Assembly (NCBI RefSeq): GCF_017301635.1
Contig: NZ_CP071091.1
Coordinates: 6,584,001 to 6,648,000 of the forward strand
Length of the DNA: 64,000 nt
Origin: Myxococcus landrumus
GTDB lineage: Bacteria; Myxococcota; Myxococcia; Myxococcales; Myxococcaceae
Direction of reading: 5' to 3'
In this document: piece by piece, positions 1 through 64,000 of the stretch
Layout of the letters: each line of letters opens with the position of its first letter
Numbering within the stretch: position 1 is the first letter of the stretch
Notes under the pieces: generated by a model
Seen by the model: the letters and a program-made list of their open reading frames with translations, nothing else
Database searches by the model: none
Told to the model about the DNA's origin: nothing
Position numbers and translations under genes: made by a program

Positions 1-1
1 G

Positions 2-475
2 TCGAAGCTGCCCGCGGGCAAGCTGGGCCCGGTGGAGCTCACCCGCCGCGAGCTGGTGCGCATCAACGAGCGCGTCAGCGCCGACGTGCGCCGCGGCATG
101 TCCGTGCTCGCCACGGTGGGCTCGGTGGCGCCGTTCGTGGGCCTCCTGGGCACGGTGGTGGGCATCATCGAGGCCTTCGCCGGCATCGCCAAGGAGGGCT
201 CCGGCGGCCTGGGCGCGGTGTCCAGCGGCATCGCGGAGGCGCTCGTCGTCACCGCGCTGGGCCTGCTCGTCGCCATCCCCGCGGTGCTGATGTTCAACTT
301 CCTGTCCACCCGCGCGGACGCGCTCCAGCTCTCGCTGGACAACGCGCGCAGCGAGCTGATGGACCACCTGGAGGACATGGTCACCGACAAGCGCTCCAGC
401 ACGAACAACGGCGCGGTGGCCACGGGTCCGGAGACGGTGGCGCGCCGGGAGGGGCTCGATGTCCGCCCGGCGTAG
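2..475 (+). CDS. exbB: ExbB/TolQ/MotA-family proton channel subunit (3' part only)
   Basis: This is the C-terminal 157 residues of an ExbB/TolQ-type inner-membrane protein; the reading frame is open to the left edge, so the start lies outside the window. The family forms a proton-driven complex with ExbD that energises TonB (or TolA/gliding motors). A long hydrophobic hairpin is visible: one segment around VGLLGTVVGIIEAF and a second around ALVVTALGLLVAIPAVLMF, the two conserved helices of the MotA_ExbB domain. The soluble tail ends in an acidic, polar stretch. The stop codon overlaps the start of the following exbD by 17 bp, so the two are co-transcribed and probably translationally coupled. 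With two exbD genes and a TonB-dependent receptor downstream, ExbB is a better call than TolQ, although TolQ cannot be excluded from this fragment. Confidence 0.9.
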   Translation, partial: SKLPAGKLGPVELTRRELVRINERVSADVRRGMSVLATVGSVAPFVGLLGTVVGIIEAFAGIAKEGSGGLGAVSSGIAEALVVTALGLLVAIPAVLMFNFLSTRADALQLSLDNARSELMDHLEDMVTDKRSSTNNGAVATGPETVARREGLDVRPA

Positions 476-866
476 CAGCATCACCCCGGAGATGAACGTC
501 ACGCCGCTGGTCGACGTGGTGCTCGTCCTCCTCATCATCTTCATGGTCGTCACGCCGCAAATCGAGTCCGGCGCGTCCGTGGAGCTGCCCGCCGCGACGA
601 ACCCCGACAAGGAGAACAAGGAGCTGGAGCCCACCACGGTGAGCCTCGCCGCGAACGGGGCCATCTTCATGGACCGCAAGGAGCTCAAGCGCGAGGCGCT
701 GCTGTCCGAGCTGAAGGCCCTGCGCGCGAAGAAGCCCGACTCGCCCGTGGTGCTGAAGGCGGACCGGGGCGTGCGCTACTCCGAGGTGCGCGGCGTCTTC
801 AAGAGCATGCAGGACCTGGGCTTCCCGGGCATCAACCTGCAAGTCATCGACAAGCAGCGCAAGTAG
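459..866 (+). CDS. exbD: ExbD/TolR-family biopolymer transport protein (first copy)
   Basis: A 135-residue protein with the family layout: short cytoplasmic N-terminus, one transmembrane helix (about residues 18-37) and a periplasmic domain. The signature MNVTPLVDVVLVLLIIFMV contains the conserved Asp (VDVVLVLL) that takes part in proton translocation with ExbB. The start is supported by a GGGAGG ribosome-binding site in the end of exbB, and the gene overlaps exbB by 17 bp. A second exbD follows after 9 bp. Paired ExbD genes are common in myxobacteria and other Gram-negatives and may form heteromeric complexes; that they work together here is inferred from the operon. Confidence 0.95.
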   Translation: MSARRSSITPEMNVTPLVDVVLVLLIIFMVVTPQIESGASVELPAATNPDKENKELEPTTVSLAANGAIFMDRKELKREALLSELKALRAKKPDSPVVLKADRGVRYSEVRGVFKSMQDLGFPGINLQVIDKQRK

Positions 867-875
867 GAGCTCGCC

Positions 876-1307
876 ATGGCATTCGACCTCGGAGGCGGCA
901 AGAAGCGTGGACTGAGTCCGTCGATGAACGTGACGCCCCTGGTGGACGTGGTGCTCGTCCTCCTCATCATCTTCATGGTCGTCACCCCGCTGCTCACCAA
1001 GCAGATGTGGATGACGGTGCCCGCGAAGAGCGACAAGACAGAGGAGCAGCCCCCACCTCCGCCCGATGCATTGCCACCCGTGGTGCTCACGGTGGACCGG
1101 GCGGGCGTGCTGCGCATCAACCGGGATGAGGTTCCGCGAGACCAGGTGGTCGCGCGGCTCCAGCGCATGCTCAACGCGCGCCCGGACAAGATTGTGTTCT
1201 TCGACGCGGGCGACGACGTGCCCTACGGCGCCGCCATGGAAGTGTTGGACCTCGCCCGGGGAGGAAACCTCACCGTGGGCGTGCTGCCGGACAAGCTCGC
1301 GGACTGA
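876..1307 (+). CDS. exbD: ExbD/TolR-family biopolymer transport protein (second copy)
   Basis: A 143-residue ExbD paralogue. It repeats the SMNVTPLVDVVLVLLIIFMVV transmembrane signature of the first copy almost exactly (about residues 16-36), including the functional Asp, but has a different periplasmic half with a proline-rich linker (EEQPPPPPDALPP) before the folded domain. An AGGAG ribosome-binding site precedes the ATG. It closes the exb operon: a long inverted repeat follows the stop, and the TonB-dependent receptor starts about 125 bp later. The near identity of the membrane segments against divergent periplasmic domains suggests duplication followed by specialisation for different TonB or receptor partners (inference). 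Confidence 0.95.
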   Translation: MAFDLGGGKKRGLSPSMNVTPLVDVVLVLLIIFMVVTPLLTKQMWMTVPAKSDKTEEQPPPPPDALPPVVLTVDRAGVLRINRDEVPRDQVVARLQRMLNARPDKIVFFDAGDDVPYGAAMEVLDLARGGNLTVGVLPDKLAD

Positions 1308-1318
1308 TAGCTCCGCCC

Positions 1319-1356
1319 GGCGGCGAGTCGTGACCTCGAGTTTTCGATTCGCCGCC
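1319..1356 (+). terminator. Hairpin between the exb operon and the TonB-dependent receptor
   Basis: Arms GGCGGCGA (1319-1326) and TCGCCGCC (1349-1356) pair perfectly and extend inward by TCG/CGA after one mismatch, giving about 11 of 12 pairs around a 14-nt loop that contains TTTT. It starts 12 nt after the second exbD stop. It could be a terminator of the exb operon or an attenuator in the receptor leader; there is no T-run after the stem, so classical intrinsic termination is uncertain. Confidence 0.5.
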
Positions 1357-1432
1357 TGAATCGTCACAAGTCATCCATTCCAATGCCATGCGGCTCGCGT
1401 TGTTTACAGCGCGACCGTCGGCAAGGAGAGCC

Positions 1433-4400
1433 GTGTTGTCTCGCGCACCCTTTTCGCGCGCCCTCGTGGCAGCGCTCACACTCTTCACCTCGCCCGCACT
1501 CGCGGGGATGCAGGACATTGCTCCCGCCCCCGTACAGACGCAGGAGGCCGCGCAGCCTCCGGTGTCTGGGATTGCTCCCGCCGCGCCCGCCGCCGTACAG
1601 GCGCAGGACAGCGCGCAGCAGCCCGCTCCCGCCGCCGCACAGGCGCAGGACCTCGCACAGCAGCCCGCCGCCGCGCAGGCGCAGGACCTCGCGCAGCAGC
1701 CTTCGGAGGCCACTGCCTCCGCCGAGGACGAGGCGATGTTGGCCGAGTCCTCCGCGCCGCCCGCGGGCTTCACCGGCATCCACGGCAAGGTCGCCGACGA
1801 GGCCAACGGCGAGGGCCTCATCGAGGCCACCGTGAAGGTCGTCACGGGCGAGCAGAAGCAGGTCCTCACCGACCTGGATGGCCACTACCGCCTCGCGCTC
1901 CCGCCCGGCAAATACGACCTGCGCGTCTTCTACGACGTGTACCAGGGCCGCCGAATCACCGGCGTCGTCGTGACGCAGGGCAAGGCGACGAAGCTCGACG
2001 TCGCGCTCGGCGCGGATGTCGGCGCCGTGCAGGAGGTCGTCGTCGAGGCCCGCTCCGACCGCCGCGCCGAAGGGGCCCTCCTCCAAGAGCGCAAGAAGGC
2101 CGCCGCCGTCTCCGACGCCATCAGCGCCCAGGAAATCTCCCGCACCCCCGACTCCAGCGCCTCCGATGCCGTCAAGCGCGTCGTCAGCGCCACCGTCGTC
2201 GATGGCCGCTACGTGCTCCTGCGCGGACTCGGCGGCCGCTACAGCACCACGCTCCTCAACGGCGCGCTCCTGCCCAGCCCGGAGCCCGATGAGCCCAGCG
2301 TCCCGCTCGACCTGTTCCCCACCTCGCTCCTCGCCAACCTCAACGTGGTGAAGAGCTACACCGCCGACCTGCCCGGCTCCTTCGGCGGCGGCACCCTCCT
2401 CATCGAGACCAACACCTACCCCTCCCAGTTCGAATTCAAGCCGCGCATCACCTTCGGCGGCGACACGGAGACCACGGGCCAGGCTCGCAACGCACAACGC
2501 GGCGGAGGGGCCATGGAGTTCCTCGGCTTCCCCGGCAGCCAGCGCCGCCTCCCCGATGCCATCCCCACCGACTACGCGCTCGGCGATGGCAATGAATCTC
2601 CCGCCGAGCAGGAGCGCCAGTGGGAGAGCTTCCCCAACATCTGGAAGGCACGCTCGAAGACGGCGCTGCCCAACATGGGCTTGAGCGCGTCGCTCGGCGA
2701 CACGCTTCGCTTCGACAACCAGCGCCTGGGCTACCTGGCCACCATCAACTACGGCCACAAGGAGTCCACGCAGAACACCCAGTACAACAAGGCCGCGTTC
2801 GACCTGGATGGCACCTTCACCAGCTACGACGACGCCCAGGCGAAGCTCGGCGTGGAGACCGCCAACCTCAGCGGCCTCGCCAGCATCGGCTACCAACTGG
2901 ACCGCGACAACGAGCTGACCGTCTTCAGCCTCTACACCCGCGGCACCGACACCCGCACCACCACCAGCACCGGCAGCGACACGCTGCGCGGTGACCGCTA
3001 CGAGGGCAGCCGCCTCCAGTTCATCGTCCGCCAGCTCTCCTTCAACCAGCTGCGCGGCTTCCACCGCGTGGGCTTCCTGGGCGACGCGGAAATCGACTGG
3101 CAGGCCAACCTCTCGCGCGTGGACCGCGACGAGCCGGACACCCGCGACACGCTCTACAGCGACAACCTGGGCAACCCCTCCGGCGCCGTCTCCTTCCCCA
3201 ACCAGGCCAACAGCGGCGAGCGCTTCTTCGCCGAGCTGGGTGAGACGTCCGGCGGCGGCAGCGTCAACCTCACCGTCCCCTTCACCGACGTGCGCCTGAA
3301 GCTCGGCGGCCTCGCGCAGTTCTCCGGCCGCGACTTCCGCGCCCGCCGCTTCCGCTACGGCATCGTCCCCAACATGGACGTGGACCGCTTCCTCCCGCCC
3401 GAGCAGCTCTTCAGCCCCGAGTACCTGGGCAATGGCATGCGCGTGCAGGAGAGCACCCGCCCGGACTCGGATGCGTATGACGCATCGTTGGGTGTCTTCG
3501 CCGGCTACGTCACCGCCGACGTCACCCCCACCGAGGCGCTCCGCCTCGTCGGCGGCGTGCGCCTGGAAGGCTCCGAGCAGAAGCTCACCGCGCTCAACCA
3601 GTTCACCGGCGTGGAGCAGTCCAACAACCAGGTCAGCTACCTGGACTGGCTGCCCACCTTCAATGCCATCTACGCGCTCACCCCCACCGTCAACGTGCGC
3701 GCGGGCTACAGCTACACGCTGGCGCGGCCCACCTTCCGCGAGCTGGCGCCCTTCACCTTCTACGACTTCGTGCGCCGCCGGAACATCTCCGGCAACCCGG
3801 ACCTGAAGCAGACGCGCATCCACAACGTCGACGCGCGCGTCGAGTGGTTCGTCGGCGACAACGAAGTGCTGGCCGCCAGCGCCTTCTACAAGCGCTTCCA
3901 GAACCCCATCGAGCGCGTCATCAACTCCGTGGGCGCCGGCGACATGAACTTCGAGAACACCGCGGGCGCGGACACCTACGGCCTCGAGCTGGAGGCGCGC
4001 ACCTCACTGGGCCGCCTGACTCCCACGCTCCAGCCCGTGCGCGTGGGCGCCAACCTCACGCTCATCCAGTCCCAGATTGACCTGGGCAACGTGCAGGGCC
4101 TCCAGACGAACTCCGAGCGTCCGCTCCAGGGCCAGTCTCCGTACGTCATCAACGTCAACGTCGGCTACGAGCGCGTCCAGAGCGGGACGGAAGTGGCGCT
4201 GCTCTACAACGTGTACGGCCGGCGCATCAGCGAAGTGGGCACCGACAACCTGCCGGATGTCTACGAGCAGCCCTTCCACCGCGTGGACCTGGCCGTCACC
4301 CAGCAGCTCACGAAGGCCACGCAGCTCAAGCTCACCGCCTCCAACATCCTCAACTCGAAGGTCACCCTCCAGCAGGGCGACATCACCCTTCTCCAGTACC

Positions 4401-4444
4401 GCCCGGGCATCGCGTTCTCCGCGTCGCTGGGCCTGTCCCTGTAG
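1433..4444 (+). CDS. TonB-dependent outer-membrane receptor with N-terminal carboxypeptidase-regulatory-like domain
   Basis: About 1,000 residues, a normal size for a TonB-dependent transporter that uses ExbB/ExbD energy to import a ligand. GTG at 1433 (or TTG at 1436) is chosen over ATG 1388 because AAGGAG lies at 1423-1428, and it yields a typical signal peptide ending SPALA. After the signal comes an Ala/Gln/Pro-rich linker with repeats of QAQDLAQQP, then a carboxypeptidase-regulatory-like beta-sandwich (from about residue 112, IHGKVADEANGEG), a plug domain containing LLRGLGGRYSTTLLNG (about 250-270), and a long beta-barrel. The barrel ends in an alternating strand, FSASLGLSL, rather than in the usual Phe. 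A lipoprotein follows after 27 bp and is probably its surface or periplasmic partner. The substrate is unknown. Confidence 0.92.
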   Translation: MLSRAPFSRALVAALTLFTSPALAGMQDIAPAPVQTQEAAQPPVSGIAPAAPAAVQAQDSAQQPAPAAAQAQDLAQQPAAAQAQDLAQQPSEATASAEDEAMLAESSAPPAGFTGIHGKVADEANGEGLIEATVKVVTGEQKQVLTDLDGHYRLALPPGKYDLRVFYDVYQGRRITGVVVTQGKATKLDVALGADVGAVQEVVVEARSDRRAEGALLQERKKAAAVSDAISAQEISRTPDSSASDAVKRVVSATVVDGRYVLLRGLGGRYSTTLLNGALLPSPEPDEPSVPLDLFPTSLLANLNVVKSYTADLPGSFGGGTLLIETNTYPSQFEFKPRITFGGDTETTGQARNAQRGGGAMEFLGFPGSQRRLPDAIPTDYALGDGNESPAEQERQWESFPNIWKARSKTALPNMGLSASLGDTLRFDNQRLGYLATINYGHKESTQNTQYNKAAFDLDGTFTSYDDAQAKLGVETANLSGLASIGYQLDRDNELTVFSLYTRGTDTRTTTSTGSDTLRGDRYEGSRLQFIVRQLSFNQLRGFHRVGFLGDAEIDWQANLSRVDRDEPDTRDTLYSDNLGNPSGAVSFPNQANSGERFFAELGETSGGGSVNLTVPFTDVRLKLGGLAQFSGRDFRARRFRYGIVPNMDVDRFLPPEQLFSPEYLGNGMRVQESTRPDSDAYDASLGVFAGYVTADVTPTEALRLVGGVRLEGSEQKLTALNQFTGVEQSNNQVSYLDWLPTFNAIYALTPTVNVRAGYSYTLARPTFRELAPFTFYDFVRRRNISGNPDLKQTRIHNVDARVEWFVGDNEVLAASAFYKRFQNPIERVINSVGAGDMNFENTAGADTYGLELEARTSLGRLTPTLQPVRVGANLTLIQSQIDLGNVQGLQTNSERPLQGQSPYVINVNVGYERVQSGTEVALLYNVYGRRISEVGTDNLPDVYEQPFHRVDLAVTQQLTKATQLKLTASNILNSKVTLQQGDITLLQYRPGIAFSASLGLSL
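1597..1701 (+). repeat. In-frame tandem repeat encoding Gln/Ala-rich linker of the TonB receptor
   Basis: Three imperfect copies of about 27-29 bp, centred on GGCGCAGGACctcGCgCAGCAGCC, start near 1597, 1640 and 1675 and encode QAQDSAQQP, QAQDLAQQP and QAQDLAQQP. A more degenerate copy lies upstream around 1531. The repeats sit between the signal peptide and the regulatory domain, so copy number can change without breaking the frame. Confidence 0.8.
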
Positions 4445-4471
4445 TGCCTGTCCCCGAAAGGAAGTTCCGCC

Positions 4472-5845
4472 ATGAAGCGCCTGTTCGCATCCATCCTCAC
4501 GCTGTCCAGCCTGGTCCTTGGCGCCGGCTGCGGAGACGACGACAAGAAGACGGACAACCCTCCTCCCGTCCAGCCCGACGGAGAGAAGGTGAACGTCACC
4601 GAGAACATCACCCAGGACACCACCTGGAAGTCCGGCAACACGTACACGCTGACGAAGTACATCTTCGTGGAGAAGGGCACCCTCACCATCGAGGCGGGCG
4701 TCACCATCAAGGGTGAGCGGGGCAGCGCGCTCATCATCACCCGCAACGCGCGCATCAACGCGGTGGGCACCGCGGAGAAGCCCATCGTCTTCACCTCCTC
4801 CAAGGAGCCCGGCCAGCGCGAGCCCGGCAACTGGGGCGGCGTGGTGCTGCTGGGCAAGGCCCGCATCAACGTCTCCGGCGGAGAGACCAACATCGAGGGC
4901 TTCTTCTCCACCAGCGGCAACGAGCTGACCAAGTACGGCGGCCAGGACGACGCGCACAACTGCGGCACCCTCAAGTACGCGCGCATCGAGTTCGCCGGCT
5001 TCGAGCTGGCGCCGAACAACGAGCTCAACGGCCTGACGACGGGCGCCTGCGGCAGCACGACGGACATCGACTACCTCCAGGTCCACAAGGGCCTGGATGA
5101 CGGCATCGAGATGTTCGGCGGCACCGCGCCCTTGAAGCACATCGTCATCACCCAGGCGGACGACGACGCGCTGGACTACGACCAGGGCTACAGCGGCAAG
5201 GTGCAGTTCCTCGTCGTCCAGCAGAGCGCCGCCGTGGGCGACCGCGCCATCGAGGCCTCCAGCAACAAGACGACGGCCACCCAGGAGCCCATCAGCATCC
5301 CCGAAATCTGGAACGCGACGTTCATCGGCTCCAACGCGGACCCGGGCGGCAACCCCTCACAGGAGGGCCTGGTGTTCAACACCGGCGCCGGCGGCAAGCT
5401 GCGCAACGTCATCGTCGCCTACTTCAAGGACCAGGCGGTGGACGTGGACGGCCTCGCGTCCGCGGCGCTCTTCAACGAGACGGGCGACTCCCGCCTGAGC
5501 ATCCGCAACACCTTCTTCTGGGACAACGCCAACCTCACCAACTCCATCCCCTTCGCGCCCAACCCCCGCGTGGAGAACGGCGTCACGGTGGACCCGGACG
5601 TCAGCAAGTTCAACGAGGCGGAGAAGATTCTCGTCGCCTCCAACGCCGTGAAGACGCAGGACCCGCAGCTCACCGACGCGCTGAACCTGCTCTCCCCCAA
5701 CTTCGCGCCGAAGGCGGGCTCGCCCGTGCTGAACCCCGACAACGCGGCCACGCCGCCCACGGGCTTCGACACCGCGGCGCGCTTCGTGGGCGCGGTGGGC
5801 ACCACCAACTGGCTGGCGGGCTGGACGGCCTTCCCGCAGAACTGA
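4472..5845 (+). CDS. Beta-helix-like lipoprotein, likely partner of the TonB-dependent receptor
   Basis: A 457-residue protein with a lipoprotein signal (lipobox LGAGC, Cys about residue 20) followed by a Asp-rich/Pro linker. The body has short repeated beta-strand patterns such as GTLTIEAGVTIKG, NARINAVGTAEKPIVFTS, NWGGVVLLGKARIN and LKYARIEFAGF, typical of right-handed parallel beta-helix proteins. It begins 27 bp after the receptor stop with an AAGGAAG ribosome-binding site, so the two form one transcription unit. Lipoproteins encoded next to TonB receptors often act as surface-exposed ligand-binding lids or substrate-processing partners; that role here is inferred from position only. No catalytic motif was recognised. 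Confidence 0.75.
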   Translation: MKRLFASILTLSSLVLGAGCGDDDKKTDNPPPVQPDGEKVNVTENITQDTTWKSGNTYTLTKYIFVEKGTLTIEAGVTIKGERGSALIITRNARINAVGTAEKPIVFTSSKEPGQREPGNWGGVVLLGKARINVSGGETNIEGFFSTSGNELTKYGGQDDAHNCGTLKYARIEFAGFELAPNNELNGLTTGACGSTTDIDYLQVHKGLDDGIEMFGGTAPLKHIVITQADDDALDYDQGYSGKVQFLVVQQSAAVGDRAIEASSNKTTATQEPISIPEIWNATFIGSNADPGGNPSQEGLVFNTGAGGKLRNVIVAYFKDQAVDVDGLASAALFNETGDSRLSIRNTFFWDNANLTNSIPFAPNPRVENGVTVDPDVSKFNEAEKILVASNAVKTQDPQLTDALNLLSPNFAPKAGSPVLNPDNAATPPTGFDTAARFVGAVGTTNWLAGWTAFPQN

Positions 5846-5929
5846 AGCAGACGCCTCACATCCGATGAAACCGGCATGTTTCGTGGCTGCCCTCGGAACA
5901 CGCCGGCACCGCGGCCCGGCCGTGGGACA

Positions 5930-5953
5930 CTTCCGGAGGGGGGCTCCGGGAAG
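5930..5953. terminator. Stem-loop between convergent genes
   Basis: CTTCCGGAG (5930-5938) pairs with CTCCGG(g)AAG (5944-5953) with one bulged G around a GGGGG loop. It lies between the convergent lipoprotein gene and the AT-hook gene, where a bidirectional terminator is expected; no T-tract follows. Confidence 0.45.
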
Positions 5954-5995
5954 GTCTCGCGTCCGGGCCTCGGCTTGTCCGGGGCCTCACGCGCC

Positions 5996-6520
5996 TCACG
6001 CGGTGGGCAGCACGCCGTTGCCTTCGTGCGCGACGGCCAGCGACTCCGGCGACATTCCTTCAGAGAACAGCGACGCACCGGGCGCGGGACGCACCTTCGG
6101 CGGACGACCCCGGCGGCGCGGCGCGTTCTCCTCGTTGCCGTTCGCGGCGGCGGCGACGGGCTCCAACCCCACCAGGCTCTCCGCCTTCGCGCCCTTGCGA
6201 CCCGGGCGCGGCAGGTGGATGGCCTCCAGCTTCGTGTTCAGCTCCGGGTTCTCCTCGGCGAAGACCCGGGCGTACGCCAGCGCGCGCTGACCCTTCTGGA
6301 GCAGGGCGTCCTGGCTGTCCTGCAACCCCTGGCGCGCCGCCTCCAGCGCCGCCTGCGCACGGGCCACCGCCTCCGCGCTCGCCCTCACCTGCGCCGCCGC
6401 GTCCTCGAGCACCTGCCCGCTCATGTCCGGGAAGCGCACCTCCGCCAGCTCCGTGGTGAACAGCTCGAGCAGCGCACGCAGCGCCGGGGAAATGGGGTCG
6501 TTCTCATTCGAGTCGAACAT
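5996..6520 (-). CDS. AT-hook motif coiled-coil protein of unknown function
   Basis: A 174-residue protein starting at ATG 6520, where AGAGGAGG lies 6 nt upstream. The N-terminal two thirds (about residues 10-110) look alpha-helical, with Ala/Gln/Glu-rich heptad-like stretches (AAAQVRASAEAVARAQAALE) suggesting a coiled coil. A clear AT-hook core follows at about residue 135-145: RRRGRPPK, the Arg-Gly-Arg-Pro motif that inserts into the minor groove of AT-rich DNA. AT-hook proteins are unusual in bacteria, but myxobacteria have known ones such as CarD. This one lacks a CarD-like RNAP-interaction domain that I can recognise, so it may be a nucleoid-associated or architectural protein. It is downstream of, and in the same direction as, the phosphoesterase gene, 158 bp away. 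Confidence 0.7.
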   Translation of the reverse strand: MFDSNENDPISPALRALLELFTTELAEVRFPDMSGQVLEDAAAQVRASAEAVARAQAALEAARQGLQDSQDALLQKGQRALAYARVFAEENPELNTKLEAIHLPRPGRKGAKAESLVGLEPVAAAANGNEENAPRRRGRPPKVRPAPGASLFSEGMSPESLAVAHEGNGVLPTA

Positions 6521-6599
6521 GGCGGGCCTCCTCTGGCTCCTCACGATGGGGCCGCCATCTGCTCACGTGTTCAGTGTCAGATCAAGAGGGTATGCTGCC

Positions 6600-6617
6600 G
6601 GGCCGGAAAGTCGGCCC
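6600..6617 (-). terminator. Short stem-loop downstream of the phosphoesterase gene
   Basis: GGGCCG (6600-6605) and CGGCCC (6612-6617) form a 6-bp GC stem with a GAAAGT loop, about 60 nt past the phosphoesterase stop on the minus strand. It lacks a T-run, so it is only a weak terminator candidate. Confidence 0.35.
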
Positions 6618-6678
6618 CGCGCGCGTTTTCTCCCACACGCCGCCGGCTGACGCTTCGTTCAGTGTCGCCATCCGTCGT

Positions 6679-7788
6679 TCAGTCCACACGGACGAGGGAC
6701 GCCTCGCGCAGCCCTTCGTTCGCGCCGATGTCCACCACCAGGTAGTGGCGGCCCACGCCATCGAAGGTCTCCGGAATCGCTCCACCACCGCCGGAGATGA
6801 ACGCGGGGATGCCCGCGTTGGTGAAGGAGTAGTACGAGTGGATGTGGCCGTAGAGCGTGAGGTCCACGCCCTCTCGCGCGAGCTTGCCCACCAGTCCCGC
6901 GGACTCGCCCCGGTTCGCGAAGCCTCCGCCGCGCAGGCCCACCGGGTCCTGCGGTGGCACATGCATCGCCACCACGTGCGCGCCTTGCCTCGAGGACGAC
7001 AACCACCCGTCGAGCTGCTCCTCCACGATGGGGTCCAGCGTGCCGTTGCTGGAGTCCACCACCGTGAAGCGCACGTTCTGGAAGACGAAGCTCTGGCTGC
7101 CTCGGCCCACGAGCGAGGTGTACTCCTCCGCGTCCTTCGTGAAGGTCTCGTGGTTGCCCAGCGTGGCGTACAGCGGAATGCGCGAGCCCGCCTCCAGCCG
7201 CTCCTGGAACTCGAGCAACTCCTCGCGGGTGCCTCGCTCCGTGAGGTCTCCCGAGAAGAGGATGAAGCGCAGCGAGTCGTCCTTCGCCAGGCGCGCGTAG
7301 ATGTCTCCCACGCGGGGCAACGCCTCCTGCACGTCCGCGAGCGCGGCGAAGCGGAAGGGCGCGGACGAGTCCCAGTCCGGAGGCGCCACGCGCAACGTCG
7401 CCGAGCCTCCCGCGCGCAGCTCCACCCGCCACGCCTTCACCGTGGGCAGCGCCTGCGCCACGGGCTCCACGGGCAGTTCGTCGCCGGAGTCCGACTCCAC
7501 GAACAACTGCGCATCCGGCATCGCGTTGCGCACGGTGATGAACCACTGCCCGGGGGCGGATGCGCTCAGCGTGGTCTTCGCGGTGAAGACGGGGGCATTG
7601 CCCCAGAGCGTCACCTCGCCCGCGCCCAGGTGCCGCACCGCCGCGAGCCCGTCCTCCACCTGGAGCGACATGCCACCGCCCTGGGCCTGGCCCACCTTCG
7701 AGTCGCGCACCGCCCGGTTCTCCGCGGGCCGCAGGCATCCGGACAGCACCAACGCCAACAACACTCCCTGGGTGCCCACGCGAATCAC
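6679..7788 (-). CDS. Calcineurin-like metallophosphoesterase lipoprotein
   Basis: A 369-residue protein from a GTG start at 7788 preceded by GGAGGTGA. The N-terminus is a lipoprotein signal (lipobox LVLSGC, Cys18), so the enzyme is probably anchored in the envelope. After a beta-rich N-terminal domain (about 40-140), possibly a fibronectin/purple-acid-phosphatase-like module, the phosphoesterase motifs appear in order: ADVQ (151-154), GDLTERG (180-186), GNHE (211-214), MHVPP (about 280) and GHIHS (about 332). The first motif has Gln where DxH is usual, a variant also seen in some families; the other metal ligands are intact, so activity is plausible. The gene overlaps the upstream exported-protein gene by 4 bp, indicating translational coupling. 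Substrate unknown. Confidence 0.85.
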   Translation of the reverse strand: MIRVGTQGVLLALVLSGCLRPAENRAVRDSKVGQAQGGGMSLQVEDGLAAVRHLGAGEVTLWGNAPVFTAKTTLSASAPGQWFITVRNAMPDAQLFVESDSGDELPVEPVAQALPTVKAWRVELRAGGSATLRVAPPDWDSSAPFRFAALADVQEALPRVGDIYARLAKDDSLRFILFSGDLTERGTREELLEFQERLEAGSRIPLYATLGNHETFTKDAEEYTSLVGRGSQSFVFQNVRFTVVDSSNGTLDPIVEEQLDGWLSSSRQGAHVVAMHVPPQDPVGLRGGGFANRGESAGLVGKLAREGVDLTLYGHIHSYYSFTNAGIPAFISGGGGAIPETFDGVGRHYLVVDIGANEGLREASLVRVD

Positions 7789-9164
7789 GACTCACCTCCC
7801 AGCGCGTAGATGAGCGACAGCCGCCCGACGAGCGCACCACCCGCCGCCACCTCCGCGGCCACGCCCCACGTCTGCGTCAGGAGCGCGCGGCCCCGGAGAC
7901 CGAAGTTGCCCACGACGCCCCCGCCGAAGGTGCGCAGTCCGCCCGCGAAGCCGTCCTTGCGGTGGTCGTAGAAGATCATCGCCTCGCCCTTGAAGGGCCC
8001 GCCTCGCCCCAGCCACACGCCATAGCCGAAGCTGTACAGGAGCTGCTCATGCAGGTTCCCGTCACTCACCGGACCTGGATAGCTGTAGCCCTGGAGGGAC
8101 ATGCCGATGCTCGCCTCCGCGAAGGAGCCGGCCAATGAGGGGCTCACCCGGGACATGGCGAAGCGGCCTCGCAGGCCCACGTCTCCACCGATGACGATGA
8201 AGCCCTCCGTCGGGTAGCGGTGATAGAGGCCGTAGAGCTCCGCGTCGAGCGACGAGCCATCCGTGCCACCTCGCCGCTGCTCCGGCGCACCGAGCAGACG
8301 ATAGGCGCCGCCCAGTCGCACCTGCGCGTTGCCATCTTCCGGGGCCAGCCGCGCGGTGGCCTCCAGCTTCATCGCGTCCAGCCGAGCCACCGCGCCCAAC
8401 GCGACGAAGTGGTCGTAGTCGAACGAGGTGTCACTCACGTACTGGTAGCCCATCTCCAGCTCGAGCGGAGGCAAGGACGCCGCGGGAACTCCCGGGTCGA
8501 ACGTGGGCGAGACCACCGAGTACACATTGGCGAGCGCGGAGATGCCGAACACGCTGAAGCCCGCCAGCGTCACCGCGTAGAGCGGAGCAATCGTGCGCCG
8601 CGAAGCACCCGTGAGCGCGATGGGCACACCGCCGAGTGCGATGAGGCCAAGGCCCGTCCCCTCCATCGCGAACAAGCGCCGCGCGGTCTGCCCATCTCCC
8701 GCAATCGCTGGCGCGAGCCCGTGGAAGAGCAGGCCCGGCACGACGGAGACCGCGGCCGGCAACACCTGGAATGAGCGCGTCGCCCCCGCCGAGAGCTCCG
8801 TCTTCGCGGACGCAGGCGTCGACATCCCCCCCGAGACATCGGGAGGGGGTGCTCCGCCTTCGGTCAGCGCGGGCATCGGAGACACGAGCAGCACCTCGGC
8901 CGACGACGCCGCCTGCGCGCCTCCCACCATCGACGCATCGGACGACGCGGTCGGGTGGACCCGTCCGGGGACCTCCACCACGCCAGGACCCGACAGGTCA
9001 CGGGGGATGTCGCTCCCACCCAACTGGGGGCTGCGGATCAGCAACTCCAGGGCGGACAACCGCGCGCCCCCGTCCTGGGCCAGGGCAGGGACGGGCAGTG
9101 CGAGGCTCATCCACAGCACCACCCCGGTGAAGGGCCACGAGCGGCTGAACTGCTCGGACTCCAT
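7785..9164 (-). CDS. Exported protein of unknown function, coupled to the phosphoesterase
   Basis: A 459-residue protein. The start at 9164 is chosen over longer in-frame options because AGGGAG lies just upstream and it gives a clean signal peptide (hydrophobic VVLWMSLALPVPALA, cut after ALA). A Pro/Ser/Ala-rich middle precedes two hydrophobic segments around residues 160-220 (VVPGLLFHGLAPAIAG; LIALGGVPIAL; LYAVTLAGFSVFGISALA). The C-terminal half contains alternating polar/hydrophobic strands with aromatic residues (LEMGYQYVSDTSFDYDHFV, LDAELYGLYHRYP), resembling an outer-membrane or periplasmic beta-structure. I do not recognise a named family. It ends in a 4-bp overlap with the phosphoesterase start, so both are made from one mRNA. 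Confidence 0.65.
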   Translation of the reverse strand: MESEQFSRSWPFTGVVLWMSLALPVPALAQDGGARLSALELLIRSPQLGGSDIPRDLSGPGVVEVPGRVHPTASSDASMVGGAQAASSAEVLLVSPMPALTEGGAPPPDVSGGMSTPASAKTELSAGATRSFQVLPAAVSVVPGLLFHGLAPAIAGDGQTARRLFAMEGTGLGLIALGGVPIALTGASRRTIAPLYAVTLAGFSVFGISALANVYSVVSPTFDPGVPAASLPPLELEMGYQYVSDTSFDYDHFVALGAVARLDAMKLEATARLAPEDGNAQVRLGGAYRLLGAPEQRRGGTDGSSLDAELYGLYHRYPTEGFIVIGGDVGLRGRFAMSRVSPSLAGSFAEASIGMSLQGYSYPGPVSDGNLHEQLLYSFGYGVWLGRGGPFKGEAMIFYDHRKDGFAGGLRTFGGGVVGNFGLRGRALLTQTWGVAAEVAAGGALVGRLSLIYALGGES

Positions 9165-9545
9165 CGGTCTCCCTCTTTCTCTGGGGAAAGCTCGACCGCC
9201 CTCACCCCGCGGCCCGTGGCCGCGTCCGCCTAGATAACCGCCCTTTCTCCACATGCACCGCAGCCGACCGTGAAGAAATGTGAAGGAACCTGGCAGCGCC
9301 CCTGCGCTCCCCGACAACCCACTGAAATTACAAGCCACCTCGGAAGCAAATCCCCCGGACCCCGGACAATCCACTCCCATTGACGAATCATTCTGAGACC
9401 CACGGAGGCTCAGAGCGAGAGCGCCACGGAGGGAGGGGTTCGAATTCGACCTCACCAGAAACTTCGCCTGCGACGCGAGCCGTCTCCGGGACTTTCAGTA
9501 GAAGAGGAGTATGCTCGCTTTTTCCCATCATCCAGAGCTGGCCTT
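9165..9545. other. Divergent intergenic region (381 bp)
   Basis: This lies between the divergent exported-protein and kinase genes and must carry both promoters. It is less GC-rich than its surroundings, with stretches such as AAATTACAAG and AGAAATGTGAAGG. TTGACG near 9379 resembles a -35 element, but I see no matching -10 at the right spacing. No gene or strong inverted repeat was found. Confidence 0.5.
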
Positions 9546-12407
9546 TTGATCGTGGCGGAACCCACTCCCCAGACATTCGGCAAATACGTTCTTCTCTCGA
9601 AAATCGCCGCCGGCGGAATGGCGGTGACCTACCGCGCGCGGATGACGGGAGCGGCGGGCGTCACGAAGCCCTGTGTCATCAAGCAGATCCTCCCCCACTT
9701 CGTGGACGATGAGGACTTCGTCGAGATGTTCATCGGCGAGGCGCGGCTCGTGGCCAGCATGAGCCACAGCAACATCGCCCAGATTTTCGACTTCGGAGAG
9801 GTGGACGGGCAGTACTTCATCGCCATGGAGCTGGTGCAGGGCCAGCCGCTCTCGAAGGTCCTTCGCCGCGCGCAGCGCATGGGCATGGGCCTGTTCCCGG
9901 AGAGCCTGGCGCTGCACGTGGCCAGCAAGCTGTGCGACGGCCTGGACTACGCGCACCGCCACGTGGGCGAGGACGGCGTGGAGATGGGCCTGGTCCACCG
10001 CGACGTCTCGCCAGACAACGTCCTCATCTCCTACGAGGGCGAGGTCAAGGTCATCGACTTCGGCATCGCCAAGGCCACCAGCGCCGTGGAGGCCAAGACG
10101 TCGCCGGGCACCCTCAAGGGCAAGTACCCCTACTTCGCCCCGGAGCAGGCGCAGGGACGGCAGGACCTGGATGCCCGCACGGACGTGTACGCCGCGGGCG
10201 TCGTCCTCTACGAGATGATCTGCGGCAAGCGCCCCTACGAGGGCGAGTTCGTCACCGTCCTGCCCCGCATCCTCCAGGGCGACTGCCTGCCGCCGACGGC
10301 GCTCAACCCGTCGATGACGCAGGACCTGGAGAACGTCATCGCCCACGCGATGGCCGTGGACCGCGACGAGCGTTTCCAGACCGCCAAGGAGCTGAGCGCG
10401 TCGTTGGTGGAGCTGCTCTACCGGGACAATCCCCGCTTCACGCCGTCGGAGCTGTCGCAGCTCATGGCCTACCTCTTCGCCGAGGAGCTCACGGCGGAAG
10501 GCCGCAAGGCGGAGGTCACCCCCGCCTTCATGGAGCAGGTCGCCGCCTGGCAGTCGGGCGCGGTCGAGACGTCCCAGTCCCGCGCGCGGCCCCTGCGCCC
10601 CTCCAGCCCGGGCCTTCGCTCCAAGCCCGGCAGCGACGGCGGCGCGAAGCCTCCCTCCGACGGCGCGCGCCGCGCCTCCTCCGTGAGCAATCCGTCCATC
10701 CGCAAGGTGACGAGCACGGGGAGCCAGCGCCGCGTGACGAACACGGGCCTGCCTCGCGCCGAGGTCTCCAGCGCGGGCCGCAAGACGCTCACCAGCGAGC
10801 GCCCCGGGCCTCCCGTGCCGGAGCTGCCGGAAGAGCCCGACACCGACTCGAGCGACCTGGGCCAGGCGCTGATTCCCACCGCCGTCCCCTCGGCCGTGTC
10901 CACGCTGGCCGCGCCTCGGGATACCCCCGTGGAGAACCCCGTCGTCACCGCGCAGTCCGCGAAGACGCAGCCCGTGTCCTCGGGAATGGGGCGCACGTAC
11001 ACGGGCACGGGCCACCGCACGACGGCGGATGAAGCGCGCGAGACACTCGCGAAGGAAGAGGCCGAACAGAGGGCCCGGCAGCAGAAGGCCGTGAAGACGA
11101 TGAGCCTCTACGTCTTCGGCGTGGCCGCCTTCGCGCTGTTCGTCGCGCTCCTCTACCACTTCGTCATCAAGTCGGACGTGCCCGACACCGGCGCCGCCAA
11201 CGCCGCCACGCTGTGGGTCACCTCCACGCCCGCGGGCGCCAAGGTGAAGCTCAACGGCCGCGACGTCGCTGGCAAGACGCCCCTCATGGTCGAGGGCATC
11301 CTCGTGGGCGAGGCCAACACCCTGGTGCTCACGCTCCCGGGACACCTCGCGTGGACGCGGCGCTTCACGCCCGCCTCCATGATGCTGGAGCCCCTGAAGG
11401 CGGAGCTCCAACCCGTGCCTCCGTCCGAGCCCGCCAACCCTCCGCCCCCAAGTCCTCCGCCCGCCACGCCTCCGCCCGTCGTGGCCGCGGTCGCCACCGG
11501 CACCGCCGTCGAGCCCACCGTCGTCGAGGCCAAGGCCGTCGAGGTGGCCCCGAAGGAGGACGCGGGAGCCCCCCCCGTCGAGGACGCGGCCACCGAGGAC
11601 GCCGAGCCGAGCGAGGACCCCGTCCCCCTGGTGGAACGCAACAACAAGCAGATCAACGACGCGGAGCGCGAGTTCTACGAGGTGGACTACCCGACGCGGC
11701 TCCTGGTGGTGCGCCCCATGTACAACGCGGCGCTCATCCCCGAGTACACCACCGCCTCCATCGACCTGAACCCCAACGTCTCATACTCGGTATGGACGCA
11801 GGGCAGCGCGTCGCTCGGCGAGGGCAAAGGCACCGCCTCCGGCACGCTGGCCTACTTCATCGAGGGCGACGGCCCCGCCGACAGCAGCTTCGGCCTCTTG
11901 AGTGCGTCGGCGCGCACCATCAAGAACGCGCGCAAGCTGCACGTCTTCGCGGTGGACGAGACGGGGCCCGAGGACAACAGCGGCTCCATCCACGTCGTCG
12001 TCCGCCAGTCCGCCTACGTGCCGCCGCGCTCGCTCGTGTTCGATGCGCAGCAGCACGCCGTGCAGCTCAAGCCCGAGCAACAGGTGCTGCTGCGCGGCCT
12101 CAACCCGCGCGCCACGTACCTGTTCACCGTGCGGGACGACATCGCGGAGCTGCGCCCGGGAGCCAATGGCCGCGTGCAGCAGGTCCTGTGCATCGAGCGC
12201 GGCACGTCGCCCGCGTCGGTGCGCGCCACGCACCGCATCCTCGAGACGGGCAAGCGCTACCAGATTACCGGCGCCGAGGACCTGCGCTGCTTCTTCCCGG
12301 ACGCGCAGCAGGGCGACAACCAGGGTGCCCTGGAGATGGACATCGTGGACACCACCTCGCTGTCTCGAAAAGAGCGCGCGGCCGCCCTCCGAGGCTCACG
12401 CCGCTAG
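9546..12407 (+). CDS. Transmembrane Ser/Thr protein kinase with PEGA domain
   Basis: A 953-residue eukaryotic-like kinase. The start is TTG 9546, or GTG 9552 two codons later; neither has a strong ribosome-binding site. The kinase domain (about 12-290) keeps the essential residues: glycine loop AAGGMA, Lys46 (VIKQIL), Glu65, catalytic HRD at 151-153 in HRDVSPDN, and DFG at 171-173. HRDVSPDN in place of HRDLKPEN is frequent in myxobacterial kinases. A Ser/Pro/Arg-rich juxtamembrane stretch (about 330-500) offers many phosphorylation sites. One transmembrane helix follows at about 518-540, then an extracytoplasmic PEGA domain (STPAGAKVKLNGRDV), a Pro/Glu-rich linker and a C-terminal region of unknown fold. 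It likely senses an envelope signal. Confidence 0.92.
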   Translation: MIVAEPTPQTFGKYVLLSKIAAGGMAVTYRARMTGAAGVTKPCVIKQILPHFVDDEDFVEMFIGEARLVASMSHSNIAQIFDFGEVDGQYFIAMELVQGQPLSKVLRRAQRMGMGLFPESLALHVASKLCDGLDYAHRHVGEDGVEMGLVHRDVSPDNVLISYEGEVKVIDFGIAKATSAVEAKTSPGTLKGKYPYFAPEQAQGRQDLDARTDVYAAGVVLYEMICGKRPYEGEFVTVLPRILQGDCLPPTALNPSMTQDLENVIAHAMAVDRDERFQTAKELSASLVELLYRDNPRFTPSELSQLMAYLFAEELTAEGRKAEVTPAFMEQVAAWQSGAVETSQSRARPLRPSSPGLRSKPGSDGGAKPPSDGARRASSVSNPSIRKVTSTGSQRRVTNTGLPRAEVSSAGRKTLTSERPGPPVPELPEEPDTDSSDLGQALIPTAVPSAVSTLAAPRDTPVENPVVTAQSAKTQPVSSGMGRTYTGTGHRTTADEARETLAKEEAEQRARQQKAVKTMSLYVFGVAAFALFVALLYHFVIKSDVPDTGAANAATLWVTSTPAGAKVKLNGRDVAGKTPLMVEGILVGEANTLVLTLPGHLAWTRRFTPASMMLEPLKAELQPVPPSEPANPPPPSPPPATPPPVVAAVATGTAVEPTVVEAKAVEVAPKEDAGAPPVEDAATEDAEPSEDPVPLVERNNKQINDAEREFYEVDYPTRLLVVRPMYNAALIPEYTTASIDLNPNVSYSVWTQGSASLGEGKGTASGTLAYFIEGDGPADSSFGLLSASARTIKNARKLHVFAVDETGPEDNSGSIHVVVRQSAYVPPRSLVFDAQQHAVQLKPEQQVLLRGLNPRATYLFTVRDDIAELRPGANGRVQQVLCIERGTSPASVRATHRILETGKRYQITGAEDLRCFFPDAQQGDNQGALEMDIVDTTSLSRKERAAALRGSRR

Positions 12408-12732
12408 CAGCCCCAAGGAGCACGCCCACGGACAGACAGCCGGACGAGCCATCCGGCCTGCTTGTTCCACGAGCCTCCACCAGCACCTCTCGCCCGGAGG
12501 CCCGCCCCACGTGGGCCACCGGGTGCCTAACCTTCCGTTGTCACACCCCTCACGGGCTCGGCCCTCTCAGGATGGACAGGCGAGTGGGCGAGGCGATGAC
12601 TGGTTCCCGCCGTAAGGGCTCATGGGGCCGCGAAGCTCCTCGGCCGGCTCGACAAGACGGGAAAGGCACGTGGGCGCGGGGCCGAGGATGGGCACCGGGC
12701 CCACGAGTCTTTTCAACGCGGCGCAGGGCGCC
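12408..12732. other. Convergent intergenic region (325 bp), no gene recognised
   Basis: This lies between the kinase stop and the end of the PaiB-like gene. It has a short stem-loop near its left end (12439-12457). Open frames crossing it lack ribosome-binding sites and family resemblance. Nothing else recognisable. Confidence 0.5.
12439..12457 (+). terminator. Stem-loop 31 nt after the kinase stop
   Basis: GCCGGA (12439-12444) and TCCGGC (12452-12457) form a perfect 6-bp stem with a 7-nt loop. The position fits a 3' end for the kinase mRNA, though no T-tract follows. Confidence 0.4.
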
Positions 12733-13365
12733 CTACCCGACCTCCAGCACACACGCGCGCATCAGCGCCGCCAGCTCCACGTCCCCCGGCTGGCCACTCC
12801 GCTCCAGCGCCGCGATGACGCCCTCGCGGTCCGCCAGGCTCTTGTTCTGGCTCAGCTTGAACTTGCCCTCCAGCCGCGTCACCCGCAGCTCGAAGGCGAC
12901 AATGCCCGCCATCAGCCGACTGACGTACTCCTCGGCTTGCTCCGGGCGCCAGGCGATTTCGCCGTCGGGCTCGTAGCTCGCGGCGGACGCGCGGAGGATG
13001 CGCAGCGTCTCATCGCGCGAGGTGATGACCTGGGGGCGGCCGTAGGCGTGCACCGTGGCGTAGTTCCACGTGGGCACCTGCGGCGACGTCGCGTACCACC
13101 GGGGCGACACATAGGCATGTGGCCCCTGGAAGATGACCATCGCGTCCCGCTCCGCGGCGAACGCGTGCCAGTGGGGATTGGGCCGCGCCATGTGCGCCAT
13201 CAGCCGGACGTCGCCCACGGCGTCGCGCTCCACGAGGAAGGGCAGGTGCGTGGCGAAGGGCGCGCCGTCCTCACCCACCGTCACCAGCACGGCGAAGGAG
13301 TGGCGACTCATCAGCGACAGGAGCCGCTCCGCGTCGCGCTCCTCGAAGTGGCGAGGGATGTACAT
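12733..13365 (-). CDS. PaiB-like FMN-binding split-barrel protein
   Basis: A 210-residue protein starting at ATG 13365 (MYIPRHFEERD), the usual size and N-terminus of the FMN-binding negative transcriptional regulator PaiB family. Family patterns include the flavin split-barrel segment SFAVLVTVGEDGAPFATHLPF (about 22-42), HMARPNPHW (about 55-63), the FQGPHAYVSPRWY motif (about 77-90) and PTWNY (about 97-101); near the C-terminus FKLSQNKS is the family hallmark. In Bacillus PaiB was linked to repression of sporulation and protease genes, but most homologues are uncharacterised and may be flavin-dependent enzymes. It lies 125 bp downstream of gyrB in the same direction, separated by a good terminator, so it is probably transcribed on its own. 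Confidence 0.85.
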   Translation of the reverse strand: MYIPRHFEERDAERLLSLMSRHSFAVLVTVGEDGAPFATHLPFLVERDAVGDVRLMAHMARPNPHWHAFAAERDAMVIFQGPHAYVSPRWYATSPQVPTWNYATVHAYGRPQVITSRDETLRILRASAASYEPDGEIAWRPEQAEEYVSRLMAGIVAFELRVTRLEGKFKLSQNKSLADREGVIAALERSGQPGDVELAALMRACVLEVG

Positions 13366-13424
13366 GCGCCCCTGCGTCCCTCGAATCCGCCGCGCAGTCA
13401 ATCCAGGCCGCTGAAACGAAACGA

Positions 13425-13451
13425 GGCGCGGCGCCCGAGTGGCACCGCGCC
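13425..13451 (-). terminator. Intrinsic terminator of gyrB
   Basis: On the minus strand, GGCGCGGTG (13451-13443) pairs with CGCCGCGCC (13433-13425) with one mismatch, followed at once by TCGTTTCGTTTCAG (13424-13411), which is unusually T-rich for this DNA. It lies 40 nt past the gyrB stop. This is the best intrinsic terminator in the window. Confidence 0.7.
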
Positions 13452-13490
13452 CCGTGAGAGGTTTGCCAGGCCCCAGGGCCCGGCGCACGC

Positions 13491-16560
<3,070 letters not shown>

Positions 16561-16660
16561 GCGTGAGGGCGCACCCTAACCCTCCTGGAGGGCGGACGCG
16601 CGGTTTTGAGCACGCCGTTGTTCGCCTCCCAGCGGGGGCCGCCTACGCTGTGGGCAGCCC

Positions 16661-17413
16661 ATGACCGATGCCGAACTGAACGACCGCCTGCGCGCCAACG
16701 TCATCGCCTTCAAGCACCTCCAGCGGGAGCGCGGCCTGCTGCGCCACTGGAGCGCCCCCAGTCTGGACGCCTTCTGCCTGCCCGAGCACCCCGCCGAGTC
16801 CCACTTCCAGCAGGCCTACTTCGCCTCGCCCCAGGCGCTGGCCCAGGGCCTGCCCGCGCTGGAGGCGTACTTCCAGGGCCTGGGCATCCCCGCATGGAGC
16901 GTGAATGTCCTGCCCGGGGATGACGAAGGGGGCCGCATCCTGGGCGCCGCCGGCTACCGCCCGGAGAGCCGGATACCCGCCATGGGCCTGGCCCTGGCGG
17001 ACCTCCCCGAGGACCCGCCCACCTTCCCCCTGGTGGAGCCCCCCCTCCAGGACGAGATGGTGGCGCTCAACGCCCGCGTCTGGGGGAAGTGGGAGGACAT
17101 CCTCTCCGTCTGGCAGCGGCCCCCCGCCCTGCCCGTGCAGACGCTGGTGGCGCGCGAGGCGGGAGTGCCCCTGGCGTGTGGCTTCGCCCTGGACGTGGGC
17201 GACACCGCGGGCGTGTACATGGTCGTCACCGCGCCGGAGGCCCGGGGCCGGGGACTGGCCTCGGAGGTGATGCGAGGGCTGCTCTCGGGCGCCCGCGAGC
17301 GCGGCCTCAAGGCCTCCGTGCTCCAGGCCACCGAGCAGGGCCGCAGCGTGTACCGCAAGCTGGGCTACCGGGAGCTGGGTGACTGGGTGGGTTGGCTCCA
17401 ACACGCCCGCTAG
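16661..17413 (+). CDS. GNAT-family N-acetyltransferase
   Basis: A 250-residue protein. The C-terminal half is a GNAT fold: the acetyl-CoA binding motif A is VVTAPEARGRGLASEVM (about 188-204), with the R/Q-x-x-G-x-G/A signature ARGRGLA, and motif B includes VLQATEQGRSVYRKLGYRE (about 222-240). The N-terminal half is less conserved and may bind the acceptor or be a degenerate second GNAT domain. The acceptor molecule cannot be told from sequence. It converges with the XRE-EIIA gene, with only 13 bp between stops. Confidence 0.85.
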   Translation: MTDAELNDRLRANVIAFKHLQRERGLLRHWSAPSLDAFCLPEHPAESHFQQAYFASPQALAQGLPALEAYFQGLGIPAWSVNVLPGDDEGGRILGAAGYRPESRIPAMGLALADLPEDPPTFPLVEPPLQDEMVALNARVWGKWEDILSVWQRPPALPVQTLVAREAGVPLACGFALDVGDTAGVYMVVTAPEARGRGLASEVMRGLLSGARERGLKASVLQATEQGRSVYRKLGYRELGDWVGWLQHAR

Positions 17414-17426
17414 AAGCCCCCCCTCG

Positions 17427-18248
17427 TCAGCGCAGCGCTTCCAGCTCCTCCAGCGCCGCCAGCACCTGCGCGGGCTGCCGGGCCTCGTCCAGACGCTCCG
17501 CCAGCCCTCGCGCCGCCAGCCGGGCCACATGGGCCATGCGGATGAGCCGCACGCGGCCCCGCTCGCCGTCCACCGCCGCCACCACGAGGCGCAGCGGACG
17601 GCCGTCCGGCGTGTCCACCTTCAGCCCCTTCGCCAGCGTCACCAGCGCCACCACCGACGGCACGCCCGGCAGGAAGACATGGGGCACCGCCACCCCGCCG
17701 CCCACCGCGCACGAGGACAGGTCGTCGAGCTTGCTCAAGCCCTCCACCAGCCGCGCCGTGTCCACGCCCGGCAGGGCCGCCGCGAGCCGGCCCGCCACCA
17801 CGTCCAGCACGTCCTCCCAGCCGCCGCAGGAGACCTGGAGCACCACCCGCTCCGGCGCCAGCAGCGGCGCGAGCGCCGGCACCGGCGCGTCCCCGTGCGT
17901 GCCGCCCCTCACCGGGAACTCCGCGTCCAGGAAGTCGCGGACGCGGGCGAGCTGCGCGCCCGTCAGACGGCGGCGCGCCAGCTCCAGGAAGAGCGTGCCG
18001 GAGCCCGGCACGTCCTCCAGGTACTCGGCGACATAGGGGCTCACCCGGTTCGCCACGTCCATCAGCAGCGCGGGCGGCACATCCAGCTCGCGAGCAATGG
18101 CCGTCAGCCGCTCCACCGTGGGCGGCGCGTCCACGCCGTTCTCCACCCGGCTCAGGTACGCGCTCGACACGCCGATGCGGCGGGCCAAATCCCGGAGGGA
18201 CAGCCCCGCGTCCACCCGCAACAGCCGCAGTGTGGCCCCCAGGTGCAT
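17427..18248 (-). CDS. XRE-type HTH regulator fused to a PTS EIIA(Ntr)-like domain
   Basis: A 273-residue two-domain protein. Residues 1-60 are an XRE helix-turn-helix (LRLLRVDAGLSLRDLARRIG, VSSAYLSRVENG). After a helical linker, residues about 125-270 match the PTS EIIA type 2 / PtsN fold, including the active-site region SCAVGGGVAVPH with His190 at the phosphorylatable position. PtsN in proteobacteria senses PEP/nitrogen status and controls potassium transporters by its phosphorylation state. Here the same kind of sensor sits on a DNA-binding domain, and the gene starts 5 bp after a CPA2 antiporter gene on the same strand. I infer a transcription factor that couples PTS phosphorylation to antiporter expression, probably autoregulatory. 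Confidence 0.82.
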   Translation of the reverse strand: MHLGATLRLLRVDAGLSLRDLARRIGVSSAYLSRVENGVDAPPTVERLTAIARELDVPPALLMDVANRVSPYVAEYLEDVPGSGTLFLELARRRLTGAQLARVRDFLDAEFPVRGGTHGDAPVPALAPLLAPERVVLQVSCGGWEDVLDVVAGRLAAALPGVDTARLVEGLSKLDDLSSCAVGGGVAVPHVFLPGVPSVVALVTLAKGLKVDTPDGRPLRLVVAAVDGERGRVRLIRMAHVARLAARGLAERLDEARQPAQVLAALEELEALR

Positions 18249-18253
18249 GGCAT

Positions 18254-20410
18254 TCAGCTCCTCGTCGCCACCGCCGAAGACACCGGCTCGGGCTCCGACT
18301 CCGTCGCGGCCTCCGCCACGGGCTCCGACTCATGCACGACCAGCAGCGAGCCCGGCGCGTCGCGGACGATGCGCTCGCGGTGGAGGCCGAACAGCCGGTC
18401 CTCCAGGCCCCACTGCGCGCCCATGCCCACCACCACCAGGTCGTAGCCGCCCTGGCGGACCTCCTCGAGCGCGGCGTCCTCGGGCGTCTCGCTGCGCACG
18501 ACCTTCAGCCGCACGCCGGGCCCTTCCGTCGAGGGGAACAGCTCCTCCACCTGCGCCCGCGCGTTGTTGCCCTCGCGCGACGTCACATGCAGCACCGTGA
18601 CCTCCGCGCCCGCGTGCTTCATCAGCCGGCGCGCCAGCTTCAGCGCCGCCCGGTCATGCCGGCTGCCGATGAAGGGCACCAGCACGCGCTTCACGTCCGT
18701 GAAGCCCCGGTCCACCAGCACCGCCACGGTGCCGGACGCGGCGCTCATCACCTCGTGCACCGTGCCACCGAGCACCGTCTGGCTGAACAGCGGCTTGTGC
18801 CAGCCCAGCAGCACCAGGTCCGCGCGCTTCGCCTGCGCCGTGCGGCAGATGTCCTGCGCGGGCTCCGTCGACACGAAGGAGAGGGGCCGCACCGCCAACC
18901 CCAGGCTCCCGGCCCGGCCCAAAAGCGGCGCGAGCACGCCGTCGCCCTCCGGCTCCACGTCCGGAGCCAGGGCGTCCGGCTCCGCGCCGCGCAGCGACAC
19001 GCGCTCCGGATGCACCAGGTGCAGGGCGTGGAGCTGCGAGGCGTCGCCCCCCGCGGACAGCGCCTTGGCCAGGCTGGCCATGCCCGGCCCCGCCTGCTGG
19101 TGGGAGATGCACATCAGCATCGAGTAGGGCGGCACCGCGCCTTGCGCGGGCGGAGACTCGAACGTCACCCGGTCCATCGCCAGCTCCTCGGTGGGATAGA
19201 ACCACCGCAAGAGCGGCGTGGTCATGAACGTGGTCACCAGCGCCATCAACACCATCATCGTGAAGAGCGTGGGCGAGATGACGCCCAGGTCCAGCCCCAT
19301 GTTCAGGACGATGAGCTCCATCAACCCGCGCGTGTTCATCAGGACGCCGACGGCCCCCGCCTCGCGCCAGCGCATGCCCGTCATCCGCGCCGCCACCGCG
19401 CTGCCGCCGAACTTGCCCAGACAGGCCAGCAGGATGATGACCGCGCACGTCACCCAGGCCTCGGGCGTGTTGAGCAGGCCAATCTGCGTGCGCAGGCCGC
19501 TGAAGGCGAAGAAGACGGGCAGCAGCAGCACCACCGCCACGTCCTCCAGCTTCTCCGCCAGCGCCTCCGCGAGCCCGCCCTCCTTGGGGATGACGGCGCC
19601 GAAGAGGAAGGCCCCGAAGAGGGCGTGGATGCCGATGAGCTCCGTCGCCCACGCGGACGCGAGCAGGAGCAGCAGCGTGCCGGCCACCACGTTCTGCGTC
19701 AGGCCCTCCCGGCTCGCCACGCGCGCACCGAGCCGCGCGAGGAACGGCCGCACCACCAGCAGCATGAAGACGATGTAGCCCATGGCGAGCAGCGTGGTGA
19801 GCCCCGCGTGCATCAGGTCCGAGGCCCGGACGATGGACACCACGAAGGCGAGCAGGCACCACGCCGTGACGTCATCCACCGCCGCGCACGTAATCGCGAT
19901 GGCCCCCACGCGCGACTGCAACAGCCCCCGCTCCGTGAGGATGCGCGCGAGCACCGGGAACGCGGTGATGCTCATCGACACGCCCATGAAGAGCACGAAC
20001 GAGGAGAAGGGGACGCTCGGGTCCGAGAAGTCCCGGTAGAGCCAGAGCGCCGCCGCCGCCGCGCCCAGCGCGAAGGGCACCACGATGCTCGTGTGGCTGA
20101 TGGCCACCGACGCGTGGCCGCGCCCCTTCAAGAGCCTCGGGTCCAGCTCCAACCCGATGAGGAACATGAACAGCACCAGTCCCACCTGGCTGAGCATGGT
20201 CAGCGCCGGCATCGAGCTGGGCGGGAACAGCGTGTTCATCAGGTCCGGCGCGAGCCACCCCAGGAGAGACGGGCCGAGCACGATGCCCGCCACCACCTCC
20301 GCGATGACCAACGGTTGCCCCAGCCAGCGCGTCCCACGCCCTATCAGCCGAGACACGCCGATGATGACGATGAGCTGCACCAGCAGCAGCGTGAGCGCGT
20401 TGGCGTGCAT
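18254..20410 (-). CDS. CPA2-type cation/proton antiporter with C-terminal UspA domains
   Basis: A 718-residue protein. Residues 1 to about 395 form a 12-13 helix Na+/H+ or K+/H+ exchanger domain of the Kef/CPA2 type; family features include VAGIVLGPSLLG, FLIGLELD and the ion-site region AAVDDVTAW with adjacent Asp residues. Residues about 430-700 hold two UspA-like domains (LMCISHQQAGPGM; ADLVLLGWHK; VKRVLVPFIGSRHD; YDLVVVGMG), the second with a G-x2-G-x9-G(S/T)-like nucleotide site. It lacks the TrkA-N/RCK domain of KefB/KefC, so gating is likely by UspA. ATG 20410 has GGAGGT upstream. The first gene of a two-gene operon with the XRE-EIIA regulator; a perfect palindrome lies 27 bp upstream. 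Confidence 0.9.
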   Translation of the reverse strand: MHANALTLLLVQLIVIIGVSRLIGRGTRWLGQPLVIAEVVAGIVLGPSLLGWLAPDLMNTLFPPSSMPALTMLSQVGLVLFMFLIGLELDPRLLKGRGHASVAISHTSIVVPFALGAAAAALWLYRDFSDPSVPFSSFVLFMGVSMSITAFPVLARILTERGLLQSRVGAIAITCAAVDDVTAWCLLAFVVSIVRASDLMHAGLTTLLAMGYIVFMLLVVRPFLARLGARVASREGLTQNVVAGTLLLLLASAWATELIGIHALFGAFLFGAVIPKEGGLAEALAEKLEDVAVVLLLPVFFAFSGLRTQIGLLNTPEAWVTCAVIILLACLGKFGGSAVAARMTGMRWREAGAVGVLMNTRGLMELIVLNMGLDLGVISPTLFTMMVLMALVTTFMTTPLLRWFYPTEELAMDRVTFESPPAQGAVPPYSMLMCISHQQAGPGMASLAKALSAGGDASQLHALHLVHPERVSLRGAEPDALAPDVEPEGDGVLAPLLGRAGSLGLAVRPLSFVSTEPAQDICRTAQAKRADLVLLGWHKPLFSQTVLGGTVHEVMSAASGTVAVLVDRGFTDVKRVLVPFIGSRHDRAALKLARRLMKHAGAEVTVLHVTSREGNNARAQVEELFPSTEGPGVRLKVVRSETPEDAALEEVRQGGYDLVVVGMGAQWGLEDRLFGLHRERIVRDAPGSLLVVHESEPVAEAATESEPEPVSSAVATRS

Positions 20411-20436
20411 CCTACCTCCGTCGAAGACGTGCGTGT

Positions 20437-20450
20437 TAAGTGGGCACTTA
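20437..20450. promoter_or_regulatory. Perfect palindrome upstream of the antiporter operon (candidate operator)
   Basis: TAAGTG-GG-CACTTA, two perfect 6-bp arms around a 2-bp centre, sits 27-40 bp upstream of the antiporter ATG. It is AT-richer than its surroundings and has the size expected for a dimeric XRE-family operator. The regulator encoded second in the operon is the obvious candidate to bind it; that is inference. Confidence 0.55.
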
Positions 20451-20544
20451 CCAGCCCGCCTCGCGGGGCGTCAAACATCCATTACGCCCGCCTGCCCTCC
20501 CAACCCGTGCCTGTTGTTGGAGACCCGGCAGTGCGGGCGCGTGC

Positions 20545-20913
20545 TCACGCCGCCTGATGTTTGCGAATGGCCTCCAGCAGCGTGTCCACGTCCACCGGTT
20601 TGCGCAGATGTCCACACGCGCCAATCTCCTCGGCCACCTGTCGCGCGTTGGCGGACGCGGAGAAGACCAGCAGCGGAATGTCGCGCCACGCGGGCACCTG
20701 TCGCATGGCGCGCGCGAAGCCCGCGCCGTCCATCACCGGCATCATCATGTCCAGCAGCACCAACCCCGGCAGCTCGCGCGAAGCCCCCAGCACGTCGAGC
20801 GCGTGCTTGCCATTGCTGGCCCCCACCACCTCGTAGCCCGCGTCGCGCAGCACTTCTTCCAGGGCCTCGCGCAGGTCCGCGTCGTCATCCACCACCAGCA
20901 GTGGCCCAGTCAC
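20545..20913 (-). CDS. Single-domain CheY-like response regulator
   Basis: A 122-residue receiver domain with no output domain. GTG 20913 is chosen as start because AGAGGTG lies just upstream and the receiver begins at once (VTGPLLVVDDDAD). All switch residues are present: acidic pair Asp9/Asp10, phosphoacceptor Asp55 in LLDMMMP, Ser/Thr in VFSAS and Lys in LRKPVD. Stand-alone receivers in myxobacteria act in phosphorelays, chemosensory pathways or motility control. No kinase gene is adjacent, so its partner is unknown. Confidence 0.9.
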   Translation of the reverse strand: MTGPLLVVDDDADLREALEEVLRDAGYEVVGASNGKHALDVLGASRELPGLVLLDMMMPVMDGAGFARAMRQVPAWRDIPLLVFSASANARQVAEEIGACGHLRKPVDVDTLLEAIRKHQAA

Positions 20914-21271
20914 GCACGCACCTCTCTCTCTCGCCCACGGCCCGCTCAGCCTACCGCGAGCCCCCCGCCACGATGACGGCCCCCCTCCCCTCGGCGCCGC
21001 GATGTTGAGCACTGGCCACTTGCCTCGCCGGGGCGCTCGGCCGCCGCTTCCATTTGCTGTCACCGACTCCAATCCGTTGACACGGCCCGCGGACGAACGC
21101 CGCACCACCCTGGAGCACGGGTGGCGCGGGGCCAGGTGTCGCGCACGTGTCGCCCGGGAAAATCGCTCGCGCTCGCGAAAATCCACGCGGAGCCGTTCGT
21201 CGTAGTCCGCCCCAGCCGGGTTTCAGGGGGCACCCGGCGCGCTCTTCTCGACCACCTCTTTGGATGGACTC
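20914..21271. other. Divergent intergenic region (358 bp)
   Basis: This lies between the CheY-like gene and the ferritin-like genes. It contains the hairpin at 21215-21238 and two GAAAATC copies (about 21158 and 21175). TTGACA at 21077-21082 resembles a -35 box, but I see no -10 at 16-18 bp. No gene found. Confidence 0.5.
21215..21238 (+). promoter_or_regulatory. Hairpin or operator upstream of the ferritin-like operon
   Basis: GCCGGGT (21215-21221) and ACCCGGC (21232-21238) are perfect 7-bp arms around a 10-nt loop, ending 33 nt before the first ferritin-like ATG. In the 5' leader this could be an RNA hairpin; in DNA it could be an operator. No known regulator motif is recognised. Confidence 0.35.
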
Positions 21272-21964
21272 ATGACCGAAGCACTCTCCCGCCGGGCCGC
21301 GCTGCGGACCGCCGCGGGCCTGGGGCTGACGGCGGGCCTGCTCACACGCGGCTCACCGGCTCACGCCCAGTTCGCACCGACGGACGTGGACGCACTCAAG
21401 TCGCTGCTCATCGCCGAACGCAACGCCATCAAGACGTACCAGGCGGGCATCGCCGTGCTCGACGCCGCCGCCAGCACCGACCCGCTGCTGCGCTTCCGGG
21501 GCATCATCACGGCCATCGCCCGCCACTTCATGGCGCAGCACTCGGACCACGCCGCGAAGCTGTCGCTGTTCATCACCCGGCAGGGCGGCGTCGACGACGT
21601 GGGGGACGGCGAGGCACAGGTCCCCTCGGACTTCGTGCCGAGCATCCAGAACGTCCTCGACCTGGCCACCAACGCGGAGAAGGCCGCCGCCATCGGCTAC
21701 ACCGACGCGCAGCAGCACCTCAACGCGGCGGACAACGCGGACCTCGCCGCCGCCATCGGCGCGGTGGAGTCGCAGCACTTCGTCGTCCTCCACCTGGCGG
21801 CCCGGGGCTTCGTCACGCCCGCCGCGTCCACCGCCCACCAGCCCGCGGACGCGCTCACGTCCGTGGCCGCTCAGTTCGTCCCCACCAGCTTCGCCCTCAC
21901 CGTCGATGGCTCGCCCGGGCTCGACGACGAAACCCTCCTGCCTTTCTACGACGTGACGAAGTGA
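21272..21964 (+). CDS. Tat-exported ferritin-like domain protein (first copy)
   Basis: A 230-residue protein. ATG 21272 gives a twin-arginine signal (SRRAALRTAAGLGLTAGLL, cut near AHAQ), so the protein is exported folded, as expected for a metalloprotein. The mature part is a four-helix bundle of the ferritin-like/desiccation-related type: ERNAIKTYQAGI, RHFMAQHSDHAAKL, NAEKAAAIGYTDA and VESQHFVVLHLAARGF supply Glu/His residues in the helical positions used for a di-iron site. The next gene encodes a second ferritin-like protein and its ATG overlaps this stop by 1 nt, so the two are translated together and could form a hetero-oligomer. Function (metal storage, oxidative or desiccation protection) is inferred. 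Confidence 0.8.
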   Translation: MTEALSRRAALRTAAGLGLTAGLLTRGSPAHAQFAPTDVDALKSLLIAERNAIKTYQAGIAVLDAAASTDPLLRFRGIITAIARHFMAQHSDHAAKLSLFITRQGGVDDVGDGEAQVPSDFVPSIQNVLDLATNAEKAAAIGYTDAQQHLNAADNADLAAAIGAVESQHFVVLHLAARGFVTPAASTAHQPADALTSVAAQFVPTSFALTVDGSPGLDDETLLPFYDVTK

Positions 21965-22701
21965 TGGAGACCACACTCATGCCCCCCCCTCTTCCGTCCG
22001 ACGAGCGGCTGGAGCGCCGCCAGTTCCTCCAGGGGCTCGCCGCCATGGCCACCACGGCCGCGCTGTCGGGCTGCGCGAACCGCGAGGAGTCGTCCCTTCC
22101 GCATGGCAGCGCCATCGACCGGGCCCGCGAGGCCAGCGCCCTCAACACGCTGCTGGCGCTCGAGTACTCGCTCATCGACGGCTACCACCAGGGCATCACC
22201 CTGCTCACCGCCGCGCATGAAGACTCTTCGCTGCCGCAGCCGGAGCGGGACCTGGCGGGGCTCGCGCTCGCCGTCGCCCAGGCGTTCCTGGAGGACCATG
22301 AGGCCCACGCGGCCCTGCTCTCGGAGATGCTGACGAACCTGGGCGCCACGCCCCTGCGCCCGGACGAGGCGCCCTTCATCCCTCCGCCCCAGTTCAAGCC
22401 CTCCGTCGGCAACGCCCTCAAGCTGGCCGCCAACGAGGAGCGCCGCGCCACCTTCGGCTACAACCGCGTGGTCCAGGGCCTCAACACGCAGCGCACCCGC
22501 TTCGGCCTCGCCTCCATCGAAGGCGTCCAGGCGCAGCACTTCATGGTGCTCAAGGCCCTCATCGACTCACTGGTGGACACGACCTCCACCTTCGACGCGC
22601 AACAGGCCGTGCCCGCGCCCTTCGTCTCCTCCACCGTGAGCCTGGGAGGCGGCAGCGGGCTCCAGGATGTGCCCGACCTCGCCGTGAACAACCCGGGCTG
22701 A
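21964..22701 (+). CDS. Tat-exported ferritin-like lipoprotein (second copy)
   Basis: A 245-residue protein whose ATG overlaps the stop of the preceding gene (TGATG). The N-terminus combines a twin-arginine motif (ERRQFLQGLAAMATTA) with a lipobox (ALSGC), predicting a Tat-exported lipoprotein. The rest is a four-helix ferritin-like fold with ligand-like Glu/His positions: ALEYSLIDGYHQGI, FLEDHEAHAALL, NEERRATFGYNRVV and VQAQHFMVLKALID. It resembles its neighbour throughout, indicating an old duplication, but only this copy is lipid-anchored. The two probably act together at the envelope. Confidence 0.8.
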   Translation: METTLMPPPLPSDERLERRQFLQGLAAMATTAALSGCANREESSLPHGSAIDRAREASALNTLLALEYSLIDGYHQGITLLTAAHEDSSLPQPERDLAGLALAVAQAFLEDHEAHAALLSEMLTNLGATPLRPDEAPFIPPPQFKPSVGNALKLAANEERRATFGYNRVVQGLNTQRTRFGLASIEGVQAQHFMVLKALIDSLVDTTSTFDAQQAVPAPFVSSTVSLGGGSGLQDVPDLAVNNPG

Positions 22702-22716
22702 CGGCCTTTCAACAGC

Positions 22717-22742
22717 CGCGGCGGGCCCTCCCTCCCGCCGCG
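22717..22742. terminator. GC-rich stem-loop between convergent genes
   Basis: CGCGGCGGG (22717-22725) and CCCGCCGCG (22734-22742) form a perfect 9-bp stem with an 8-nt loop, filling most of the 45-bp gap between the ferritin-like operon and the TIGR02265 gene. It is a likely bidirectional terminator without T-tract. Confidence 0.6.
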
Positions 22743-22746
22743 TCTA

Positions 22747-23355
22747 CTACCGCCAGGACATCTCGTACTCGCTCTCCAATAACGCCACCTGCCGGCCCCG
22801 CACCCTCACGTCCCGAGCCCCCACCGACTCCAGCGCGCCCCGCAGCACCCCCACGTGGTACACGGCCGGCATGAAGTCCCGCCGCATCACGAAGCGCACG
22901 CTGCGCTCCCCCGTCCACAGCGGGTAGCGCTCGCCGTAGCTCACCGCCATGCGGTACGCGTCGCCCATCGCCTCCACCAGCGTCCGGGGACTGCCCATCG
23001 TCTCCGCCAGCAGCTCGCGGCCGAAGAGCGAGGACAGGAAGTCCACCGACGCCTGCGAGCCCATGCGCAGCAGCACCTCGTCGAAGCCTCGCGAGCCCGG
23101 CCCCAGCAACCGCGCCGCCGTGGACACCATCCGCAGGTAGCGCGACACCGGGTACAGGTGGAAGGGGTTGATTTCCCACACCCCCGCCACGCCCTTGCAC
23201 CGCGCCACGGCGCCTTCTCCACCCAGGCACGCGATGACGTGCAGCGCGCCCTGGAAGAACATGCCCCGGGCCTGGTCATCCTCCGTCGCCGCCAACCGCC
23301 GCTGCTCCAGCTCCCACGCCGCGCCACCGCCGCTGACTTCCGTGCTCACGTACAT
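22747..23355 (-). CDS. TIGR02265/DUF2378-family protein (myxobacterial)
   Basis: A 202-residue protein with the pattern of the Myxococcales-enriched TIGR02265 family: ARGMFFQGAL near residue 29-38, the LYPVSRYLRMVSTAARLL region, then DFLSSLFGRELLAE, VSYGERYPLWTGERSV, RDFMPAVYHVGVL and a C-terminal LLESEYEMSW. These proteins occur as large paralogous sets in myxobacteria and their role is unknown. Start ATG 23355 has a GGGGAG site upstream. No close operon partner; it converges with the ferritin-like operon. Confidence 0.8.
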   Translation of the reverse strand: MYVSTEVSGGGAAWELEQRRLAATEDDQARGMFFQGALHVIACLGGEGAVARCKGVAGVWEINPFHLYPVSRYLRMVSTAARLLGPGSRGFDEVLLRMGSQASVDFLSSLFGRELLAETMGSPRTLVEAMGDAYRMAVSYGERYPLWTGERSVRFVMRRDFMPAVYHVGVLRGALESVGARDVRVRGRQVALLESEYEMSWR

Positions 23356-23612
23356 GGTCGTCTCCCCGAGGGGACTCGCGCTGCATCGGCCCAGGGGACA
23401 CTTCCAGCCCTCTTCGCGTTTTTCAGAGATAGCTGGACTCCCCCCGCTTCCTAGTTGCCAACCCTCTCATATTTTTCCACCCTTGTCGAAGGGTTCGAGC
23501 CGACCCCGAAAAGAGGGCAAGGCATCGTTCAGCATCCGAAACCCTTGGATTCCGGACACTTTTCTCCCGAGGGACGTGCCTCGGGAGGAGGGGGCATCCT
23601 GGGTGCGGGGTG

Positions 23613-24773
23613 CTAGCGGGAGGTGAGGGAAGACTCGGCGGCGGAGAGGCCCGCACCGGGCTGGAACCGGTGGCCGGAGGCGAGAAGCGCCCGCTCCACG
23701 GCCCCCACGGTGGCCAGCAGGTCCGCGGGGCCCACGCGGTTCATGTGGCCCACGCGGAAGTAGCGCGCCTTGAGGTCCGGGTGGAGCCCGCCGGCCACCA
23801 CCACGCCCTCCCCCTTCACGCGCCCCACCAGCGACGCGTCCACGCCCTCCGGGTAGTAGACGGCGCTCAGCGTGTTCGCCGTCACGGCCTCGGACACCGG
23901 CAGCATGCGCAAGCCGAGCGCGGCCCACGCGGCGCGGAAGGCCCGGGCCATGCGCTGGTGGCGGGCGAAGCGGGCCTCCAGTCCCTCGGCGAGAATCAGC
24001 CCCAGGCTCACGTCCAGCGCGTGGACCAGGTTGACGGGGGGCGTGGCGAAGTACGCGGGCTTGCCCGCCTCATAGGCCTCCATGATGGGGAGCCACTCCG
24101 CGAAGTCGCAGTACACGCTGGCCACCGGCGTGCGCCGGTTGCGCCACACCTCCATCGCCCGAGGCCCCACGGTGAGCAGCGCCAACCCCGGCGGCACGCC
24201 CACCGCCTTCTGGCTGGCCGTCAGGTACACGTCCGCGCCCCACGCGTCCTGGTGGAACACCTCGCCCGCGGTGGCGCACACGCCATCCACCACCGACAGC
24301 GCGCCGAACTCGCGCGCCATGCGCGACAGCCCCTCCACCGGGGCCAGCACGCCGGTGGACGTGTCCACGTGCGTGACGGTCATCACCTTGAAGCCGCCGC
24401 GCTCCAGGTGGCCCTTCACCTCCTCGACGGACGGCGCGTCCCCCGGCGCGGCGCGCACGTGCGTCACCTTCGCGCCATGGCGCTCCAGGATTTTCGCCAT
24501 CCGGTCGCTGAAGTAACCCGTGTTCACCACCAGGGCGGCGTCACCGGGTTCGATGAGGTTGGCCACGGCCAGCTCCATGGCCAGTGTGCCGGAGCCGGAG
24601 ATGACGAAGGGCTGCGCGCCGGGGGCGAGGCTCACCTCGCGCAGGCGCTTGAGGGCCCGACCGAAGAGGGCGATGAAGGCGGGGTCCGTATGGCCAAGCG
24701 TGGGGGCCCCCAGCGCTTGCAGCACCTCCTGCTCGAACTCCACGGGCCCCGGAATCATCAGCAGGTCTCTCAC
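23613..24773 (-). CDS. Class V PLP-dependent aminotransferase (alanine-glyoxylate aminotransferase-like)
   Basis: A 386-residue enzyme. GTG 24773 is preferred because the protein then begins VRDLLMIPGPVEFEQEVL, the family N-terminus (xMIPGPtxxxxxVL). Recognisable motifs: GHTDPAF, SGSGTLAMELAVANL (cofactor phosphate binding), VDTSTGVLAPVEGL, VVDGVCATAGE with the Asp that contacts the pyridine N, and TASQKAVGVPPGLAL with the Schiff-base Lys. The group includes alanine-glyoxylate, serine-pyruvate and serine-glyoxylate transaminases; the exact amino donor is not decided by sequence alone. It is 160 bp downstream of the M20 peptidase gene and may be co-transcribed with it. Confidence 0.9.
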   Translation of the reverse strand: MRDLLMIPGPVEFEQEVLQALGAPTLGHTDPAFIALFGRALKRLREVSLAPGAQPFVISGSGTLAMELAVANLIEPGDAALVVNTGYFSDRMAKILERHGAKVTHVRAAPGDAPSVEEVKGHLERGGFKVMTVTHVDTSTGVLAPVEGLSRMAREFGALSVVDGVCATAGEVFHQDAWGADVYLTASQKAVGVPPGLALLTVGPRAMEVWRNRRTPVASVYCDFAEWLPIMEAYEAGKPAYFATPPVNLVHALDVSLGLILAEGLEARFARHQRMARAFRAAWAALGLRMLPVSEAVTANTLSAVYYPEGVDASLVGRVKGEGVVVAGGLHPDLKARYFRVGHMNRVGPADLLATVGAVERALLASGHRFQPGAGLSAAESSLTSR

Positions 24774-24932
24774 GGCGTCACCGCTCCTCGCATGGCTCGG
24801 GCCCGGCGTGGGCCTCGAGCACCTCATGCGTCACGCCGGGCACTGTACCTCCTCGGGGGACCTCACCAAGACACGCGAGGCGAGCCCGTCGACCGGCTCA
24901 CAGCGGGAGTCCCTGGAGGCTCACCGTCGAAC

Positions 24933-26228
24933 TCACAGCCGTTCGAGCAGTTCACGCAGGATGGAGAAGCCCTGACGGAAATCCCCCAGATGGGCCTGCT
25001 CGTTGGGCGCGTGGTAGTACTTCATCTCTCCGAAGCCGGTGATTTGAACGTCGCAGCCCTGACGTTGCAGGTCCCTCACCAGCGGCAGCGAGCCGGTGAG
25101 CGAGAAGGGCTGCGCGTCCAGGCCCCGCACGGCCTTCATCGCGTCCTTCAGCGCGTGGAGTCCGGGAGAGTCCAGGCGGCAGGCGATGCCCTCCGTGCCG
25201 GAGCCCTGGAAGTGGAAGGACAGCGTGCCGCGCTTTCCGTCGGCCGTGCGGGTGCGAGGGAAGCCCGCGGGCACGTCGCCGCGCTCCAGCCGCGCGTCCA
25301 ACTCCTTCATGAACTCCTCGGTGGCCCGCCGCACCTCGGCCAGGTCGTGGAAGGGCGTCAGGCGCAGGTCGCCGCGCAGGGTGACGTCCGCGGGAATCTT
25401 CGTCTCCTTCGCGTTCGCGGCCTCGACGACGGTGGCCTTGAGGCTGGAGGAGGCCAAAAAGCCCCAGCGCTTCTCGTCCTCGGAGGGCGGGTAGCGCGCG
25501 TGGAACCAGCGCGCCAGCTCCAGCGACGCGGCCATGCCCAGCTCCAGCGCGTTGACGCAGTTCTGCGGCATGCCCGAGTGCCCGCCGACGCCGGTGACTT
25601 TCAGCTCCCACAGGCTGATGCCCGCGGTGCCCAGCGTGGGGCCGAAGTTGGCGCTGTCCAGCCAGTACACCGGCTGCCCGGAGAGGTCCTTCAGCCGCCC
25701 CTGCTCCGCGACGTAGCCCAGGCCCAGTCCCGGCAGGTCGGAGGACTCTTCATTGGCGATGAGCACCACCTTCAGCGTGCGGCGCGGGCGCGTGCCCGTC
25801 TCCGCCAGCTGCGCCAGCAGGTCCGTCGCCACCGCGACATGGCCCAGGCAGTCGGTGACGCCGCGCCCGTAGAGCAGCCCGTCCGGGCCCTCCCACAGCG
25901 TGAAGGGGTCGTGCTCCCAGCCCTCGGCCTGCCGGTCCGCGGGGACGACGTCGAAGTGCGCGCCGACGAAGCCCACCGCGCCATCTCCCGTGCCCTTCAC
26001 GGTGAGCACCAGGCTGGGGCGGGACTCATTGCCCGGCGAGGCCAGGGACTCCGCGTGGATGAAGCCGCTGGCGATGTGCGGCGCCAGCGTGTCCAGCACC
26101 ACCTGGGCGGCGAGCCGTTCCTGGGGCACCAGGCCCGCGGAGGGGTTGTTCTGCAGCTTGGGCGTGAGGGCGATGAGGCGCCGGAGCACGTCCAGGAATC
26201 GGTCTTCACGCAGGGAGAGCGCGGTCAT
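24933..26228 (-). CDS. M20-family metallopeptidase / deacylase
   Basis: A 431-residue enzyme of the ArgE/DapE/carboxypeptidase G2 group. Metal-binding residues are visible in order: His in GAHFDVVP (about 90), bridging Asp in GRGVTDCLGH (about 125), the catalytic Glu pair in NEESSD (about 160), Asp in YWLDSANFG (about 190) and His in YYHAPNEQAH near the C-terminus. The dimerisation lid domain lies between about 205 and 330 (VGGHSGMPQNCVNALE). The family hydrolyses N-acyl amino acids or dipeptides. The ornithine/diaminopimelate subtype is not clear; the divergence suggests a peptidase or acyl-amino-acid hydrolase. Confidence 0.87.
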   Translation of the reverse strand: MTALSLREDRFLDVLRRLIALTPKLQNNPSAGLVPQERLAAQVVLDTLAPHIASGFIHAESLASPGNESRPSLVLTVKGTGDGAVGFVGAHFDVVPADRQAEGWEHDPFTLWEGPDGLLYGRGVTDCLGHVAVATDLLAQLAETGTRPRRTLKVVLIANEESSDLPGLGLGYVAEQGRLKDLSGQPVYWLDSANFGPTLGTAGISLWELKVTGVGGHSGMPQNCVNALELGMAASLELARWFHARYPPSEDEKRWGFLASSSLKATVVEAANAKETKIPADVTLRGDLRLTPFHDLAEVRRATEEFMKELDARLERGDVPAGFPRTRTADGKRGTLSFHFQGSGTEGIACRLDSPGLHALKDAMKAVRGLDAQPFSLTGSLPLVRDLQRQGCDVQITGFGEMKYYHAPNEQAHLGDFRQGFSILRELLERL

Positions 26229-26339
26229 GGGCGCGCGATTGGAGCCCAGGTTCCCCTGGCGCGGTACTCAAAAACGACAACGCCGGGGCGTGAGGAGCGC
26301 CCCGGCGTCGGGTCCATCAAGAAGTCACCGCTTCGGGCT

Positions 26340-27248
26340 TCAGCGGTAGGTCAGCGCCTGCGAGTCCATGCGCGCCACCTGGCCCGCGGTGAACGAGTTC
26401 ATGCAGGAGTCGTCGGTGTAGTCCATGAAGTTGGTGATGGGGTCCACGCCGGCGGCGGAGCAGGTGTTGCGGCCCGTGGGGCAGCCGAAGGCGGCGGAGG
26501 CCTCCGCCGGGGTGTCGCTGACGGAGTCACCCGGGTTGGCGCAGCCGCCCTGGAACGTGTGGTACAGGCCCAGCCAGTGGCCGACCTCGTGCGTGCCCGT
26601 GTCGCCCAGGTTGTACGGAGCGGAGCTGCCGCCCGGCACGCTGGAGTGCAGAATCACGACGCCGTCCATGATGGGGTCGCTGGTGTAGCTGGAGGGGAAC
26701 GTCGCCCAGCCCAGCAGGCCGCCGCTCGGCGCCGCGGAGTAGAGGTTCAGCGCGTTCTTGCCGCCCTTGCGCAGGGCCGTCTTCACGGCGCGCTCGGTGG
26801 TCGCGTTGCCAATGCCCGTGAACCACGCGGAGTTCGTCGTGCGCGTCGTCGCCGTCAGCGTGAACTTGAACGGCGTGTTCGCGTAGGCCGCGTTCAGCAC
26901 GTTCATCTGGTTGGTAATCATCGCCGTGGTGAGGTCGCCGTTCGCCACGCCCGTGCCCTTGTTGATGACATGGAAGTAGACGGGGATGGTCACCGAGCCA
27001 TTGGGACGCGCGTACGCGGACACCACGCGCTCCTGCTCGTAGCGGCGCTCCATGTCCGCCATCTCCTCGTGCGTCGGATTCACGCGGCAGCCGCGCGCTT
27101 CCAGGACCTGCTGCGTGGGCTGCTCCTCGCCCGCGGGAGGCTTGGTGTCTCCCTGCGACTCCGGGGCGTTGTTGGAACAGCCGGACAGCGCAACCAGGGC
27201 ACCGACGACCACGGCGAAACGACCGCTGCGACGCACGACACTGGACAT
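26340..27248 (-). CDS. Pappalysin-like (M43) zinc metalloprotease lipoprotein, copy 1
   Basis: A 302-residue secreted protease. ATG 27248 follows CGAGGAG and gives a lipoprotein signal (lipobox ALSGC). A short Pro/Gln-rich linker precedes the catalytic domain, whose N-terminal part has [13 protein letters not shown], typical of bacterial M43. The zinc site [13 protein letters not shown] supplies HExxHxxGxxH; the Met-turn is [14 protein letters not shown]; paired cysteines ([14 protein letters not shown]) likely form disulfides. A close paralogue lies 118 bp upstream on the same strand, so this is the promoter-distal member of a tandem pair. Myxobacteria use secreted proteases in predation and development; the target here is unknown. 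Confidence 0.9.
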
Positions 27249-27366
27249 TCCCGACTCCTCGGAAAATGCGGGGGAAGCCTGATATTCGTGAATGATTACC
27301 CTTACGTCAAACGGGTCACAGAAGCCCCGTCCCGAACGGCGCTCCAAACACTTTCGTCTCACCGCG

Positions 27367-28218
27367 TCAGCGGTAGGTCTGAGCCATCGCATCCATGCGA
27401 GCCGCCTGGCCTGGCGTGAAGGAGTTCATGCAGGCGTCATCGGTGGCATCCATGAAGTTGTGGATGGGGTCCACGCCCAGGGGGGCACAGGTGTCGCGGC
27501 CCGTGGGGCAGCCATAGGCGGGAGAGGCCTCCGCCGACGTATCGCTGACGGCGTCCCCCGGGCTCACGCAGCCGCCTTGATACGTGTGATACAGGCCCAG
27601 CCAGTGGCCGACCTCGTGCGTGGCCGTGTCGCCCTGGTTGAAAGGGGCGGCGGAGCCCCCGGGCACGGTGGTGTACAGGAGCACCACGCCATCCAGCTTG
27701 GGATTGCTGGCGTAGTCGGCGGGAAACGTCGAGTGGCCCAGCAGGTTGTTCTTCAGGTTCGCGGTGTAGAGGTTCAGCGCGTTCTTGCCGCCCTCCCGCA
27801 GGGCGACCTTGATGGCGGGGCCGAAGTTCTCGAAGGCGACGGGGTCCGTCGTGCGCGTCGTCTTCGTCAGCGTGAACCGGAAGGGTGTATTCGCATAGGC
27901 CGCGTTCAGCACCGCCACCTGGTCGTTGATCATCTTCGCGGTGAGGTCGCCGTTCACCACGCCCGTGCCCTTGTTGATGACATGGAAGTAGAGGGGGACC
28001 TCCACCGAGCCGATGGGGCGCACGTACGCGGACACCGCGCGCTCCTGCTGGAAGCGCCGCTCCAGGTCCGCCATCTCCTCGGCGGTGGGATTCACGTCGC
28101 AGCCCCGGCCCGCGAGGACCCGCTGCGTGAGCGGAGCCTCTCTCTCGGACGGCGTTTCGCTGGAACAACCCGACAAGACCCCGAGGGCAACGACGACTCC
28201 GGCAAGACGACCCTGCAT
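27367..28218 (-). CDS. Pappalysin-like (M43) zinc metalloprotease lipoprotein, copy 2
   Basis: A 283-residue paralogue of the downstream gene with the same layout: lipobox VLSGC, short linker, catalytic domain. Shared blocks include [19 protein letters not shown] and the zinc site [17 protein letters not shown]. The Met-turn differs: [14 protein letters not shown] has Ala where copy 1 has Tyr. That Tyr is conserved in many metzincins and can lie near the zinc, so this copy may differ in activity. ATG 28218 has AAGGGGG upstream. The pair arose by tandem duplication; similarity runs to the identical last three residues TYR. Confidence 0.9.
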
Positions 28219-28715
28219 TCCAGACCCCCTTGAGCAGGCAAAGGGGCCCATTATCCAGACGCGCGTTGGAATCACCAAACGACGGAGCCAGCTCGCGCGC
28301 CTCGCGCGCGTCACTCCCGCCGGGATGACGTTGCGCACCTCTCGGCACGGAGTGCAAGGCATTGCACGACGAGAGACCTCACCACGAGCACCGGGAAGAC
28401 AGTCATCCGAACCGGCGGCAAGGAGTGGTCGCGAGTCTCCGCGCGGGCAGCCTGCTGCTCACGGACTGTGACGAGAGGAAGAAGTCCGAGCCGGGCCCTC
28501 AGGGGGATGGGGCCACCAGGAGCGGCGCCGCGGAGCCTCCCTCATCAAGGCCTTCCAGCCACTTCGTCTGGCACATGACATTGCGCCCCCCGCGGCTCCG
28601 AGCAGACGCGCCAAAGAAGAGAAGAGGTCGCGCCTGGGGATGGAAGCATTGCGCGCTCAGCGTCTATCTTCACCTCTTCAAGAAGGTCATGCGAACTGCT
28701 CGCCCTGGGGGGCCC
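28219..28715. other. Divergent intergenic region (497 bp)
   Basis: This lies between the M43 protease pair and the type VI cargo module and must hold both promoters. It contains the palindrome at 28352-28367, a GCGCGC-CTC-GCGCGC repeat near 28300, and a near-match to a sigma-54 promoter at 28569-28584 whose spacing is off by 1 bp. No gene with a credible start was found. Confidence 0.5.
28352..28367. promoter_or_regulatory. Palindrome in the M43 / type VI divergent region
   Basis: GTGCAA (28352-28357) and TTGCAC (28362-28367) are perfect arms around GGCA, 134 bp upstream of the copy 2 protease ATG. Size and symmetry suit a regulator binding site; the regulator is unknown. Confidence 0.35.
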
Positions 28716-29726
28716 ATGTGGGCACTGCGCAACCAGACGGCCTATGCCGCCGAGCGGAACTGGACGCGAGACAAGAGTGGCGTGCACCACTGGCTCGTGG
28801 CGGTGAAGGCGGCGTTCCTCGTCGCGCCGGATGGACGGCTGTCCCTGGCTGAGGAGCAGCCCCCTCCTGTCCTCTCTCCGGAGTACCGAGGTGAACCTGG
28901 AAGCTCCAGCCTGCGGTACGACTCGGACCTGCTCGCGTTCAAGCCCGTGACGGATGTGCTGGTCGAAGCGAGTGCCCATGCGCCTGGGGGCAAGCCCACC
29001 CCGAGCGTCCCCGTCGCGCTGCGGTTCGCCCAGGTGCGCAAGTCGCTGGTGGTGCACGGCACTCGCGTGTTCATGAATGGCTTCGCGGGTGTGGTTCCCT
29101 CGAAGCCCGTGCCCTTCATTGAGCGGCCCATCGTCTACGAGTGGGCATATGGGGGATATGACCAGCCAGGGAGGGATGCGCGCGAGCATCGGATGGACCC
29201 GCGCAACCCCGTCGGGAAGGGCATCGCCGTGAAGCCCGCGAGGCTGTTGGGGCAACCGGCACCTGCCATCGAATATGCCGAAGGGCCCATCGAGAAGATG
29301 GGGCCCGCGGGGTTCGGCCCTATCGCCGCGGGCTGGTCTCCGCGCAGGGAGCTGGGCGGGACCTTCGACGCAAACTGGGAGCGAAAGCAGAAGCCCCTTC
29401 TCCCTACGGACTACGACGAGCGCTTCGCGCTCAGCGCTCCCCACGACCAACGCCCGGACCAGCACCTCCGGGGAGGCGAGCGCATGGAACTCGTCAACCT
29501 GACGCCGGAAGGGGTCCTTCGCTTCGACCTGCCCAAGCTCTACTTCGTCATGACGACCTGGTTCGGACGAGAAGCGCGGGAGCACCGCGCGCGACTGGCA
29601 ACGGTCTTCATCGACACGGCCCGGATGCGGTTGGAACTGGTGTGGCAGAGCACCCTGCGTGTCCCGCCGAAGGATGTGGACCACCTCGACCAGACGGACA
29701 TCGAGGAGAAGCCATTCCTGTCATGA
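28716..29726 (+). CDS. DUF2169-family protein of a type VI secretion cargo module
   Basis: A 336-residue protein matching DUF2169: N-terminal LRNQTAYAAERNWTRDK and VVAVKAAFLV-like segment, SDLLAFKPVTDVLVEASAHAP, then VRKSLVVHGTRVF, the YEWAYGG motif (about 145-151), NPVGKG and a C-terminal VFIDTARMRLELVWQSTLRVP. DUF2169 proteins are found next to VgrG/PAAR/DUF4150 effectors and are thought to be adaptors that load cargo on the type VI spike. Start at ATG 28716 fits family alignments; ATG 28689 is an in-frame alternative with an equally weak ribosome-binding site. The stop overlaps the next ATG by 4 bp (ATGA), so at least three genes are translationally coupled. Confidence 0.87.
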   Translation: MWALRNQTAYAAERNWTRDKSGVHHWLVAVKAAFLVAPDGRLSLAEEQPPPVLSPEYRGEPGSSSLRYDSDLLAFKPVTDVLVEASAHAPGGKPTPSVPVALRFAQVRKSLVVHGTRVFMNGFAGVVPSKPVPFIERPIVYEWAYGGYDQPGRDAREHRMDPRNPVGKGIAVKPARLLGQPAPAIEYAEGPIEKMGPAGFGPIAAGWSPRRELGGTFDANWERKQKPLLPTDYDERFALSAPHDQRPDQHLRGGERMELVNLTPEGVLRFDLPKLYFVMTTWFGREAREHRARLATVFIDTARMRLELVWQSTLRVPPKDVDHLDQTDIEEKPFLS

Positions 29727-30787
29727 CCGCCCCAGCACGAATCGTGGCGGTCGCGGCGCGAACGCCTATTGGATTGACGGCGGAGAGCAGCGCCGCCTCG
29801 GCACGCGCGCGCCTGTCGAGGCTCGCGACCCATCCGTTCATGGTGGACGGGTTGGGGCAGCCCCTCATCTGCGCTCGCGATGGACTGCTCGATGAGGCGT
29901 TGCCGGGGCCCGCGCGACTGACGGCGCTCGCTGGCGCCGCGCTGGAGGAAGTTGTCTTCAAGCTGGCGGTCCTCGGGGAGATGCGGCAGCCGCCAAAGGT
30001 CCTGCTCGCGCTGCCAGAGACGCGTCCAGGGTTCTCCGAGGATGACGCCACGAAGGTCGTCGAAGGGCTTGGCACCCTGCTGCGTCCGAGCAAGGCCTCA
30101 CCTCGGTTCGAGGTCGCGGGTCGGGGGCACGCGGGCGCACTCCACGCGCTGTCGGTGGCAACCCAACGCATCCGCCAGGGCGCCGAGGACCTCTGCATCG
30201 TGCTGGGCGTGGACGGGTACCTCGAAGCAGACACACTCGACTGGCTCGCGGCCCATCGCCAATTGGCGGGCGAGGGGGTTCGGACGGGATTCTTCCCAGG
30301 CGAGGCCGCGGGCGCCCTGGCCGTGGCGCGAGCGTCTGTTCAGGAGCGCTCCGGATTGCCTCTGCTTGCGTCCCTGCGAGGGACCGGAACCGCTGTCGAG
30401 GCGCGAGGCATCCAGGGGGATGCCGAGGTGCTGGGAGAGGGACTGAGCCAGGCCATCCTCGAAGCGGCGACCGGCCTCCGGCTCCCCGAAGAGCGGTTGG
30501 ACGCCGTGTACTGCGACATCAACGGAGAACGCTACCGGACCGAGGAGTGGGGCTTCGCGGTGCTTCGGACCCAACAGCTGCTTCGGGACTCGGCCTACAT
30601 CTCGTCAGTCGACTGCTGGGGAGAGGTGGGGGCCGCGTCAGGTGCCTTGTCGTGTGTGCTGGCAACGCAGTCCTGGGTTCGTGGCTACGCATCGGGGCCG
30701 AGAGCACTCGTCTGGGGCAGCTCGGAGGGAGGCCTGCGGGCAGCCGCGGTCCTCGAAGCAGGGCCACCCTCGAGGAGGGAACCATGA
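29723..30787 (+). CDS. Thiolase/ketosynthase-fold protein in the type VI cargo module
   Basis: A 354-residue protein with overall resemblance to 3-oxoacyl-ACP synthases: IVAVAARTPIGLTAESSAAS at the N-terminus, an LGVDGYLEADTLDWLA segment, FFPGEAAGALAVARAS (the GEGA-like motif), and a C-terminal VDCWGEVGAASGALSCVLA resembling the GHT/NxxG loops. The usual Cys-His-His triad is not clear: the nucleophile position is not an obvious TACSSS motif, and the expected GHT and GFGG histidine loops are replaced. It may be a non-catalytic scaffold. Such genes recur between DUF2169 and DUF4150 genes, so a role in effector delivery or modification is inferred. It has 4-bp overlaps with both neighbours. Confidence 0.75.
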   Translation: MTAPARIVAVAARTPIGLTAESSAASARARLSRLATHPFMVDGLGQPLICARDGLLDEALPGPARLTALAGAALEEVVFKLAVLGEMRQPPKVLLALPETRPGFSEDDATKVVEGLGTLLRPSKASPRFEVAGRGHAGALHALSVATQRIRQGAEDLCIVLGVDGYLEADTLDWLAAHRQLAGEGVRTGFFPGEAAGALAVARASVQERSGLPLLASLRGTGTAVEARGIQGDAEVLGEGLSQAILEAATGLRLPEERLDAVYCDINGERYRTEEWGFAVLRTQQLLRDSAYISSVDCWGEVGAASGALSCVLATQSWVRGYASGPRALVWGSSEGGLRAAAVLEAGPPSRREP

Positions 30788-31737
30788 GTGTCACCGTCCA
30801 CGCGCCGAAGACACCTGTGACGAAGGGAAGCTCGGGCCTTGCCGTGGCGACGTTGCCCAACGTCTGCAAGATGCCGGGGCCTCCCGCGCCCTTCGTACCC
30901 ACGCCACTCCCCAATATCGGCAAGAGCGGCGACTCGCCCAAGGGGTACTCGAAGTCTGTCACCATCGAGGGAGACACCATCGCCATCCGCGGCGCCAGCT
31001 TCGGCTCCTCGGGCGATATGGCCAGCAAGGGCACGGGGGGCGGGCTGGTGTCCTCCAACACGCACGGCCCCACGAAGTTCATCGGCCCCGGGTCCATGAC
31101 GGTGAAGGTCGAGGGCAAGAACGTCCAACTGCTCAGCGACCCGATGTTGAACAACTGCGGACCGAGCGGCTCTCCCGCCAACTCCGCGACGATGGCGGGC
31201 CTGTTCCAGAAGCCGGGCACGCCCGCCATCGAGAAAGACCTCAAGAAGCTCGCCAAGCAATGCAATGCCAAGGTCAATCGCGAGGCGGGATACACGAAAG
31301 GAAAGAAGCCCAGTGGAAAGGAATGCACACAACTGGGGACGAAGAAGCACGCCTGTTGTGAGGCCGCCATCAAGAAGGCCAACAATCCCCGGGTGAAGTC
31401 CGAGGTGGCCTACGACAAGAAGGGCGGGCTGTCGCCCAAGTCACGGGGACAGGCGCTCGGAGCTGGAAGCAGGGCGAAGGCCGCGGCGAAGAGCGCTGGG
31501 CAAAACGCGCAGCAGCAGAAGGCGGCCTTCAACAAGGCTTTCTATCCTTTGCTCCCCGCCATCTCGCTCGACGTCGTCGTGTTGAAGGACGGCACAAAAC
31601 CACCCACCAGGAACAACATCGAGAAGATCTACGACTTCAAGTTCAACTGCAGTTCCCAAGGCAAGATGACCAAAAAACAAAAACTCAAGTATCGTATGGC
31701 CATGGGGAAACGCCCCAATATCATCCACGCCAGGTGA
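30784..31737 (+). CDS. PAAR-like (DUF4150) type VI effector with predicted PD-(D/E)XK nuclease C-terminus
   Basis: A 317-residue specialised effector. Residues 1 to about 150 are the PAAR-like DUF4150 domain (CKMPGPPAPFVPTPLPNIG, GDTIAIRGASFGSSGDMASKG, GTGGGLVSSNTHGPTKFIGPG), which caps the VgrG spike tip. From about 160 the sequence turns Lys/Cys-rich and lower in GC and ends in a toxin-like domain. SLDVVV (Asp263) followed 21 residues later by YDFKFNC (Asp284, Lys286) fits the D...(D/E)xK active site of restriction-endonuclease-fold nucleases. Start ATG 30784 has AGGAGGGA upstream. A DUF3396 immunity gene follows after 4 bp, completing an effector-immunity pair. DNase activity is predicted, not shown. 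Confidence 0.82.
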   Translation: MSVTVHAPKTPVTKGSSGLAVATLPNVCKMPGPPAPFVPTPLPNIGKSGDSPKGYSKSVTIEGDTIAIRGASFGSSGDMASKGTGGGLVSSNTHGPTKFIGPGSMTVKVEGKNVQLLSDPMLNNCGPSGSPANSATMAGLFQKPGTPAIEKDLKKLAKQCNAKVNREAGYTKGKKPSGKECTQLGTKKHACCEAAIKKANNPRVKSEVAYDKKGGLSPKSRGQALGAGSRAKAAAKSAGQNAQQQKAAFNKAFYPLLPAISLDVVVLKDGTKPPTRNNIEKIYDFKFNCSSQGKMTKKQKLKYRMAMGKRPNIIHAR

Positions 31738-31741
31738 CATC

Positions 31742-32650
31742 ATGACCAAGGCAATCCGACTGTCCGACGACGACGACGGCCTGTTCCTTCGTGACAGCTT
31801 CATCCTCGTGTTCTTCTGCAAGAAGCCCATCAAGGACCTGGTGGTGAACTATGCGAAGGTGTTCGAGCATTGGCTCGAAACGACCCCGGAGGAAGGTCGG
31901 AAGTGGACCTCCATTGGCGGAGATTCGGACGAGACCAAGCCCCTGACACCACAACGGCTCGCGGCGGCTCGCAAGGAGTTGGATCCAGCCAGGGCCCGTA
32001 CCCGTGAAGTCTCCACGTTCGAGATCGGCGGCCCCCAGCAGACAAACCCTGACTACTTCTTCGAGTGGTTCGGGGCCCGGGACGCCGAAGATGAAATGGC
32101 CAGTCACCTGGAGATTCGACTGCCCAGGATGCCGACGACGGATGAGGAGGTTTCCGCCGTGCTTTCCCTTGCCCGGTGGGTGGGTGAACTGTTGCCCTAT
32201 GCAAGCGGCTACGGTGCGCCCGCGCTGACATGGGGCGCGGATAGTCAGCAAGGTGCATTCGCGGAGGCGGTGGGCAAGCTCGCGTTCCGTCATCCTGGGT
32301 ACGATGTACCCGACAGTATGGGGACCGCGTTCGACATCGGCACGAAGGTCCGGGGCGCATACTGGCTCAACTTCATCGGTCCGGAGGCACTCAAGAAGCT
32401 CGGGGGCGAGAAGGGCCTCCGGAGCAAGCTGGAGATTGGCATCGGCATCGAGAAGGTCGGCGACGGGCTCTTGCTCCAAGCCGGCCCCCGTCCCGAGCTT
32501 GGCGACGTGAACAAGAAGGCGAAGCTCCCGCTGCTGCGCTCGCTGGCGAAGGTGCTGGAGCCCGTGACACTGTTCGACGACGTGGGCATCGACAACAACT
32601 TCCCCGAAGAAGATGACTGCAAGCGCTGGAAGCGGCGGCACCTGGAGTAG
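31742..32650 (+). CDS. DUF3396-family type VI immunity protein
   Basis: A 302-residue cytoplasmic protein with the DUF3396 (type VI immunity) pattern: YASGYGAPALTWG (about 158-170), KLAFRHPGYDVPDS (about 180-193), TAFDIGTKVRGAYWLNFIG (about 195-213) and KKLGGEKGLRSKLEIGIGIE. It has no signal peptide, as expected for neutralising a toxin acting in the cytoplasm. It starts 4 bp after the PAAR-like effector and presumably binds the effector's C-terminal domain, protecting self and kin. Specific pairing is inferred from position. Confidence 0.85.
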   Translation: MTKAIRLSDDDDGLFLRDSFILVFFCKKPIKDLVVNYAKVFEHWLETTPEEGRKWTSIGGDSDETKPLTPQRLAAARKELDPARARTREVSTFEIGGPQQTNPDYFFEWFGARDAEDEMASHLEIRLPRMPTTDEEVSAVLSLARWVGELLPYASGYGAPALTWGADSQQGAFAEAVGKLAFRHPGYDVPDSMGTAFDIGTKVRGAYWLNFIGPEALKKLGGEKGLRSKLEIGIGIEKVGDGLLLQAGPRPELGDVNKKAKLPLLRSLAKVLEPVTLFDDVGIDNNFPEEDDCKRWKRRHLE

Positions 32651-32655
32651 CCCCC

Positions 32656-33426
32656 ATGGTCACGAACTACGTCCTGCCGTTCCCCTTCGAAGCCCCATCG
32701 CGAAATCCCTGGGAGCAGTCGAACGAGGTCCGGCTCTCGCTCGAGACGGTGGCCCCCTTGAGCGCCGCCGACATGGAGGTGCTTGAAGGTTGTGTGCTTC
32801 CCTTCTGGTTCCTCGCGTCCAGCGGGGCCCTCTTCGGAGGGACGGGTCAAAAGCACACGCCCATTCCCGAGGCGCCCGCCTTCAGTGGCAAGGACCGCTC
32901 CTTCCAGTTCACCTTCCAGGGCTGGAATCTGGACGAGCGCGCGAGCCAGTGTCTGTTGTGTCTGTTGCTCGCGGCCCATGAGGACCTGCCGCTCAAGCAG
33001 GCGCGGCTCTCCATCGTCGGGAAGGCGCCGCCCAAGCCCATCACCATCGACCCTCTCCTGGACGCGCCCTACCCTCAAGCCCCGTCCCATCCGCCCTTCG
33101 CATGGACCATCGAGGACTCCGAGAGCGAGACGCGCGAACTGCACATCCGCTTCGTCGAGCGGCTCAGCGATGAGCAGCGGGAGCGCATCGAAGGAGAGCT
33201 GGACTCCGTGGGCATCGCGCTCGCCGTGGGGGCTTACGGGGTGACGCCAGTGCCCCCCCGGGAGTGCGGGTGCCTGCCTTCCGAAGAGGTCTCATTCTCC
33301 GGCGACGAGCTGGACTGGCTGATGGAGGACTGTCGTTTCCATCCCGCTGCGCTCGAGGGACTCATCGGAGTCTGCGCCTCACTGCACCACCACGTCGCCA
33401 CCATCCGCGAGGTCACCATCTCCTGA
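32656..33426 (+). CDS. Unknown protein at the end of the type VI cargo module
   Basis: A 256-residue protein with no signal peptide or membrane segment and no family that I recognise. It starts 5 bp after the DUF3396 stop and ends the co-directional cluster. It is acidic, has several Cys (CVLPFW, CLLCLLLAAHE, CGCLP) and an alternating helix/strand pattern. By position it could be a second immunity protein, a chaperone for the effector, or an accessory factor of the module. It converges with the mlaD-like gene, 28 bp away. Confidence 0.65.
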   Translation: MVTNYVLPFPFEAPSRNPWEQSNEVRLSLETVAPLSAADMEVLEGCVLPFWFLASSGALFGGTGQKHTPIPEAPAFSGKDRSFQFTFQGWNLDERASQCLLCLLLAAHEDLPLKQARLSIVGKAPPKPITIDPLLDAPYPQAPSHPPFAWTIEDSESETRELHIRFVERLSDEQRERIEGELDSVGIALAVGAYGVTPVPPRECGCLPSEEVSFSGDELDWLMEDCRFHPAALEGLIGVCASLHHHVATIREVTIS

Positions 33427-33454
33427 CAGGCCCGGTGCCCGGTTCAACAGGCCC

Positions 33455-34633
33455 TCACTCCGTGGTCGGCACCGGCGGAGAGCGTGAAGGCGCGTTCGGC
33501 GGGTCCACGCGCTTGACCTTGCCCATCTGGTCCAGGTCCTTGCGGTTGTCCAAGGAGAAGCGGACCAGCGCGCGCAGGATGCGATTGCGCTTCACGTTGC
33601 CCAGCACCTCACGCAGGTCTTCGTAGACGGTCGGGTCGCTGATGAGCCCGCCCACGGTGCCCTCGCCCTTGGCCACCGTCGAGGTGATTTTCTTCAGGTC
33701 CGCCGCCGCGCTGCCCAGGTCCGCGAACATGCCGCGCGCATCGCCATACACCAACTGGTGCACCGCGCCGTTCTCGCTCTTCTTCGCGTCCTCAATCAGC
33801 CCGGCCAATTGGCCCGCCGCCTCGCCCAGCTCCCGCAGCGCCGTCGCGCCCTCGTCCCCGTAGATGAGCGCATGCGCGGTGCCATCACCCGAGCGCACCT
33901 CCGCGAGCAGCGCCTCCAGGTGCCCCACCGCGCCATCCACCCGCTGCGCCGCGCGCGACGCGTTCGTCATCAGCCCGCGCACCTCGCGCCCCGCCTCCTT
34001 GTCGTAGATGAGCGCGTGCAGCACGCCGTCGCCGTTCTCCACCTGCTCCAGCACCGCGCGCAGGGACGAAAGCCCCCGCTGCACATCGCCAATCATCCGC
34101 GGGTCCCCATACGCCTGCACCGTCTTGAGCAGCGACTCACTGATGGCCACGGAGTTGTCCATCACCTTGCTCGCGCTGGTGAGCAGGGTGGCCAGGTCTC
34201 CTCCGGTGAGGGCCGTCAGCTCCCCCCCCGCCTCCAAGGGCGGCGCCGTCGGCGTGCCCAGCGAGATGTCCACCGCCTTGTCCCCCAGCACCCCCATGCT
34301 GGTCAGCGTCGCCGTGGAGTCCTTCTTCACGCGGTCCTGATATCGCGCGGAGACGCGCAACTGGACCTCCAACCGAGGGTCCTGGGGGTCCTCGGAGAAG
34401 AAGATGCCCGTCACCTTCCCCACCTCCAGGCCGCCCAGCCACACCGGAGACTTGTCGCTCAAGCCCTGCACGTTGGGCAGGAACACCCGGTACGTCACCT
34501 GCCGCTGGAACAGCCGCGACTCCTGGCCAATGAAGAACACCACCACGCCCGCCACCACCAGACCCAAGGCCACGAACAGGCCGGTGCGAATCGCCAGCCG
34601 CCGCTCGCGCGAGGTGGAGGTGAACAGGCTCAT
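33455..34633 (-). CDS. mlaD: MlaD-family (MCE) lipid-transport substrate-binding protein
   Basis: A 392-residue membrane-anchored MCE protein, the periplasmic substrate component of Mla-type phospholipid transporters. One N-terminal transmembrane helix (about 16-35) precedes the MCE domain (VTYRVFLPNVQGLSDKSPVWLGGLEVGKV, about 46-74, to VDISLG near 125). A long helical tail follows with four spaced copies of a G-(D/E/N)-G-x4-L(I/V)x-D motif (about 200-213, 248-261, 287-300 and 322-337); single or few copies of this motif occur in other MCE proteins. The start overlaps the mlaF stop by 4 bp. It ends the operon lipoprotein-mlaE-mlaF-mlaD. Confidence 0.9.
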   Translation of the reverse strand: MSLFTSTSRERRLAIRTGLFVALGLVVAGVVVFFIGQESRLFQRQVTYRVFLPNVQGLSDKSPVWLGGLEVGKVTGIFFSEDPQDPRLEVQLRVSARYQDRVKKDSTATLTSMGVLGDKAVDISLGTPTAPPLEAGGELTALTGGDLATLLTSASKVMDNSVAISESLLKTVQAYGDPRMIGDVQRGLSSLRAVLEQVENGDGVLHALIYDKEAGREVRGLMTNASRAAQRVDGAVGHLEALLAEVRSGDGTAHALIYGDEGATALRELGEAAGQLAGLIEDAKKSENGAVHQLVYGDARGMFADLGSAAADLKKITSTVAKGEGTVGGLISDPTVYEDLREVLGNVKRNRILRALVRFSLDNRKDLDQMGKVKRVDPPNAPSRSPPVPTTE

Positions 34634-35451
34634 GACGCGGCTCCCGGCTCCAGCTCCACGCGGCGCGCGTCGAGGAAGGCCCGCACCTCCGGCACCTGGG
34701 AGTGGCGGAACTCCTCGCGGGTCCCCACTTGCACGATTCTCCGCTCGGCCAGCATCGCCATCCGGTCCCCCACCGAGAACGCGCTCACCAGGTCATGCGT
34801 CACGACGATGGAGGTGCTGCCCAGCTTCGTCTTCATCGAGTTGATCATCGCGTTGATGGACTGCGTGGTGACCGGGTCCAACCCCGTGGTGGGCTCGTCC
34901 CAGAGGATGACCTCCGGGTTGGTGGCGATGGCGCGCGCCAGCCCCACCCGCTTCTTCATGCCGCCCGACAGGTCCGCGGGCATCAACTGCTCGGTGCCAG
35001 GCAGGTTCACCAGCGCCAGCTTCTCCGCCACCCGCGCACGCACCTCGTCCGGCGTCATCTCCGGGAAGTGCTCCCGCAGCGGATAGGCCACGTTCTCCCC
35101 CACGCACAGCGAGTCGAACAAGGCCGCGCCCTGGAACACCATGGCCACGTGCCGGCGCACCGGGATGAACTCCTCCTCCGAGAAGCGCGTCAGGTCATGG
35201 CCCTGGAAGACGATGCGTCCGTCATCCGGCCGCTGCAACCCGATGAGACACTTGAGCAGCACGCTCTTCCCCGTGCCGGAGCCGCCCAGCACCACCAGCG
35301 TCTCCCCCGCGCGCACCTCCAGCTCCAAATCGTCATACACGCGCTTCGTGCCAAAGGCCTTGCGCAGGTGCTCGAAGTGGATGAGCCGCGTCCCCGGCGT
35401 GGGCCGGTGGAACTCGAAGCTCGGCGCTTCTCTGCGGCGAAGAAAGGGCAT
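34630..35451 (-). CDS. mlaF: MlaF-type ABC transporter ATPase
   Basis: A 273-residue ATP-binding subunit driving lipid movement through MlaE. Motifs: Walker A GGSGTGKS, Q-loop VFQGAALFDSL, signature LSGGMKKRVGLARA, Walker B VILWDEPTTGLDP and the switch His in VVTHD. LSGGMKKR, with Met-Lys-Lys after the signature, is characteristic of MlaF rather than amino-acid importers. An N-terminal extension of about 25 residues precedes the fold. It overlaps mlaD by 4 bp and follows mlaE by 6 bp, so the complex is made from one message. Confidence 0.95.
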   Translation of the reverse strand: MPFLRRREAPSFEFHRPTPGTRLIHFEHLRKAFGTKRVYDDLELEVRAGETLVVLGGSGTGKSVLLKCLIGLQRPDDGRIVFQGHDLTRFSEEEFIPVRRHVAMVFQGAALFDSLCVGENVAYPLREHFPEMTPDEVRARVAEKLALVNLPGTEQLMPADLSGGMKKRVGLARAIATNPEVILWDEPTTGLDPVTTQSINAMINSMKTKLGSTSIVVTHDLVSAFSVGDRMAMLAERRIVQVGTREEFRHSQVPEVRAFLDARRVELEPGAAS

Positions 35452-35457
35452 GGCGCG

Positions 35458-36270
35458 TCACAGGTACAGCGTCACCTTGGTGATGAAGAAGTCCGCCAGA
35501 CACACCGCCACGGAGGTGATGGCCACCGTCTGCGTGGTGGCGCGGCCCACGCCCTCCGTCCCGCCCTCCACTGCCATGCCCTTGAAGCAGCCCACCAGAC
35601 CAATGATGAGGCCGAACACCGCGCCCTTGAACACGCCGGAGAGGAAGTCCTGCATCAGCACCGAGTCCAGCGCGCCGCGGAAGAAGAGGTCCAACGAGAT
35701 GGCGTATTGCGTGTTCACCACCAGCGCGCCCGCCACCAGCCCCACCACGTCCGCGAACACCGTGAGCACGGGCATCACCAACAGACACGCCAGCACCCGG
35801 GGCACCACCAGCTTGCGCAGCGGGTCCGCGCCCAGTGCGCGGATGGCATCCACCTGCTCCGTCACCGTCATGGAGCCCAGCTCCGCCGCCATGCCGCTGC
35901 CCAGCCGCGCGCCCACCGTCAGCGCCGTCAACACGGGCGCCAGCTCCCGGAACAAGGTGAGCACCACCACGCGGCCCACCGTGTACTGCACGCCGAAGCG
36001 CGCCAGGAAGTAGCCGAACTGGAGCGAGATGACCAACCCCGCGAAGGTGGCCGTCAACAACGCGATGGGCAACGAGCGCACCCCCATCGCCTCGACATGA
36101 AAGACAAACGCGCTGACGTTGTACGGCGGCCGCACCGCGCGGCTCATCACCTGCCCCGTCATCACCGCCATCGCCCCCAGCGACTCCAGATGGAACCGCG
36201 CCCGCTCCACCACCCCATGGCGCTCCGTCGTCGGCAGCTCCGACGCCCCCGCTTCGACCGAGGGGCTCAT
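35458..36270 (-). CDS. mlaE: MlaE-type ABC transporter permease
   Basis: A 270-residue membrane permease of the Mla phospholipid transport system. Family landmarks include the amphipathic N-terminal region, five to six membrane helices (IALLTATFAGLVISLQFGYFL; VLTLFRELAPVLTALTVGARLGSGMAAELG; VLACLLVMPVLTVFADVVGLVAGALV) and MTVTEQVDAIRALGADPLRKLVVPRVLA, the cytoplasmic coupling loop conserved in MlaE. It follows the lipoprotein gene with a 4-bp overlap and precedes mlaF by 6 bp. Confidence 0.95.
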   Translation of the reverse strand: MSPSVEAGASELPTTERHGVVERARFHLESLGAMAVMTGQVMSRAVRPPYNVSAFVFHVEAMGVRSLPIALLTATFAGLVISLQFGYFLARFGVQYTVGRVVVLTLFRELAPVLTALTVGARLGSGMAAELGSMTVTEQVDAIRALGADPLRKLVVPRVLACLLVMPVLTVFADVVGLVAGALVVNTQYAISLDLFFRGALDSVLMQDFLSGVFKGAVFGLIIGLVGCFKGMAVEGGTEGVGRATTQTVAITSVAVCLADFFITKVTLYL

Positions 36271-36767
36271 CCCGGGCGCTCCGCCTTGAAGCCCGCGAGC
36301 AGCGCGTCGAAGTCCGCCATCCGCTCCGCGGCCATCCCGGGCGGCGACACATAGGTGAAGTCAAAGACGCAGTTGTCCTTCTTCAACACCACCAGCTCCA
36401 GCTCCACGGGCACCCCGTCCATCTTCGCCAGGAAGCGGCTGCGCAGGGCCTCGCGCCCGTCCATCGTGATGAGCCCTTGAGACACTTCCTGGCGCTCGGT
36501 GAAACCCATCAACAGGTGCCGCGTGAGGACTTGCAGCGACGGGTCATCGTGTCCCTTGCACGTCGCGTTGACGGAGAGCGCGCGGCCCGTGCCCGCCTCC
36601 GAGAAGGCCAGGTCATTGTCCTCCAGCCAGACGCGGCTCCACGCCTTGGGCAGCGGCCCCACGCGGTAGCGCACCTCCGGCTTGGACAACACGGAGTCCT
36701 CGAAGGTCACCCGGTGACAGCCTCCTAATGAGGCCAGCACCACGAGCAGCAGCGTCATCCTCTGCAT
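36267..36767 (-). CDS. Small lipoprotein heading the Mla operon
   Basis: A 166-residue lipoprotein from ATG 36767, with a short signal and lipobox (SLGGC). A second in-frame ATG three codons on (36758) is an alternative start. The mature part is a compact alpha/beta domain with pairs of Cys (NATCKGHDD, KKDNCVFDF) that could form a disulfide. No family name is assigned. Its stop overlaps the mlaE ATG by 4 bp, so it is made in fixed ratio with the transporter. In enterobacteria MlaA or MlaC fills the lipid-shuttling role; this protein resembles neither clearly, but a periplasmic or outer-membrane partner role is plausible. Confidence 0.7.
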   Translation of the reverse strand: MQRMTLLLVVLASLGGCHRVTFEDSVLSKPEVRYRVGPLPKAWSRVWLEDNDLAFSEAGTGRALSVNATCKGHDDPSLQVLTRHLLMGFTERQEVSQGLITMDGREALRSRFLAKMDGVPVELELVVLKKDNCVFDFTYVSPPGMAAERMADFDALLAGFKAERPG

Positions 36768-37130
36768 GGCACCGTTCTTCGCCTTGTCTCTTCCGGCCCC
36801 TGCGGGCCAAGTCATGCGTCACGCCCGCCGATGCCGCAAGCAATTCCGCGCCGTCTCGAAACGTCCACCCCCACGCCGTCTCTCCCACCCTGGGATGACC
36901 AGTAGAGGACACAAGACCTTCAAGGTCCCACCGCCACCCACGCGCCTCGCGCCGGTTATTCCCCCTTCCGGGACGGGCACGCTCGTCCGCCCCGTCCACA
37001 ATCAATCTGGCCCGTCTTGCTCGATTGGGGAGTCCCCGGGGGCGATTCGGGTCCGCATGTTCGTTACAGCACCCCACCGGGACGAGGAGGACAGGCGAGA
37101 CGCCCGCCCGACGAGGCGCGAGGAGGTCAC
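36768..37130. other. Divergent intergenic region (363 bp)
   Basis: This separates the Mla operon from the small membrane-protein gene and should hold both promoters. I see no strong inverted repeat, no clear -35/-10 pair and no credible small gene. Confidence 0.45.
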
Positions 37131-37526
37131 ATGGACGGCGGTCTCGCGGTGTTCGGCTTCGGGCTCTTCCTGCTGTCGATTGCCGCCTTGTACGCGCGCA
37201 CGGGCTACTGGATGGCGGTCTCCGTGCTGGTGCTCGCGCTCATCTCCATGGGGATGGCGTTCAGCGAATCGAAGAAGCTGCGCGCCCTGTCGATGGGGTT
37301 GAGCATCGCGCTGCTGGTGCTCGCGACCGTGGGGCTCGCGGTGGGGACGGTGTGGTGGTTGCCCCTGGGCGCGTTCCTGTTCGCGGTGGCCTACGCCGTG
37401 CTGTGGGCCGAGTACCGCTTCGCCTTCTTCGGCAACGTGAGACAGGCGGACCTGCCCGTGCACCACCCCCACGCGCGGCGGATGCACATGCACTGGCCCT
37501 GGCAGCGGCGCCGCTCGGTGCCGTGA
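37131..37526 (+). CDS. Small membrane protein of unknown function
   Basis: A 131-residue integral membrane protein from ATG 37131 preceded by GAGGTCAC. Four hydrophobic segments are visible: LAVFGFGLFLLSIAALYA, YWMAVSVLVLALISMGMAF, LSMGLSIALLVLATVGLAV and WLPLGAFLFAVAYAVLWAEY. The C-terminal tail is His/Arg-rich (HHPHARRMHMHWPWQRRR), likely cytoplasmic and possibly metal- or acid-lipid-binding. No family recognised. It converges with recF, with a single base between stops. Confidence 0.65.
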   Translation: MDGGLAVFGFGLFLLSIAALYARTGYWMAVSVLVLALISMGMAFSESKKLRALSMGLSIALLVLATVGLAVGTVWWLPLGAFLFAVAYAVLWAEYRFAFFGNVRQADLPVHHPHARRMHMHWPWQRRRSVP

Positions 37527-37527
37527 G

Positions 37528-38667
37528 TCAGCCCGCGTCGGGGGCTTGCAGGTCCTTCAAGGACACCTGCCCCGTCGCCACGGAGAGCCACAGCGTGTCC
37601 TCCGCCGCCGCGCCGCGCACCAGGGAGCCATCCGTGGTGGAGAGGAAGACCTGCGCGCCGCTCCTCGACAGGTAGTCCATCAGGTAGGCGTTGCGCTCCG
37701 GGTCCAACTCGCTCGACACGTCATCCAGCATGAGCAGCGGGAGGAACCCCATGCACGTCTGGAGGTTCTCGATTTCAGCAATCTTCCAGCCGAGCACCAG
37801 CGCCCGCTGCTGCCCCTGGCTCGCGTAGGCCCGCGCGCTGCGGCCGCCCAGCGTCACCGACACGTCGTCCGCGTGAGGCCCCACGGAGGTGAAGCCCCGG
37901 TCCGAGTCCCGGCGCAGTCGCGCGCTGAGCGCCTCACGCAGGGCCAGGGCGAGCGCGGCCTCGTCCGCGCCCGCGAAGTCTCCGCCCAGGTGCGCCGGGT
38001 GATAGCCATACGTGGCCGGGTCCACCGTGCGGCCAATGGAGGCGAAGGTCGCCTGGGCGCGAGGCGCCAGCTCCAACATCAGCGCCCGCCTGCGGGCGTA
38101 GATGCGAGCCCCCGCCTTCGCGAGCGTCTCGTCGTAGGCCTCCAGGTAGGCTGGGTCCACCGCGCCGCCCTCGCGCAGGAGGCGGTTGCGGTTCTTCAGC
38201 GCGCGCGCGTACTCCCGGCTCTCCCGGAGGTAGGCGGGGAAGCGGTTGAACACCGCCCGGTCCAGGAAGCCGCGCCGTGAGTCCGGGCCGCCCTTCACCA
38301 CCTCCAGGTCATCCGGAGTGAAGGCCACCACGGACACGCCGCCGAAGTACTCCTCCAGGCTGGGCGCCTTCTTGCCGTCCACGAAGGCCTGCCGCGTGCC
38401 GCCGCCCACCTCCACGGCGATTTCGCGCTCGGCGCCCTTGAGGAGGAAGCGGCCACTGACGCGTGCTCCCTCGGTGCCCCAGCGCACCAGCTCCGAGAGC
38501 CGCCCGGCGCGCAGCGGTTTGAGCGTGGCCAGGAAGTAGAGCGCCTCCAGCAGGTTCGTCTTGCCCTGCCCGTTCTGCCCCACCGCGATGGTGGCATGGG
38601 CACTGGGCGCGAGCGACACCTGCGCGAGATTGCGGAAGTCTTGGACGTGAAGTGCGAGGAGGCGCAC
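37528..38667 (-). CDS. recF: DNA replication and repair protein RecF
   Basis: A 379-residue SMC-like ATPase that loads RecA at gaps through RecFOR. GTG 38667 is chosen because the protein then begins VRLLALHVQDFRNL, the standard RecF N-terminus. Motifs: Walker A GQNGQGKTNLLEALY, the Arg-rich RRGFLDRAVF, signature-like YASQGQQRALVLGWKIAE and Walker B LLMLDDVSSELDPERN. Length is normal. It follows the PAS histidine kinase by 57 bp on the same strand and is 4.7 kb from dnaN, with unrelated genes between. Confidence 0.95.
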   Translation of the reverse strand: MRLLALHVQDFRNLAQVSLAPSAHATIAVGQNGQGKTNLLEALYFLATLKPLRAGRLSELVRWGTEGARVSGRFLLKGAEREIAVEVGGGTRQAFVDGKKAPSLEEYFGGVSVVAFTPDDLEVVKGGPDSRRGFLDRAVFNRFPAYLRESREYARALKNRNRLLREGGAVDPAYLEAYDETLAKAGARIYARRRALMLELAPRAQATFASIGRTVDPATYGYHPAHLGGDFAGADEAALALALREALSARLRRDSDRGFTSVGPHADDVSVTLGGRSARAYASQGQQRALVLGWKIAEIENLQTCMGFLPLLMLDDVSSELDPERNAYLMDYLSRSGAQVFLSTTDGSLVRGAAAEDTLWLSVATGQVSLKDLQAPDAG

Positions 38668-38724
38668 GGCGCACCCCGTATACCCGCGTCCGCCCCTGCC
38701 CGCCACAGGAGCGGGAGAGGCCCG

Positions 38725-40785
38725 TCAGGACGCCAGCTCCTTGATGGCCTTGATGGCCACGGCCACCGGCCCGGACGGACAGAGCGGCAGCTCCACGGTG
38801 AAGGTGGCCCCCGCCCCCAGTTGGCTGTCCACGTGGATGACGCCCTCCATGGCCTCCACCAGCGTGCGGGTGACGTACAGCCCCAGGCCCAGGCCGCCGT
38901 AGTTCCGCTCGGACACGGCGCGCTCGAACTTGTGGAAGATGCGCGCCTGGGCCTCCGCGCTGATGCCAATGCCCTCGTCGCGCACCCGCAGCCGCGCCCG
39001 TCCGTCATCCACCTCGACGTGCACCTGCACGGGATGGCCCGCGCCGTACTTGAGCGCGTTGGACACCAGGTTCGTCACCACCTGCTCCAGCCGCATCCGG
39101 TCCCACGCGCCGACGATGGACCCGGTACCGGAGACCTCCACGTCGCACTCCGCGCGCTCCGCCTCGGGCTGGAAGCGGGCGGCGACCTCCTGCACCAGCG
39201 CGCGCAGGTCCACCTGCTCGTACTCCAGATTCAGCCGCCCCGTGCCGATGCGGGACACGTCCAGCAGGCCATTCACCAGGTCCGCCAGCCGCATCACCTG
39301 ACGCAGCATGCCCTCCACGTCGCGGGCATGGCGCTGGGACCAGTCGGAGTCCGGGTCCGCCAGCGCGGCGCGCGCGAAGGATTGCAGCCGCAGGCCCAGC
39401 ACCGTCAGCGGTGTCTTGAGCTCATGGCTCGCCACGGACAGGAACTCGTCGCGCACGCGGATGGCGTCCTGGAGCCGCTGCTCCACCGACTTCAAGCGCG
39501 TGATGTCCAGGAAGGGCAGGAGCGTCACCTCGGGGTGCCCGTGCATGGCGGGCAGCACCTCCGAGCAGATGCTGAGCACGAACTGGCCCGCCTTCGTGTG
39601 CCACATGACCTCCATGCCATCCAGCCGCTCGCCTCGCGCCGCGCGCGCGGAGGGCAACAGCTCCGGCCCCAGGCGACGGCCCTGCATGTCCGTCACGTGG
39701 AAGATTTCGCCATACTCGGAGGCGGACACATTGGTGGGCATGGGGCCGCCGTACAGCCGGTCCGCGGCGTCGTTGGAGAAGGTGATGACGCCGGTGTTGG
39801 GCTCGGCCATCACCACGGGCATGGGCATCAAATCCAGCACCGCCTCCAGCCACCGCTGCTGATGCTCCACCGCGTGCCGGGCGAGCACCTGCTCGGTGAC
39901 TTCGAAGGCAAACGTCACAATCCCATCCACCCGACCCTGCTCGTCGAACAACGGCTCATGAGAGAGATTCCAGTACCGCGTCTCCACATGGCCCTTGCCC
40001 GCGTAGTCGATGGTCAACGCATACTCACGCGCCACCACCCGCTCCCCTGTCTTCATCACATTCAGACACAGCGTCACCAGGTCCGGGGCGATGTCTGGAA
40101 CGGCATCCAGCAGCCTGCGCCCCACCAGCTCGCGCCCGCCCAGGAGCCGCTTGAGGAGAGGGCTTGCGAACTCGAAGCGCAAGTCCTGACCGCGCAGCAG
40201 GTCGATGGCCAGCGGGGCCTTGGTGAGCAATTGATAGAGGCGCCGCCGCTCGAGGTGCTCGGCCTCTCGCGCCATCAGCTCCGCCGTCACGTCCTTGTAG
40301 GCCAGGGCGATGTATTGCACCTGGCCCGCGTCGCAGGCCAACGGGAAGCAGGTGCACGAGATGGCGATGCGATGGGCCTGCGTCACCTCGATGTGCTGGA
40401 GCTCCTTCACGTCGTACCAGATGGTGGGCGTCTGGACCGTCTCTCCCTCGAAGGCGCGGTGCAGGAGCAGGTCCAACCCCATCTTCGCCACCAGCTCGTC
40501 GCGAAAGAGGCTGTACTCGGGCGGAGGCACCGAGCCGAACATCGCCCGGTACGCGGGGTTGCTCAGTCGACAGTGCCCCTCCCGGTCGAAAATGGCATAC
40601 GGCACCGGCGAGTGGAGGAAGAGTCCTTCCAATAACGCCAGCGGGTCCGACACCGATGCGAGCTGTTCGCGCAGCGGGGGAGCACCCGATGTGGGACGAA
40701 CGGCCCGATTCGCGCCGTCGCCCCGGCTTCGTCTTACCGCGCCCTGCTTCGCACCCCGAGGGCCACGGCCCTTGCGTGTCGCCAC
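38725..40785 (-). CDS. Multi-PAS sensor histidine kinase
   Basis: A 686-residue soluble kinase with no membrane segment, so it senses a cytoplasmic signal. After a basic N-terminus (about 1-35) come three PAS-like domains (about 45-170, 180-305 and 310-430; for example VPYAIFDREGHCRLSNPAYRAMFG and MPVVMAEPNTGVITFSNDAADRLYGG). The HisKA domain has the phosphoacceptor in SHELKTPLTVLGL (about 455); the HATPase has N box NLVSNALKYG, G1 DEGIGIS, F box FHKFERA and G2 GGLGLGLYV. There is no receiver and no adjacent response regulator, so it is an orphan kinase. Start is GTG 40785. It is followed by recF. Confidence 0.92.
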   Translation of the reverse strand: MATRKGRGPRGAKQGAVRRSRGDGANRAVRPTSGAPPLREQLASVSDPLALLEGLFLHSPVPYAIFDREGHCRLSNPAYRAMFGSVPPPEYSLFRDELVAKMGLDLLLHRAFEGETVQTPTIWYDVKELQHIEVTQAHRIAISCTCFPLACDAGQVQYIALAYKDVTAELMAREAEHLERRRLYQLLTKAPLAIDLLRGQDLRFEFASPLLKRLLGGRELVGRRLLDAVPDIAPDLVTLCLNVMKTGERVVAREYALTIDYAGKGHVETRYWNLSHEPLFDEQGRVDGIVTFAFEVTEQVLARHAVEHQQRWLEAVLDLMPMPVVMAEPNTGVITFSNDAADRLYGGPMPTNVSASEYGEIFHVTDMQGRRLGPELLPSARAARGERLDGMEVMWHTKAGQFVLSICSEVLPAMHGHPEVTLLPFLDITRLKSVEQRLQDAIRVRDEFLSVASHELKTPLTVLGLRLQSFARAALADPDSDWSQRHARDVEGMLRQVMRLADLVNGLLDVSRIGTGRLNLEYEQVDLRALVQEVAARFQPEAERAECDVEVSGTGSIVGAWDRMRLEQVVTNLVSNALKYGAGHPVQVHVEVDDGRARLRVRDEGIGISAEAQARIFHKFERAVSERNYGGLGLGLYVTRTLVEAMEGVIHVDSQLGAGATFTVELPLCPSGPVAVAIKAIKELAS

Positions 40786-40880
40786 GACTCATACGCCTAG
40801 CAAAAGGGAGTCTTTCAGGGCAGCGAGGAAAGGTGCGACACGTCTTGTGGATCACGTCTCGCCGGGCTTTTGTTGACGCC

Positions 40881-41993
40881 ATGGCGGAGCCCCTCAAGTT
40901 CTTCTTCGATGCCCAACTGGTGGAGCGTTTGGGCAAGACCCTCCATCACGCCCATCCAGCCTTCCCCCTCACCACCTTCGTGCGCGAAGCAAGACAGGGT
41001 TTGGAGGAGCACGAGCTCATCGGCCGTGCCCAACACATCCGTCAGGCCATGCACCGCGCGCTCCCGCGCGACTATCCCCAGGCCGTGGACATTCTCATCC
41101 GCTCACTGGGTGAGGAACGAGAGGTGGACCGGGTGGGCGGCATGGCCGTCTTCTTCTATCTGCCCCACACGATGTACGTGTCCGAGCACGGGCTGGAGCA
41201 CTTCGAGGAGTCCATGCGCGCGCAGCACGAGCTCACGCGGCGCTTCACGGCGGAGTACTCCATCCGGCCCTTCATCGAACAGCACCCGGAGAAGACGCTG
41301 GCGCGGCTGCGCGAGTGGACGAAGGACCCCAACGCCCACGTGCGCCGGCTCGTCTCCGAGGGCACCCGTCCGCGCCTGCCGTGGGCCTCGCGCCTGCGCG
41401 CGTTCCAGAAGGACCCGCGTCCGGTGCTGGCGCTGCTGGAGTTGCTCAAGGATGACCCGGAGCTGTACGTGCGCCGTTCGGTGGCCAACAACCTCAACGA
41501 CATCGGCAAGGACCACCCGGAGGTGCTGGTGAAGGTCGCGAAGGCGTGGATGAAGGACGCCACGGCGGAGCGGGAGTGGGTGGTGCGGCACGCGCTGCGC
41601 TTCGCCATCAAGCGGGGAGAGCCCGCCGCGCTGGAGGTGCTGGGCGCGAGCAAGCCCACGGGCATCGAGGTGCGGCCCACGGGCATTCCCCAGCGCGCGA
41701 AGGTGGGCGGCGCCATGGACCTGCGCTTCGTGGTGGTCAACCGCTCCAAGAAGTCCCAGTCGCTCGTGGTGGACCTGGCGGTGCACTTCATGAAGGCGCG
41801 CGGCGAGGCGCCTCAGCCCAAGGTCTTCAAGGTGCGCGAGCTGACGCTCGGCCCCGGACAGGAAGAAGCGGTGGGCAAGCGCGTCTCGCTGGCGCAGCTC
41901 TCCACGCGCCGCCACTACCCGGGGCTCCACCGCATCGAGGCCCGCATCAACGGCCTGGACCTGCCCTTGGGCGAAGTGGACGTGGTGGAGTGA
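40881..41993 (+). CDS. alkC: AlkC-type DNA alkylation repair protein
   Basis: A 370-residue member of the AlkC/AlkD HEAT-repeat glycosylase superfamily. The beginning (MAEPLKFFFDAQLVERLG) and blocks GMAVFFYLPHTMYVSEHGLEHFEESM, FTAEYSIRPFIEQHPE, HVRRLVSEGTRPRLPWASRLRAF and VRRSVANNLNDIGKDHP are characteristic of AlkC. These enzymes excise N3-methyladenine-type lesions. Residues about 265-370 form an extra beta-sandwich (GAMDLRFVVVNRSKKSQSLVVDLAVHF), the Ig-like domain present in a subset of AlkC proteins. It is divergent from the PAS kinase and convergent with the next gene. Confidence 0.87.
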   Translation: MAEPLKFFFDAQLVERLGKTLHHAHPAFPLTTFVREARQGLEEHELIGRAQHIRQAMHRALPRDYPQAVDILIRSLGEEREVDRVGGMAVFFYLPHTMYVSEHGLEHFEESMRAQHELTRRFTAEYSIRPFIEQHPEKTLARLREWTKDPNAHVRRLVSEGTRPRLPWASRLRAFQKDPRPVLALLELLKDDPELYVRRSVANNLNDIGKDHPEVLVKVAKAWMKDATAEREWVVRHALRFAIKRGEPAALEVLGASKPTGIEVRPTGIPQRAKVGGAMDLRFVVVNRSKKSQSLVVDLAVHFMKARGEAPQPKVFKVRELTLGPGQEEAVGKRVSLAQLSTRRHYPGLHRIEARINGLDLPLGEVDVVE

Positions 41994-42000
41994 CGCGTCC

Positions 42001-43215
42001 CTACGCCTGACGCGAGGCCGCGTTCCTCGCGGCCCGCACCAGGGAGGCCAGGTCCTTCACCTCCGGCCCCACGTCGTCGGAGGCGCCGTGCCGCGCGCTC
42101 TCGGGTGAGAACAAGCGGGCGGGTGTCTGCGCCTGTCCGCGCAGGAGGATGAACAGGCGCAGGGCGTCGCGAAGCCGCTCCACGTCCGCGCCCTCCTCGC
42201 CGCCGGCCCGCCGCGCAGCGGTCCACAGCCGAGCCCACGCGGCCTCTTCGTTCCATGCCCCCGAGGGGCGCTCGCGAGACAGCCGCGCCAGCTCCGCGGC
42301 CAGCTCGAGCAGGCCCGCGCGCGCCTCGCTGATGGCCTCACCCGCGAGGAGCCCCGGCCCCGCTTCGGCGCCCCCGCGCGTCCATGCCCCCTCGCGCGCG
42401 GCGAGCCACGCCATCAGCTCCGGCACTTCCACATCGCGAGGCACGAGCGGCGACAGCCGTTCATCCAGCAACACGCGCGCCCTCGCGAGCGCGACGCCAT
42501 GCCAGAAGGCCGCGTGCAGCATCAGCTCCGGCCCGCTGCGGGGCACGTGCAGCGGCGCACGTGAGGCCCGGCGCTCCAGGAAGGCCTTCACCCGCCCGCT
42601 GGTGTCGAAGTGCTCCAGCCGCTCCCACAGCGCCGCGAGCGCGGACGCGGCCAGCGGGAAGGCGCGGCGCAGCTCCCCGGCCTCCGCCTCGTCGAAGGGC
42701 CAGGCCCCCGAGGAGACAGGCCGCTTGAAGATGCGCTCGAACACCTCCGCGGCGGCGCACGCGGCGCGCAGCTCCGGCAGGTTGCGCGGCAAGAGCTCGA
42801 TGGCGCGTGCCCAGGTGCGCCGCCCCAGCAGCGGCCCCGCCTCCAGCACCACCTCCTCCAGTCGCAGCAGCGCCTCCGCCAACGGCACCGGCGCCTCCGC
42901 GCCCGGCAGCCGCTTGGACACCAGACGCTCCACGGCCTCTCGCAGCCGCTCCACCTCCGACATCAGCTTCACGGGCGAGGCGTCGCGCGGCCACCCCTCG
43001 GCGGCGGCGCGGCGCTTCAGCGAGGCCAGCGTGGACTCCACCTCCGGCTGCGCCTGCGCCACCTCGCGCAGCAGCTCGAAGTGGGCGCGCACCCTGTCCT
43101 TCCAGAAGAACGCATCCAGCATGCCCCGCAACGCGTGGTAGCGAAGCCGCGCGGCTTCCAACAGGTCCGCGCGGTCCTCCAACCGAGCGCTCAGGCTGTC
43201 CGGGGGCGAGGCCAC
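42001..43215 (-). CDS. Helical protein of unknown function downstream of dnaN
   Basis: A 404-residue, Leu/Ala/Arg/Glu-rich, predominantly alpha-helical protein with no signal peptide, membrane segment or recognised domain. Heptad-like patterns (LEDRADLLEAARLRYHALRG; LMSEVERLREAVERLVSKRL) suggest helical bundles. GTG 43215 is taken as start; its ribosome-binding site is weak. It follows dnaN by 158 bp on the same strand, so co-transcription is possible, but no role in replication can be claimed. Confidence 0.6.
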   Translation of the reverse strand: MASPPDSLSARLEDRADLLEAARLRYHALRGMLDAFFWKDRVRAHFELLREVAQAQPEVESTLASLKRRAAAEGWPRDASPVKLMSEVERLREAVERLVSKRLPGAEAPVPLAEALLRLEEVVLEAGPLLGRRTWARAIELLPRNLPELRAACAAAEVFERIFKRPVSSGAWPFDEAEAGELRRAFPLAASALAALWERLEHFDTSGRVKAFLERRASRAPLHVPRSGPELMLHAAFWHGVALARARVLLDERLSPLVPRDVEVPELMAWLAAREGAWTRGGAEAGPGLLAGEAISEARAGLLELAAELARLSRERPSGAWNEEAAWARLWTAARRAGGEEGADVERLRDALRLFILLRGQAQTPARLFSPESARHGASDDVGPEVKDLASLVRAARNAASRQA

Positions 43216-43275
43216 GCCCGCACTCTACCGGAAGCCCCTCTCCCACCTGGCGGCCCGAAAGGCCCAAGGCCCTGG

Positions 43276-43376
43276 TCACCACTCCACAAACACGAAGCCC
43301 ATGCGCTCCGCCACGAAGGGCGAGAAGTCGCATGGGCCGGTGAAGCCTTGGCGCGCGGAAAAGGCGCGGTGGCTCA
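43276..43376 (-). pseudogene. Possible C-terminal coding remnant between dnaN and the helical-protein gene
   Basis: On the minus strand, one frame running into a TGA at 43278-43276 reads FTGPCDFSPFVAERMGFVFVEW just before the stop (a string that looks protein-like in composition). There is no credible start between it and the dnaN stop. It may be the tail of a decayed gene, a chance open stretch, or a very short gene with a non-canonical start. Confidence 0.25.
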
Positions 43377-44480
43377 GACGCGCATGGGCATGACGACGGC
43401 GGTGAACGTCCGGTCGCCCGGGGCGTGCAGGACACCGGGGCTGTGCTCATCCCCCAGCTCGAAGCTCACCTCGTCCGTCTCCGTCACCATCAGCACGTCC
43501 GTCAGGTAGCGCGCGTTGAAGCCCACGGTGATGTCGTTGCCGCGGTACGCCAGCTCCACCACGTCGCGCGCCTCACCCAGGTCCGGGTTGCTCGCGGTGA
43601 TGACCAGCTTGTTCTCCTCCAGGCCGATGCGCACCGCGTTGCTCTTGTCCGCGGACAGCAGGGCGATGCGCTTGAGGCCCTCCAGGAAGCGCACCTTGGG
43701 GACGAGGACGACCTTCTCGCCCTCCTTGGGAATCACGCGCTGGTACTCGGGGAACTGGCCGTCGATGAGGCGCATCACCATCGTCAGGCCCGGCTTCTTG
43801 AACAGCGCCGAGTTCTCCGCGAAGCCCAGGTGGCACTCCGCATCCGGCGCCTCGTCCAGGAGCCGCTTGAGCTCCATCAGGCCCTTGCGCGGAATGATGA
43901 CGCCGCTCTTGAGCTTGAAGTCCCCGGACAGCTCGCGCTCGATGAGCGAGAGGCGGTGGCCGTCGGTGGCCACCATGCGGACCTTGCCGCTGGCCTGCGG
44001 CTCGAAGAAGACGCCGTTGAGGATGTAGCGCGTCTCGTCGCTGGAGATGGCGAACTGGGTCTTCTTGATCATCTCCAACAGCGTGCTGCCGCCCACCTGG
44101 ACCAGCGGGGCATTCTCTTCCTTGGGCAGCTTCGGGTACTCCTCCGCGGCCATGCCCACAATCTTGAAGTGGGCGGAGCCGCTGGAGATGTCCACGTAGT
44201 TGTTCGCCAGCTTCTTCAGCGTCACCTGCGCGTCGGGCAGGTTCTGGACGATGTCGAAGACGTACTTGGCGCTGAGCGTGACGGCGCCGGGCTTGATGAC
44301 CTCGGCGGGGTGCTCGGAGACGATGCCGATGTCCAGGTCGAACGCGGTGACGGTGATGCCACCCTTCGTCGCGTTGACGAGCACGTTCGCGAGGATGGGC
44401 ATCGTCGTCTTGCGCTCCACGATGCCTTGGGCACGATAGAGGGCCTTCTTCAGCTCGTCGGCGGCGATGCGGAATTCCAT
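43374..44480 (-). CDS. dnaN: DNA polymerase III sliding clamp (beta subunit)
   Basis: A 368-residue beta clamp, the normal length for the ring-forming processivity factor. It begins MEFRIAADELKKALYRAQGIV and has the three-fold repeated clamp fold; recognisable stretches are LPILANVL-like MPILANVLVNATKGG, AKYVFDIVQNLPDAQVTL, LNGVFFEPQASGKVRMVATDGHRLS and the C-terminal DVVLVTETDEVSFELGDEHSPGVL-like segment ending in VVMPMRV. The C-terminal MP(M/I)R(V/L) motif is universal in DnaN. It is separated from recF and gyrB by unrelated genes. Confidence 0.98.
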   Translation of the reverse strand: MEFRIAADELKKALYRAQGIVERKTTMPILANVLVNATKGGITVTAFDLDIGIVSEHPAEVIKPGAVTLSAKYVFDIVQNLPDAQVTLKKLANNYVDISSGSAHFKIVGMAAEEYPKLPKEENAPLVQVGGSTLLEMIKKTQFAISSDETRYILNGVFFEPQASGKVRMVATDGHRLSLIERELSGDFKLKSGVIIPRKGLMELKRLLDEAPDAECHLGFAENSALFKKPGLTMVMRLIDGQFPEYQRVIPKEGEKVVLVPKVRFLEGLKRIALLSADKSNAVRIGLEENKLVITASNPDLGEARDVVELAYRGNDITVGFNARYLTDVLMVTETDEVSFELGDEHSPGVLHAPGDRTFTAVVMPMRV

Positions 44481-44735
44481 CGGAGGGCGTCCTTAAAAGT
44501 CCCGGCTCCGAGGAGCCGATCAGGGCGCCGATGTAGCCCGTGACATGGGGAGCGTCAACGACGCCAGCACGCCCCTTTCGCCCCTGTCCCTCCCGGTTGA
44601 GACTCCCAGTCACGCTGCACGGGCTTTCAGTCACCCCCAGCCAAATGACCCCAGGTCAGTCGGCCGTGCTGGCCCTTGGCCTCCGGGCAGTGGACACTGG
44701 GGCTCTCGCCTCCTTCTTGGAGCATGGAGCCACCC

Positions 44736-45233
44736 ATGAACGTCCGTCCGCTGTTGCTCGCCGCCCTCGCGCTGGGCTTCGCCGCCGGGTGCAGCAAGCC
44801 TTCTTCCACGCCGCCGACGCCGTCGAACGAGCCGGGAACCCCCTCAGGCGGGGACTCCAAGCAGCCGTCCACGCCGCCCGCGCCCAGCGGTGACCAGAGC
44901 GGCACCCCTGTCCCACCTTCCCCCCAAGGCAACAACCCCGAGGTCAAGATGGGTGAGAGCAACGTCTACATCGTCAAGGACAGCGGCATCCGCTGCATCG
45001 CGCCGCCCTGTCCGTCCTACAACGCCTTCCTGGCGGACAAGCCGGACATGGACGCGATTCCCATCCACGAGCTGGACCTGTCCGCGGTGTCGGGCGGCTC
45101 CGAGCAGCAGCTGGAGTCGTTGATGCAGCGCACCGTGTCGGGGGGCCTGAAGATTCAGGGCGTCCTGGAGACGCGGCCCAAGGCGGGGCCCGCGGGCGAC
45201 GCCACCGTGCTGCGCGCCACCAAGGTGGAGTAG
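44736..45233 (+). CDS. Small lipoprotein of unknown function
   Basis: A 165-residue lipoprotein; ATG 44736 follows TGGAG and gives a signal with lipobox FAAGC. A Pro/Ser/Thr/Gly-rich linker of about 55 residues precedes a small folded domain containing NVYIVKDSGIRCIAPPCPSY, where two Cys flank APP. This resembles domains of small myxobacterial lipoproteins such as DUF6748, but I am not certain of the match. It converges with the barrel-like gene, 7 bp away. Confidence 0.65.
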   Translation: MNVRPLLLAALALGFAAGCSKPSSTPPTPSNEPGTPSGGDSKQPSTPPAPSGDQSGTPVPPSPQGNNPEVKMGESNVYIVKDSGIRCIAPPCPSYNAFLADKPDMDAIPIHELDLSAVSGGSEQQLESLMQRTVSGGLKIQGVLETRPKAGPAGDATVLRATKVE

Positions 45234-45240
45234 CCCCGTC

Positions 45241-45822
45241 TCAGAAGTGCATGCCAAGCTGGAGGCCGGGCCAGTGCTGGATGCGCTGGTCCGCCTTCGG
45301 GCGGCTCTCGCTCACGGACATGCGCGTCACGGAGCCGAAGTCCGGCTGTCCCCACACGTACCAGAGGTTGTACGTGGGCCCGATGAACAGGGCGAAGCGC
45401 GACACCACCTGGACCCCGAGCATCAACCGGAGCTGGCCCAGCACGTTGCCCCCGTCACCCTCCAGGGGCTTCTGCACTGGCTGAACCGCGCCACCGGTGA
45501 TGTCCAGGTCCAGCCAGAGGCGGTGCGACAGCACCATGTGGCCGCCCACCCCCACGCCGAAGTTGAAGCGAGCGTCCTTGCGACCGCCCGGCTCCAGGCC
45601 CGCGAACAGCGTCAGGTAGAAGGGACCGCCTCCCACCTTCACCGCCAGGTTCGCGAGCTGGATGTCGCTGGCCCACAGCTCCATGTGGACGTTGCCGCGA
45701 CGAAGGCCCCGCTTGCTCGACGAGGCTTCACCTTCGTCCAACGCGAGGGGGCTCACCGCCTCGACCTCGGCGACGGCCACCCCCGCCCACAGCCACAGTG
45801 CGAGAAGGGCGAAGGGTTTCAT
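45241..45822 (-). CDS. Small outer-membrane beta-barrel-like protein of the ECF sigma operon
   Basis: A 193-residue exported protein with signal peptide KPFALLALWLWAGVAVAEV. The mature part is built of alternating strands with aromatic girdles (GGPFYLTLFAGLEPGGRKDARFNFGVGVGG; LWLDLDITGGAV) and ends in LGMHF with a C-terminal Phe, the usual outer-membrane barrel insertion signal. It starts 5 bp after the anti-sigma stop, in an operon with the ECF sigma factor, so it is probably a target or sensor branch of that pathway. GTG 45825 is an alternative start one codon upstream. Confidence 0.7.
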   Translation of the reverse strand: MKPFALLALWLWAGVAVAEVEAVSPLALDEGEASSSKRGLRRGNVHMELWASDIQLANLAVKVGGGPFYLTLFAGLEPGGRKDARFNFGVGVGGHMVLSHRLWLDLDITGGAVQPVQKPLEGDGGNVLGQLRLMLGVQVVSRFALFIGPTYNLWYVWGQPDFGSVTRMSVSESRPKADQRIQHWPGLQLGMHF

Positions 45823-45827
45823 CACTT

Positions 45828-46634
45828 CTACTTTTGAAGCGTGAAGGACACCTGCGTCAAGCCCTCGGGCAACGAGAGGGGCGCGGTGGGCGCTTCGGGG
45901 GAGGCCGCCAGCTTCCGCGCCGCCTCCAGGATGGTGTCCACCGCGAAGGGCTGCTCGGCGGTGATGAAGAAGAAGCGCTCGAAGCCCGGTGCGTCATCCA
46001 GCTCATACGCCCCCGCCAGCCGGTGCGTCCCCGACGGCGCCAGCGCCGCGGCTTCCGCGCCCTGCTCCGGCGTGTGCAGCGTGACGGAGCCACGCCCGTC
46101 CACCGAGAGGATGACGCCATGGGTGCGTCCGGCCGCCACATAGGCCAGTTGCACCACGTCACCCGCGGCGGCCAAGGCGCCATCCGCGAGCACCTCGTCG
46201 CCGCGTCCCTGCTGGCGATGGACCTCCAGCTTCGGCGACAGGCCCTTGGAGCGGGTCGTCTCGGTGCCCAGGCCCGCCACGGGCCCCGTCACCGGGTCCT
46301 CCAGCGTCCCCGAGTCAGGCTGCACCACCACGAAGAGCGCCAGGGCCGCGAGCACCGGCACCAACCCCAGGGCTGACGTGAACCACGGCGAGCGGGCCGG
46401 TGCCTTCTTCTCGACAGAGGCGCGGCGGAGGCGGGCCTCCACCTCGCGAGTCACCTGCTCGGGCGACAGCCGCTCCAGGGTGGCGGCCGAGTCCGCCTTC
46501 AGGGCGGCGAGCCGGGACGGGCCATCCGGCTCCTGCTCCAGGCGGGTGCGCGCGGCGGCCAGCTCCTCGGGGGGGAGCTCCCCCAGGGCGATTCGCTCCA
46601 ACAGCCAGTCCGGAGTGCGTCGAGGGGAAGTCAT
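45828..46634 (-). CDS. Putative anti-sigma factor with DUF4384-like periplasmic domain
   Basis: A 268-residue single-pass membrane protein encoded directly after the ECF sigma gene (4-bp overlap). The cytoplasmic N-terminus (about 1-85) is helical and carries DWLLERIALGELPPEELAAA, resembling anti-sigma domains, but lacks the HxxxCxxC zinc motif of the ZAS family. One transmembrane helix (about 87-104) leads to a periplasmic domain with GDVVQLAYVAAGRTHGVILSVDGRG and GAYELDDAPGFERFFFITAEQPF, which resembles DUF4384. Anti-sigma function is inferred from operon position and topology. Confidence 0.72.
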   Translation of the reverse strand: MTSPRRTPDWLLERIALGELPPEELAAARTRLEQEPDGPSRLAALKADSAATLERLSPEQVTREVEARLRRASVEKKAPARSPWFTSALGLVPVLAALALFVVVQPDSGTLEDPVTGPVAGLGTETTRSKGLSPKLEVHRQQGRGDEVLADGALAAAGDVVQLAYVAAGRTHGVILSVDGRGSVTLHTPEQGAEAAALAPSGTHRLAGAYELDDAPGFERFFFITAEQPFAVDTILEAARKLAASPEAPTAPLSLPEGLTQVSFTLQK

Positions 46635-47116
46635 GCGGCCTCCAGTTCCAGCTCTTGCAGCACCGACGTCAGCGCGCGCAGGCGCTTGCGCACACCCGAA
46701 ACCGACAGGCCCACCTCGCGCGCCGTCTCCTCCAAGGTCATCCCATCCACCAGGTGCAGCACCGCGATGTCCCGGCTGGACGCGGGCACCCGGCCGAAGA
46801 GCCGGTCCAGCATCCCCCGCGCGCTGGCGCGGGACTCCGTGTCGTCCGTGGAGGCAATCTGCAGCACCAGCTCATCCTCCCGGTCCTCGGGCCGGCGCTT
46901 GGCGCCGCGCAGCCGGTTGAGACACACCGTGGTCGCGATTCGATGCAGCAGGCTGGAGGGGGCGGCGTCCTTCAACGCCCCCTGGTAGCGCAAGAGCTGC
47001 ACGAACACGTCGTGCATGGCGTCCACGGCCTTCTCCTCGTCACGAAGGAGGAAGCGGCAGCGCCGGAGCACCTGGGGGCCGTATCGGCGGTAGTAGGCCT
47101 CCACATCGATAGACAC
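46631..47116 (-). CDS. ECF RNA polymerase sigma factor
   Basis: A 161-residue sigma factor of the extracytoplasmic function group. GTG 47116 (SIDVEAYYRRYG) is chosen because GGGAGG lies 10 nt upstream; an upstream GTG at 47152 would add 12 residues. Region 2 (VEAYYRRYGPQVLRRCRFLLRDEEKAVDAMHDVFVQLLRY) and region 4 (SRDIAVLHLVDGMTLEETAREVGLSVSGVRKRLRALTSVLQ) are both present, with no region 3. It overlaps the putative anti-sigma gene by 4 bp, the usual sigma/anti-sigma arrangement. The promoter region has an imperfect inverted repeat at 47146-47185. Confidence 0.88.
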   Translation of the reverse strand: MSIDVEAYYRRYGPQVLRRCRFLLRDEEKAVDAMHDVFVQLLRYQGALKDAAPSSLLHRIATTVCLNRLRGAKRRPEDREDELVLQIASTDDTESRASARGMLDRLFGRVPASSRDIAVLHLVDGMTLEETAREVGLSVSGVRKRLRALTSVLQELELEAA

Positions 47117-47502
47117 CGGCGTCGCGCCTCCCTGTTTCGCGGAAAGGAACACCGGTGCCCCGGAAAACTGTCACCGGCCTGTTCCACCTTCGTCCCTACC
47201 CCGATTCCGCCCTCGGGCCAAACCCCACACACCCGCACGCTCCGGCAAAAACTACAGGCCCGTCCGCCCGCCGGGCAGTCGCCTTCGCCTAGAGTCAGTG
47301 TCAGGTTGTCGATGAAAACCGCCCGTCGCCAGGGCCCCTGACTGTCGCAAAGCCAGCCCCCGTCACTACTTTCCGGTCCTTTACCTTCTCCGTGCGCGTG
47401 ACAGCCGTGATTGAAGACCGCATCCCCCACCCGCTCGCACGCGACGTCGGCCCGCCCCGCGCACGGTCCGCCACGCTCGCGCCCAGGGGTTGAGCCATCG
47501 AC
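47117..47502. other. Divergent intergenic region (386 bp)
   Basis: This lies between the ECF sigma operon and the unknown gene at 47503. Apart from the inverted repeat at 47146-47185 it holds an AT-richer patch (GCAAAAACTACAGG, about 47244). No gene or clear sigma-70 promoter is seen. Confidence 0.45.
47146..47185. promoter_or_regulatory. Inverted repeat with GGAACA half-sites upstream of the ECF sigma gene
   Basis: GGAACACCGGTG (47146-47157) pairs with CACCGG-CC-TGTTCC (47172-47185): all 12 bases match apart from a 2-nt bulge. GGAACA, the core of ECF -35 elements, thus appears facing both ways. It could be a divergent ECF promoter, an operator or an mRNA hairpin; no matching -10 (CGT-type) is evident at 16 bp. 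Confidence 0.4.
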
Positions 47503-48210
47503 ATGGAGCCGCCTCTCAGCCGCCAGGTGGAAGCGCGCGCCGACGTGCTCGTCCAGTCCACCCTGGAGGCGCTGCACCAGGACCCGTTCTGGGAAGCGCG
47601 CGACGGCGCCGAGCGTGCCCGGCTCCTGGGCACCGAGGACGTGCGCGCCCACGTGCGCCACCTCGTCCAGTCGCTCGACGCGCACCAGCCCTCCATCATG
47701 GAGAGCTACGTCCACTCGCTGCGCGCCATGCGGATGTCGCGGGGCCTGTCCACGCTTCACCTCGACACACACTTCCTCCGCCTCTCCGCCGCGCTGGAGG
47801 CCCAGGGCTGGGGGCCCGGCACCGAACCCCACGAGCACGTGCGCGTCGCGAGGGAAGCACTGCACTACCCCTCCGGCCTCGCGCGGCGGCTCCAGGAGGA
47901 CGCGCCGGAGCTGTCCCACGCGGCCACCTCGCGCCTGCGCTTCTACCTCACGCCGGAGGACCTGCCTCGGCTGGAGGAGGAGCTGCGCCTGCAGTTGTCC
48001 TATCTCGCGGATGCGCTCGACGAGGGCAGGCCGGAGGTGATGGCGGACCACGTGCGCTGGTACGTGGGCTTCTGGCCGCGACGGGGCTTTGGCCTGCTCG
48101 CCTTCACCACCGTGCTGGGCATGTTGAAGGCGGTGCTCGCGTCCCGCCATCCGCAGGCGCGCCTGCTGCTCGCCACCGCGGGCGTCTCCTGGGAAGAGAC
48201 GCGCTCCTGA
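47503..48210 (+). CDS. Helical protein of unknown function
   Basis: A 235-residue, largely alpha-helical protein without signal peptide. The sequence has no recognised catalytic motif; a Glu/Arg-rich pattern (YLTPEDLPRLEEELRLQLSYLADALDEGRPEVMADHVRWYVGFW) and a mildly hydrophobic C-terminal helix (GFGLLAFTTVLGMLKAVL) are notable. The general look (helices with conserved Trp/His) resembles globin-like or phycobilisome-like sensory helical domains, but no family can be claimed. The last codons include a perfect 7-bp inverted repeat that may end transcription. Confidence 0.6.
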   Translation: MEPPLSRQVEARADVLVQSTLEALHQDPFWEARDGAERARLLGTEDVRAHVRHLVQSLDAHQPSIMESYVHSLRAMRMSRGLSTLHLDTHFLRLSAALEAQGWGPGTEPHEHVRVAREALHYPSGLARRLQEDAPELSHAATSRLRFYLTPEDLPRLEEELRLQLSYLADALDEGRPEVMADHVRWYVGFWPRRGFGLLAFTTVLGMLKAVLASRHPQARLLLATAGVSWEETRS

Positions 48211-48239
48211 GCCACCCGCCGCGTCTCGCAAGGGACGCG
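48182..48239 (+). terminator. Two adjacent stem-loops at the end of the unknown gene
   Basis: GCGTCTC (48182-48188) and GAGACGC (48196-48202) form a 7-bp stem within the last codons; CGCGTC (48220-48225) and GACGCG (48234-48239) form a 6-bp stem just after the stop. Both use the GCGTC/GACGC core, perhaps from local duplication. They lie between convergent genes. No T-run. Confidence 0.45.
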
Positions 48240-48375
48240 CGCGCCTCGCCGCGGACACGTGGAGCCCCGCGCCGCCGCTGCCCCATGGGGCCTGGCGCGC
48301 GTGGATGAGGCTGGAGAGATGAAAGGTGAATCAAACGTCGGGCGCGGGCCGGCGCCCCTCAACCGGGCAGCGCGC

Positions 48376-48741
48376 TCAGCGCCGGCCCAGGGCGTTGGCC
48401 ACGAGCCCCAGCAGCTTCACGTGGGGGGCTTCGAGCTGACGCACGGTGCGAAGCAAGCGACGGACTTCCGGTCGCTCGGGAGGAGACGACGACGGCTCGC
48501 TGGTGCGGGTGGGTGCGGCGCCATGCGCGGCGAGCCCCAGCAGCTCGTCCGCGGAGACATGCAGCTCATGACACAGCTTCAACAATGTCTGCACGCTGGG
48601 CAGCATGCCTCCTCGCTCCAGTCGCCCATACACCTCCGTGGCCACGTCGATGCGTTCGGCCACGTCAGCTTGCGTGAGCTCCAGCCGCGTCCGTGCGGCT
48701 CTCGCCGCCGCTCCGATGGTGGTTGCCAGTTTCTTGTCCAT
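48376..48741 (-). CDS. XRE-family HTH transcriptional regulator
   Basis: A 121-residue regulator. Residues about 8-66 form the helix-turn-helix (AARAARTRLELTQADVAERIDVATEVYGRLERGGMLPSVQTLLKL in successive pieces), followed by a Pro/Ser linker and a short C-terminal helix (RPEVRRLLRTVRQLEAPHVKLLGLVANAL) that may dimerise. No ligand-binding domain. A 16-bp palindrome lies 162-177 bp upstream of its start and could be an operator. It follows the two-component operon on the same strand but is 351 bp from it, so it is likely transcribed alone. Confidence 0.87.
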   Translation of the reverse strand: MDKKLATTIGAAARAARTRLELTQADVAERIDVATEVYGRLERGGMLPSVQTLLKLCHELHVSADELLGLAAHGAAPTRTSEPSSSPPERPEVRRLLRTVRQLEAPHVKLLGLVANALGRR

Positions 48742-49092
48742 GCCTTACCGACCCGAAACGTTTGGCCGACGGCATAGGACGTATAGAGGCAGACAGACAG
48801 AACTTGTCGGGTCAGCCTCAGGTTGTTCACCCAACGGGTTACCGTCGTAGAGGGAGACTTTCGGGGTTCGGAGGGCCTCTTCACCCCACCCTTTTCCTCG
48901 ACGGAAGACCTGTCTTCCAGGCGCTCTCCGGCCCCCTGAATCCAGAGGGAGAGGGCCTGGCAGGGGACGACCTGAGACGTTGGGCGGCAATTTTCCTACG
49001 GTGCCGGAGAGTCCTACCGCCAGGGCCACCCCCCAGGGTTGTATCCCTCTTCCCGCGTGTCGACATGCGGCGGGTGGAGTCGCGCGCGAGCG
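48742..49092. other. Intergenic region upstream of the XRE gene (351 bp)
   Basis: This contains the palindrome at 48903-48918 and a short CAGA-type repeat (GGCAGACAGACAGAAC, about 48788-48803). TATACG and CCTATG near 48770-48782 on the minus strand could be part of a -10 region, but no clear -35 pairs with them. No gene found. Confidence 0.45.
48903..48918. promoter_or_regulatory. 16-bp palindrome upstream of the XRE regulator
   Basis: GGAAGAC-CT-GTCTTCC has perfect 7-bp arms with a 2-bp centre, too tight for an RNA hairpin and so more likely a protein-binding site. It has the same arm-2-arm geometry as the palindrome at 20437, upstream of the other XRE-containing operon. Confidence 0.4.
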
Positions 49093-50475
49093 TCAGTCCA
49101 TGGCGCGCGCGGGAGGCTTCGGCACGGGCAGGTCGATGCGCGCGGTGGTGCCCTGTCCCGGCGTGCTCTCCAGCGTCAGCGTGCCGCCGTGTGCATCGAC
49201 GATGCGCCGGGCCAACGCGAGCCCCATGCCCACGCCTCCGGTGCGGCGCGCGCGGCTGCGGTCCGTGCGGAAGAAGGGCGTGCCCACGCGCGACAGGTCC
49301 TCCGGCTCGATGCCGATGCCGTCATCCACCACCTCCAGCGAGAGCTTGCCCGTCGCACCCACGCGAGCACGCAGCCGCACGGGGGTGACGGGCTCGGAGT
49401 ACTTGCCCGCGTTGTCGAGCAGGTTGTCCAGCGCGCGCCGGAGCAGCACCGGGTCCGCGTCCAGCGTGGGCATCATCCCGTCCAGGCTCACCTCCAGCAC
49501 GCGCCCCGGCCGGGAGGTGCGGAAGCGGGAGGCCGCCTTCTCCACCAGCCCCTGCACCTCCACGCGCTCGGGCCGCAGCGGCGGCGTGCCCGTGTCCTCC
49601 GAGGCCAGGTCCAGCTTCGAGGTGGTGAGCACGTCCTCCACCAGCCGCTCCAGCTCGGACAGGTCCTCGGTGATGTCCGCGAGCATCTCCCGCGCCGTCG
49701 CCGCGTCGCCCTCTTCCGCCAGGTCCAGCGCCACGCGGATGCGCGCCAGGGGCGTGCGCAGCTCATGGGACACGTTGGCCAGGAGCTCCGTCTGCGAGCG
49801 CAGCAGGTGGGTGATGCGGCCGGCCATCTCGTCGAACGCCTCCGCCACGCGACCCAGCTCATCCCGGCGGCGCAGGCCCGTGCGCGTGTCCAGCTTCCCT
49901 TCCCCCAGCTCACGCGCCACGTCCGCCAACCGTTGAAGCGGAAGGGCCAGCATGCGCGCCAGCGCGAACGAGGTGATGGCCGTCACCAGCACCACCGCGC
50001 CCACGAAGAGACCAATCTTCCCCCGCGCGGGCTCGGGGGTCCGGGAGATGATGGTGGCGTAGGCCTCGATGGGCCCTGTCTCCGGAATGGGCAGCGTGAA
50101 GGCGTGAGGAGAGCGGCCTCCCGTGCGGTACTCGCCCTTCGAGGCCAGCACGTCCAGCTCCGACGGCGTCAGCATGGGCGCGGGTGACGAGGAGTTGGTG
50201 GCGATGAGCCGCCCGGACACGTCCCGCAGCGTCACCCGGGCTTCGAGCAGCCGCGCGGCCCGGTCCAGCGAGGCCTGGAGCGCCACGGGCTCATCCCGCA
50301 GCTCGCCCCACTCCCGGATGTTGTAGGCCGCCTGGCGCTGGAAGCCATGCCGCAGTGGCCGGTCGAGGAGGAGGTGCCGGGCCAGATAGAACGAGGTGAT
50401 GACCAGCACGAACTGCGCGAGCCCCACCAGGTAGATGCGAAGCAGCAGCCGGCCGGGAGTCCGGGGACGGCTCAC
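49093..50475 (-). CDS. Membrane sensor histidine kinase with HAMP domain
   Basis: A 460-residue kinase. Two transmembrane helices (about 14-33 and 153-176) enclose a periplasmic sensor of about 115 residues. A HAMP domain (about 177-229, LPLQRLADVARELGEGKLDTRTG) leads to HisKA with phosphoacceptor His237 in SHELRTPLARIRVAL. The ATPase domain has the N box LDNLLDNAGKYSE, G1 DDGIGIE, F box and G2 GGVGMGLALAR. GTG start overlaps the response regulator stop by 4 bp (GTGA), so it is the second gene of a coupled pair. Confidence 0.93.
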   Translation of the reverse strand: MSRPRTPGRLLLRIYLVGLAQFVLVITSFYLARHLLLDRPLRHGFQRQAAYNIREWGELRDEPVALQASLDRAARLLEARVTLRDVSGRLIATNSSSPAPMLTPSELDVLASKGEYRTGGRSPHAFTLPIPETGPIEAYATIISRTPEPARGKIGLFVGAVVLVTAITSFALARMLALPLQRLADVARELGEGKLDTRTGLRRRDELGRVAEAFDEMAGRITHLLRSQTELLANVSHELRTPLARIRVALDLAEEGDAATAREMLADITEDLSELERLVEDVLTTSKLDLASEDTGTPPLRPERVEVQGLVEKAASRFRTSRPGRVLEVSLDGMMPTLDADPVLLRRALDNLLDNAGKYSEPVTPVRLRARVGATGKLSLEVVDDGIGIEPEDLSRVGTPFFRTDRSRARRTGGVGMGLALARRIVDAHGGTLTLESTPGQGTTARIDLPVPKPPARAMD

Positions 50476-51200
50476 CCCTCCCCTCCCAGCGCGAGCATGT
50501 AGCCCGCGCCTCGCACCGTCTTCAGCAGCAGGGGGTTGCGCGGGTCGACCTCCAGCTTCTGCCGGAGCCGGAAGATGTGCACATCGACGGAGCGGTCGAA
50601 CACCTCGTCGGAGCTGCCCTTCACCAGGTCCAGGAGCTGCTCGCGGCTGAGCACGCGGCCGGCGCGCTCGGCGAGCACGCGCAGCAGGCTGAACTCATAC
50701 GTCGTGAGGTGCAGGGGCTTTCCATCCAGCGTGGCGCGGAGGTTGCGCGGGTCCAGCACCAGCCGTCCCGTCTGCACCGGCTGCGACGGAGGCCCCGTGC
50801 GGCCCCGGGCCCGGCGGACCTGCGCGCGGATGCGGGCGAGCAGCTCGCGCGAGGAATAGGGCTTCGGCAGGTAGTCATCCGCGCCGGTCTCCAGACCGAG
50901 CACGCGGTCCGCCTCCTCGCCGCGCGCGGTGACCATGATGATGGGGACATCGGTGCGGCCACGCAGCTCGCGGCAGACGGCGAGCCCGTCGCGGCCGGGC
51001 AGCATCAGGTCCAGGAGGATGATGTCGAAGACGTGGCGCTGGGACTCCAGCAGCGCGTCGTTGCCCGTGGCGGCCACCGTGACGACGAGCCCATGCTCAT
51101 GGAGATATCGAGTGGTGAGGCGGGCCAGTCGCTCGTCATCCTCGACGAGCAGGACCTGGATGGTGCCTTCCTCCAGGCCGGTACGGTTGAGCTGCTCCAT
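50472..51200 (-). CDS. OmpR-family response regulator
   Basis: A 242-residue regulator. ATG 51200 follows AGGAGG at 9 nt. The receiver (about 14-128) has Glu20/Asp21/Asp22, phosphoacceptor Asp64 (LLDLMLPGRDG), Thr in VTARGEE and Lys in LPKPYSSREL. The winged-helix DNA-binding domain (about 145-240) shows [44 protein letters not shown] and TVRGAGYML. It is co-transcribed with the kinase. An ECF-type promoter motif lies about 170 bp upstream, suggesting that expression of the pair responds to an alternative sigma factor. Confidence 0.94.
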   Translation of the reverse strand: MEQLNRTGLEEGTIQVLLVEDDERLARLTTRYLHEHGLVVTVAATGNDALLESQRHVFDIILLDLMLPGRDGLAVCRELRGRTDVPIIMVTARGEEADRVLGLETGADDYLPKPYSSRELLARIRAQVRRARGRTGPPSQPVQTGRLVLDPRNLRATLDGKPLHLTTYEFSLLRVLAERAGRVLSREQLLDLVKGSSDEVFDRSVDVHIFRLRQKLEVDPRNPLLLKTVRGAGYMLALGGEG

Positions 51201-51371
51201 GCGCGTGCGCCTCCTACGACCAAGGTCCTTCCCACCCGGAAGGTACCAGTGAGAAGCCATCACCCGGGAGCGCGTGGGAAGGGGCCCGCACTCCAGCCGG
51301 GCCACCGGGGGCATCGCCGCCCTCGCTCCCCCCGAGGCGTGGTTCGACATGTCTCGCTGGGATGACGAATT

Positions 51372-51398
51372 ATTACGAACCTGGAAGAAGAGAGTTCC
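51372..51398 (-). promoter_or_regulatory. ECF-type promoter motif upstream of the two-component operon
   Basis: On the minus strand GGAACT (51398-51393) and CGTAAT (51377-51372) are separated by 15 bp, matching the general ECF sigma pattern of a GGAAC -35 and a CGT-type -10. It lies upstream of the response regulator ATG in the right orientation, in a locally AT-rich spot. The match is by eye; which sigma factor would use it is unknown. Confidence 0.4.
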
Positions 51399-52919
51399 TC
51401 AGGGCGCACCCTGCGTGGAGGTCAACACGCGGCGGTCCACCTTGCCCGCCGAGGTGCGAGGTAGTGCGTCGACGAAGCGCACCGAGCGGGGCGTCTTGTA
51501 GCGGGCGAGCCTGCCTTCACAGAAGGCGAGCAGGGACTCGGCGGAGGGCGCCGTGCCCGCGCGAGGGACCACGATGGCGCGAGGTGTCTCGCCCCACTTC
51601 GCGTCGGGCACGCCGATGACGGCGACCTCGGCGACGTCGGGATGGCCCGCGAGGATGCTCTCCACCTCGGAGGGGTAGATGTTCTCGCCTCCGGAGATGA
51701 TGAGGTCCTTGCTCCGGCCCACGATGCGGAAGCAGCCGTCCTCGTCGCGCAGGGCCAGGTCGCCGGTGCGCAGCCAGCCGTCGTGGGTGAAGGCTCGCGC
51801 GGTCTCCTCGGGGCGACGCCAGTAGCCGGCGCAGACGTGAGGGCCGCGCAGCAGGAGCTCTCCCACGTCGCCTGGGTGCTGTTCGCCCTCGACGCGGGCC
51901 TCGACGTGGAAGAGCGGCACGCCGACGAAGCCGGGCTTGCTTCGCACGTGTGAGGGCGGGAGCCAGAAGTTGTTGGGGCCCGCCTCGGTGAGGCCATAGC
52001 CGGTCTTGAAGGCGATGCCGCGAGCGAAGAAGCGCTCGAACACGGGCAGGGGACAGGGTGCGCCGCCGCTGACGAGCAGCTTGAGGCGGGAGAAGTCCAC
52101 GGAGTCGAAGCGCGGGTGGCGCTGCATCTCGATGAACATGGTGGGCACACCGAAGACGAGGCTCACGTGTCCTGGGTGGATGAGGTCGAAGACCTGCTCG
52201 ACGTCGAAGCCCTTGCAGACGACGGAGGCGCCGCCCGCGTAGACGAGCGGCAGGGTGAAGACGTTGAGGCCCCCGGTGTGGAAGAGGGGGGCGTTGAGCA
52301 CGGCGACGTCATCCGGGGTGAGGCCCCAGCTCACCACGGTGTTGGCGGCGTTGGCGGTGATGGAGCCGTGGGTGAGGACGGCGGCCTTGGGGAGGCCGGT
52401 GCTTCCGCCCGTGTAGCAGAGCACCCAGGGCGCATCGGCCTCGAGCTCCAGCGCGGGGAGCGGAGTGGACGGTGCGTGCGCTCGCTCGGAGAAGGCGTGC
52501 TCGCCGGGAGCGGGGGACTCCAGGCAGAGCCAGTGGCGCACGGAGGGGGCGTGGGAGCGCACGGTGTCGACGAGGGCGCGCAGCTCCGGGCCGTAGACGA
52601 GGACCGAGGGCTCCGCGTCCGCGAGGATGGCGATGAGCTCGGGGGTGCTGAGGCGCCAGTTGAGGGGCTGGAGGATGGCGCCGAGCTTCGCGCAGGCGAA
52701 GAGGAGGTCGAGTGTCTCGACGCGGTTGTGGGCGAGGACGGCGACGCGTTCGCCGCGTTGGACGCCGAGGACGTGGTGCAGATGGGCGGCGGTGCGCGAG
52801 GCGGAGGCGTTCCACTCGCGATAGGAGATGCGGAGCCCGTCGCGGGTGGAGTCGACGAGGGCGAGGTGTTCAGGGTCCAGGGCCGCGCGGCGGGCCAGCC
52901 AGTCATGGACGATGGGCAT
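51399..52919 (-). CDS. Class I adenylate-forming acyl-CoA synthetase
   Basis: A 506-residue acyl-CoA synthetase (AMP-dependent) from ATG 52919 (MPIVHDWLARRAALDPEH). Motifs in order: P-loop CYTGGSTGLPKAAVLTHG, FHTGGLNVFTLPLVYAG, GYGLTEAGPNNFW, GWLRTGDLALRD, GRSKDLIISGGENIYPSEVE and the C-terminal catalytic Lys in LPRTSAGKVDRRVL. The family forms acyl-adenylates and then CoA thioesters of fatty or aromatic acids; the chain length is not predictable here. It is divergent from a VOC-family gene with 87 bp between starts, so the two may be co-regulated. Confidence 0.92.
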   Translation of the reverse strand: MPIVHDWLARRAALDPEHLALVDSTRDGLRISYREWNASASRTAAHLHHVLGVQRGERVAVLAHNRVETLDLLFACAKLGAILQPLNWRLSTPELIAILADAEPSVLVYGPELRALVDTVRSHAPSVRHWLCLESPAPGEHAFSERAHAPSTPLPALELEADAPWVLCYTGGSTGLPKAAVLTHGSITANAANTVVSWGLTPDDVAVLNAPLFHTGGLNVFTLPLVYAGGASVVCKGFDVEQVFDLIHPGHVSLVFGVPTMFIEMQRHPRFDSVDFSRLKLLVSGGAPCPLPVFERFFARGIAFKTGYGLTEAGPNNFWLPPSHVRSKPGFVGVPLFHVEARVEGEQHPGDVGELLLRGPHVCAGYWRRPEETARAFTHDGWLRTGDLALRDEDGCFRIVGRSKDLIISGGENIYPSEVESILAGHPDVAEVAVIGVPDAKWGETPRAIVVPRAGTAPSAESLLAFCEGRLARYKTPRSVRFVDALPRTSAGKVDRRVLTSTQGAP

Positions 52920-53006
52920 GCCCCGCACGGTATCCGAGCGTTGGGTGCGCGTCCCGCATGGGGTGGGGTGCGGGCCGAGCAAGCGCTCGTGGAGAGTCGG
53001 CGCGTT

Positions 53007-53459
53007 ATGCTGGGAGGCATGACCCTTCGGCGGATGGACCACGTTGGCATCGTCGTCGAAGACCTCGCGGCGGCGATGGCGTTCTTCAGGGAGCTGGGCC
53101 TGGAGGTCGAGGGCCAGATGCCCGTGGAGGGGAGCTGGGTGGACCGCGTCGTGGGGCTCGAGGGCGTGCGAGTCGACATCGCGATGATGCGGACGCCGGA
53201 TGGGCACAGCCGGCTCGAGCTGACGAAGTTCCATCAGCCCGCGGCGTTCAGCGCCGAGCCGAAGAACGCGCCCGCGAACATGCTGGGCATTCGCCGAATC
53301 ATGTTCGCGGTGGAGGACATCGACGACGTCATCGCGCGCCTGCGAACCCATGGCGCCGAGCTCATCGGCGAGGTGGCGCGGTACGAGGACCTCTATCGCC
53401 TCTGCTACGTGCGCGGCCCCGAGGGCATCATCATCGCGCTGGCCGAACAGCTCCGCTGA
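53007..53459 (+). CDS. VOC-superfamily (glyoxalase/epimerase-like) protein
   Basis: A 150-residue protein with two beta-alpha-beta-beta-beta modules. MDHVGIVVEDLAAAMAFFRELG and SRLELTKFHQP fall in the first; RRIMFAVEDIDDVIARLRTHGAELIGEV and CYVRGPEGIIIALAEQL in the second. The metal ligands His (MDHVG) and Glu (LEL) of the first module and Glu (GPEG) of the second are in place, so it may be catalytic; methylmalonyl-CoA epimerase, glyoxalase I and dioxygenases share this fold. ATG 53007 has GGAGAG upstream; ATG 53019 is an alternative. Confidence 0.83.
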   Translation: MLGGMTLRRMDHVGIVVEDLAAAMAFFRELGLEVEGQMPVEGSWVDRVVGLEGVRVDIAMMRTPDGHSRLELTKFHQPAAFSAEPKNAPANMLGIRRIMFAVEDIDDVIARLRTHGAELIGEVARYEDLYRLCYVRGPEGIIIALAEQLR

Positions 53460-53614
53460 AGCGTTCGCCACCGCCCCTCCTCGAGGCCCGGTAAGGAGCC
53501 CCGAGGCGCGCACAGGACCCGAGGCATCCTGGACGCCTCCGGCCGGCACCATGTCTCCTTTGAGAGAGTGGAAGCACAGTTCCGGCTCGCCATGCGCGGG
53601 CCGGAGGGGGCTGA

Positions 53615-54301
53615 ATGTCTCGCGTGCCGCGCTGGGGATTTCTGTTGGTGGGGCTGGTCCTTGCCGTGGGGTGCGGCGGCACTCCTCGTCTCGTCCGCCT
53701 TGAGACGGGACGAGGAGAGCCCATCACTTTCATCCCGCGTCCGTCAGAGCCAGTGGAGGTGGACGACGACGACTTCACGGAGGCCATGGAGCCACTGGCT
53801 CGCGACGTTCGCCCGTCCTCGTCACCGCACCTCTTCGCCTACCGACTCCTGTTGGCGACCGATTCGGAACCTGGCTTCCGGAGCCCCAGGCGCGGCCTCG
53901 CACAACAGGCGTCCGGAGCCTCGGCAAGGACGTGGCGAACCCAGGGCACGGTTCCAACGAATGACGGACTGACCCAGTCATATCGGCGGTGGTGCGAGCG
54001 GAAGGACCTGCCGGGCGACTGCCTGCGCCTGTTGGCCGGTGGTGACAGCCTGGATGTTGCTGGGCGGCGAACCCTCGCGCTCTCCATTGCATTGGACTCC
54101 GTATGGGACGAGACCTTCGAGTCCCTGGAGAACATGGCGGACCCGATAGCGGTGCAGTCCGCGATTGTGACGTCGATGGCCGTGTACCTGACGCTCTGGC
54201 TGCTGCCTGAGCCCGTTTCCAAGGGCGCCGCGGCGGTCCTCACGGCGAGCCTCATCGCCTGGCTCGGCTATGACACGGTCTGGGGGCTCATCCGTGGGTA
54301 G
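53615..54301 (+). CDS. sitA: SitA-type toxin lipoprotein, N-terminal part (ends at an in-frame amber codon)
   Basis: A 228-residue lipoprotein; ATG 53615 has GGAGG 7 nt upstream and the signal ends in lipobox LAVGC (Cys20). The sequence closely follows what I know as the N-terminal half of SitA5/SitA6-type swarm-inhibition toxins of Myxococcus, lipoproteins passed between kin by TraA/TraB outer-membrane exchange: FTEAMEPLARDVRPS, the WCERKDLPGDCLRLL segment with two Cys, and a hydrophobic stretch SAIVTSMAVYLTLWLLPEPV plus AAVLTASLIAWLGYDTVWGLIRG. In family members the chain continues with Trp where this one has TAG, and the following DNA continues in the same frame. This part alone would be an exported lipoprotein without toxin domain. 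Confidence 0.8.
   Translation: MSRVPRWGFLLVGLVLAVGCGGTPRLVRLETGRGEPITFIPRPSEPVEVDDDDFTEAMEPLARDVRPSSSPHLFAYRLLLATDSEPGFRSPRRGLAQQASGASARTWRTQGTVPTNDGLTQSYRRWCERKDLPGDCLRLLAGGDSLDVAGRRTLALSIALDSVWDETFESLENMADPIAVQSAIVTSMAVYLTLWLLPEPVSKGAAAVLTASLIAWLGYDTVWGLIRG
54299..54301 (+). other. In-frame amber codon splitting sitA
   Basis: TAG follows WGLIRG. The next codons (ATT CGC CTG TCG) stay in frame and the coding-like sequence continues without a shift into the toxin half. In related SitA proteins a Trp (TGG) is expected here, so one G-to-A change explains the break. Possibilities are a true nonsense mutation, a sequencing error or readthrough. Confidence 0.7.
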
Positions 54302-54325
54302 ATTCGCCTGTCGGACGAGGCCGCG

Positions 54326-55126
54326 ATGGCCACCCGTTTCGACCAGCTCAGTGCCGCCGGCGAGCGATACGGCAAGGTGATGGGAGCCAACGCCGCGCGA
54401 GTCTTCGTCATGCTGGCGACCGCCGCCATTGGCAGCACCGCGGGGCTGGCGCAGAAGGTGCCAACCCTCCCGGGTTACACCCAAGCCGCCGCGGTCGCGG
54501 CACGCGAGGGCGGATTCCGGCTGTCATCCATCGCGCAGGTGGAAGCGGTCGCCATGTCCTCCGCGGGCACCGTCACCATCGCCCTCGCACCTGGCGCGGT
54601 CCTCATGTCGGCGGCACAGCAGCCCGGCGGTAGCGGAGCTGGCGGCACGAACGCGCCGAGCGCCGCGGGGCTCGCCCAGACACTCCCGTCCCAGCGCCCT
54701 CATCCGAACGCAAGTCCCAGTGGCCACAGGCCGCGGGTCTCCCCGCAGGACGACAACGCCACCATCCGCTCCTTGATGAGAGAGAACGAATCAGCGGACC
54801 TCCTGGCCAAGGCCGGCTTCAAGGTCGAGCAGCGTCCTCAGGTCCTCGGAACCACGCGAGAGCCGGACTTTCGCATCGAGGGTCGCATCTTCGACAACTA
54901 CGCCCCGAGCACCTCGAGTCCCCGGAACATCTGGGCGGTCATCAACGACACGAAGGTCAACCCGGTCGGCAAACACATGCAGGCCGACAGGATTGTCCTC
55001 AACCTCCGCGATAGCGGAGTGGACCTTGCGGCGCTGAGGCGGCAATTCACCGATTGGCCGATGCCGAACCTCAAGGAGGTCATCGTCATCACCCGGGAAG
55101 GAAGTATCGTTCCTTTCTGGCCGTAG
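54326..55126 (+). CDS. sitA: SitA-type toxin, C-terminal part with CdiA-like tRNase/nuclease domain (downstream of amber codon)
   Basis: Open frame of 266 residues in the same frame as the N-terminal part. Its first half continues the conserved SitA body (LSAAGERYGKVMGANAARVFVMLATAAIGSTAGL). From about residue 148 it is a polymorphic toxin domain: RENESADLLAKAGFKVEQRPQV, EPDFRIEGRIFDNYAP, PRNIWAVI, KHMQADRIVLNLRDSG, FTDWPMPNLKEVIVITREG. This resembles CdiA C-terminal tRNase domains of contact-dependent inhibition systems, which have a restriction-endonuclease-like fold. ATG 54326 has GAGG 5 nt upstream, so a signal-less fragment could be re-initiated; that would stay in the cytoplasm. More likely this is the 3' part of one 503-residue gene. 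Confidence 0.75.
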   Translation: MATRFDQLSAAGERYGKVMGANAARVFVMLATAAIGSTAGLAQKVPTLPGYTQAAAVAAREGGFRLSSIAQVEAVAMSSAGTVTIALAPGAVLMSAAQQPGGSGAGGTNAPSAAGLAQTLPSQRPHPNASPSGHRPRVSPQDDNATIRSLMRENESADLLAKAGFKVEQRPQVLGTTREPDFRIEGRIFDNYAPSTSSPRNIWAVINDTKVNPVGKHMQADRIVLNLRDSGVDLAALRRQFTDWPMPNLKEVIVITREGSIVPFWP

Positions 55127-55147
55127 AGCACACTGTCGAGGCGACGC

Positions 55148-55597
55148 ATGTCACTGGACTACAACTTCCGCATCACCACCTCGCACTCACCCGAGAAGGT
55201 GCTGGAGGTGGTGGTGGACGCCCTCGCGCTGCGCCCGATTCCGGAGAATCAACGCGGCGAAGTCAGAGGCCCTGGGTTCCTCCTCGCCGCCGGTCCCGTC
55301 GCGCCCATGAGCAAAGCGATGGTGGAAGAGGCGCTAGGCTTCTCGCCCTCCGTGGACCTTCAGTTCTGGCTGGAGGCCCAACAACGACACGCCGCGATGA
55401 CAGCGATGCTTCAAGGAGTCCTGGCGGTCCTCCTCGGCATCCCAGGTGACGCGACCCTCCTGTTTGGCGGAGAGACCGTCCTCCTCCTTCGACGGCACGG
55501 CCAACTCCTCCTCGACTCGAGCACGGGTGCCTGGACACCGGAGCGACAGGCGCTCGTGAAGACCCCTTACGCGATGCAGGCACTCCCCACGCTCTAG
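55148..55597 (+). CDS. sitI: SitI3-like immunity protein
   Basis: A 149-residue cytoplasmic protein starting 22 bp after the toxin stop. The beginning MSLDYNFRITTSHSPEKVLEVV and the end, with LLRRHGQLLLDS and LPL, resemble the SitI3 immunity family that accompanies SitA toxins. It has a central hydrophobic helix (AMLQGVLAVLLGIPGDATLLFGG) but no signal. It should bind and neutralise the SitA C-terminal domain in the producer and its kin. The frame is intact although the toxin is interrupted, so the cell would keep immunity. Confidence 0.75.
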   Translation: MSLDYNFRITTSHSPEKVLEVVVDALALRPIPENQRGEVRGPGFLLAAGPVAPMSKAMVEEALGFSPSVDLQFWLEAQQRHAAMTAMLQGVLAVLLGIPGDATLLFGGETVLLLRRHGQLLLDSSTGAWTPERQALVKTPYAMQALPTL

Positions 55598-55609
55598 CCG
55601 CGCCCGCCC

Positions 55610-56950
55610 TCACTCCATGCCCGTCGACGGCAGCGGCTGGAGGTCCCTGTTCTCGGGGCTCACCGTCGCGCGATAGAGCGCCTGGGCGAACGTGCGCTCA
55701 CCTCCCTGGGTCATCGCGCGCAGCGCATGCTCCAGGCGCTCACGGCCCGTGCCCATCCCTCGCGCATCAACACCCTGTCGCCCCATCGTCCGCTCGACGA
55801 GCTGCCGCGCCTGCGCCTCCGTGAGATTCACCGACAGCGGGTCGCCATTCGTGACGCTCGCGTCTCCACTGAACGCGATGCGCGCCAACCGCGCCGCCTC
55901 CGGATTCTGGAACCGGAGCTGATACGTCGTCGTCGGCTGCCCACCCGGCGGCGTCACCGTCGTCCCCGTCACCATCCCGTTGATGTTCGTCACCGACCGC
56001 GCCCCCTCCGGCCCCACCGTCGTCTCGCGATTCATCGACCCCAGGCCCGGCGCATCCGTGGACGTCTCCACACGACTGCCCTCGTCCGTCGTCGTCACGC
56101 GGACGCGGTCATTCCCCTCCAACCCCCTGCGCCCCGCGACACTCCGCCCCGTGTTCGACTCGCGGCTGTCCTCCCGCCGCACGTTGCCCACGCCCGGCCC
56201 ACCCACCGCGGGCAGCTCCCCACTGCGCAGGAACCGCTGGTACGCCTCCATCCCCTGCGACGTCGAGATATCGAAGTCCGCGCTGTGCGTCCGCGTCAGC
56301 ACCTGACGCTGGTCCATCCCCACGCCCCGAATCCCGACACCATCGTCCTGCCCCACCCGAGACGTCACCGTCGCACGCACCGTCGTCGGCCCCACCTTCT
56401 CCAACTCGTACCGCCGCGTGTCGTTGCGCTCCATCGACACGTCGAAGCCCAGCGCACCGCGAATCCCTCGCATCGCCCGGCCCAACCGTCCCGACCCGCC
56501 CACCTCCGTGTTCACCTCCGCCGTCGCCCGAGTCCCCACCGGCCACGACGCCGGGTCCCCCGGGTTCGGCACCTGCCCCCGCCGAATCGCCTCCGTCGCT
56601 CCCGACATCGGCACCTCGACACGCAGCCGCCCCGTCGCCTCCGCGGAGAAACTCCCACCCACGCGGCGGCCTCCCGGTAGACGCACCCCACCGCGCGGCG
56701 TCCGCCCATCGCGGTCAATGCTCCCATCCGCCTGCAGCACCACCCGGTCACCTTCCGTCGTCACCCGCACCCGACCTCGGGGGTTGAACGACTGCAGCAC
56801 CGACGCCGGCGCCGACGCCGCATCGAACGTGTCCCGCTCCCGCGCCGGAACCGCGGGCTCCTGCTGCTGCGTCCGCTGCCCCTCCACGGGACGCGTGCCT
56901 TGAATCGCGGGCTGCTGCACCTGTCGAGACGAGATGGGAGACACACTCAT
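55610..56950 (-). CDS. Myxobacterial-type protein of unknown function
   Basis: A 446-residue hydrophilic protein from ATG 56950, with AGGA upstream. There is no signal or membrane segment. The N-terminus is Gln/Pro/Ser-rich and disordered-looking (SPISSRQVQQPAIQGTRPV); the middle has Gly/Arg/Thr-rich strands (GSIDRDGRTPRGGVRLPGG; TVRATVTSRVGQDDGVG) and Ser/Thr/Asp runs; the end is helical. The overall look is of a secreted or contact-related structural protein, but without an export signal that cannot be settled. Convergent with sitI (12 bp between stops). Confidence 0.6.
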   Translation of the reverse strand: MSVSPISSRQVQQPAIQGTRPVEGQRTQQQEPAVPARERDTFDAASAPASVLQSFNPRGRVRVTTEGDRVVLQADGSIDRDGRTPRGGVRLPGGRRVGGSFSAEATGRLRVEVPMSGATEAIRRGQVPNPGDPASWPVGTRATAEVNTEVGGSGRLGRAMRGIRGALGFDVSMERNDTRRYELEKVGPTTVRATVTSRVGQDDGVGIRGVGMDQRQVLTRTHSADFDISTSQGMEAYQRFLRSGELPAVGGPGVGNVRREDSRESNTGRSVAGRRGLEGNDRVRVTTTDEGSRVETSTDAPGLGSMNRETTVGPEGARSVTNINGMVTGTTVTPPGGQPTTTYQLRFQNPEAARLARIAFSGDASVTNGDPLSVNLTEAQARQLVERTMGRQGVDARGMGTGRERLEHALRAMTQGGERTFAQALYRATVSPENRDLQPLPSTGME

Positions 56951-57014
56951 GGGAGGTCCTATGGAAATGTGAGGAAGCCTCCCCTTCAACGCACCAGCCC
57001 GCGTTTGGAGTTAT

Positions 57015-57051
57015 CCCCACGCCACCCAGGACTTGCGCCGGTGGCGTGGGG
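57015..57051. terminator. Strong hairpin downstream of the LVIVD lipoprotein gene
   Basis: CCCCACGCCACC (57015-57026) and GGTGGCGTGGGG (57040-57051) form a perfect 12-bp stem with a 13-nt loop, the longest perfect stem in the window. On the plus strand it is followed by GTGGGTTTTC; on the minus strand it begins 25 nt after the LVIVD gene stop. Likely terminator of that gene. Confidence 0.65.
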
Positions 57052-57075
57052 GTGGGTTTTCAGACACCCACGTCA

Positions 57076-58689
57076 TCAGGGGTCGTCGGGCACCGTCGGC
57101 ACCGTCGGGTAGTCGGGCTCCGGGAAGATGAGCAGGCCGCGCGAAGTGTCGACGACGTAGACATAGCCATCACCCGGGACGCGGATGCCGATGGCGCCAT
57201 CCCAGGGGGCCGTGCCTCGGTAGGCGTCCGTCTCCCGCCAGGTGTTGAAGTGCGCAATCTCTCGCGGCTTGCTGGGACCCGAGACATCCAGCACGCGCAC
57301 GCCATGTTGATAGTGCGCCAGATAGAGCCGCGCGCTGACGAGCTCCATGTTGTGGATGGAGACCTCGGGCGACAGCTTGTACTCGCCCACGAGCCGAGGA
57401 TTCCTCTCGTCGGCCAGGTCGAGCACCCGCAGGTGCGCCCCCCAACCCTCGCCGCCCTCGAAGGCCATGAGGTGACCGTTGATGCGTCCCACGCGTGTCG
57501 CGTGGCTCGCCGCGCGCGGATACTTGTACGCCCCCACCTTCTTCACCTTCGCCGGGTCGGTCGGATCGAGGATGAGCATGCCCGCGCTCCAGTGATTGAC
57601 GTAGAGCTTGCCCTCGAAGGACGTGGTGTCGTGCGGGTAGCTCTTGGGAGCGCCCACGCTCTCATCCTGGTAGCGCCCCAGCAGCACGGGCTCCCGCGGA
57701 TTCTTCACATCATAGATGAGCGTCTCCAGGGTCGGGTCCACCAACGTGGCATAGAGCCGGGAGCCATCCACCTGCACCGTATGGACGTTCTGGCGGCCGC
57801 CATTGGCCAGGTCCCGGATGAAGCGGGGATTGGCGGGCTCCGAGATGTCGAACACGAGGACGCCCCGGTCCCCACTGGCGACGTAGAGCGCGTCGTCCTT
57901 GGCCCAGACGCTGTTCCAGTAGTTCTCGCTCGCATGCCGCACGGTCGCCACCAGCCGGGGCGCCTTGCGGTCCTTGATGTCGAAGACAGAGAGCCCACCG
58001 GCCCCTGCATGGACGTCATCGAGCGACACCACATACGCATGGCCCTTGGTGACATAGACATCCGTGGCGGAGCCCGTTCCCGCCGCGACCTCTCCCACGA
58101 GCGTCAAGCCCCCCGCGGATTCACTCTCACCCGCGCGGCGGCGAATCCGGGTGCCCTCGAAGGTAGACATCCGGGCCACCGCGCCATTGACACACGTCAA
58201 CTCGCAGCCGGTGACGCGGTCCGTGCCCCGCGCCGCACACCCCACCCGAGCCGTCACGCCGACCTGCCCATCCGGAGCGGTGAACGTCGACCGGCTGAAC
58301 ATCGGATGCGGCGCGCCCGCACCGCGGTCCACCGTGAAGCGCTCGGCGCGCAGGGTGCTGGCCCAGTCATTCTCCAGGATGTCGGAGCGGTGCAGGCGCA
58401 CGTTGAAGAACCCCTCCGTCTCCAGCCCCCGCAGGCTGTTCACATCACACGCGGACAAGTCGAAGGACTCCAAGGAGCCACACTCGGCGGTGGTGGACTC
58501 CTTGGGGCGCACCTTGCACTCAGCCAGTGGCACCGCCGAGAAGTCCCCCACCTCGTTCAAGGACGCGCCGGGAGTCGGCGCCGGGGGAGGAGGCTCCCCA
58601 GCACCCAGGTCCTCTATCTTGGGGATGCACGCCCCGAGCAAACTCACACACAGACACACGACTGCCTTCTCCAACCAACTGTTGGCCAT
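57076..58689 (-). CDS. LVIVD-repeat beta-propeller lipoprotein
   Basis: A 537-residue lipoprotein. ATG 58689 follows GAGGAG and gives a signal with lipobox SLLGAC. After a Pro linker and an N-terminal domain of about 130 residues with several Cys, residues about 170-530 hold repeats of the LVIVD type: ATDVYVTKGHAYVVSLDD, GGLSVFDIKDRKAPRLVATV, DALYVASGDRGVLVFDISEPANPRFIRDL, GKLYVNHWSAGMLILDPTDPAKV, ARLYLAHYQHGVRVLDVSGPSKPREIAHF and GYVYVVDTSRGLLIF. These repeats fold as a beta-propeller on cell-surface proteins; function is unknown. Confidence 0.83.
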   Translation of the reverse strand: MANSWLEKAVVCLCVSLLGACIPKIEDLGAGEPPPPAPTPGASLNEVGDFSAVPLAECKVRPKESTTAECGSLESFDLSACDVNSLRGLETEGFFNVRLHRSDILENDWASTLRAERFTVDRGAGAPHPMFSRSTFTAPDGQVGVTARVGCAARGTDRVTGCELTCVNGAVARMSTFEGTRIRRRAGESESAGGLTLVGEVAAGTGSATDVYVTKGHAYVVSLDDVHAGAGGLSVFDIKDRKAPRLVATVRHASENYWNSVWAKDDALYVASGDRGVLVFDISEPANPRFIRDLANGGRQNVHTVQVDGSRLYATLVDPTLETLIYDVKNPREPVLLGRYQDESVGAPKSYPHDTTSFEGKLYVNHWSAGMLILDPTDPAKVKKVGAYKYPRAASHATRVGRINGHLMAFEGGEGWGAHLRVLDLADERNPRLVGEYKLSPEVSIHNMELVSARLYLAHYQHGVRVLDVSGPSKPREIAHFNTWRETDAYRGTAPWDGAIGIRVPGDGYVYVVDTSRGLLIFPEPDYPTVPTVPDDP

Positions 58690-58707
58690 GACACTCCTCG
58701 GGGATTG

Positions 58708-58755
58708 ACCAGGTCGACAACCTGGCGGGGTGGCCAGACCACTGGCCAACCAGGT
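58708..58755. promoter_or_regulatory. Nested inverted and direct repeats upstream of the LVIVD gene
   Basis: CCAGGT-CGACA-ACCTGG (58709-58725) is followed by TGGCCAG-ACCA-CTGGCCA (58731-58748) and a second copy of ACCAGGT (58749-58755) matching 58708-58714. They lie 20-66 bp upstream of the ATG of the minus-strand LVIVD gene, where operators or leader hairpins are expected. Confidence 0.45.
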
Positions 58756-58858
58756 CTCCCCAGCGAACGGCGCAACTCAGTTGCCATATCGCCCCCCGGG
58801 AATTCGTTCACGCCGGCAACCATCCCCCCCGCGTGAAGACAAACGTCTGGACTTCCGC

Positions 58859-59896
58859 TCAGGGAACCAGCACGAGCTTCCCCACCGTCGTCCCCGACTC
58901 GAGTGCCCGGTGCGCCTCGGCGGCGGCATCCAGCGGGAAGGTCGTCACCTGGGGCGAGACGACCTTGCCCTCCTCCACCCAGGTCAGCAGCCGCGCCATG
59001 CTCTCCTCCAGCACGTAGCGCTGCTCGAACAGATAGGAGAGGTTGAACGCCAGGACACTGGTGTTGTCGTTGGTCAACGTCAGCGGGTCGAACCGGGGCG
59101 TCCGGAGCCAATCCCACGCAAGCTTCGCGTAGTTCGGCCGGCCTCCCGTGCGCGGCAGCATGGAGTGGAACCCATAGATGACCAGCTTCCCCGGTGACCC
59201 CAGGTGCCGGTAGCTGTCCCGCAGCGTCGACGGACCATTGGCGTCCAGCACCACGTCATAGCCCTCCGGCGCCGCGGCCTTCGCGGCCTTCCACAAATCC
59301 TCCCGGCTCTTGTCGATGACCACCTCCGCGCCCAGGGCCCGCGCGGCCTCCACCTTGTGGGTGCCGCCCACCACGCCCACCATCCGGCACCCCGCGATGC
59401 GGCCCAGTTGCAGCAGCGCGCTGCCCACGCCTCCCGCCGCCGAGTGCACCAGCACCTTCGCCCCCGGTCTGGGATGCGCCAATTCGAAGAGCGCGAAGTA
59501 CGCCGTGAGGAACACGGCGGGAAACCCCGCCGCCTGCGCCATCGTCAGCTTCGACGGCAGCGCGAAGAGCTGGTGTCGCGGAACCGTGACATGTGTCGCG
59601 TACCCGCCGAACCGCGTCACGCCGAACACGCGGTCCCCGGGGGCCAGGTCCTCCACGCCCGCGCCCACGGACTCCACCGTGCCGGAGAACTCGAAGCCCG
59701 GGGTGATAGGCCACCCCACATACTCCTTCGCGGAGGCGTACAGGCCCATGCGAATGACGCAGTCCGCATAGTTCACCCCGATGGCCTGGGTGGCCACCAC
59801 CACCTCCCCGGCCCCAGGTGAAACCTGATTCAGGTTTTCAATCCGGAGCCGCTCATACCCACCTGCCTTCGAGATGACGACCTTGCGTGCGCTCAT
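58859..59896 (-). CDS. Zinc-independent quinone oxidoreductase (MDR superfamily)
   Basis: A 345-residue NADPH-dependent oxidoreductase from ATG 59896. Features: GroES-like N-terminal domain (GEVVVATQAIGVNYADCVIRMGLY, about 30-53), GFEFSGTVESVGAGV and APGDRVFGVTRFGGYA, then the Rossmann domain with AAGGVGSALLQLGRIAGCRMVG (GxGGVG cofactor motif) and VVLDANGPSTLRDSYRHLGSPGKLVIYG. The Cys/His zinc ligands of alcohol dehydrogenases are absent, as expected for quinone/synaptic-vesicle VAT-1-like members. It is divergent from the lipase gene. Confidence 0.9.
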   Translation of the reverse strand: MSARKVVISKAGGYERLRIENLNQVSPGAGEVVVATQAIGVNYADCVIRMGLYASAKEYVGWPITPGFEFSGTVESVGAGVEDLAPGDRVFGVTRFGGYATHVTVPRHQLFALPSKLTMAQAAGFPAVFLTAYFALFELAHPRPGAKVLVHSAAGGVGSALLQLGRIAGCRMVGVVGGTHKVEAARALGAEVVIDKSREDLWKAAKAAAPEGYDVVLDANGPSTLRDSYRHLGSPGKLVIYGFHSMLPRTGGRPNYAKLAWDWLRTPRFDPLTLTNDNTSVLAFNLSYLFEQRYVLEESMARLLTWVEEGKVVSPQVTTFPLDAAAEAHRALESGTTVGKLVLVP

Positions 59897-60050
59897 GCGC
59901 CCCTGAGTACCACGCGACGCGGCGCGACAACGTCCGCGCACGTCCACACGGCTGACGACTCTCGCACGAGATGTCTCTACACTGCGTCTCGTGCCCGATG
60001 ATTGTCTTCAAGCCGGGCACGCGTACCCCCACAACTCGAAGGAAGTCTCC

Positions 60051-61055
60051 ATGCGATTGCAGCATTCGCTGTTCCTCATGGGCCCGTTGCTCGTGGGCGC
60101 CCTCTCCGGCTGCGGACAGGGTGTCGAAGAGCCCACGTCGGAGCCTCTCGCCACCGTCGAATCCCCCGTCGTCTCCACCTCCGGCCTCACGCCGCACTTC
60201 CGCACGTGGCTCACCGCCAATGGCTATGACAGCTACGACTTCGCCCGGGCCGACCTCGTCGGCGGCAGTCACGGCGGAAAGGCGAGCGCCACCGACACGG
60301 TGGTGAACACGCCCGTCATCTTCATCCACGGCAACTCGGACAAGGCGGTGGGCACCGGCACCGCGGGCCAGTCCGGCTGGAATGCCTCCATCGAGTACTT
60401 CCTCGCCAACGGCTACAAGCCCAGCGAGCTGTACGCGACGACGTGGGGCCCGGCCGACGTGATGCAGACGGCGGTCCAGTACCACTCGAAGACGAACGTG
60501 ATGAAGGTGCGCAAGTTCATCGAGGCCGTGAAGGCGTACACGGGCGCGACGAAGGTGGACATCATCACCCACTCCATGGGCGTGACGCTCGCGCGCAAGG
60601 CCATCATGGGTGGCGCGGCGAATGACTCGGCCAATGGGGGCGCGTACAACGTGGGCCCCGCGCTCACGGGCTCCGTGGACACCTTCGTCGGCATCGCCGG
60701 CGCCAACCTGGGCCTCACGTCCTGCTACCAGACGGGCCCGTCCACGCCGACGTGCGGCTCCACCAACGGCCTGTATCCGGGCTACCTCTACTTCGGCGTG
60801 GTGCTCGGCCGCTCCGCGTACCTGGACGACCTGCGCTCGCTGAGCAACTACGAGGGCGACTACCGCTACACCATCTACTCCACGGCCGATGAAATCATCG
60901 GCTACGGCGGCATCGTGTACGGCCAGTACACCTCACGCATCCCAGGCCAGACGGGGGAGAAGGTCTACTCGGCCTATCCCTACGGGCACTTCAACTCGAA
61001 GGACCTGACGGCCGCGGTGCAGTACAGCATGGTGCGCAACCACACCATTCCGTAG
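60051..61055 (+). CDS. Secreted class-2-like lipase / alpha-beta hydrolase lipoprotein
   Basis: A 334-residue enzyme; ATG 60051 follows AAGGAAG and the signal ends in lipobox ALSGC. Lipase features: oxyanion-hole region VIFIHGNSDKA, nucleophile motif THSMGVTLARKA (Ser in HSMG), acid residue probably in TADEIIG and the His in YPYGHFNSKD. The pattern fits the Lipase_2 family (extracellular triacylglycerol lipase / PHA depolymerase-like). Cys residues in SCYQTGPSTPTC probably form a disulfide. It likely degrades lipid or polyester from prey or the medium. Confidence 0.85.
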   Translation: MRLQHSLFLMGPLLVGALSGCGQGVEEPTSEPLATVESPVVSTSGLTPHFRTWLTANGYDSYDFARADLVGGSHGGKASATDTVVNTPVIFIHGNSDKAVGTGTAGQSGWNASIEYFLANGYKPSELYATTWGPADVMQTAVQYHSKTNVMKVRKFIEAVKAYTGATKVDIITHSMGVTLARKAIMGGAANDSANGGAYNVGPALTGSVDTFVGIAGANLGLTSCYQTGPSTPTCGSTNGLYPGYLYFGVVLGRSAYLDDLRSLSNYEGDYRYTIYSTADEIIGYGGIVYGQYTSRIPGQTGEKVYSAYPYGHFNSKDLTAAVQYSMVRNHTIP

Positions 61056-61070
61056 TCACCGCTGCTCGAG

Positions 61071-61178
61071 CCCCCGGCGCGCTGCCATCACGAGCGCGGC
61101 CGGGGGTCACATGCCCCGAGTCCTCGAGGCCGGCCCCGGAGCCGACGACGGCCCATCCACGCCGTGGGGGAGTGGATG
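61071..61178. terminator. Two hairpins between convergent hydrolase genes
   Basis: CCCCCGGCGCGCT (61071-61083) pairs with AGCGCG-G-CCGGGGG (61093-61106), 13 bp with one bulged G. CATCCAC (61154-61160) pairs with GTGGATG (61172-61178). The first suits the plus-strand lipase, the second the minus-strand hydrolase. The rest of the 140-bp gap shows nothing. Confidence 0.6.
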
Positions 61179-61195
61179 CGGCCGTCTCGGGTCCG

Positions 61196-62374
61196 TCACG
61201 GCCTGGGGCCATCCGCGGGCGCGGGCGCGTCCTGCTGCTGGGGTATGGGCGAAGGCTGACTGCCCGGCGCACCGGGAACGGGCGCGGGCTCCCCCGGCTT
61301 CGGCGCCTTGTCCTCGCGGGCCTTCTCCACGAAGGGCCGCGCCGAGGCCGGGTCCTTCACGAACGCGAGCGCCACCTCGTTGAAGGACTCCGGGCAGTCG
61401 AGCTGCACCGTGTGGCCGCAGCCCTTCAGGGGCACCAGCGACGCGGACGGGATGTTCGACGCGCCGAACTCCATGATGTCGCGCGTCTCGCCGCCGTGGA
61501 GGAACGGGTTGGGGATGAGCCGGTCATCCGTGCCGTAGACGATGAGCGTGGGCACGGTGACATGGCCCAGGTTGTCGCGCACGAAGTCGTTGTGGGCCAG
61601 GCCCCGCACGGTGCGGACGTTGGCGTAGGCGTAGGCGTCGAACTCGGGCGTCTTCGACAGCCGCACGCGCTCCTCGATGAGCCACTCCAACTGGGGGCGC
61701 CAGTGCATGAAGTTGGCCTGACGCACGCTGCCCCAGATGTTCGCCTCCGGCGCGTACTTGATGAAGTCCGCGCTCATCACCCGCGCGAACCACGCCTTCT
61801 CCTTCCAGGTGAACTTCTCGAAGCCGGCCGGAGACACCAGCACCAGCGCGCTGAGCGACTCCGGGTAGCGGATGGCGAACGACAGCGACGTCTGCCCGCC
61901 CATGGAGTGGCCCATGAGGATGGGCTTCTCCACGCCCAGCACCCGCGTCAGCTCCAGCACCACGTCCGCCATGGCCTCCATGGTGTACGGGAACGTGGCC
62001 GGCTTGTCGGACTTGCCGTAGCCCGGCAGGTCCACCGCGATGACGCGGTAGCCCTGGGAATGAAAGACATCCAGCTGCGCGCGCCAGAACTTCAGATAGG
62101 AGCCCAGGCCGTGCACGAAGACCACCGTCTTCGCCTCGGGCGACGCGGCGGGCAGGTCCACGTAGGACACGTGCAGCGGGGTGCTCAGCTGGTAGCGGAG
62201 CGTGGCGTAGGGCAGCGAAGCACGGTGCACGGGCCACGGCTGCTTCGTGCCCTCGGTGGAGTAGTCCAGGTCCTTGAAGGACAGCGCGGACTCACTGGCA
62301 TACGAGCGCACGCAACCAGCGAAGGACAGCCCGGCCGTGAGGAGCAGGGCGGTGAAAGCGCGGGAGGAGCTCAT
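61196..62374 (-). CDS. Alpha/beta-hydrolase lipoprotein coupled to an outer-membrane protein
   Basis: A 392-residue hydrolase. ATG 62374 lies 2 bp after the stop of the upstream barrel-protein gene; no separate ribosome-binding site is visible, so translation is probably coupled. The signal has lipobox SFAGC. The fold is a canonical alpha/beta hydrolase: oxyanion region FVHGLGSYLKFW, nucleophile GHSMGGQTSLSF, acid YGTDDRLIPN and catalytic His GCGHTVQLDCPESF. The C-terminal about 50 residues are Pro/Ala/Gln-rich and low complexity. Close homologues include haloalkane-dehalogenase-like and meta-cleavage hydrolases; the substrate is unknown. Confidence 0.88.
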   Translation of the reverse strand: MSSSRAFTALLLTAGLSFAGCVRSYASESALSFKDLDYSTEGTKQPWPVHRASLPYATLRYQLSTPLHVSYVDLPAASPEAKTVVFVHGLGSYLKFWRAQLDVFHSQGYRVIAVDLPGYGKSDKPATFPYTMEAMADVVLELTRVLGVEKPILMGHSMGGQTSLSFAIRYPESLSALVLVSPAGFEKFTWKEKAWFARVMSADFIKYAPEANIWGSVRQANFMHWRPQLEWLIEERVRLSKTPEFDAYAYANVRTVRGLAHNDFVRDNLGHVTVPTLIVYGTDDRLIPNPFLHGGETRDIMEFGASNIPSASLVPLKGCGHTVQLDCPESFNEVALAFVKDPASARPFVEKAREDKAPKPGEPAPVPGAPGSQPSPIPQQQDAPAPADGPRP

Positions 62375-62376
62375 GG

Positions 62377-64000
62377 TCAGAACGCGTACCAGGTGAAGGT
62401 GGTGAAGGCCGCCCACGGGTCGCTCTTCACGGTGGGGGCACCGTCGTAGAAGCTGCCGCGGAAGAGGTAGCCGCCGTGGAGGCCCACGGTCATCAGGTAG
62501 CGGATGTGGTAGCGCAGCTCCGCGTTGAGCTCCGCGCCGATGAACCGGCCGCGCCGCACCGTCGGGTCCCAGCGCGCGGGCTCGGCGCCCGCGTTGGCGA
62601 GCCCCGCGCCCACCTTGAGGTTGAGCGTGTTGGGCACGATATCCCACGCCGCCGTGGCGATGCCCGCGCGCAGGCCGTAGCCCTGGTTGGAGATGTCCGT
62701 CACCGCGCCCGTGTAGTTGTTCACCGTGCTGGTGAACGGGAACAGGATGAGCATCTTGTGGTTGAACCACACCGCGCCCGGCAGGCCGTACTGGTTGAGC
62801 GTGAAGGCGCCCGTGTACTTGTCGTCGCCCAGGTTGCTGTCGCCCGAGGAGAACATGCCCTCCACGGTGAGGACGTCGCCGGGGCCGCGCCCCCACTGGT
62901 ACATGACCTCCAGGTTGGCGGACACGCCGGAGATGTTCAGCTCGTCGAGCACCGAGTTGTCGGGGTCGTCGCTCTCGTACTTGCCGCCGTTGTACATGAC
63001 GAAGCCGGACGCCCCAAGGCGGCCCGTGCGGAAGTCGATGTTGTGATTGAAGTGCGCGCCCGCCCAGAAGACGCTGCCCGTGGGACGGTTGATGTCGAAG
63101 CGCGCCGTGCCCGTGAAGCCGGGCAGGCCCGAGGACGACGGGCCGCTCTTCACCAGGCCCTCGAAGGCGTAGGCGTCACCCTTGGTGTCGTCGTTCAGGT
63201 ACCAGAGCGACACGCCCACGTTGGTGTTGGGCCGCACCGGGTAGACGTAGTCCGCCATCGCCAGCCAGATGTACTTGAGGCGCGGGTCATTGCGCGTGGC
63301 GCGGTCCGCCTGCGCGCTGCCCAGCGGCGTCAGCGTCAGGCGGGCGTTGCCCTTGTAGCCGCTGAAGATGGACAGGCCCGTGGCGTCGCTGCCCAGGAAG
63401 GCCAGCTTGTAGCCCGTGCGCACCAGGTCCGACAGCGGCGTGCGCGTGGGGTCATAAGGGCTGTCGTAGACGGGCTGCGTGCCGATGATGAGCGCCAGCT
63501 TGCTGGGGCTGCGCGTCGGGTAGAGCGCGACGTTGATGTTCTTCGTCTGGATGTTCACCTGGTCGGCGTTGAAGCCGCCGCCCTCGTTCTGGCCGATGGT
63601 GTTGGCCGAGCGGCCCCAGAGGAAGTCCACCTCGAACTGGGCGCGGAACGACGCCAGGCCGTCGACGAAGAACGGGCTGTATTCGATGACGGGAATCCAG
63701 CGCTGCTCCACGAAGTACGCGGAGCGACCGGGCTCGATGCTCACCGCGCTGCCCACGGGCGAGCCGATGGGCCCCAGCGCCACGCCGCGCAGACCGGCGG
63801 GGTCACCCACCTGGTTCGTCATCGAGGCGCGCGTGAAGAAGTAGTTGATGAGGGTGAACTCGCGCGGCTCCGCGTCCTCCTCGCGATTCTTGGCCTCCAG
63901 CCACTCACCATACAGGCCCGGCACCGGGGGACTCTGGGCCGCCGAGGACGACGCCAGTCCCACGAGCCCCAGCGCGGCGAGCATCCTCGCGCCCCGCCAC
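62377..64000 (-). CDS. Outer-membrane beta-barrel protein (5' end probably beyond the window)
   Basis: At least 535 residues from an ATG at 63984, but the frame stays open to the right edge and that ATG has no ribosome-binding site. The n-region of the signal peptide (WRGAR before MLAALGLVGLASSSAAQ) suggests that the true start lies outside. The mature protein is rich in alternating strands with aromatic residues (FRAQFEVDFLWGRS; SVFWAGAHFNHNIDF; LRYHIRYLMTVGLHGGYLFRGSFY) and ends in TFTWYAF with a C-terminal Phe, the outer-membrane assembly signal. It is 2 bp upstream of the hydrolase gene, so the pair likely acts together: perhaps a porin or transporter bringing substrate to the hydrolase. 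Confidence 0.78.
   Translation of the reverse strand, partial: WRGARMLAALGLVGLASSSAAQSPPVPGLYGEWLEAKNREEDAEPREFTLINYFFTRASMTNQVGDPAGLRGVALGPIGSPVGSAVSIEPGRSAYFVEQRWIPVIEYSPFFVDGLASFRAQFEVDFLWGRSANTIGQNEGGGFNADQVNIQTKNINVALYPTRSPSKLALIIGTQPVYDSPYDPTRTPLSDLVRTGYKLAFLGSDATGLSIFSGYKGNARLTLTPLGSAQADRATRNDPRLKYIWLAMADYVYPVRPNTNVGVSLWYLNDDTKGDAYAFEGLVKSGPSSSGLPGFTGTARFDINRPTGSVFWAGAHFNHNIDFRTGRLGASGFVMYNGGKYESDDPDNSVLDELNISGVSANLEVMYQWGRGPGDVLTVEGMFSSGDSNLGDDKYTGAFTLNQYGLPGAVWFNHKMLILFPFTSTVNNYTGAVTDISNQGYGLRAGIATAAWDIVPNTLNLKVGAGLANAGAEPARWDPTVRRGRFIGAELNAELRYHIRYLMTVGLHGGYLFRGSFYDGAPTVKSDPWAAFTTFTWYAF

Follow-up and report, generated by a model that had tools for sequence, protein, structure and literature searches.

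A candidate autoregulated operon pairing a CPA2-Usp antiporter with an XRE-EIIA(Ntr)-like regulator in Myxococcus landrumus and its relatives

A cation/proton antiporter gene in the genome of Myxococcus landrumus is followed by a gene for a protein in which a helix-turn-helix (HTH) is fused to a domain resembling EIIA(Ntr), the PtsN protein of the PTS. This raises the question of whether the second protein controls the first and, if it does, whether the PTS supplies the signal. A sequence-only reading of the window, the whole 64,000-nucleotide stretch of DNA that was analyzed (G000, C1:6584001-6648000, in a 10.37-Mb genome on one contig), had proposed direct transcriptional, and perhaps posttranslational, control of ion exchange with the nitrogen PTS as the controller. 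The features that bear on these proposals are listed in Table 1.

Table 1. Features of the operon, its upstream region, and the PTS genes elsewhere in the genome
Feature	Position	Strand	Basis or remark
CPA2 cation/proton antiporter, C-terminal Usp-like region, 718 aa	18254..20410	(-)	Pfam Na_H_Exchanger + Usp; NapA 4bwz; DD motif D179-D180
XRE-type HTH + EIIA(Ntr)-like fusion regulator, 273 aa	17427..18248	(-)	Pfam HTH_3/HTH_31 + PTS_EIIA_2; PDB profile search
Codon of His190, counterpart of phosphorylated His73 in E. coli EIIA(Ntr)	17679..17681	(-)	Arithmetic from ORF start 18248; alignment
20-bp palindrome TGGTAAGTGCCCACTTAACA, candidate regulator operator, overlaps -10 region	20434..20453	(-)	Phylogenetic footprint
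-35-like hexamer TTGACG, 18 bp upstream of TAAG half-site	20469..20474	(-)	Sequence
EIIA1-HPr-EI fusion, single open frame	G000:C1:8009503-8012085 (L024 4504-7086)		
Two EIIA type-2 proteins in succession	G000:C1:6712185-6713294 (L006, L023)		Both with R, His, His at active-site positions
PtsN, HPF-like, and RpoN-like genes	Locus L022: PtsN 6935-7444, HPF-like 8543-9277, RpoN-like 11057-12574		HPF-like and RpoN-like named by eye

The regulator gene lies downstream of the antiporter gene with 5 bp (18249-18253) between them. Both reading frames are open, with third-position GC values of 0.97 for the antiporter and 0.95 for the regulator. The antiporter matches the Pfam families Na_H_Exchanger (1.6e-61) and Usp (1.6e-21), and no RCK domain appears among the Pfam families listed at E values up to 1, in agreement with the initial description of a CPA2 antiporter whose cytoplasmic part is UspA-like rather than RCK. 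The Na_H_Exchanger transmembrane domain and the DD motif both place the protein in CPA2, although the NCBIfam CPA2 model 2a37 scored 147.8 bits, under its cut-off of 238.3, which counts against this assignment. By sequence, the nearest solved antiporter is NapA (4bwz; 8.8e-21, with a match that spans residues 27-404 only). The DD of the window antiporter aligns with that of the 4bwz chain and is identical in all 58 antiporter copies aligned (the window and 57 loci, with L105, L106, and L120 left out). The window antiporter thus resembles NapA in its CPA2-type transmembrane region and differs from it in having an additional Usp tail.

In the regulator, the Pfam families HTH_31 and HTH_3 match residues 2 to 62 (approximately 5e-15), as is characteristic of an XRE/Cro-CI HTH, and PTS_EIIA_2 matches residues 129 to 268 with 32.2 bits (cut-off, 27); PRD is absent among the Pfam domains listed. 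The HTH matches the N-terminal domains of SinR, ClgR, and CapH, its residues 30 to 36 do not vary among the 60 copies that include them, and PADLOC matches on the protein were to the HTH only. A Myxococcus species provides the best named match to the regulator (90% identity). For a profile of the regulator EIIA domains, 24 were chosen from the 61 that were found, and this profile recovered solved PtsN structures (1.2e-18) and E. coli EIIA(Ntr), 1a6j (1e-15). Because the profile of the family finds PtsN structures, the EIIA domain is, at the level of sequence comparison, real, and the ORFs, Pfam, and this profile match together uphold the original description of an HTH-EIIA(Ntr) fusion encoded 5 bp behind the antiporter. 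Structure prediction, which had been proposed as a check on the EIIA half, gave a poor AlphaFold model of the regulator (12 aligned orthologs; mean pLDDT of 55.8, approximately 33 to 52 from residue 171 on), which adds little, and the EIIA assignment relies on the sequence profiles, which do support the fold. With this poor model as the query, a structure search returned nothing at E values up to 0.001; HTH proteins dominated the list, and PtsN 3urr stood at rank 26 (E of 0.028).

The pairing of the two genes was followed across the phylum. A full-length or nearly full-length regulator was found in 61 of the 195 phylum genomes searched, all 61 of them in the window's own family; 60 of these loci were fetched (L063-L122), and the window is the 61st. 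One fetched locus, L120, is truncated where its contig stops and does not enter the pairing count. The regulator stands directly behind such an antiporter in every one of the 60 copies with upstream sequence (59 loci and the window), on the same strand and separated from it by -1 to 99 bp in 55 of the 60 fetched loci; in L105-L108, a second antiporter copy lies 10 to 46 bp upstream of the regulator. The two antiporter copies of these four loci are arranged in tandem before the regulator in L107 and L108 and flank it on both sides in L105 and L106. A pairing produced by chance, or by genes that merely hitch-hike together with no functional linkage, might seem compatible with the gyrB-PH-GNAT neighborhood that closer relatives have in common with the window. 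However, the pair is kept in 19 loci (L103-L119, L121, and L122) in which gyrB, PH, and GNAT neighbors were not found, five of them retaining a weak response-regulator match. Furthermore, G121, G133, and G064 have neither gene and G065 has no regulator and only a 40% antiporter paralog, though the genera of these four genomes mostly have the pair (25 of 27 and 4 of 6 genomes). Coincidence can hardly be credited in light of these observations, and, as read from gene order, the pairing of antiporter and regulator is not a matter of chance.

The regulator is sparse in genera g4 (1 of 6 genomes) and g26 (1 of 9), and 13 genomes, G065 among them, contain an antiporter homolog without a regulator, mostly matching in the transmembrane part only (E up to 1e-60). 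A pattern scan of genome contigs gave 12 loci, 11 of which represent the regulator beside gyrB; scan locus L020 was rejected as an XRE-EIIA fusion, being an ordinary 154-aa EIIA without an HTH. Plasmid records yielded 13 regulator matches, all within residues 1 to 111 and none covering the EIIA domain. The neighbor survey that the sequence-only reading had called for therefore has as its scope the 195 phylum genomes, the genome contigs, and the plasmid records, and the restriction of the regulator to one family holds within that scope. One record carrying the locus is titled Comamonas sp. KCTC 72670 (L010); its gyrB is 88% identical to that of the window, and it is probably a mislabeled myxobacterium.

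A candidate site of action lies upstream of the antiporter, where the sequence reads TTGACG-N18-TAAGTGCCCACTTA. Across the family, the palindrome has the consensus TGNTAAG-N6-CTTANCR. When the upstream regions of the best-matching antiporter copies were compared (60 regions, from 59 loci and the window), 59 contained its core, TAAG-N6-CTTA, the sole exception, L122, having an N7 form. TAAG, CTTA, and the C two bases after CTTA are invariant in the 59 sites, the spacer and flanks vary, and 56 of the sites have a TTGAC that precedes TAAG by 17 or 18 bp. Of the two antiporter copies in L105 and L106, the one adjoining the regulator lacks a palindrome, and the site precedes the other. The 60 loci (634,743 bases) contain 58 N6 forms, one for each locus that bears the site upstream of the antiporter; spacings of 0 to 5 and 7 to 14 between TAAG and CTTA gave one match in total. 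When the half-site was permuted over the same bases, the 11 permutations other than TAAG (58) gave 0 to 3 occurrences, except for ATGA. This control, ATGA-N6-TCAT, occurs 31 times in L063-L122, well above the other permutations.

The full form, TGNTAAGN6CTTANCR, is present in 60 of the 96 family genomes. Among the 61 that have the regulator it was found in 59, and among the 35 that lack it in 1 (G072); G069 and G154, the deepest regulator-bearing genomes, do not have the full 20-bp form. It occurs at one place only in 53 of the 59 regulator-bearing genomes that have it. A backwards control pattern had at least one match in 16 of the 96 genomes, and single extra sites can therefore be due to chance. 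In the window genome, TAAGN6CTTAAC had 1 match versus 2 control matches, and TAAGN6CTTA was found at 2 places versus 18 control matches per strand. The rarity of the palindrome in this genome is thus not significant by itself, and in this comparison of sequences it is the conservation and the match with the presence of the regulator that carry weight. The second core in the window genome, at 5514325, has no TG/CA flanks and was treated as unrelated to the regulator. TAAGN6CTTA was found in none of 14 antiporter loci without an adjoining regulator, a control set that is mostly distant, with most matches lacking the Usp part and with the upstream side of L130 cut (14 fetched of 19 places; G027, G033, G040, and the G092 and G093 paralogs left out). 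One solo antiporter locus, L126, has TAAG-N8-CTTA approximately 700 bp upstream. Close antiporter orthologs and the regulator are gained and lost together, so the antiporter partly confounds the association between palindrome and regulator.

The palindrome is likely to be the operator of the regulator, for which it is the best candidate in the sequence. XRE repressors of the SinR and ClgR kind have an inverted-repeat site over the promoter, as is the case in this operon; the regulator resembles them in its matching HTH and differs from them in that its second domain is EIIA-like. We also considered that the regulator may be an activator or have another target, the palindrome being the site of another protein or simply a conserved promoter. 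TGNTAAG does resemble an extended -10, and, with the TTGAC at its usual distance, part of the conservation may be that of a promoter. A promoter alone, however, has no need of the downstream half, CTTA[AT]C, which lies past the -10 and is as invariant as the upstream half. The palindrome also tracks the regulator across genomes, and a site that spans the -10 would suit repression more than activation. We consider this explanation rather improbable. The predicted transcriptional control of the antiporter by the XRE-EIIA protein, one part of the sequence-only reading, is well supported because the pairing is conserved, the palindrome lies over the promoter, and presence and absence match.

The nature of the signal is a separate matter. 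The sequence-only reading had named two ways in which it could fail, namely, an EIIA domain without fold support and a genome without PTS phosphorelay genes; the domain profile matches PtsN structures, as described above, and the genome encodes two HPr domains, two EI domains, and a separate PtsN, one HPr and one EI being fused in one protein. HPr and EI adjoin genes resembling a mannose-type PTS (named by eye). The EIIA1-HPr-EI fusion probably belongs to an amino-sugar PTS; the ORF before it resembles a sugar-phosphate-binding (SIS) protein (by eye). It is the separate PtsN, and not the regulator gene, that occupies the rpoN-hpf neighborhood. The nitrogen PTS (PtsP-NPr-PtsN) is defined by an EI with an N-terminal GAF domain (PMC2405797). 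A GAF domain was found (E up to 1e-4) neither on the EI that stands alone nor on the EIIA1-HPr-EI fusion, and a strict PtsP-type nitrogen PTS was therefore not found. The proposed genome search for PtsP and NPr thus recovered HPr, EI, and PtsN and no GAF-bearing EI, and control of the operon by a "nitrogen PTS" is doubtful.

A rival explanation, along the lines of the sequence-only reading, is that the PTS phosphorelay phosphorylates His190 and in this way acts directly on the regulator, so that ion exchange would follow the state of the PTS. The HPr and EI domains and the PtsN just described could provide such a relay, and the histidine that had been pointed out as phosphorylatable, in the motif VAVPH, is present in the window regulator and aligns with His73 of E. 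coli EIIA(Ntr). It is kept in 53 of the 61 orthologs and not in all, being replaced in 8 by Tyr (L093 and L094), Arg (L115-L118), Cys (L121), or Phe (L122). The pairing is intact in all eight of these loci, and the N6 palindrome core is present in seven. A FastTree phylogeny of 60 sequences (rooted on L122, with the truncated L120 left out) requires a minimum of four switches between His and a different residue, with the direction open and supports not weighed; as both of its deepest sequences are non-His, one change may have been a gain. In E. coli EIIA(Ntr), the active site is supported by R57 and H120 (numbering counted on 1a6j). Their equivalents in the window regulator are Leu174 and Arg234, and across the regulator family the R57 equivalent is R in 48 of 61 sequences and the H120 equivalent is H in 8 of 61. 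By comparison, the equivalents of R57, His73, and H120 are all kept in 21 of 21 PtsN proteins (20 fetched from relatives and the window genome's own), and both tandem EIIA proteins likewise have R, H, and H. The replaced histidines in intact operons, the altered supporting positions, and the absence of a GAF domain from both EI proteins argue against the phosphorelay as controller, and we regard it as unlikely. Judging from the orthologs, phosphorylation of His190 may take place where the His remains and cannot be a general requirement. The EIIA-like domain is best read as a repurposed sensor, that is, a signal or protein-contact module.

We therefore favor, with somewhat better than even confidence, a self-contained repressor-antiporter operon that would be autoregulated and in which the EIIA-like domain would act as a signal module whose phosphorylation is not essential. 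The DNA itself shows the two genes, how they are paired, and a palindrome that goes with the regulator; from these we infer that the XRE-EIIA protein binds the 20-bp palindrome spanning the antiporter -10, probably as a dimer. The position of the palindrome over the -10 suggests that the bound protein would repress the operon rather than activate it and would thereby set the amount of antiporter and so of Na+/H+ or K+/H+ exchange. An ion- or energy-related cue acting through the EIIA-like domain would alter DNA binding; ion, pH, or osmotic state is our guess for this cue, drawn from the target genes. Phosphorylation of the His by HPr could be one input where the His survives without being essential to the system as a whole.

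DNA-binding regulators with PTS-type domains are known in LevR and MtlR, which have PRD modules and sugar-gene targets. The regulator described here is like them in being a DNA-binding protein read via a PTS-type domain; it differs in that no PRD is listed for it and that its target is an ion antiporter. In E. coli, YcgO, a K+/H+ antiporter, is inhibited when unphosphorylated PtsN binds to its tail (PMC11808508); TrkA, YcgO, and KdpD are named as PtsN partners in a 2026 review (PMC13104625). In both systems, a monovalent cation/proton antiporter whose cytoplasmic tail is regulatory goes together with a domain of the EIIA(Ntr) type. YcgO is a CPA1 protein with putative RCK and CorC tail domains that is controlled by contact with unphosphorylated PtsN, whereas the antiporter here is of the CPA2-Usp type, an HTH shares one protein with the EIIA domain, and the sequence points to a transcriptional link. 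By analogy, posttranslational control through contact with the antiporter is possible. In its more elaborate form, the EIIA-like domain would dock on the Usp tail as unphosphorylated PtsN does on YcgO, so that the protein would be both a repressor and a transporter-bound inhibitor or sensor and the antiporter would sequester its own repressor with no involvement of PTS phosphorylation. We consider this a slim prospect; if it were true, the operon would read its own transporter.

No paper on the XRE-EIIA regulator or the operon was found among the matches listed in a search of open-licence literature (titles and the starts of abstracts). A 2013 survey of M. xanthus transporters reports, in its available text, five members of CPA2 and a single PTS sugar transporter, and that text does not mention an XRE-EIIA regulator (PMC3924187). 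The parts are each of a known kind, and it is their combination, together with the candidate operator, that was not found in that literature among the matches listed. Here a PTS-type EIIA domain and ion exchange would be connected through DNA, far from the enterobacteria in which PtsN and potassium have been studied. That the domain keeps its place while its phosphorylation site varies among orthologs bears on whether such domains serve as a phosphate relay or as a contact module. With one regulator, one antiporter, and one operator-like site in most genomes, the system is small and testable.

Full-form palindromes beyond the antiporter sites occur in seven genomes, and for any single one of them chance is possible. 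One is in G072, the genome without the regulator; in G061 the palindrome lies behind a PLD-domain gene, in G077 and G081 it adjoins a B12-binding-domain gene (the domain was searched in G077 only), and in G099 it lies behind, not before, a Na_H_Exchanger gene. In G063 (L161 3372-3391) it stands just before a GT20 gene, probably for trehalose-6-phosphate synthase, with no clear -35, which gives a hint of an osmotic link. In G116 (L162 3124-3166), a second palindrome with TTGACA 18 bp upstream directly precedes another Na_H_Exchanger gene. This gene is possibly a second target of the regulator, and such a site would fit a regulator of ion exchange.
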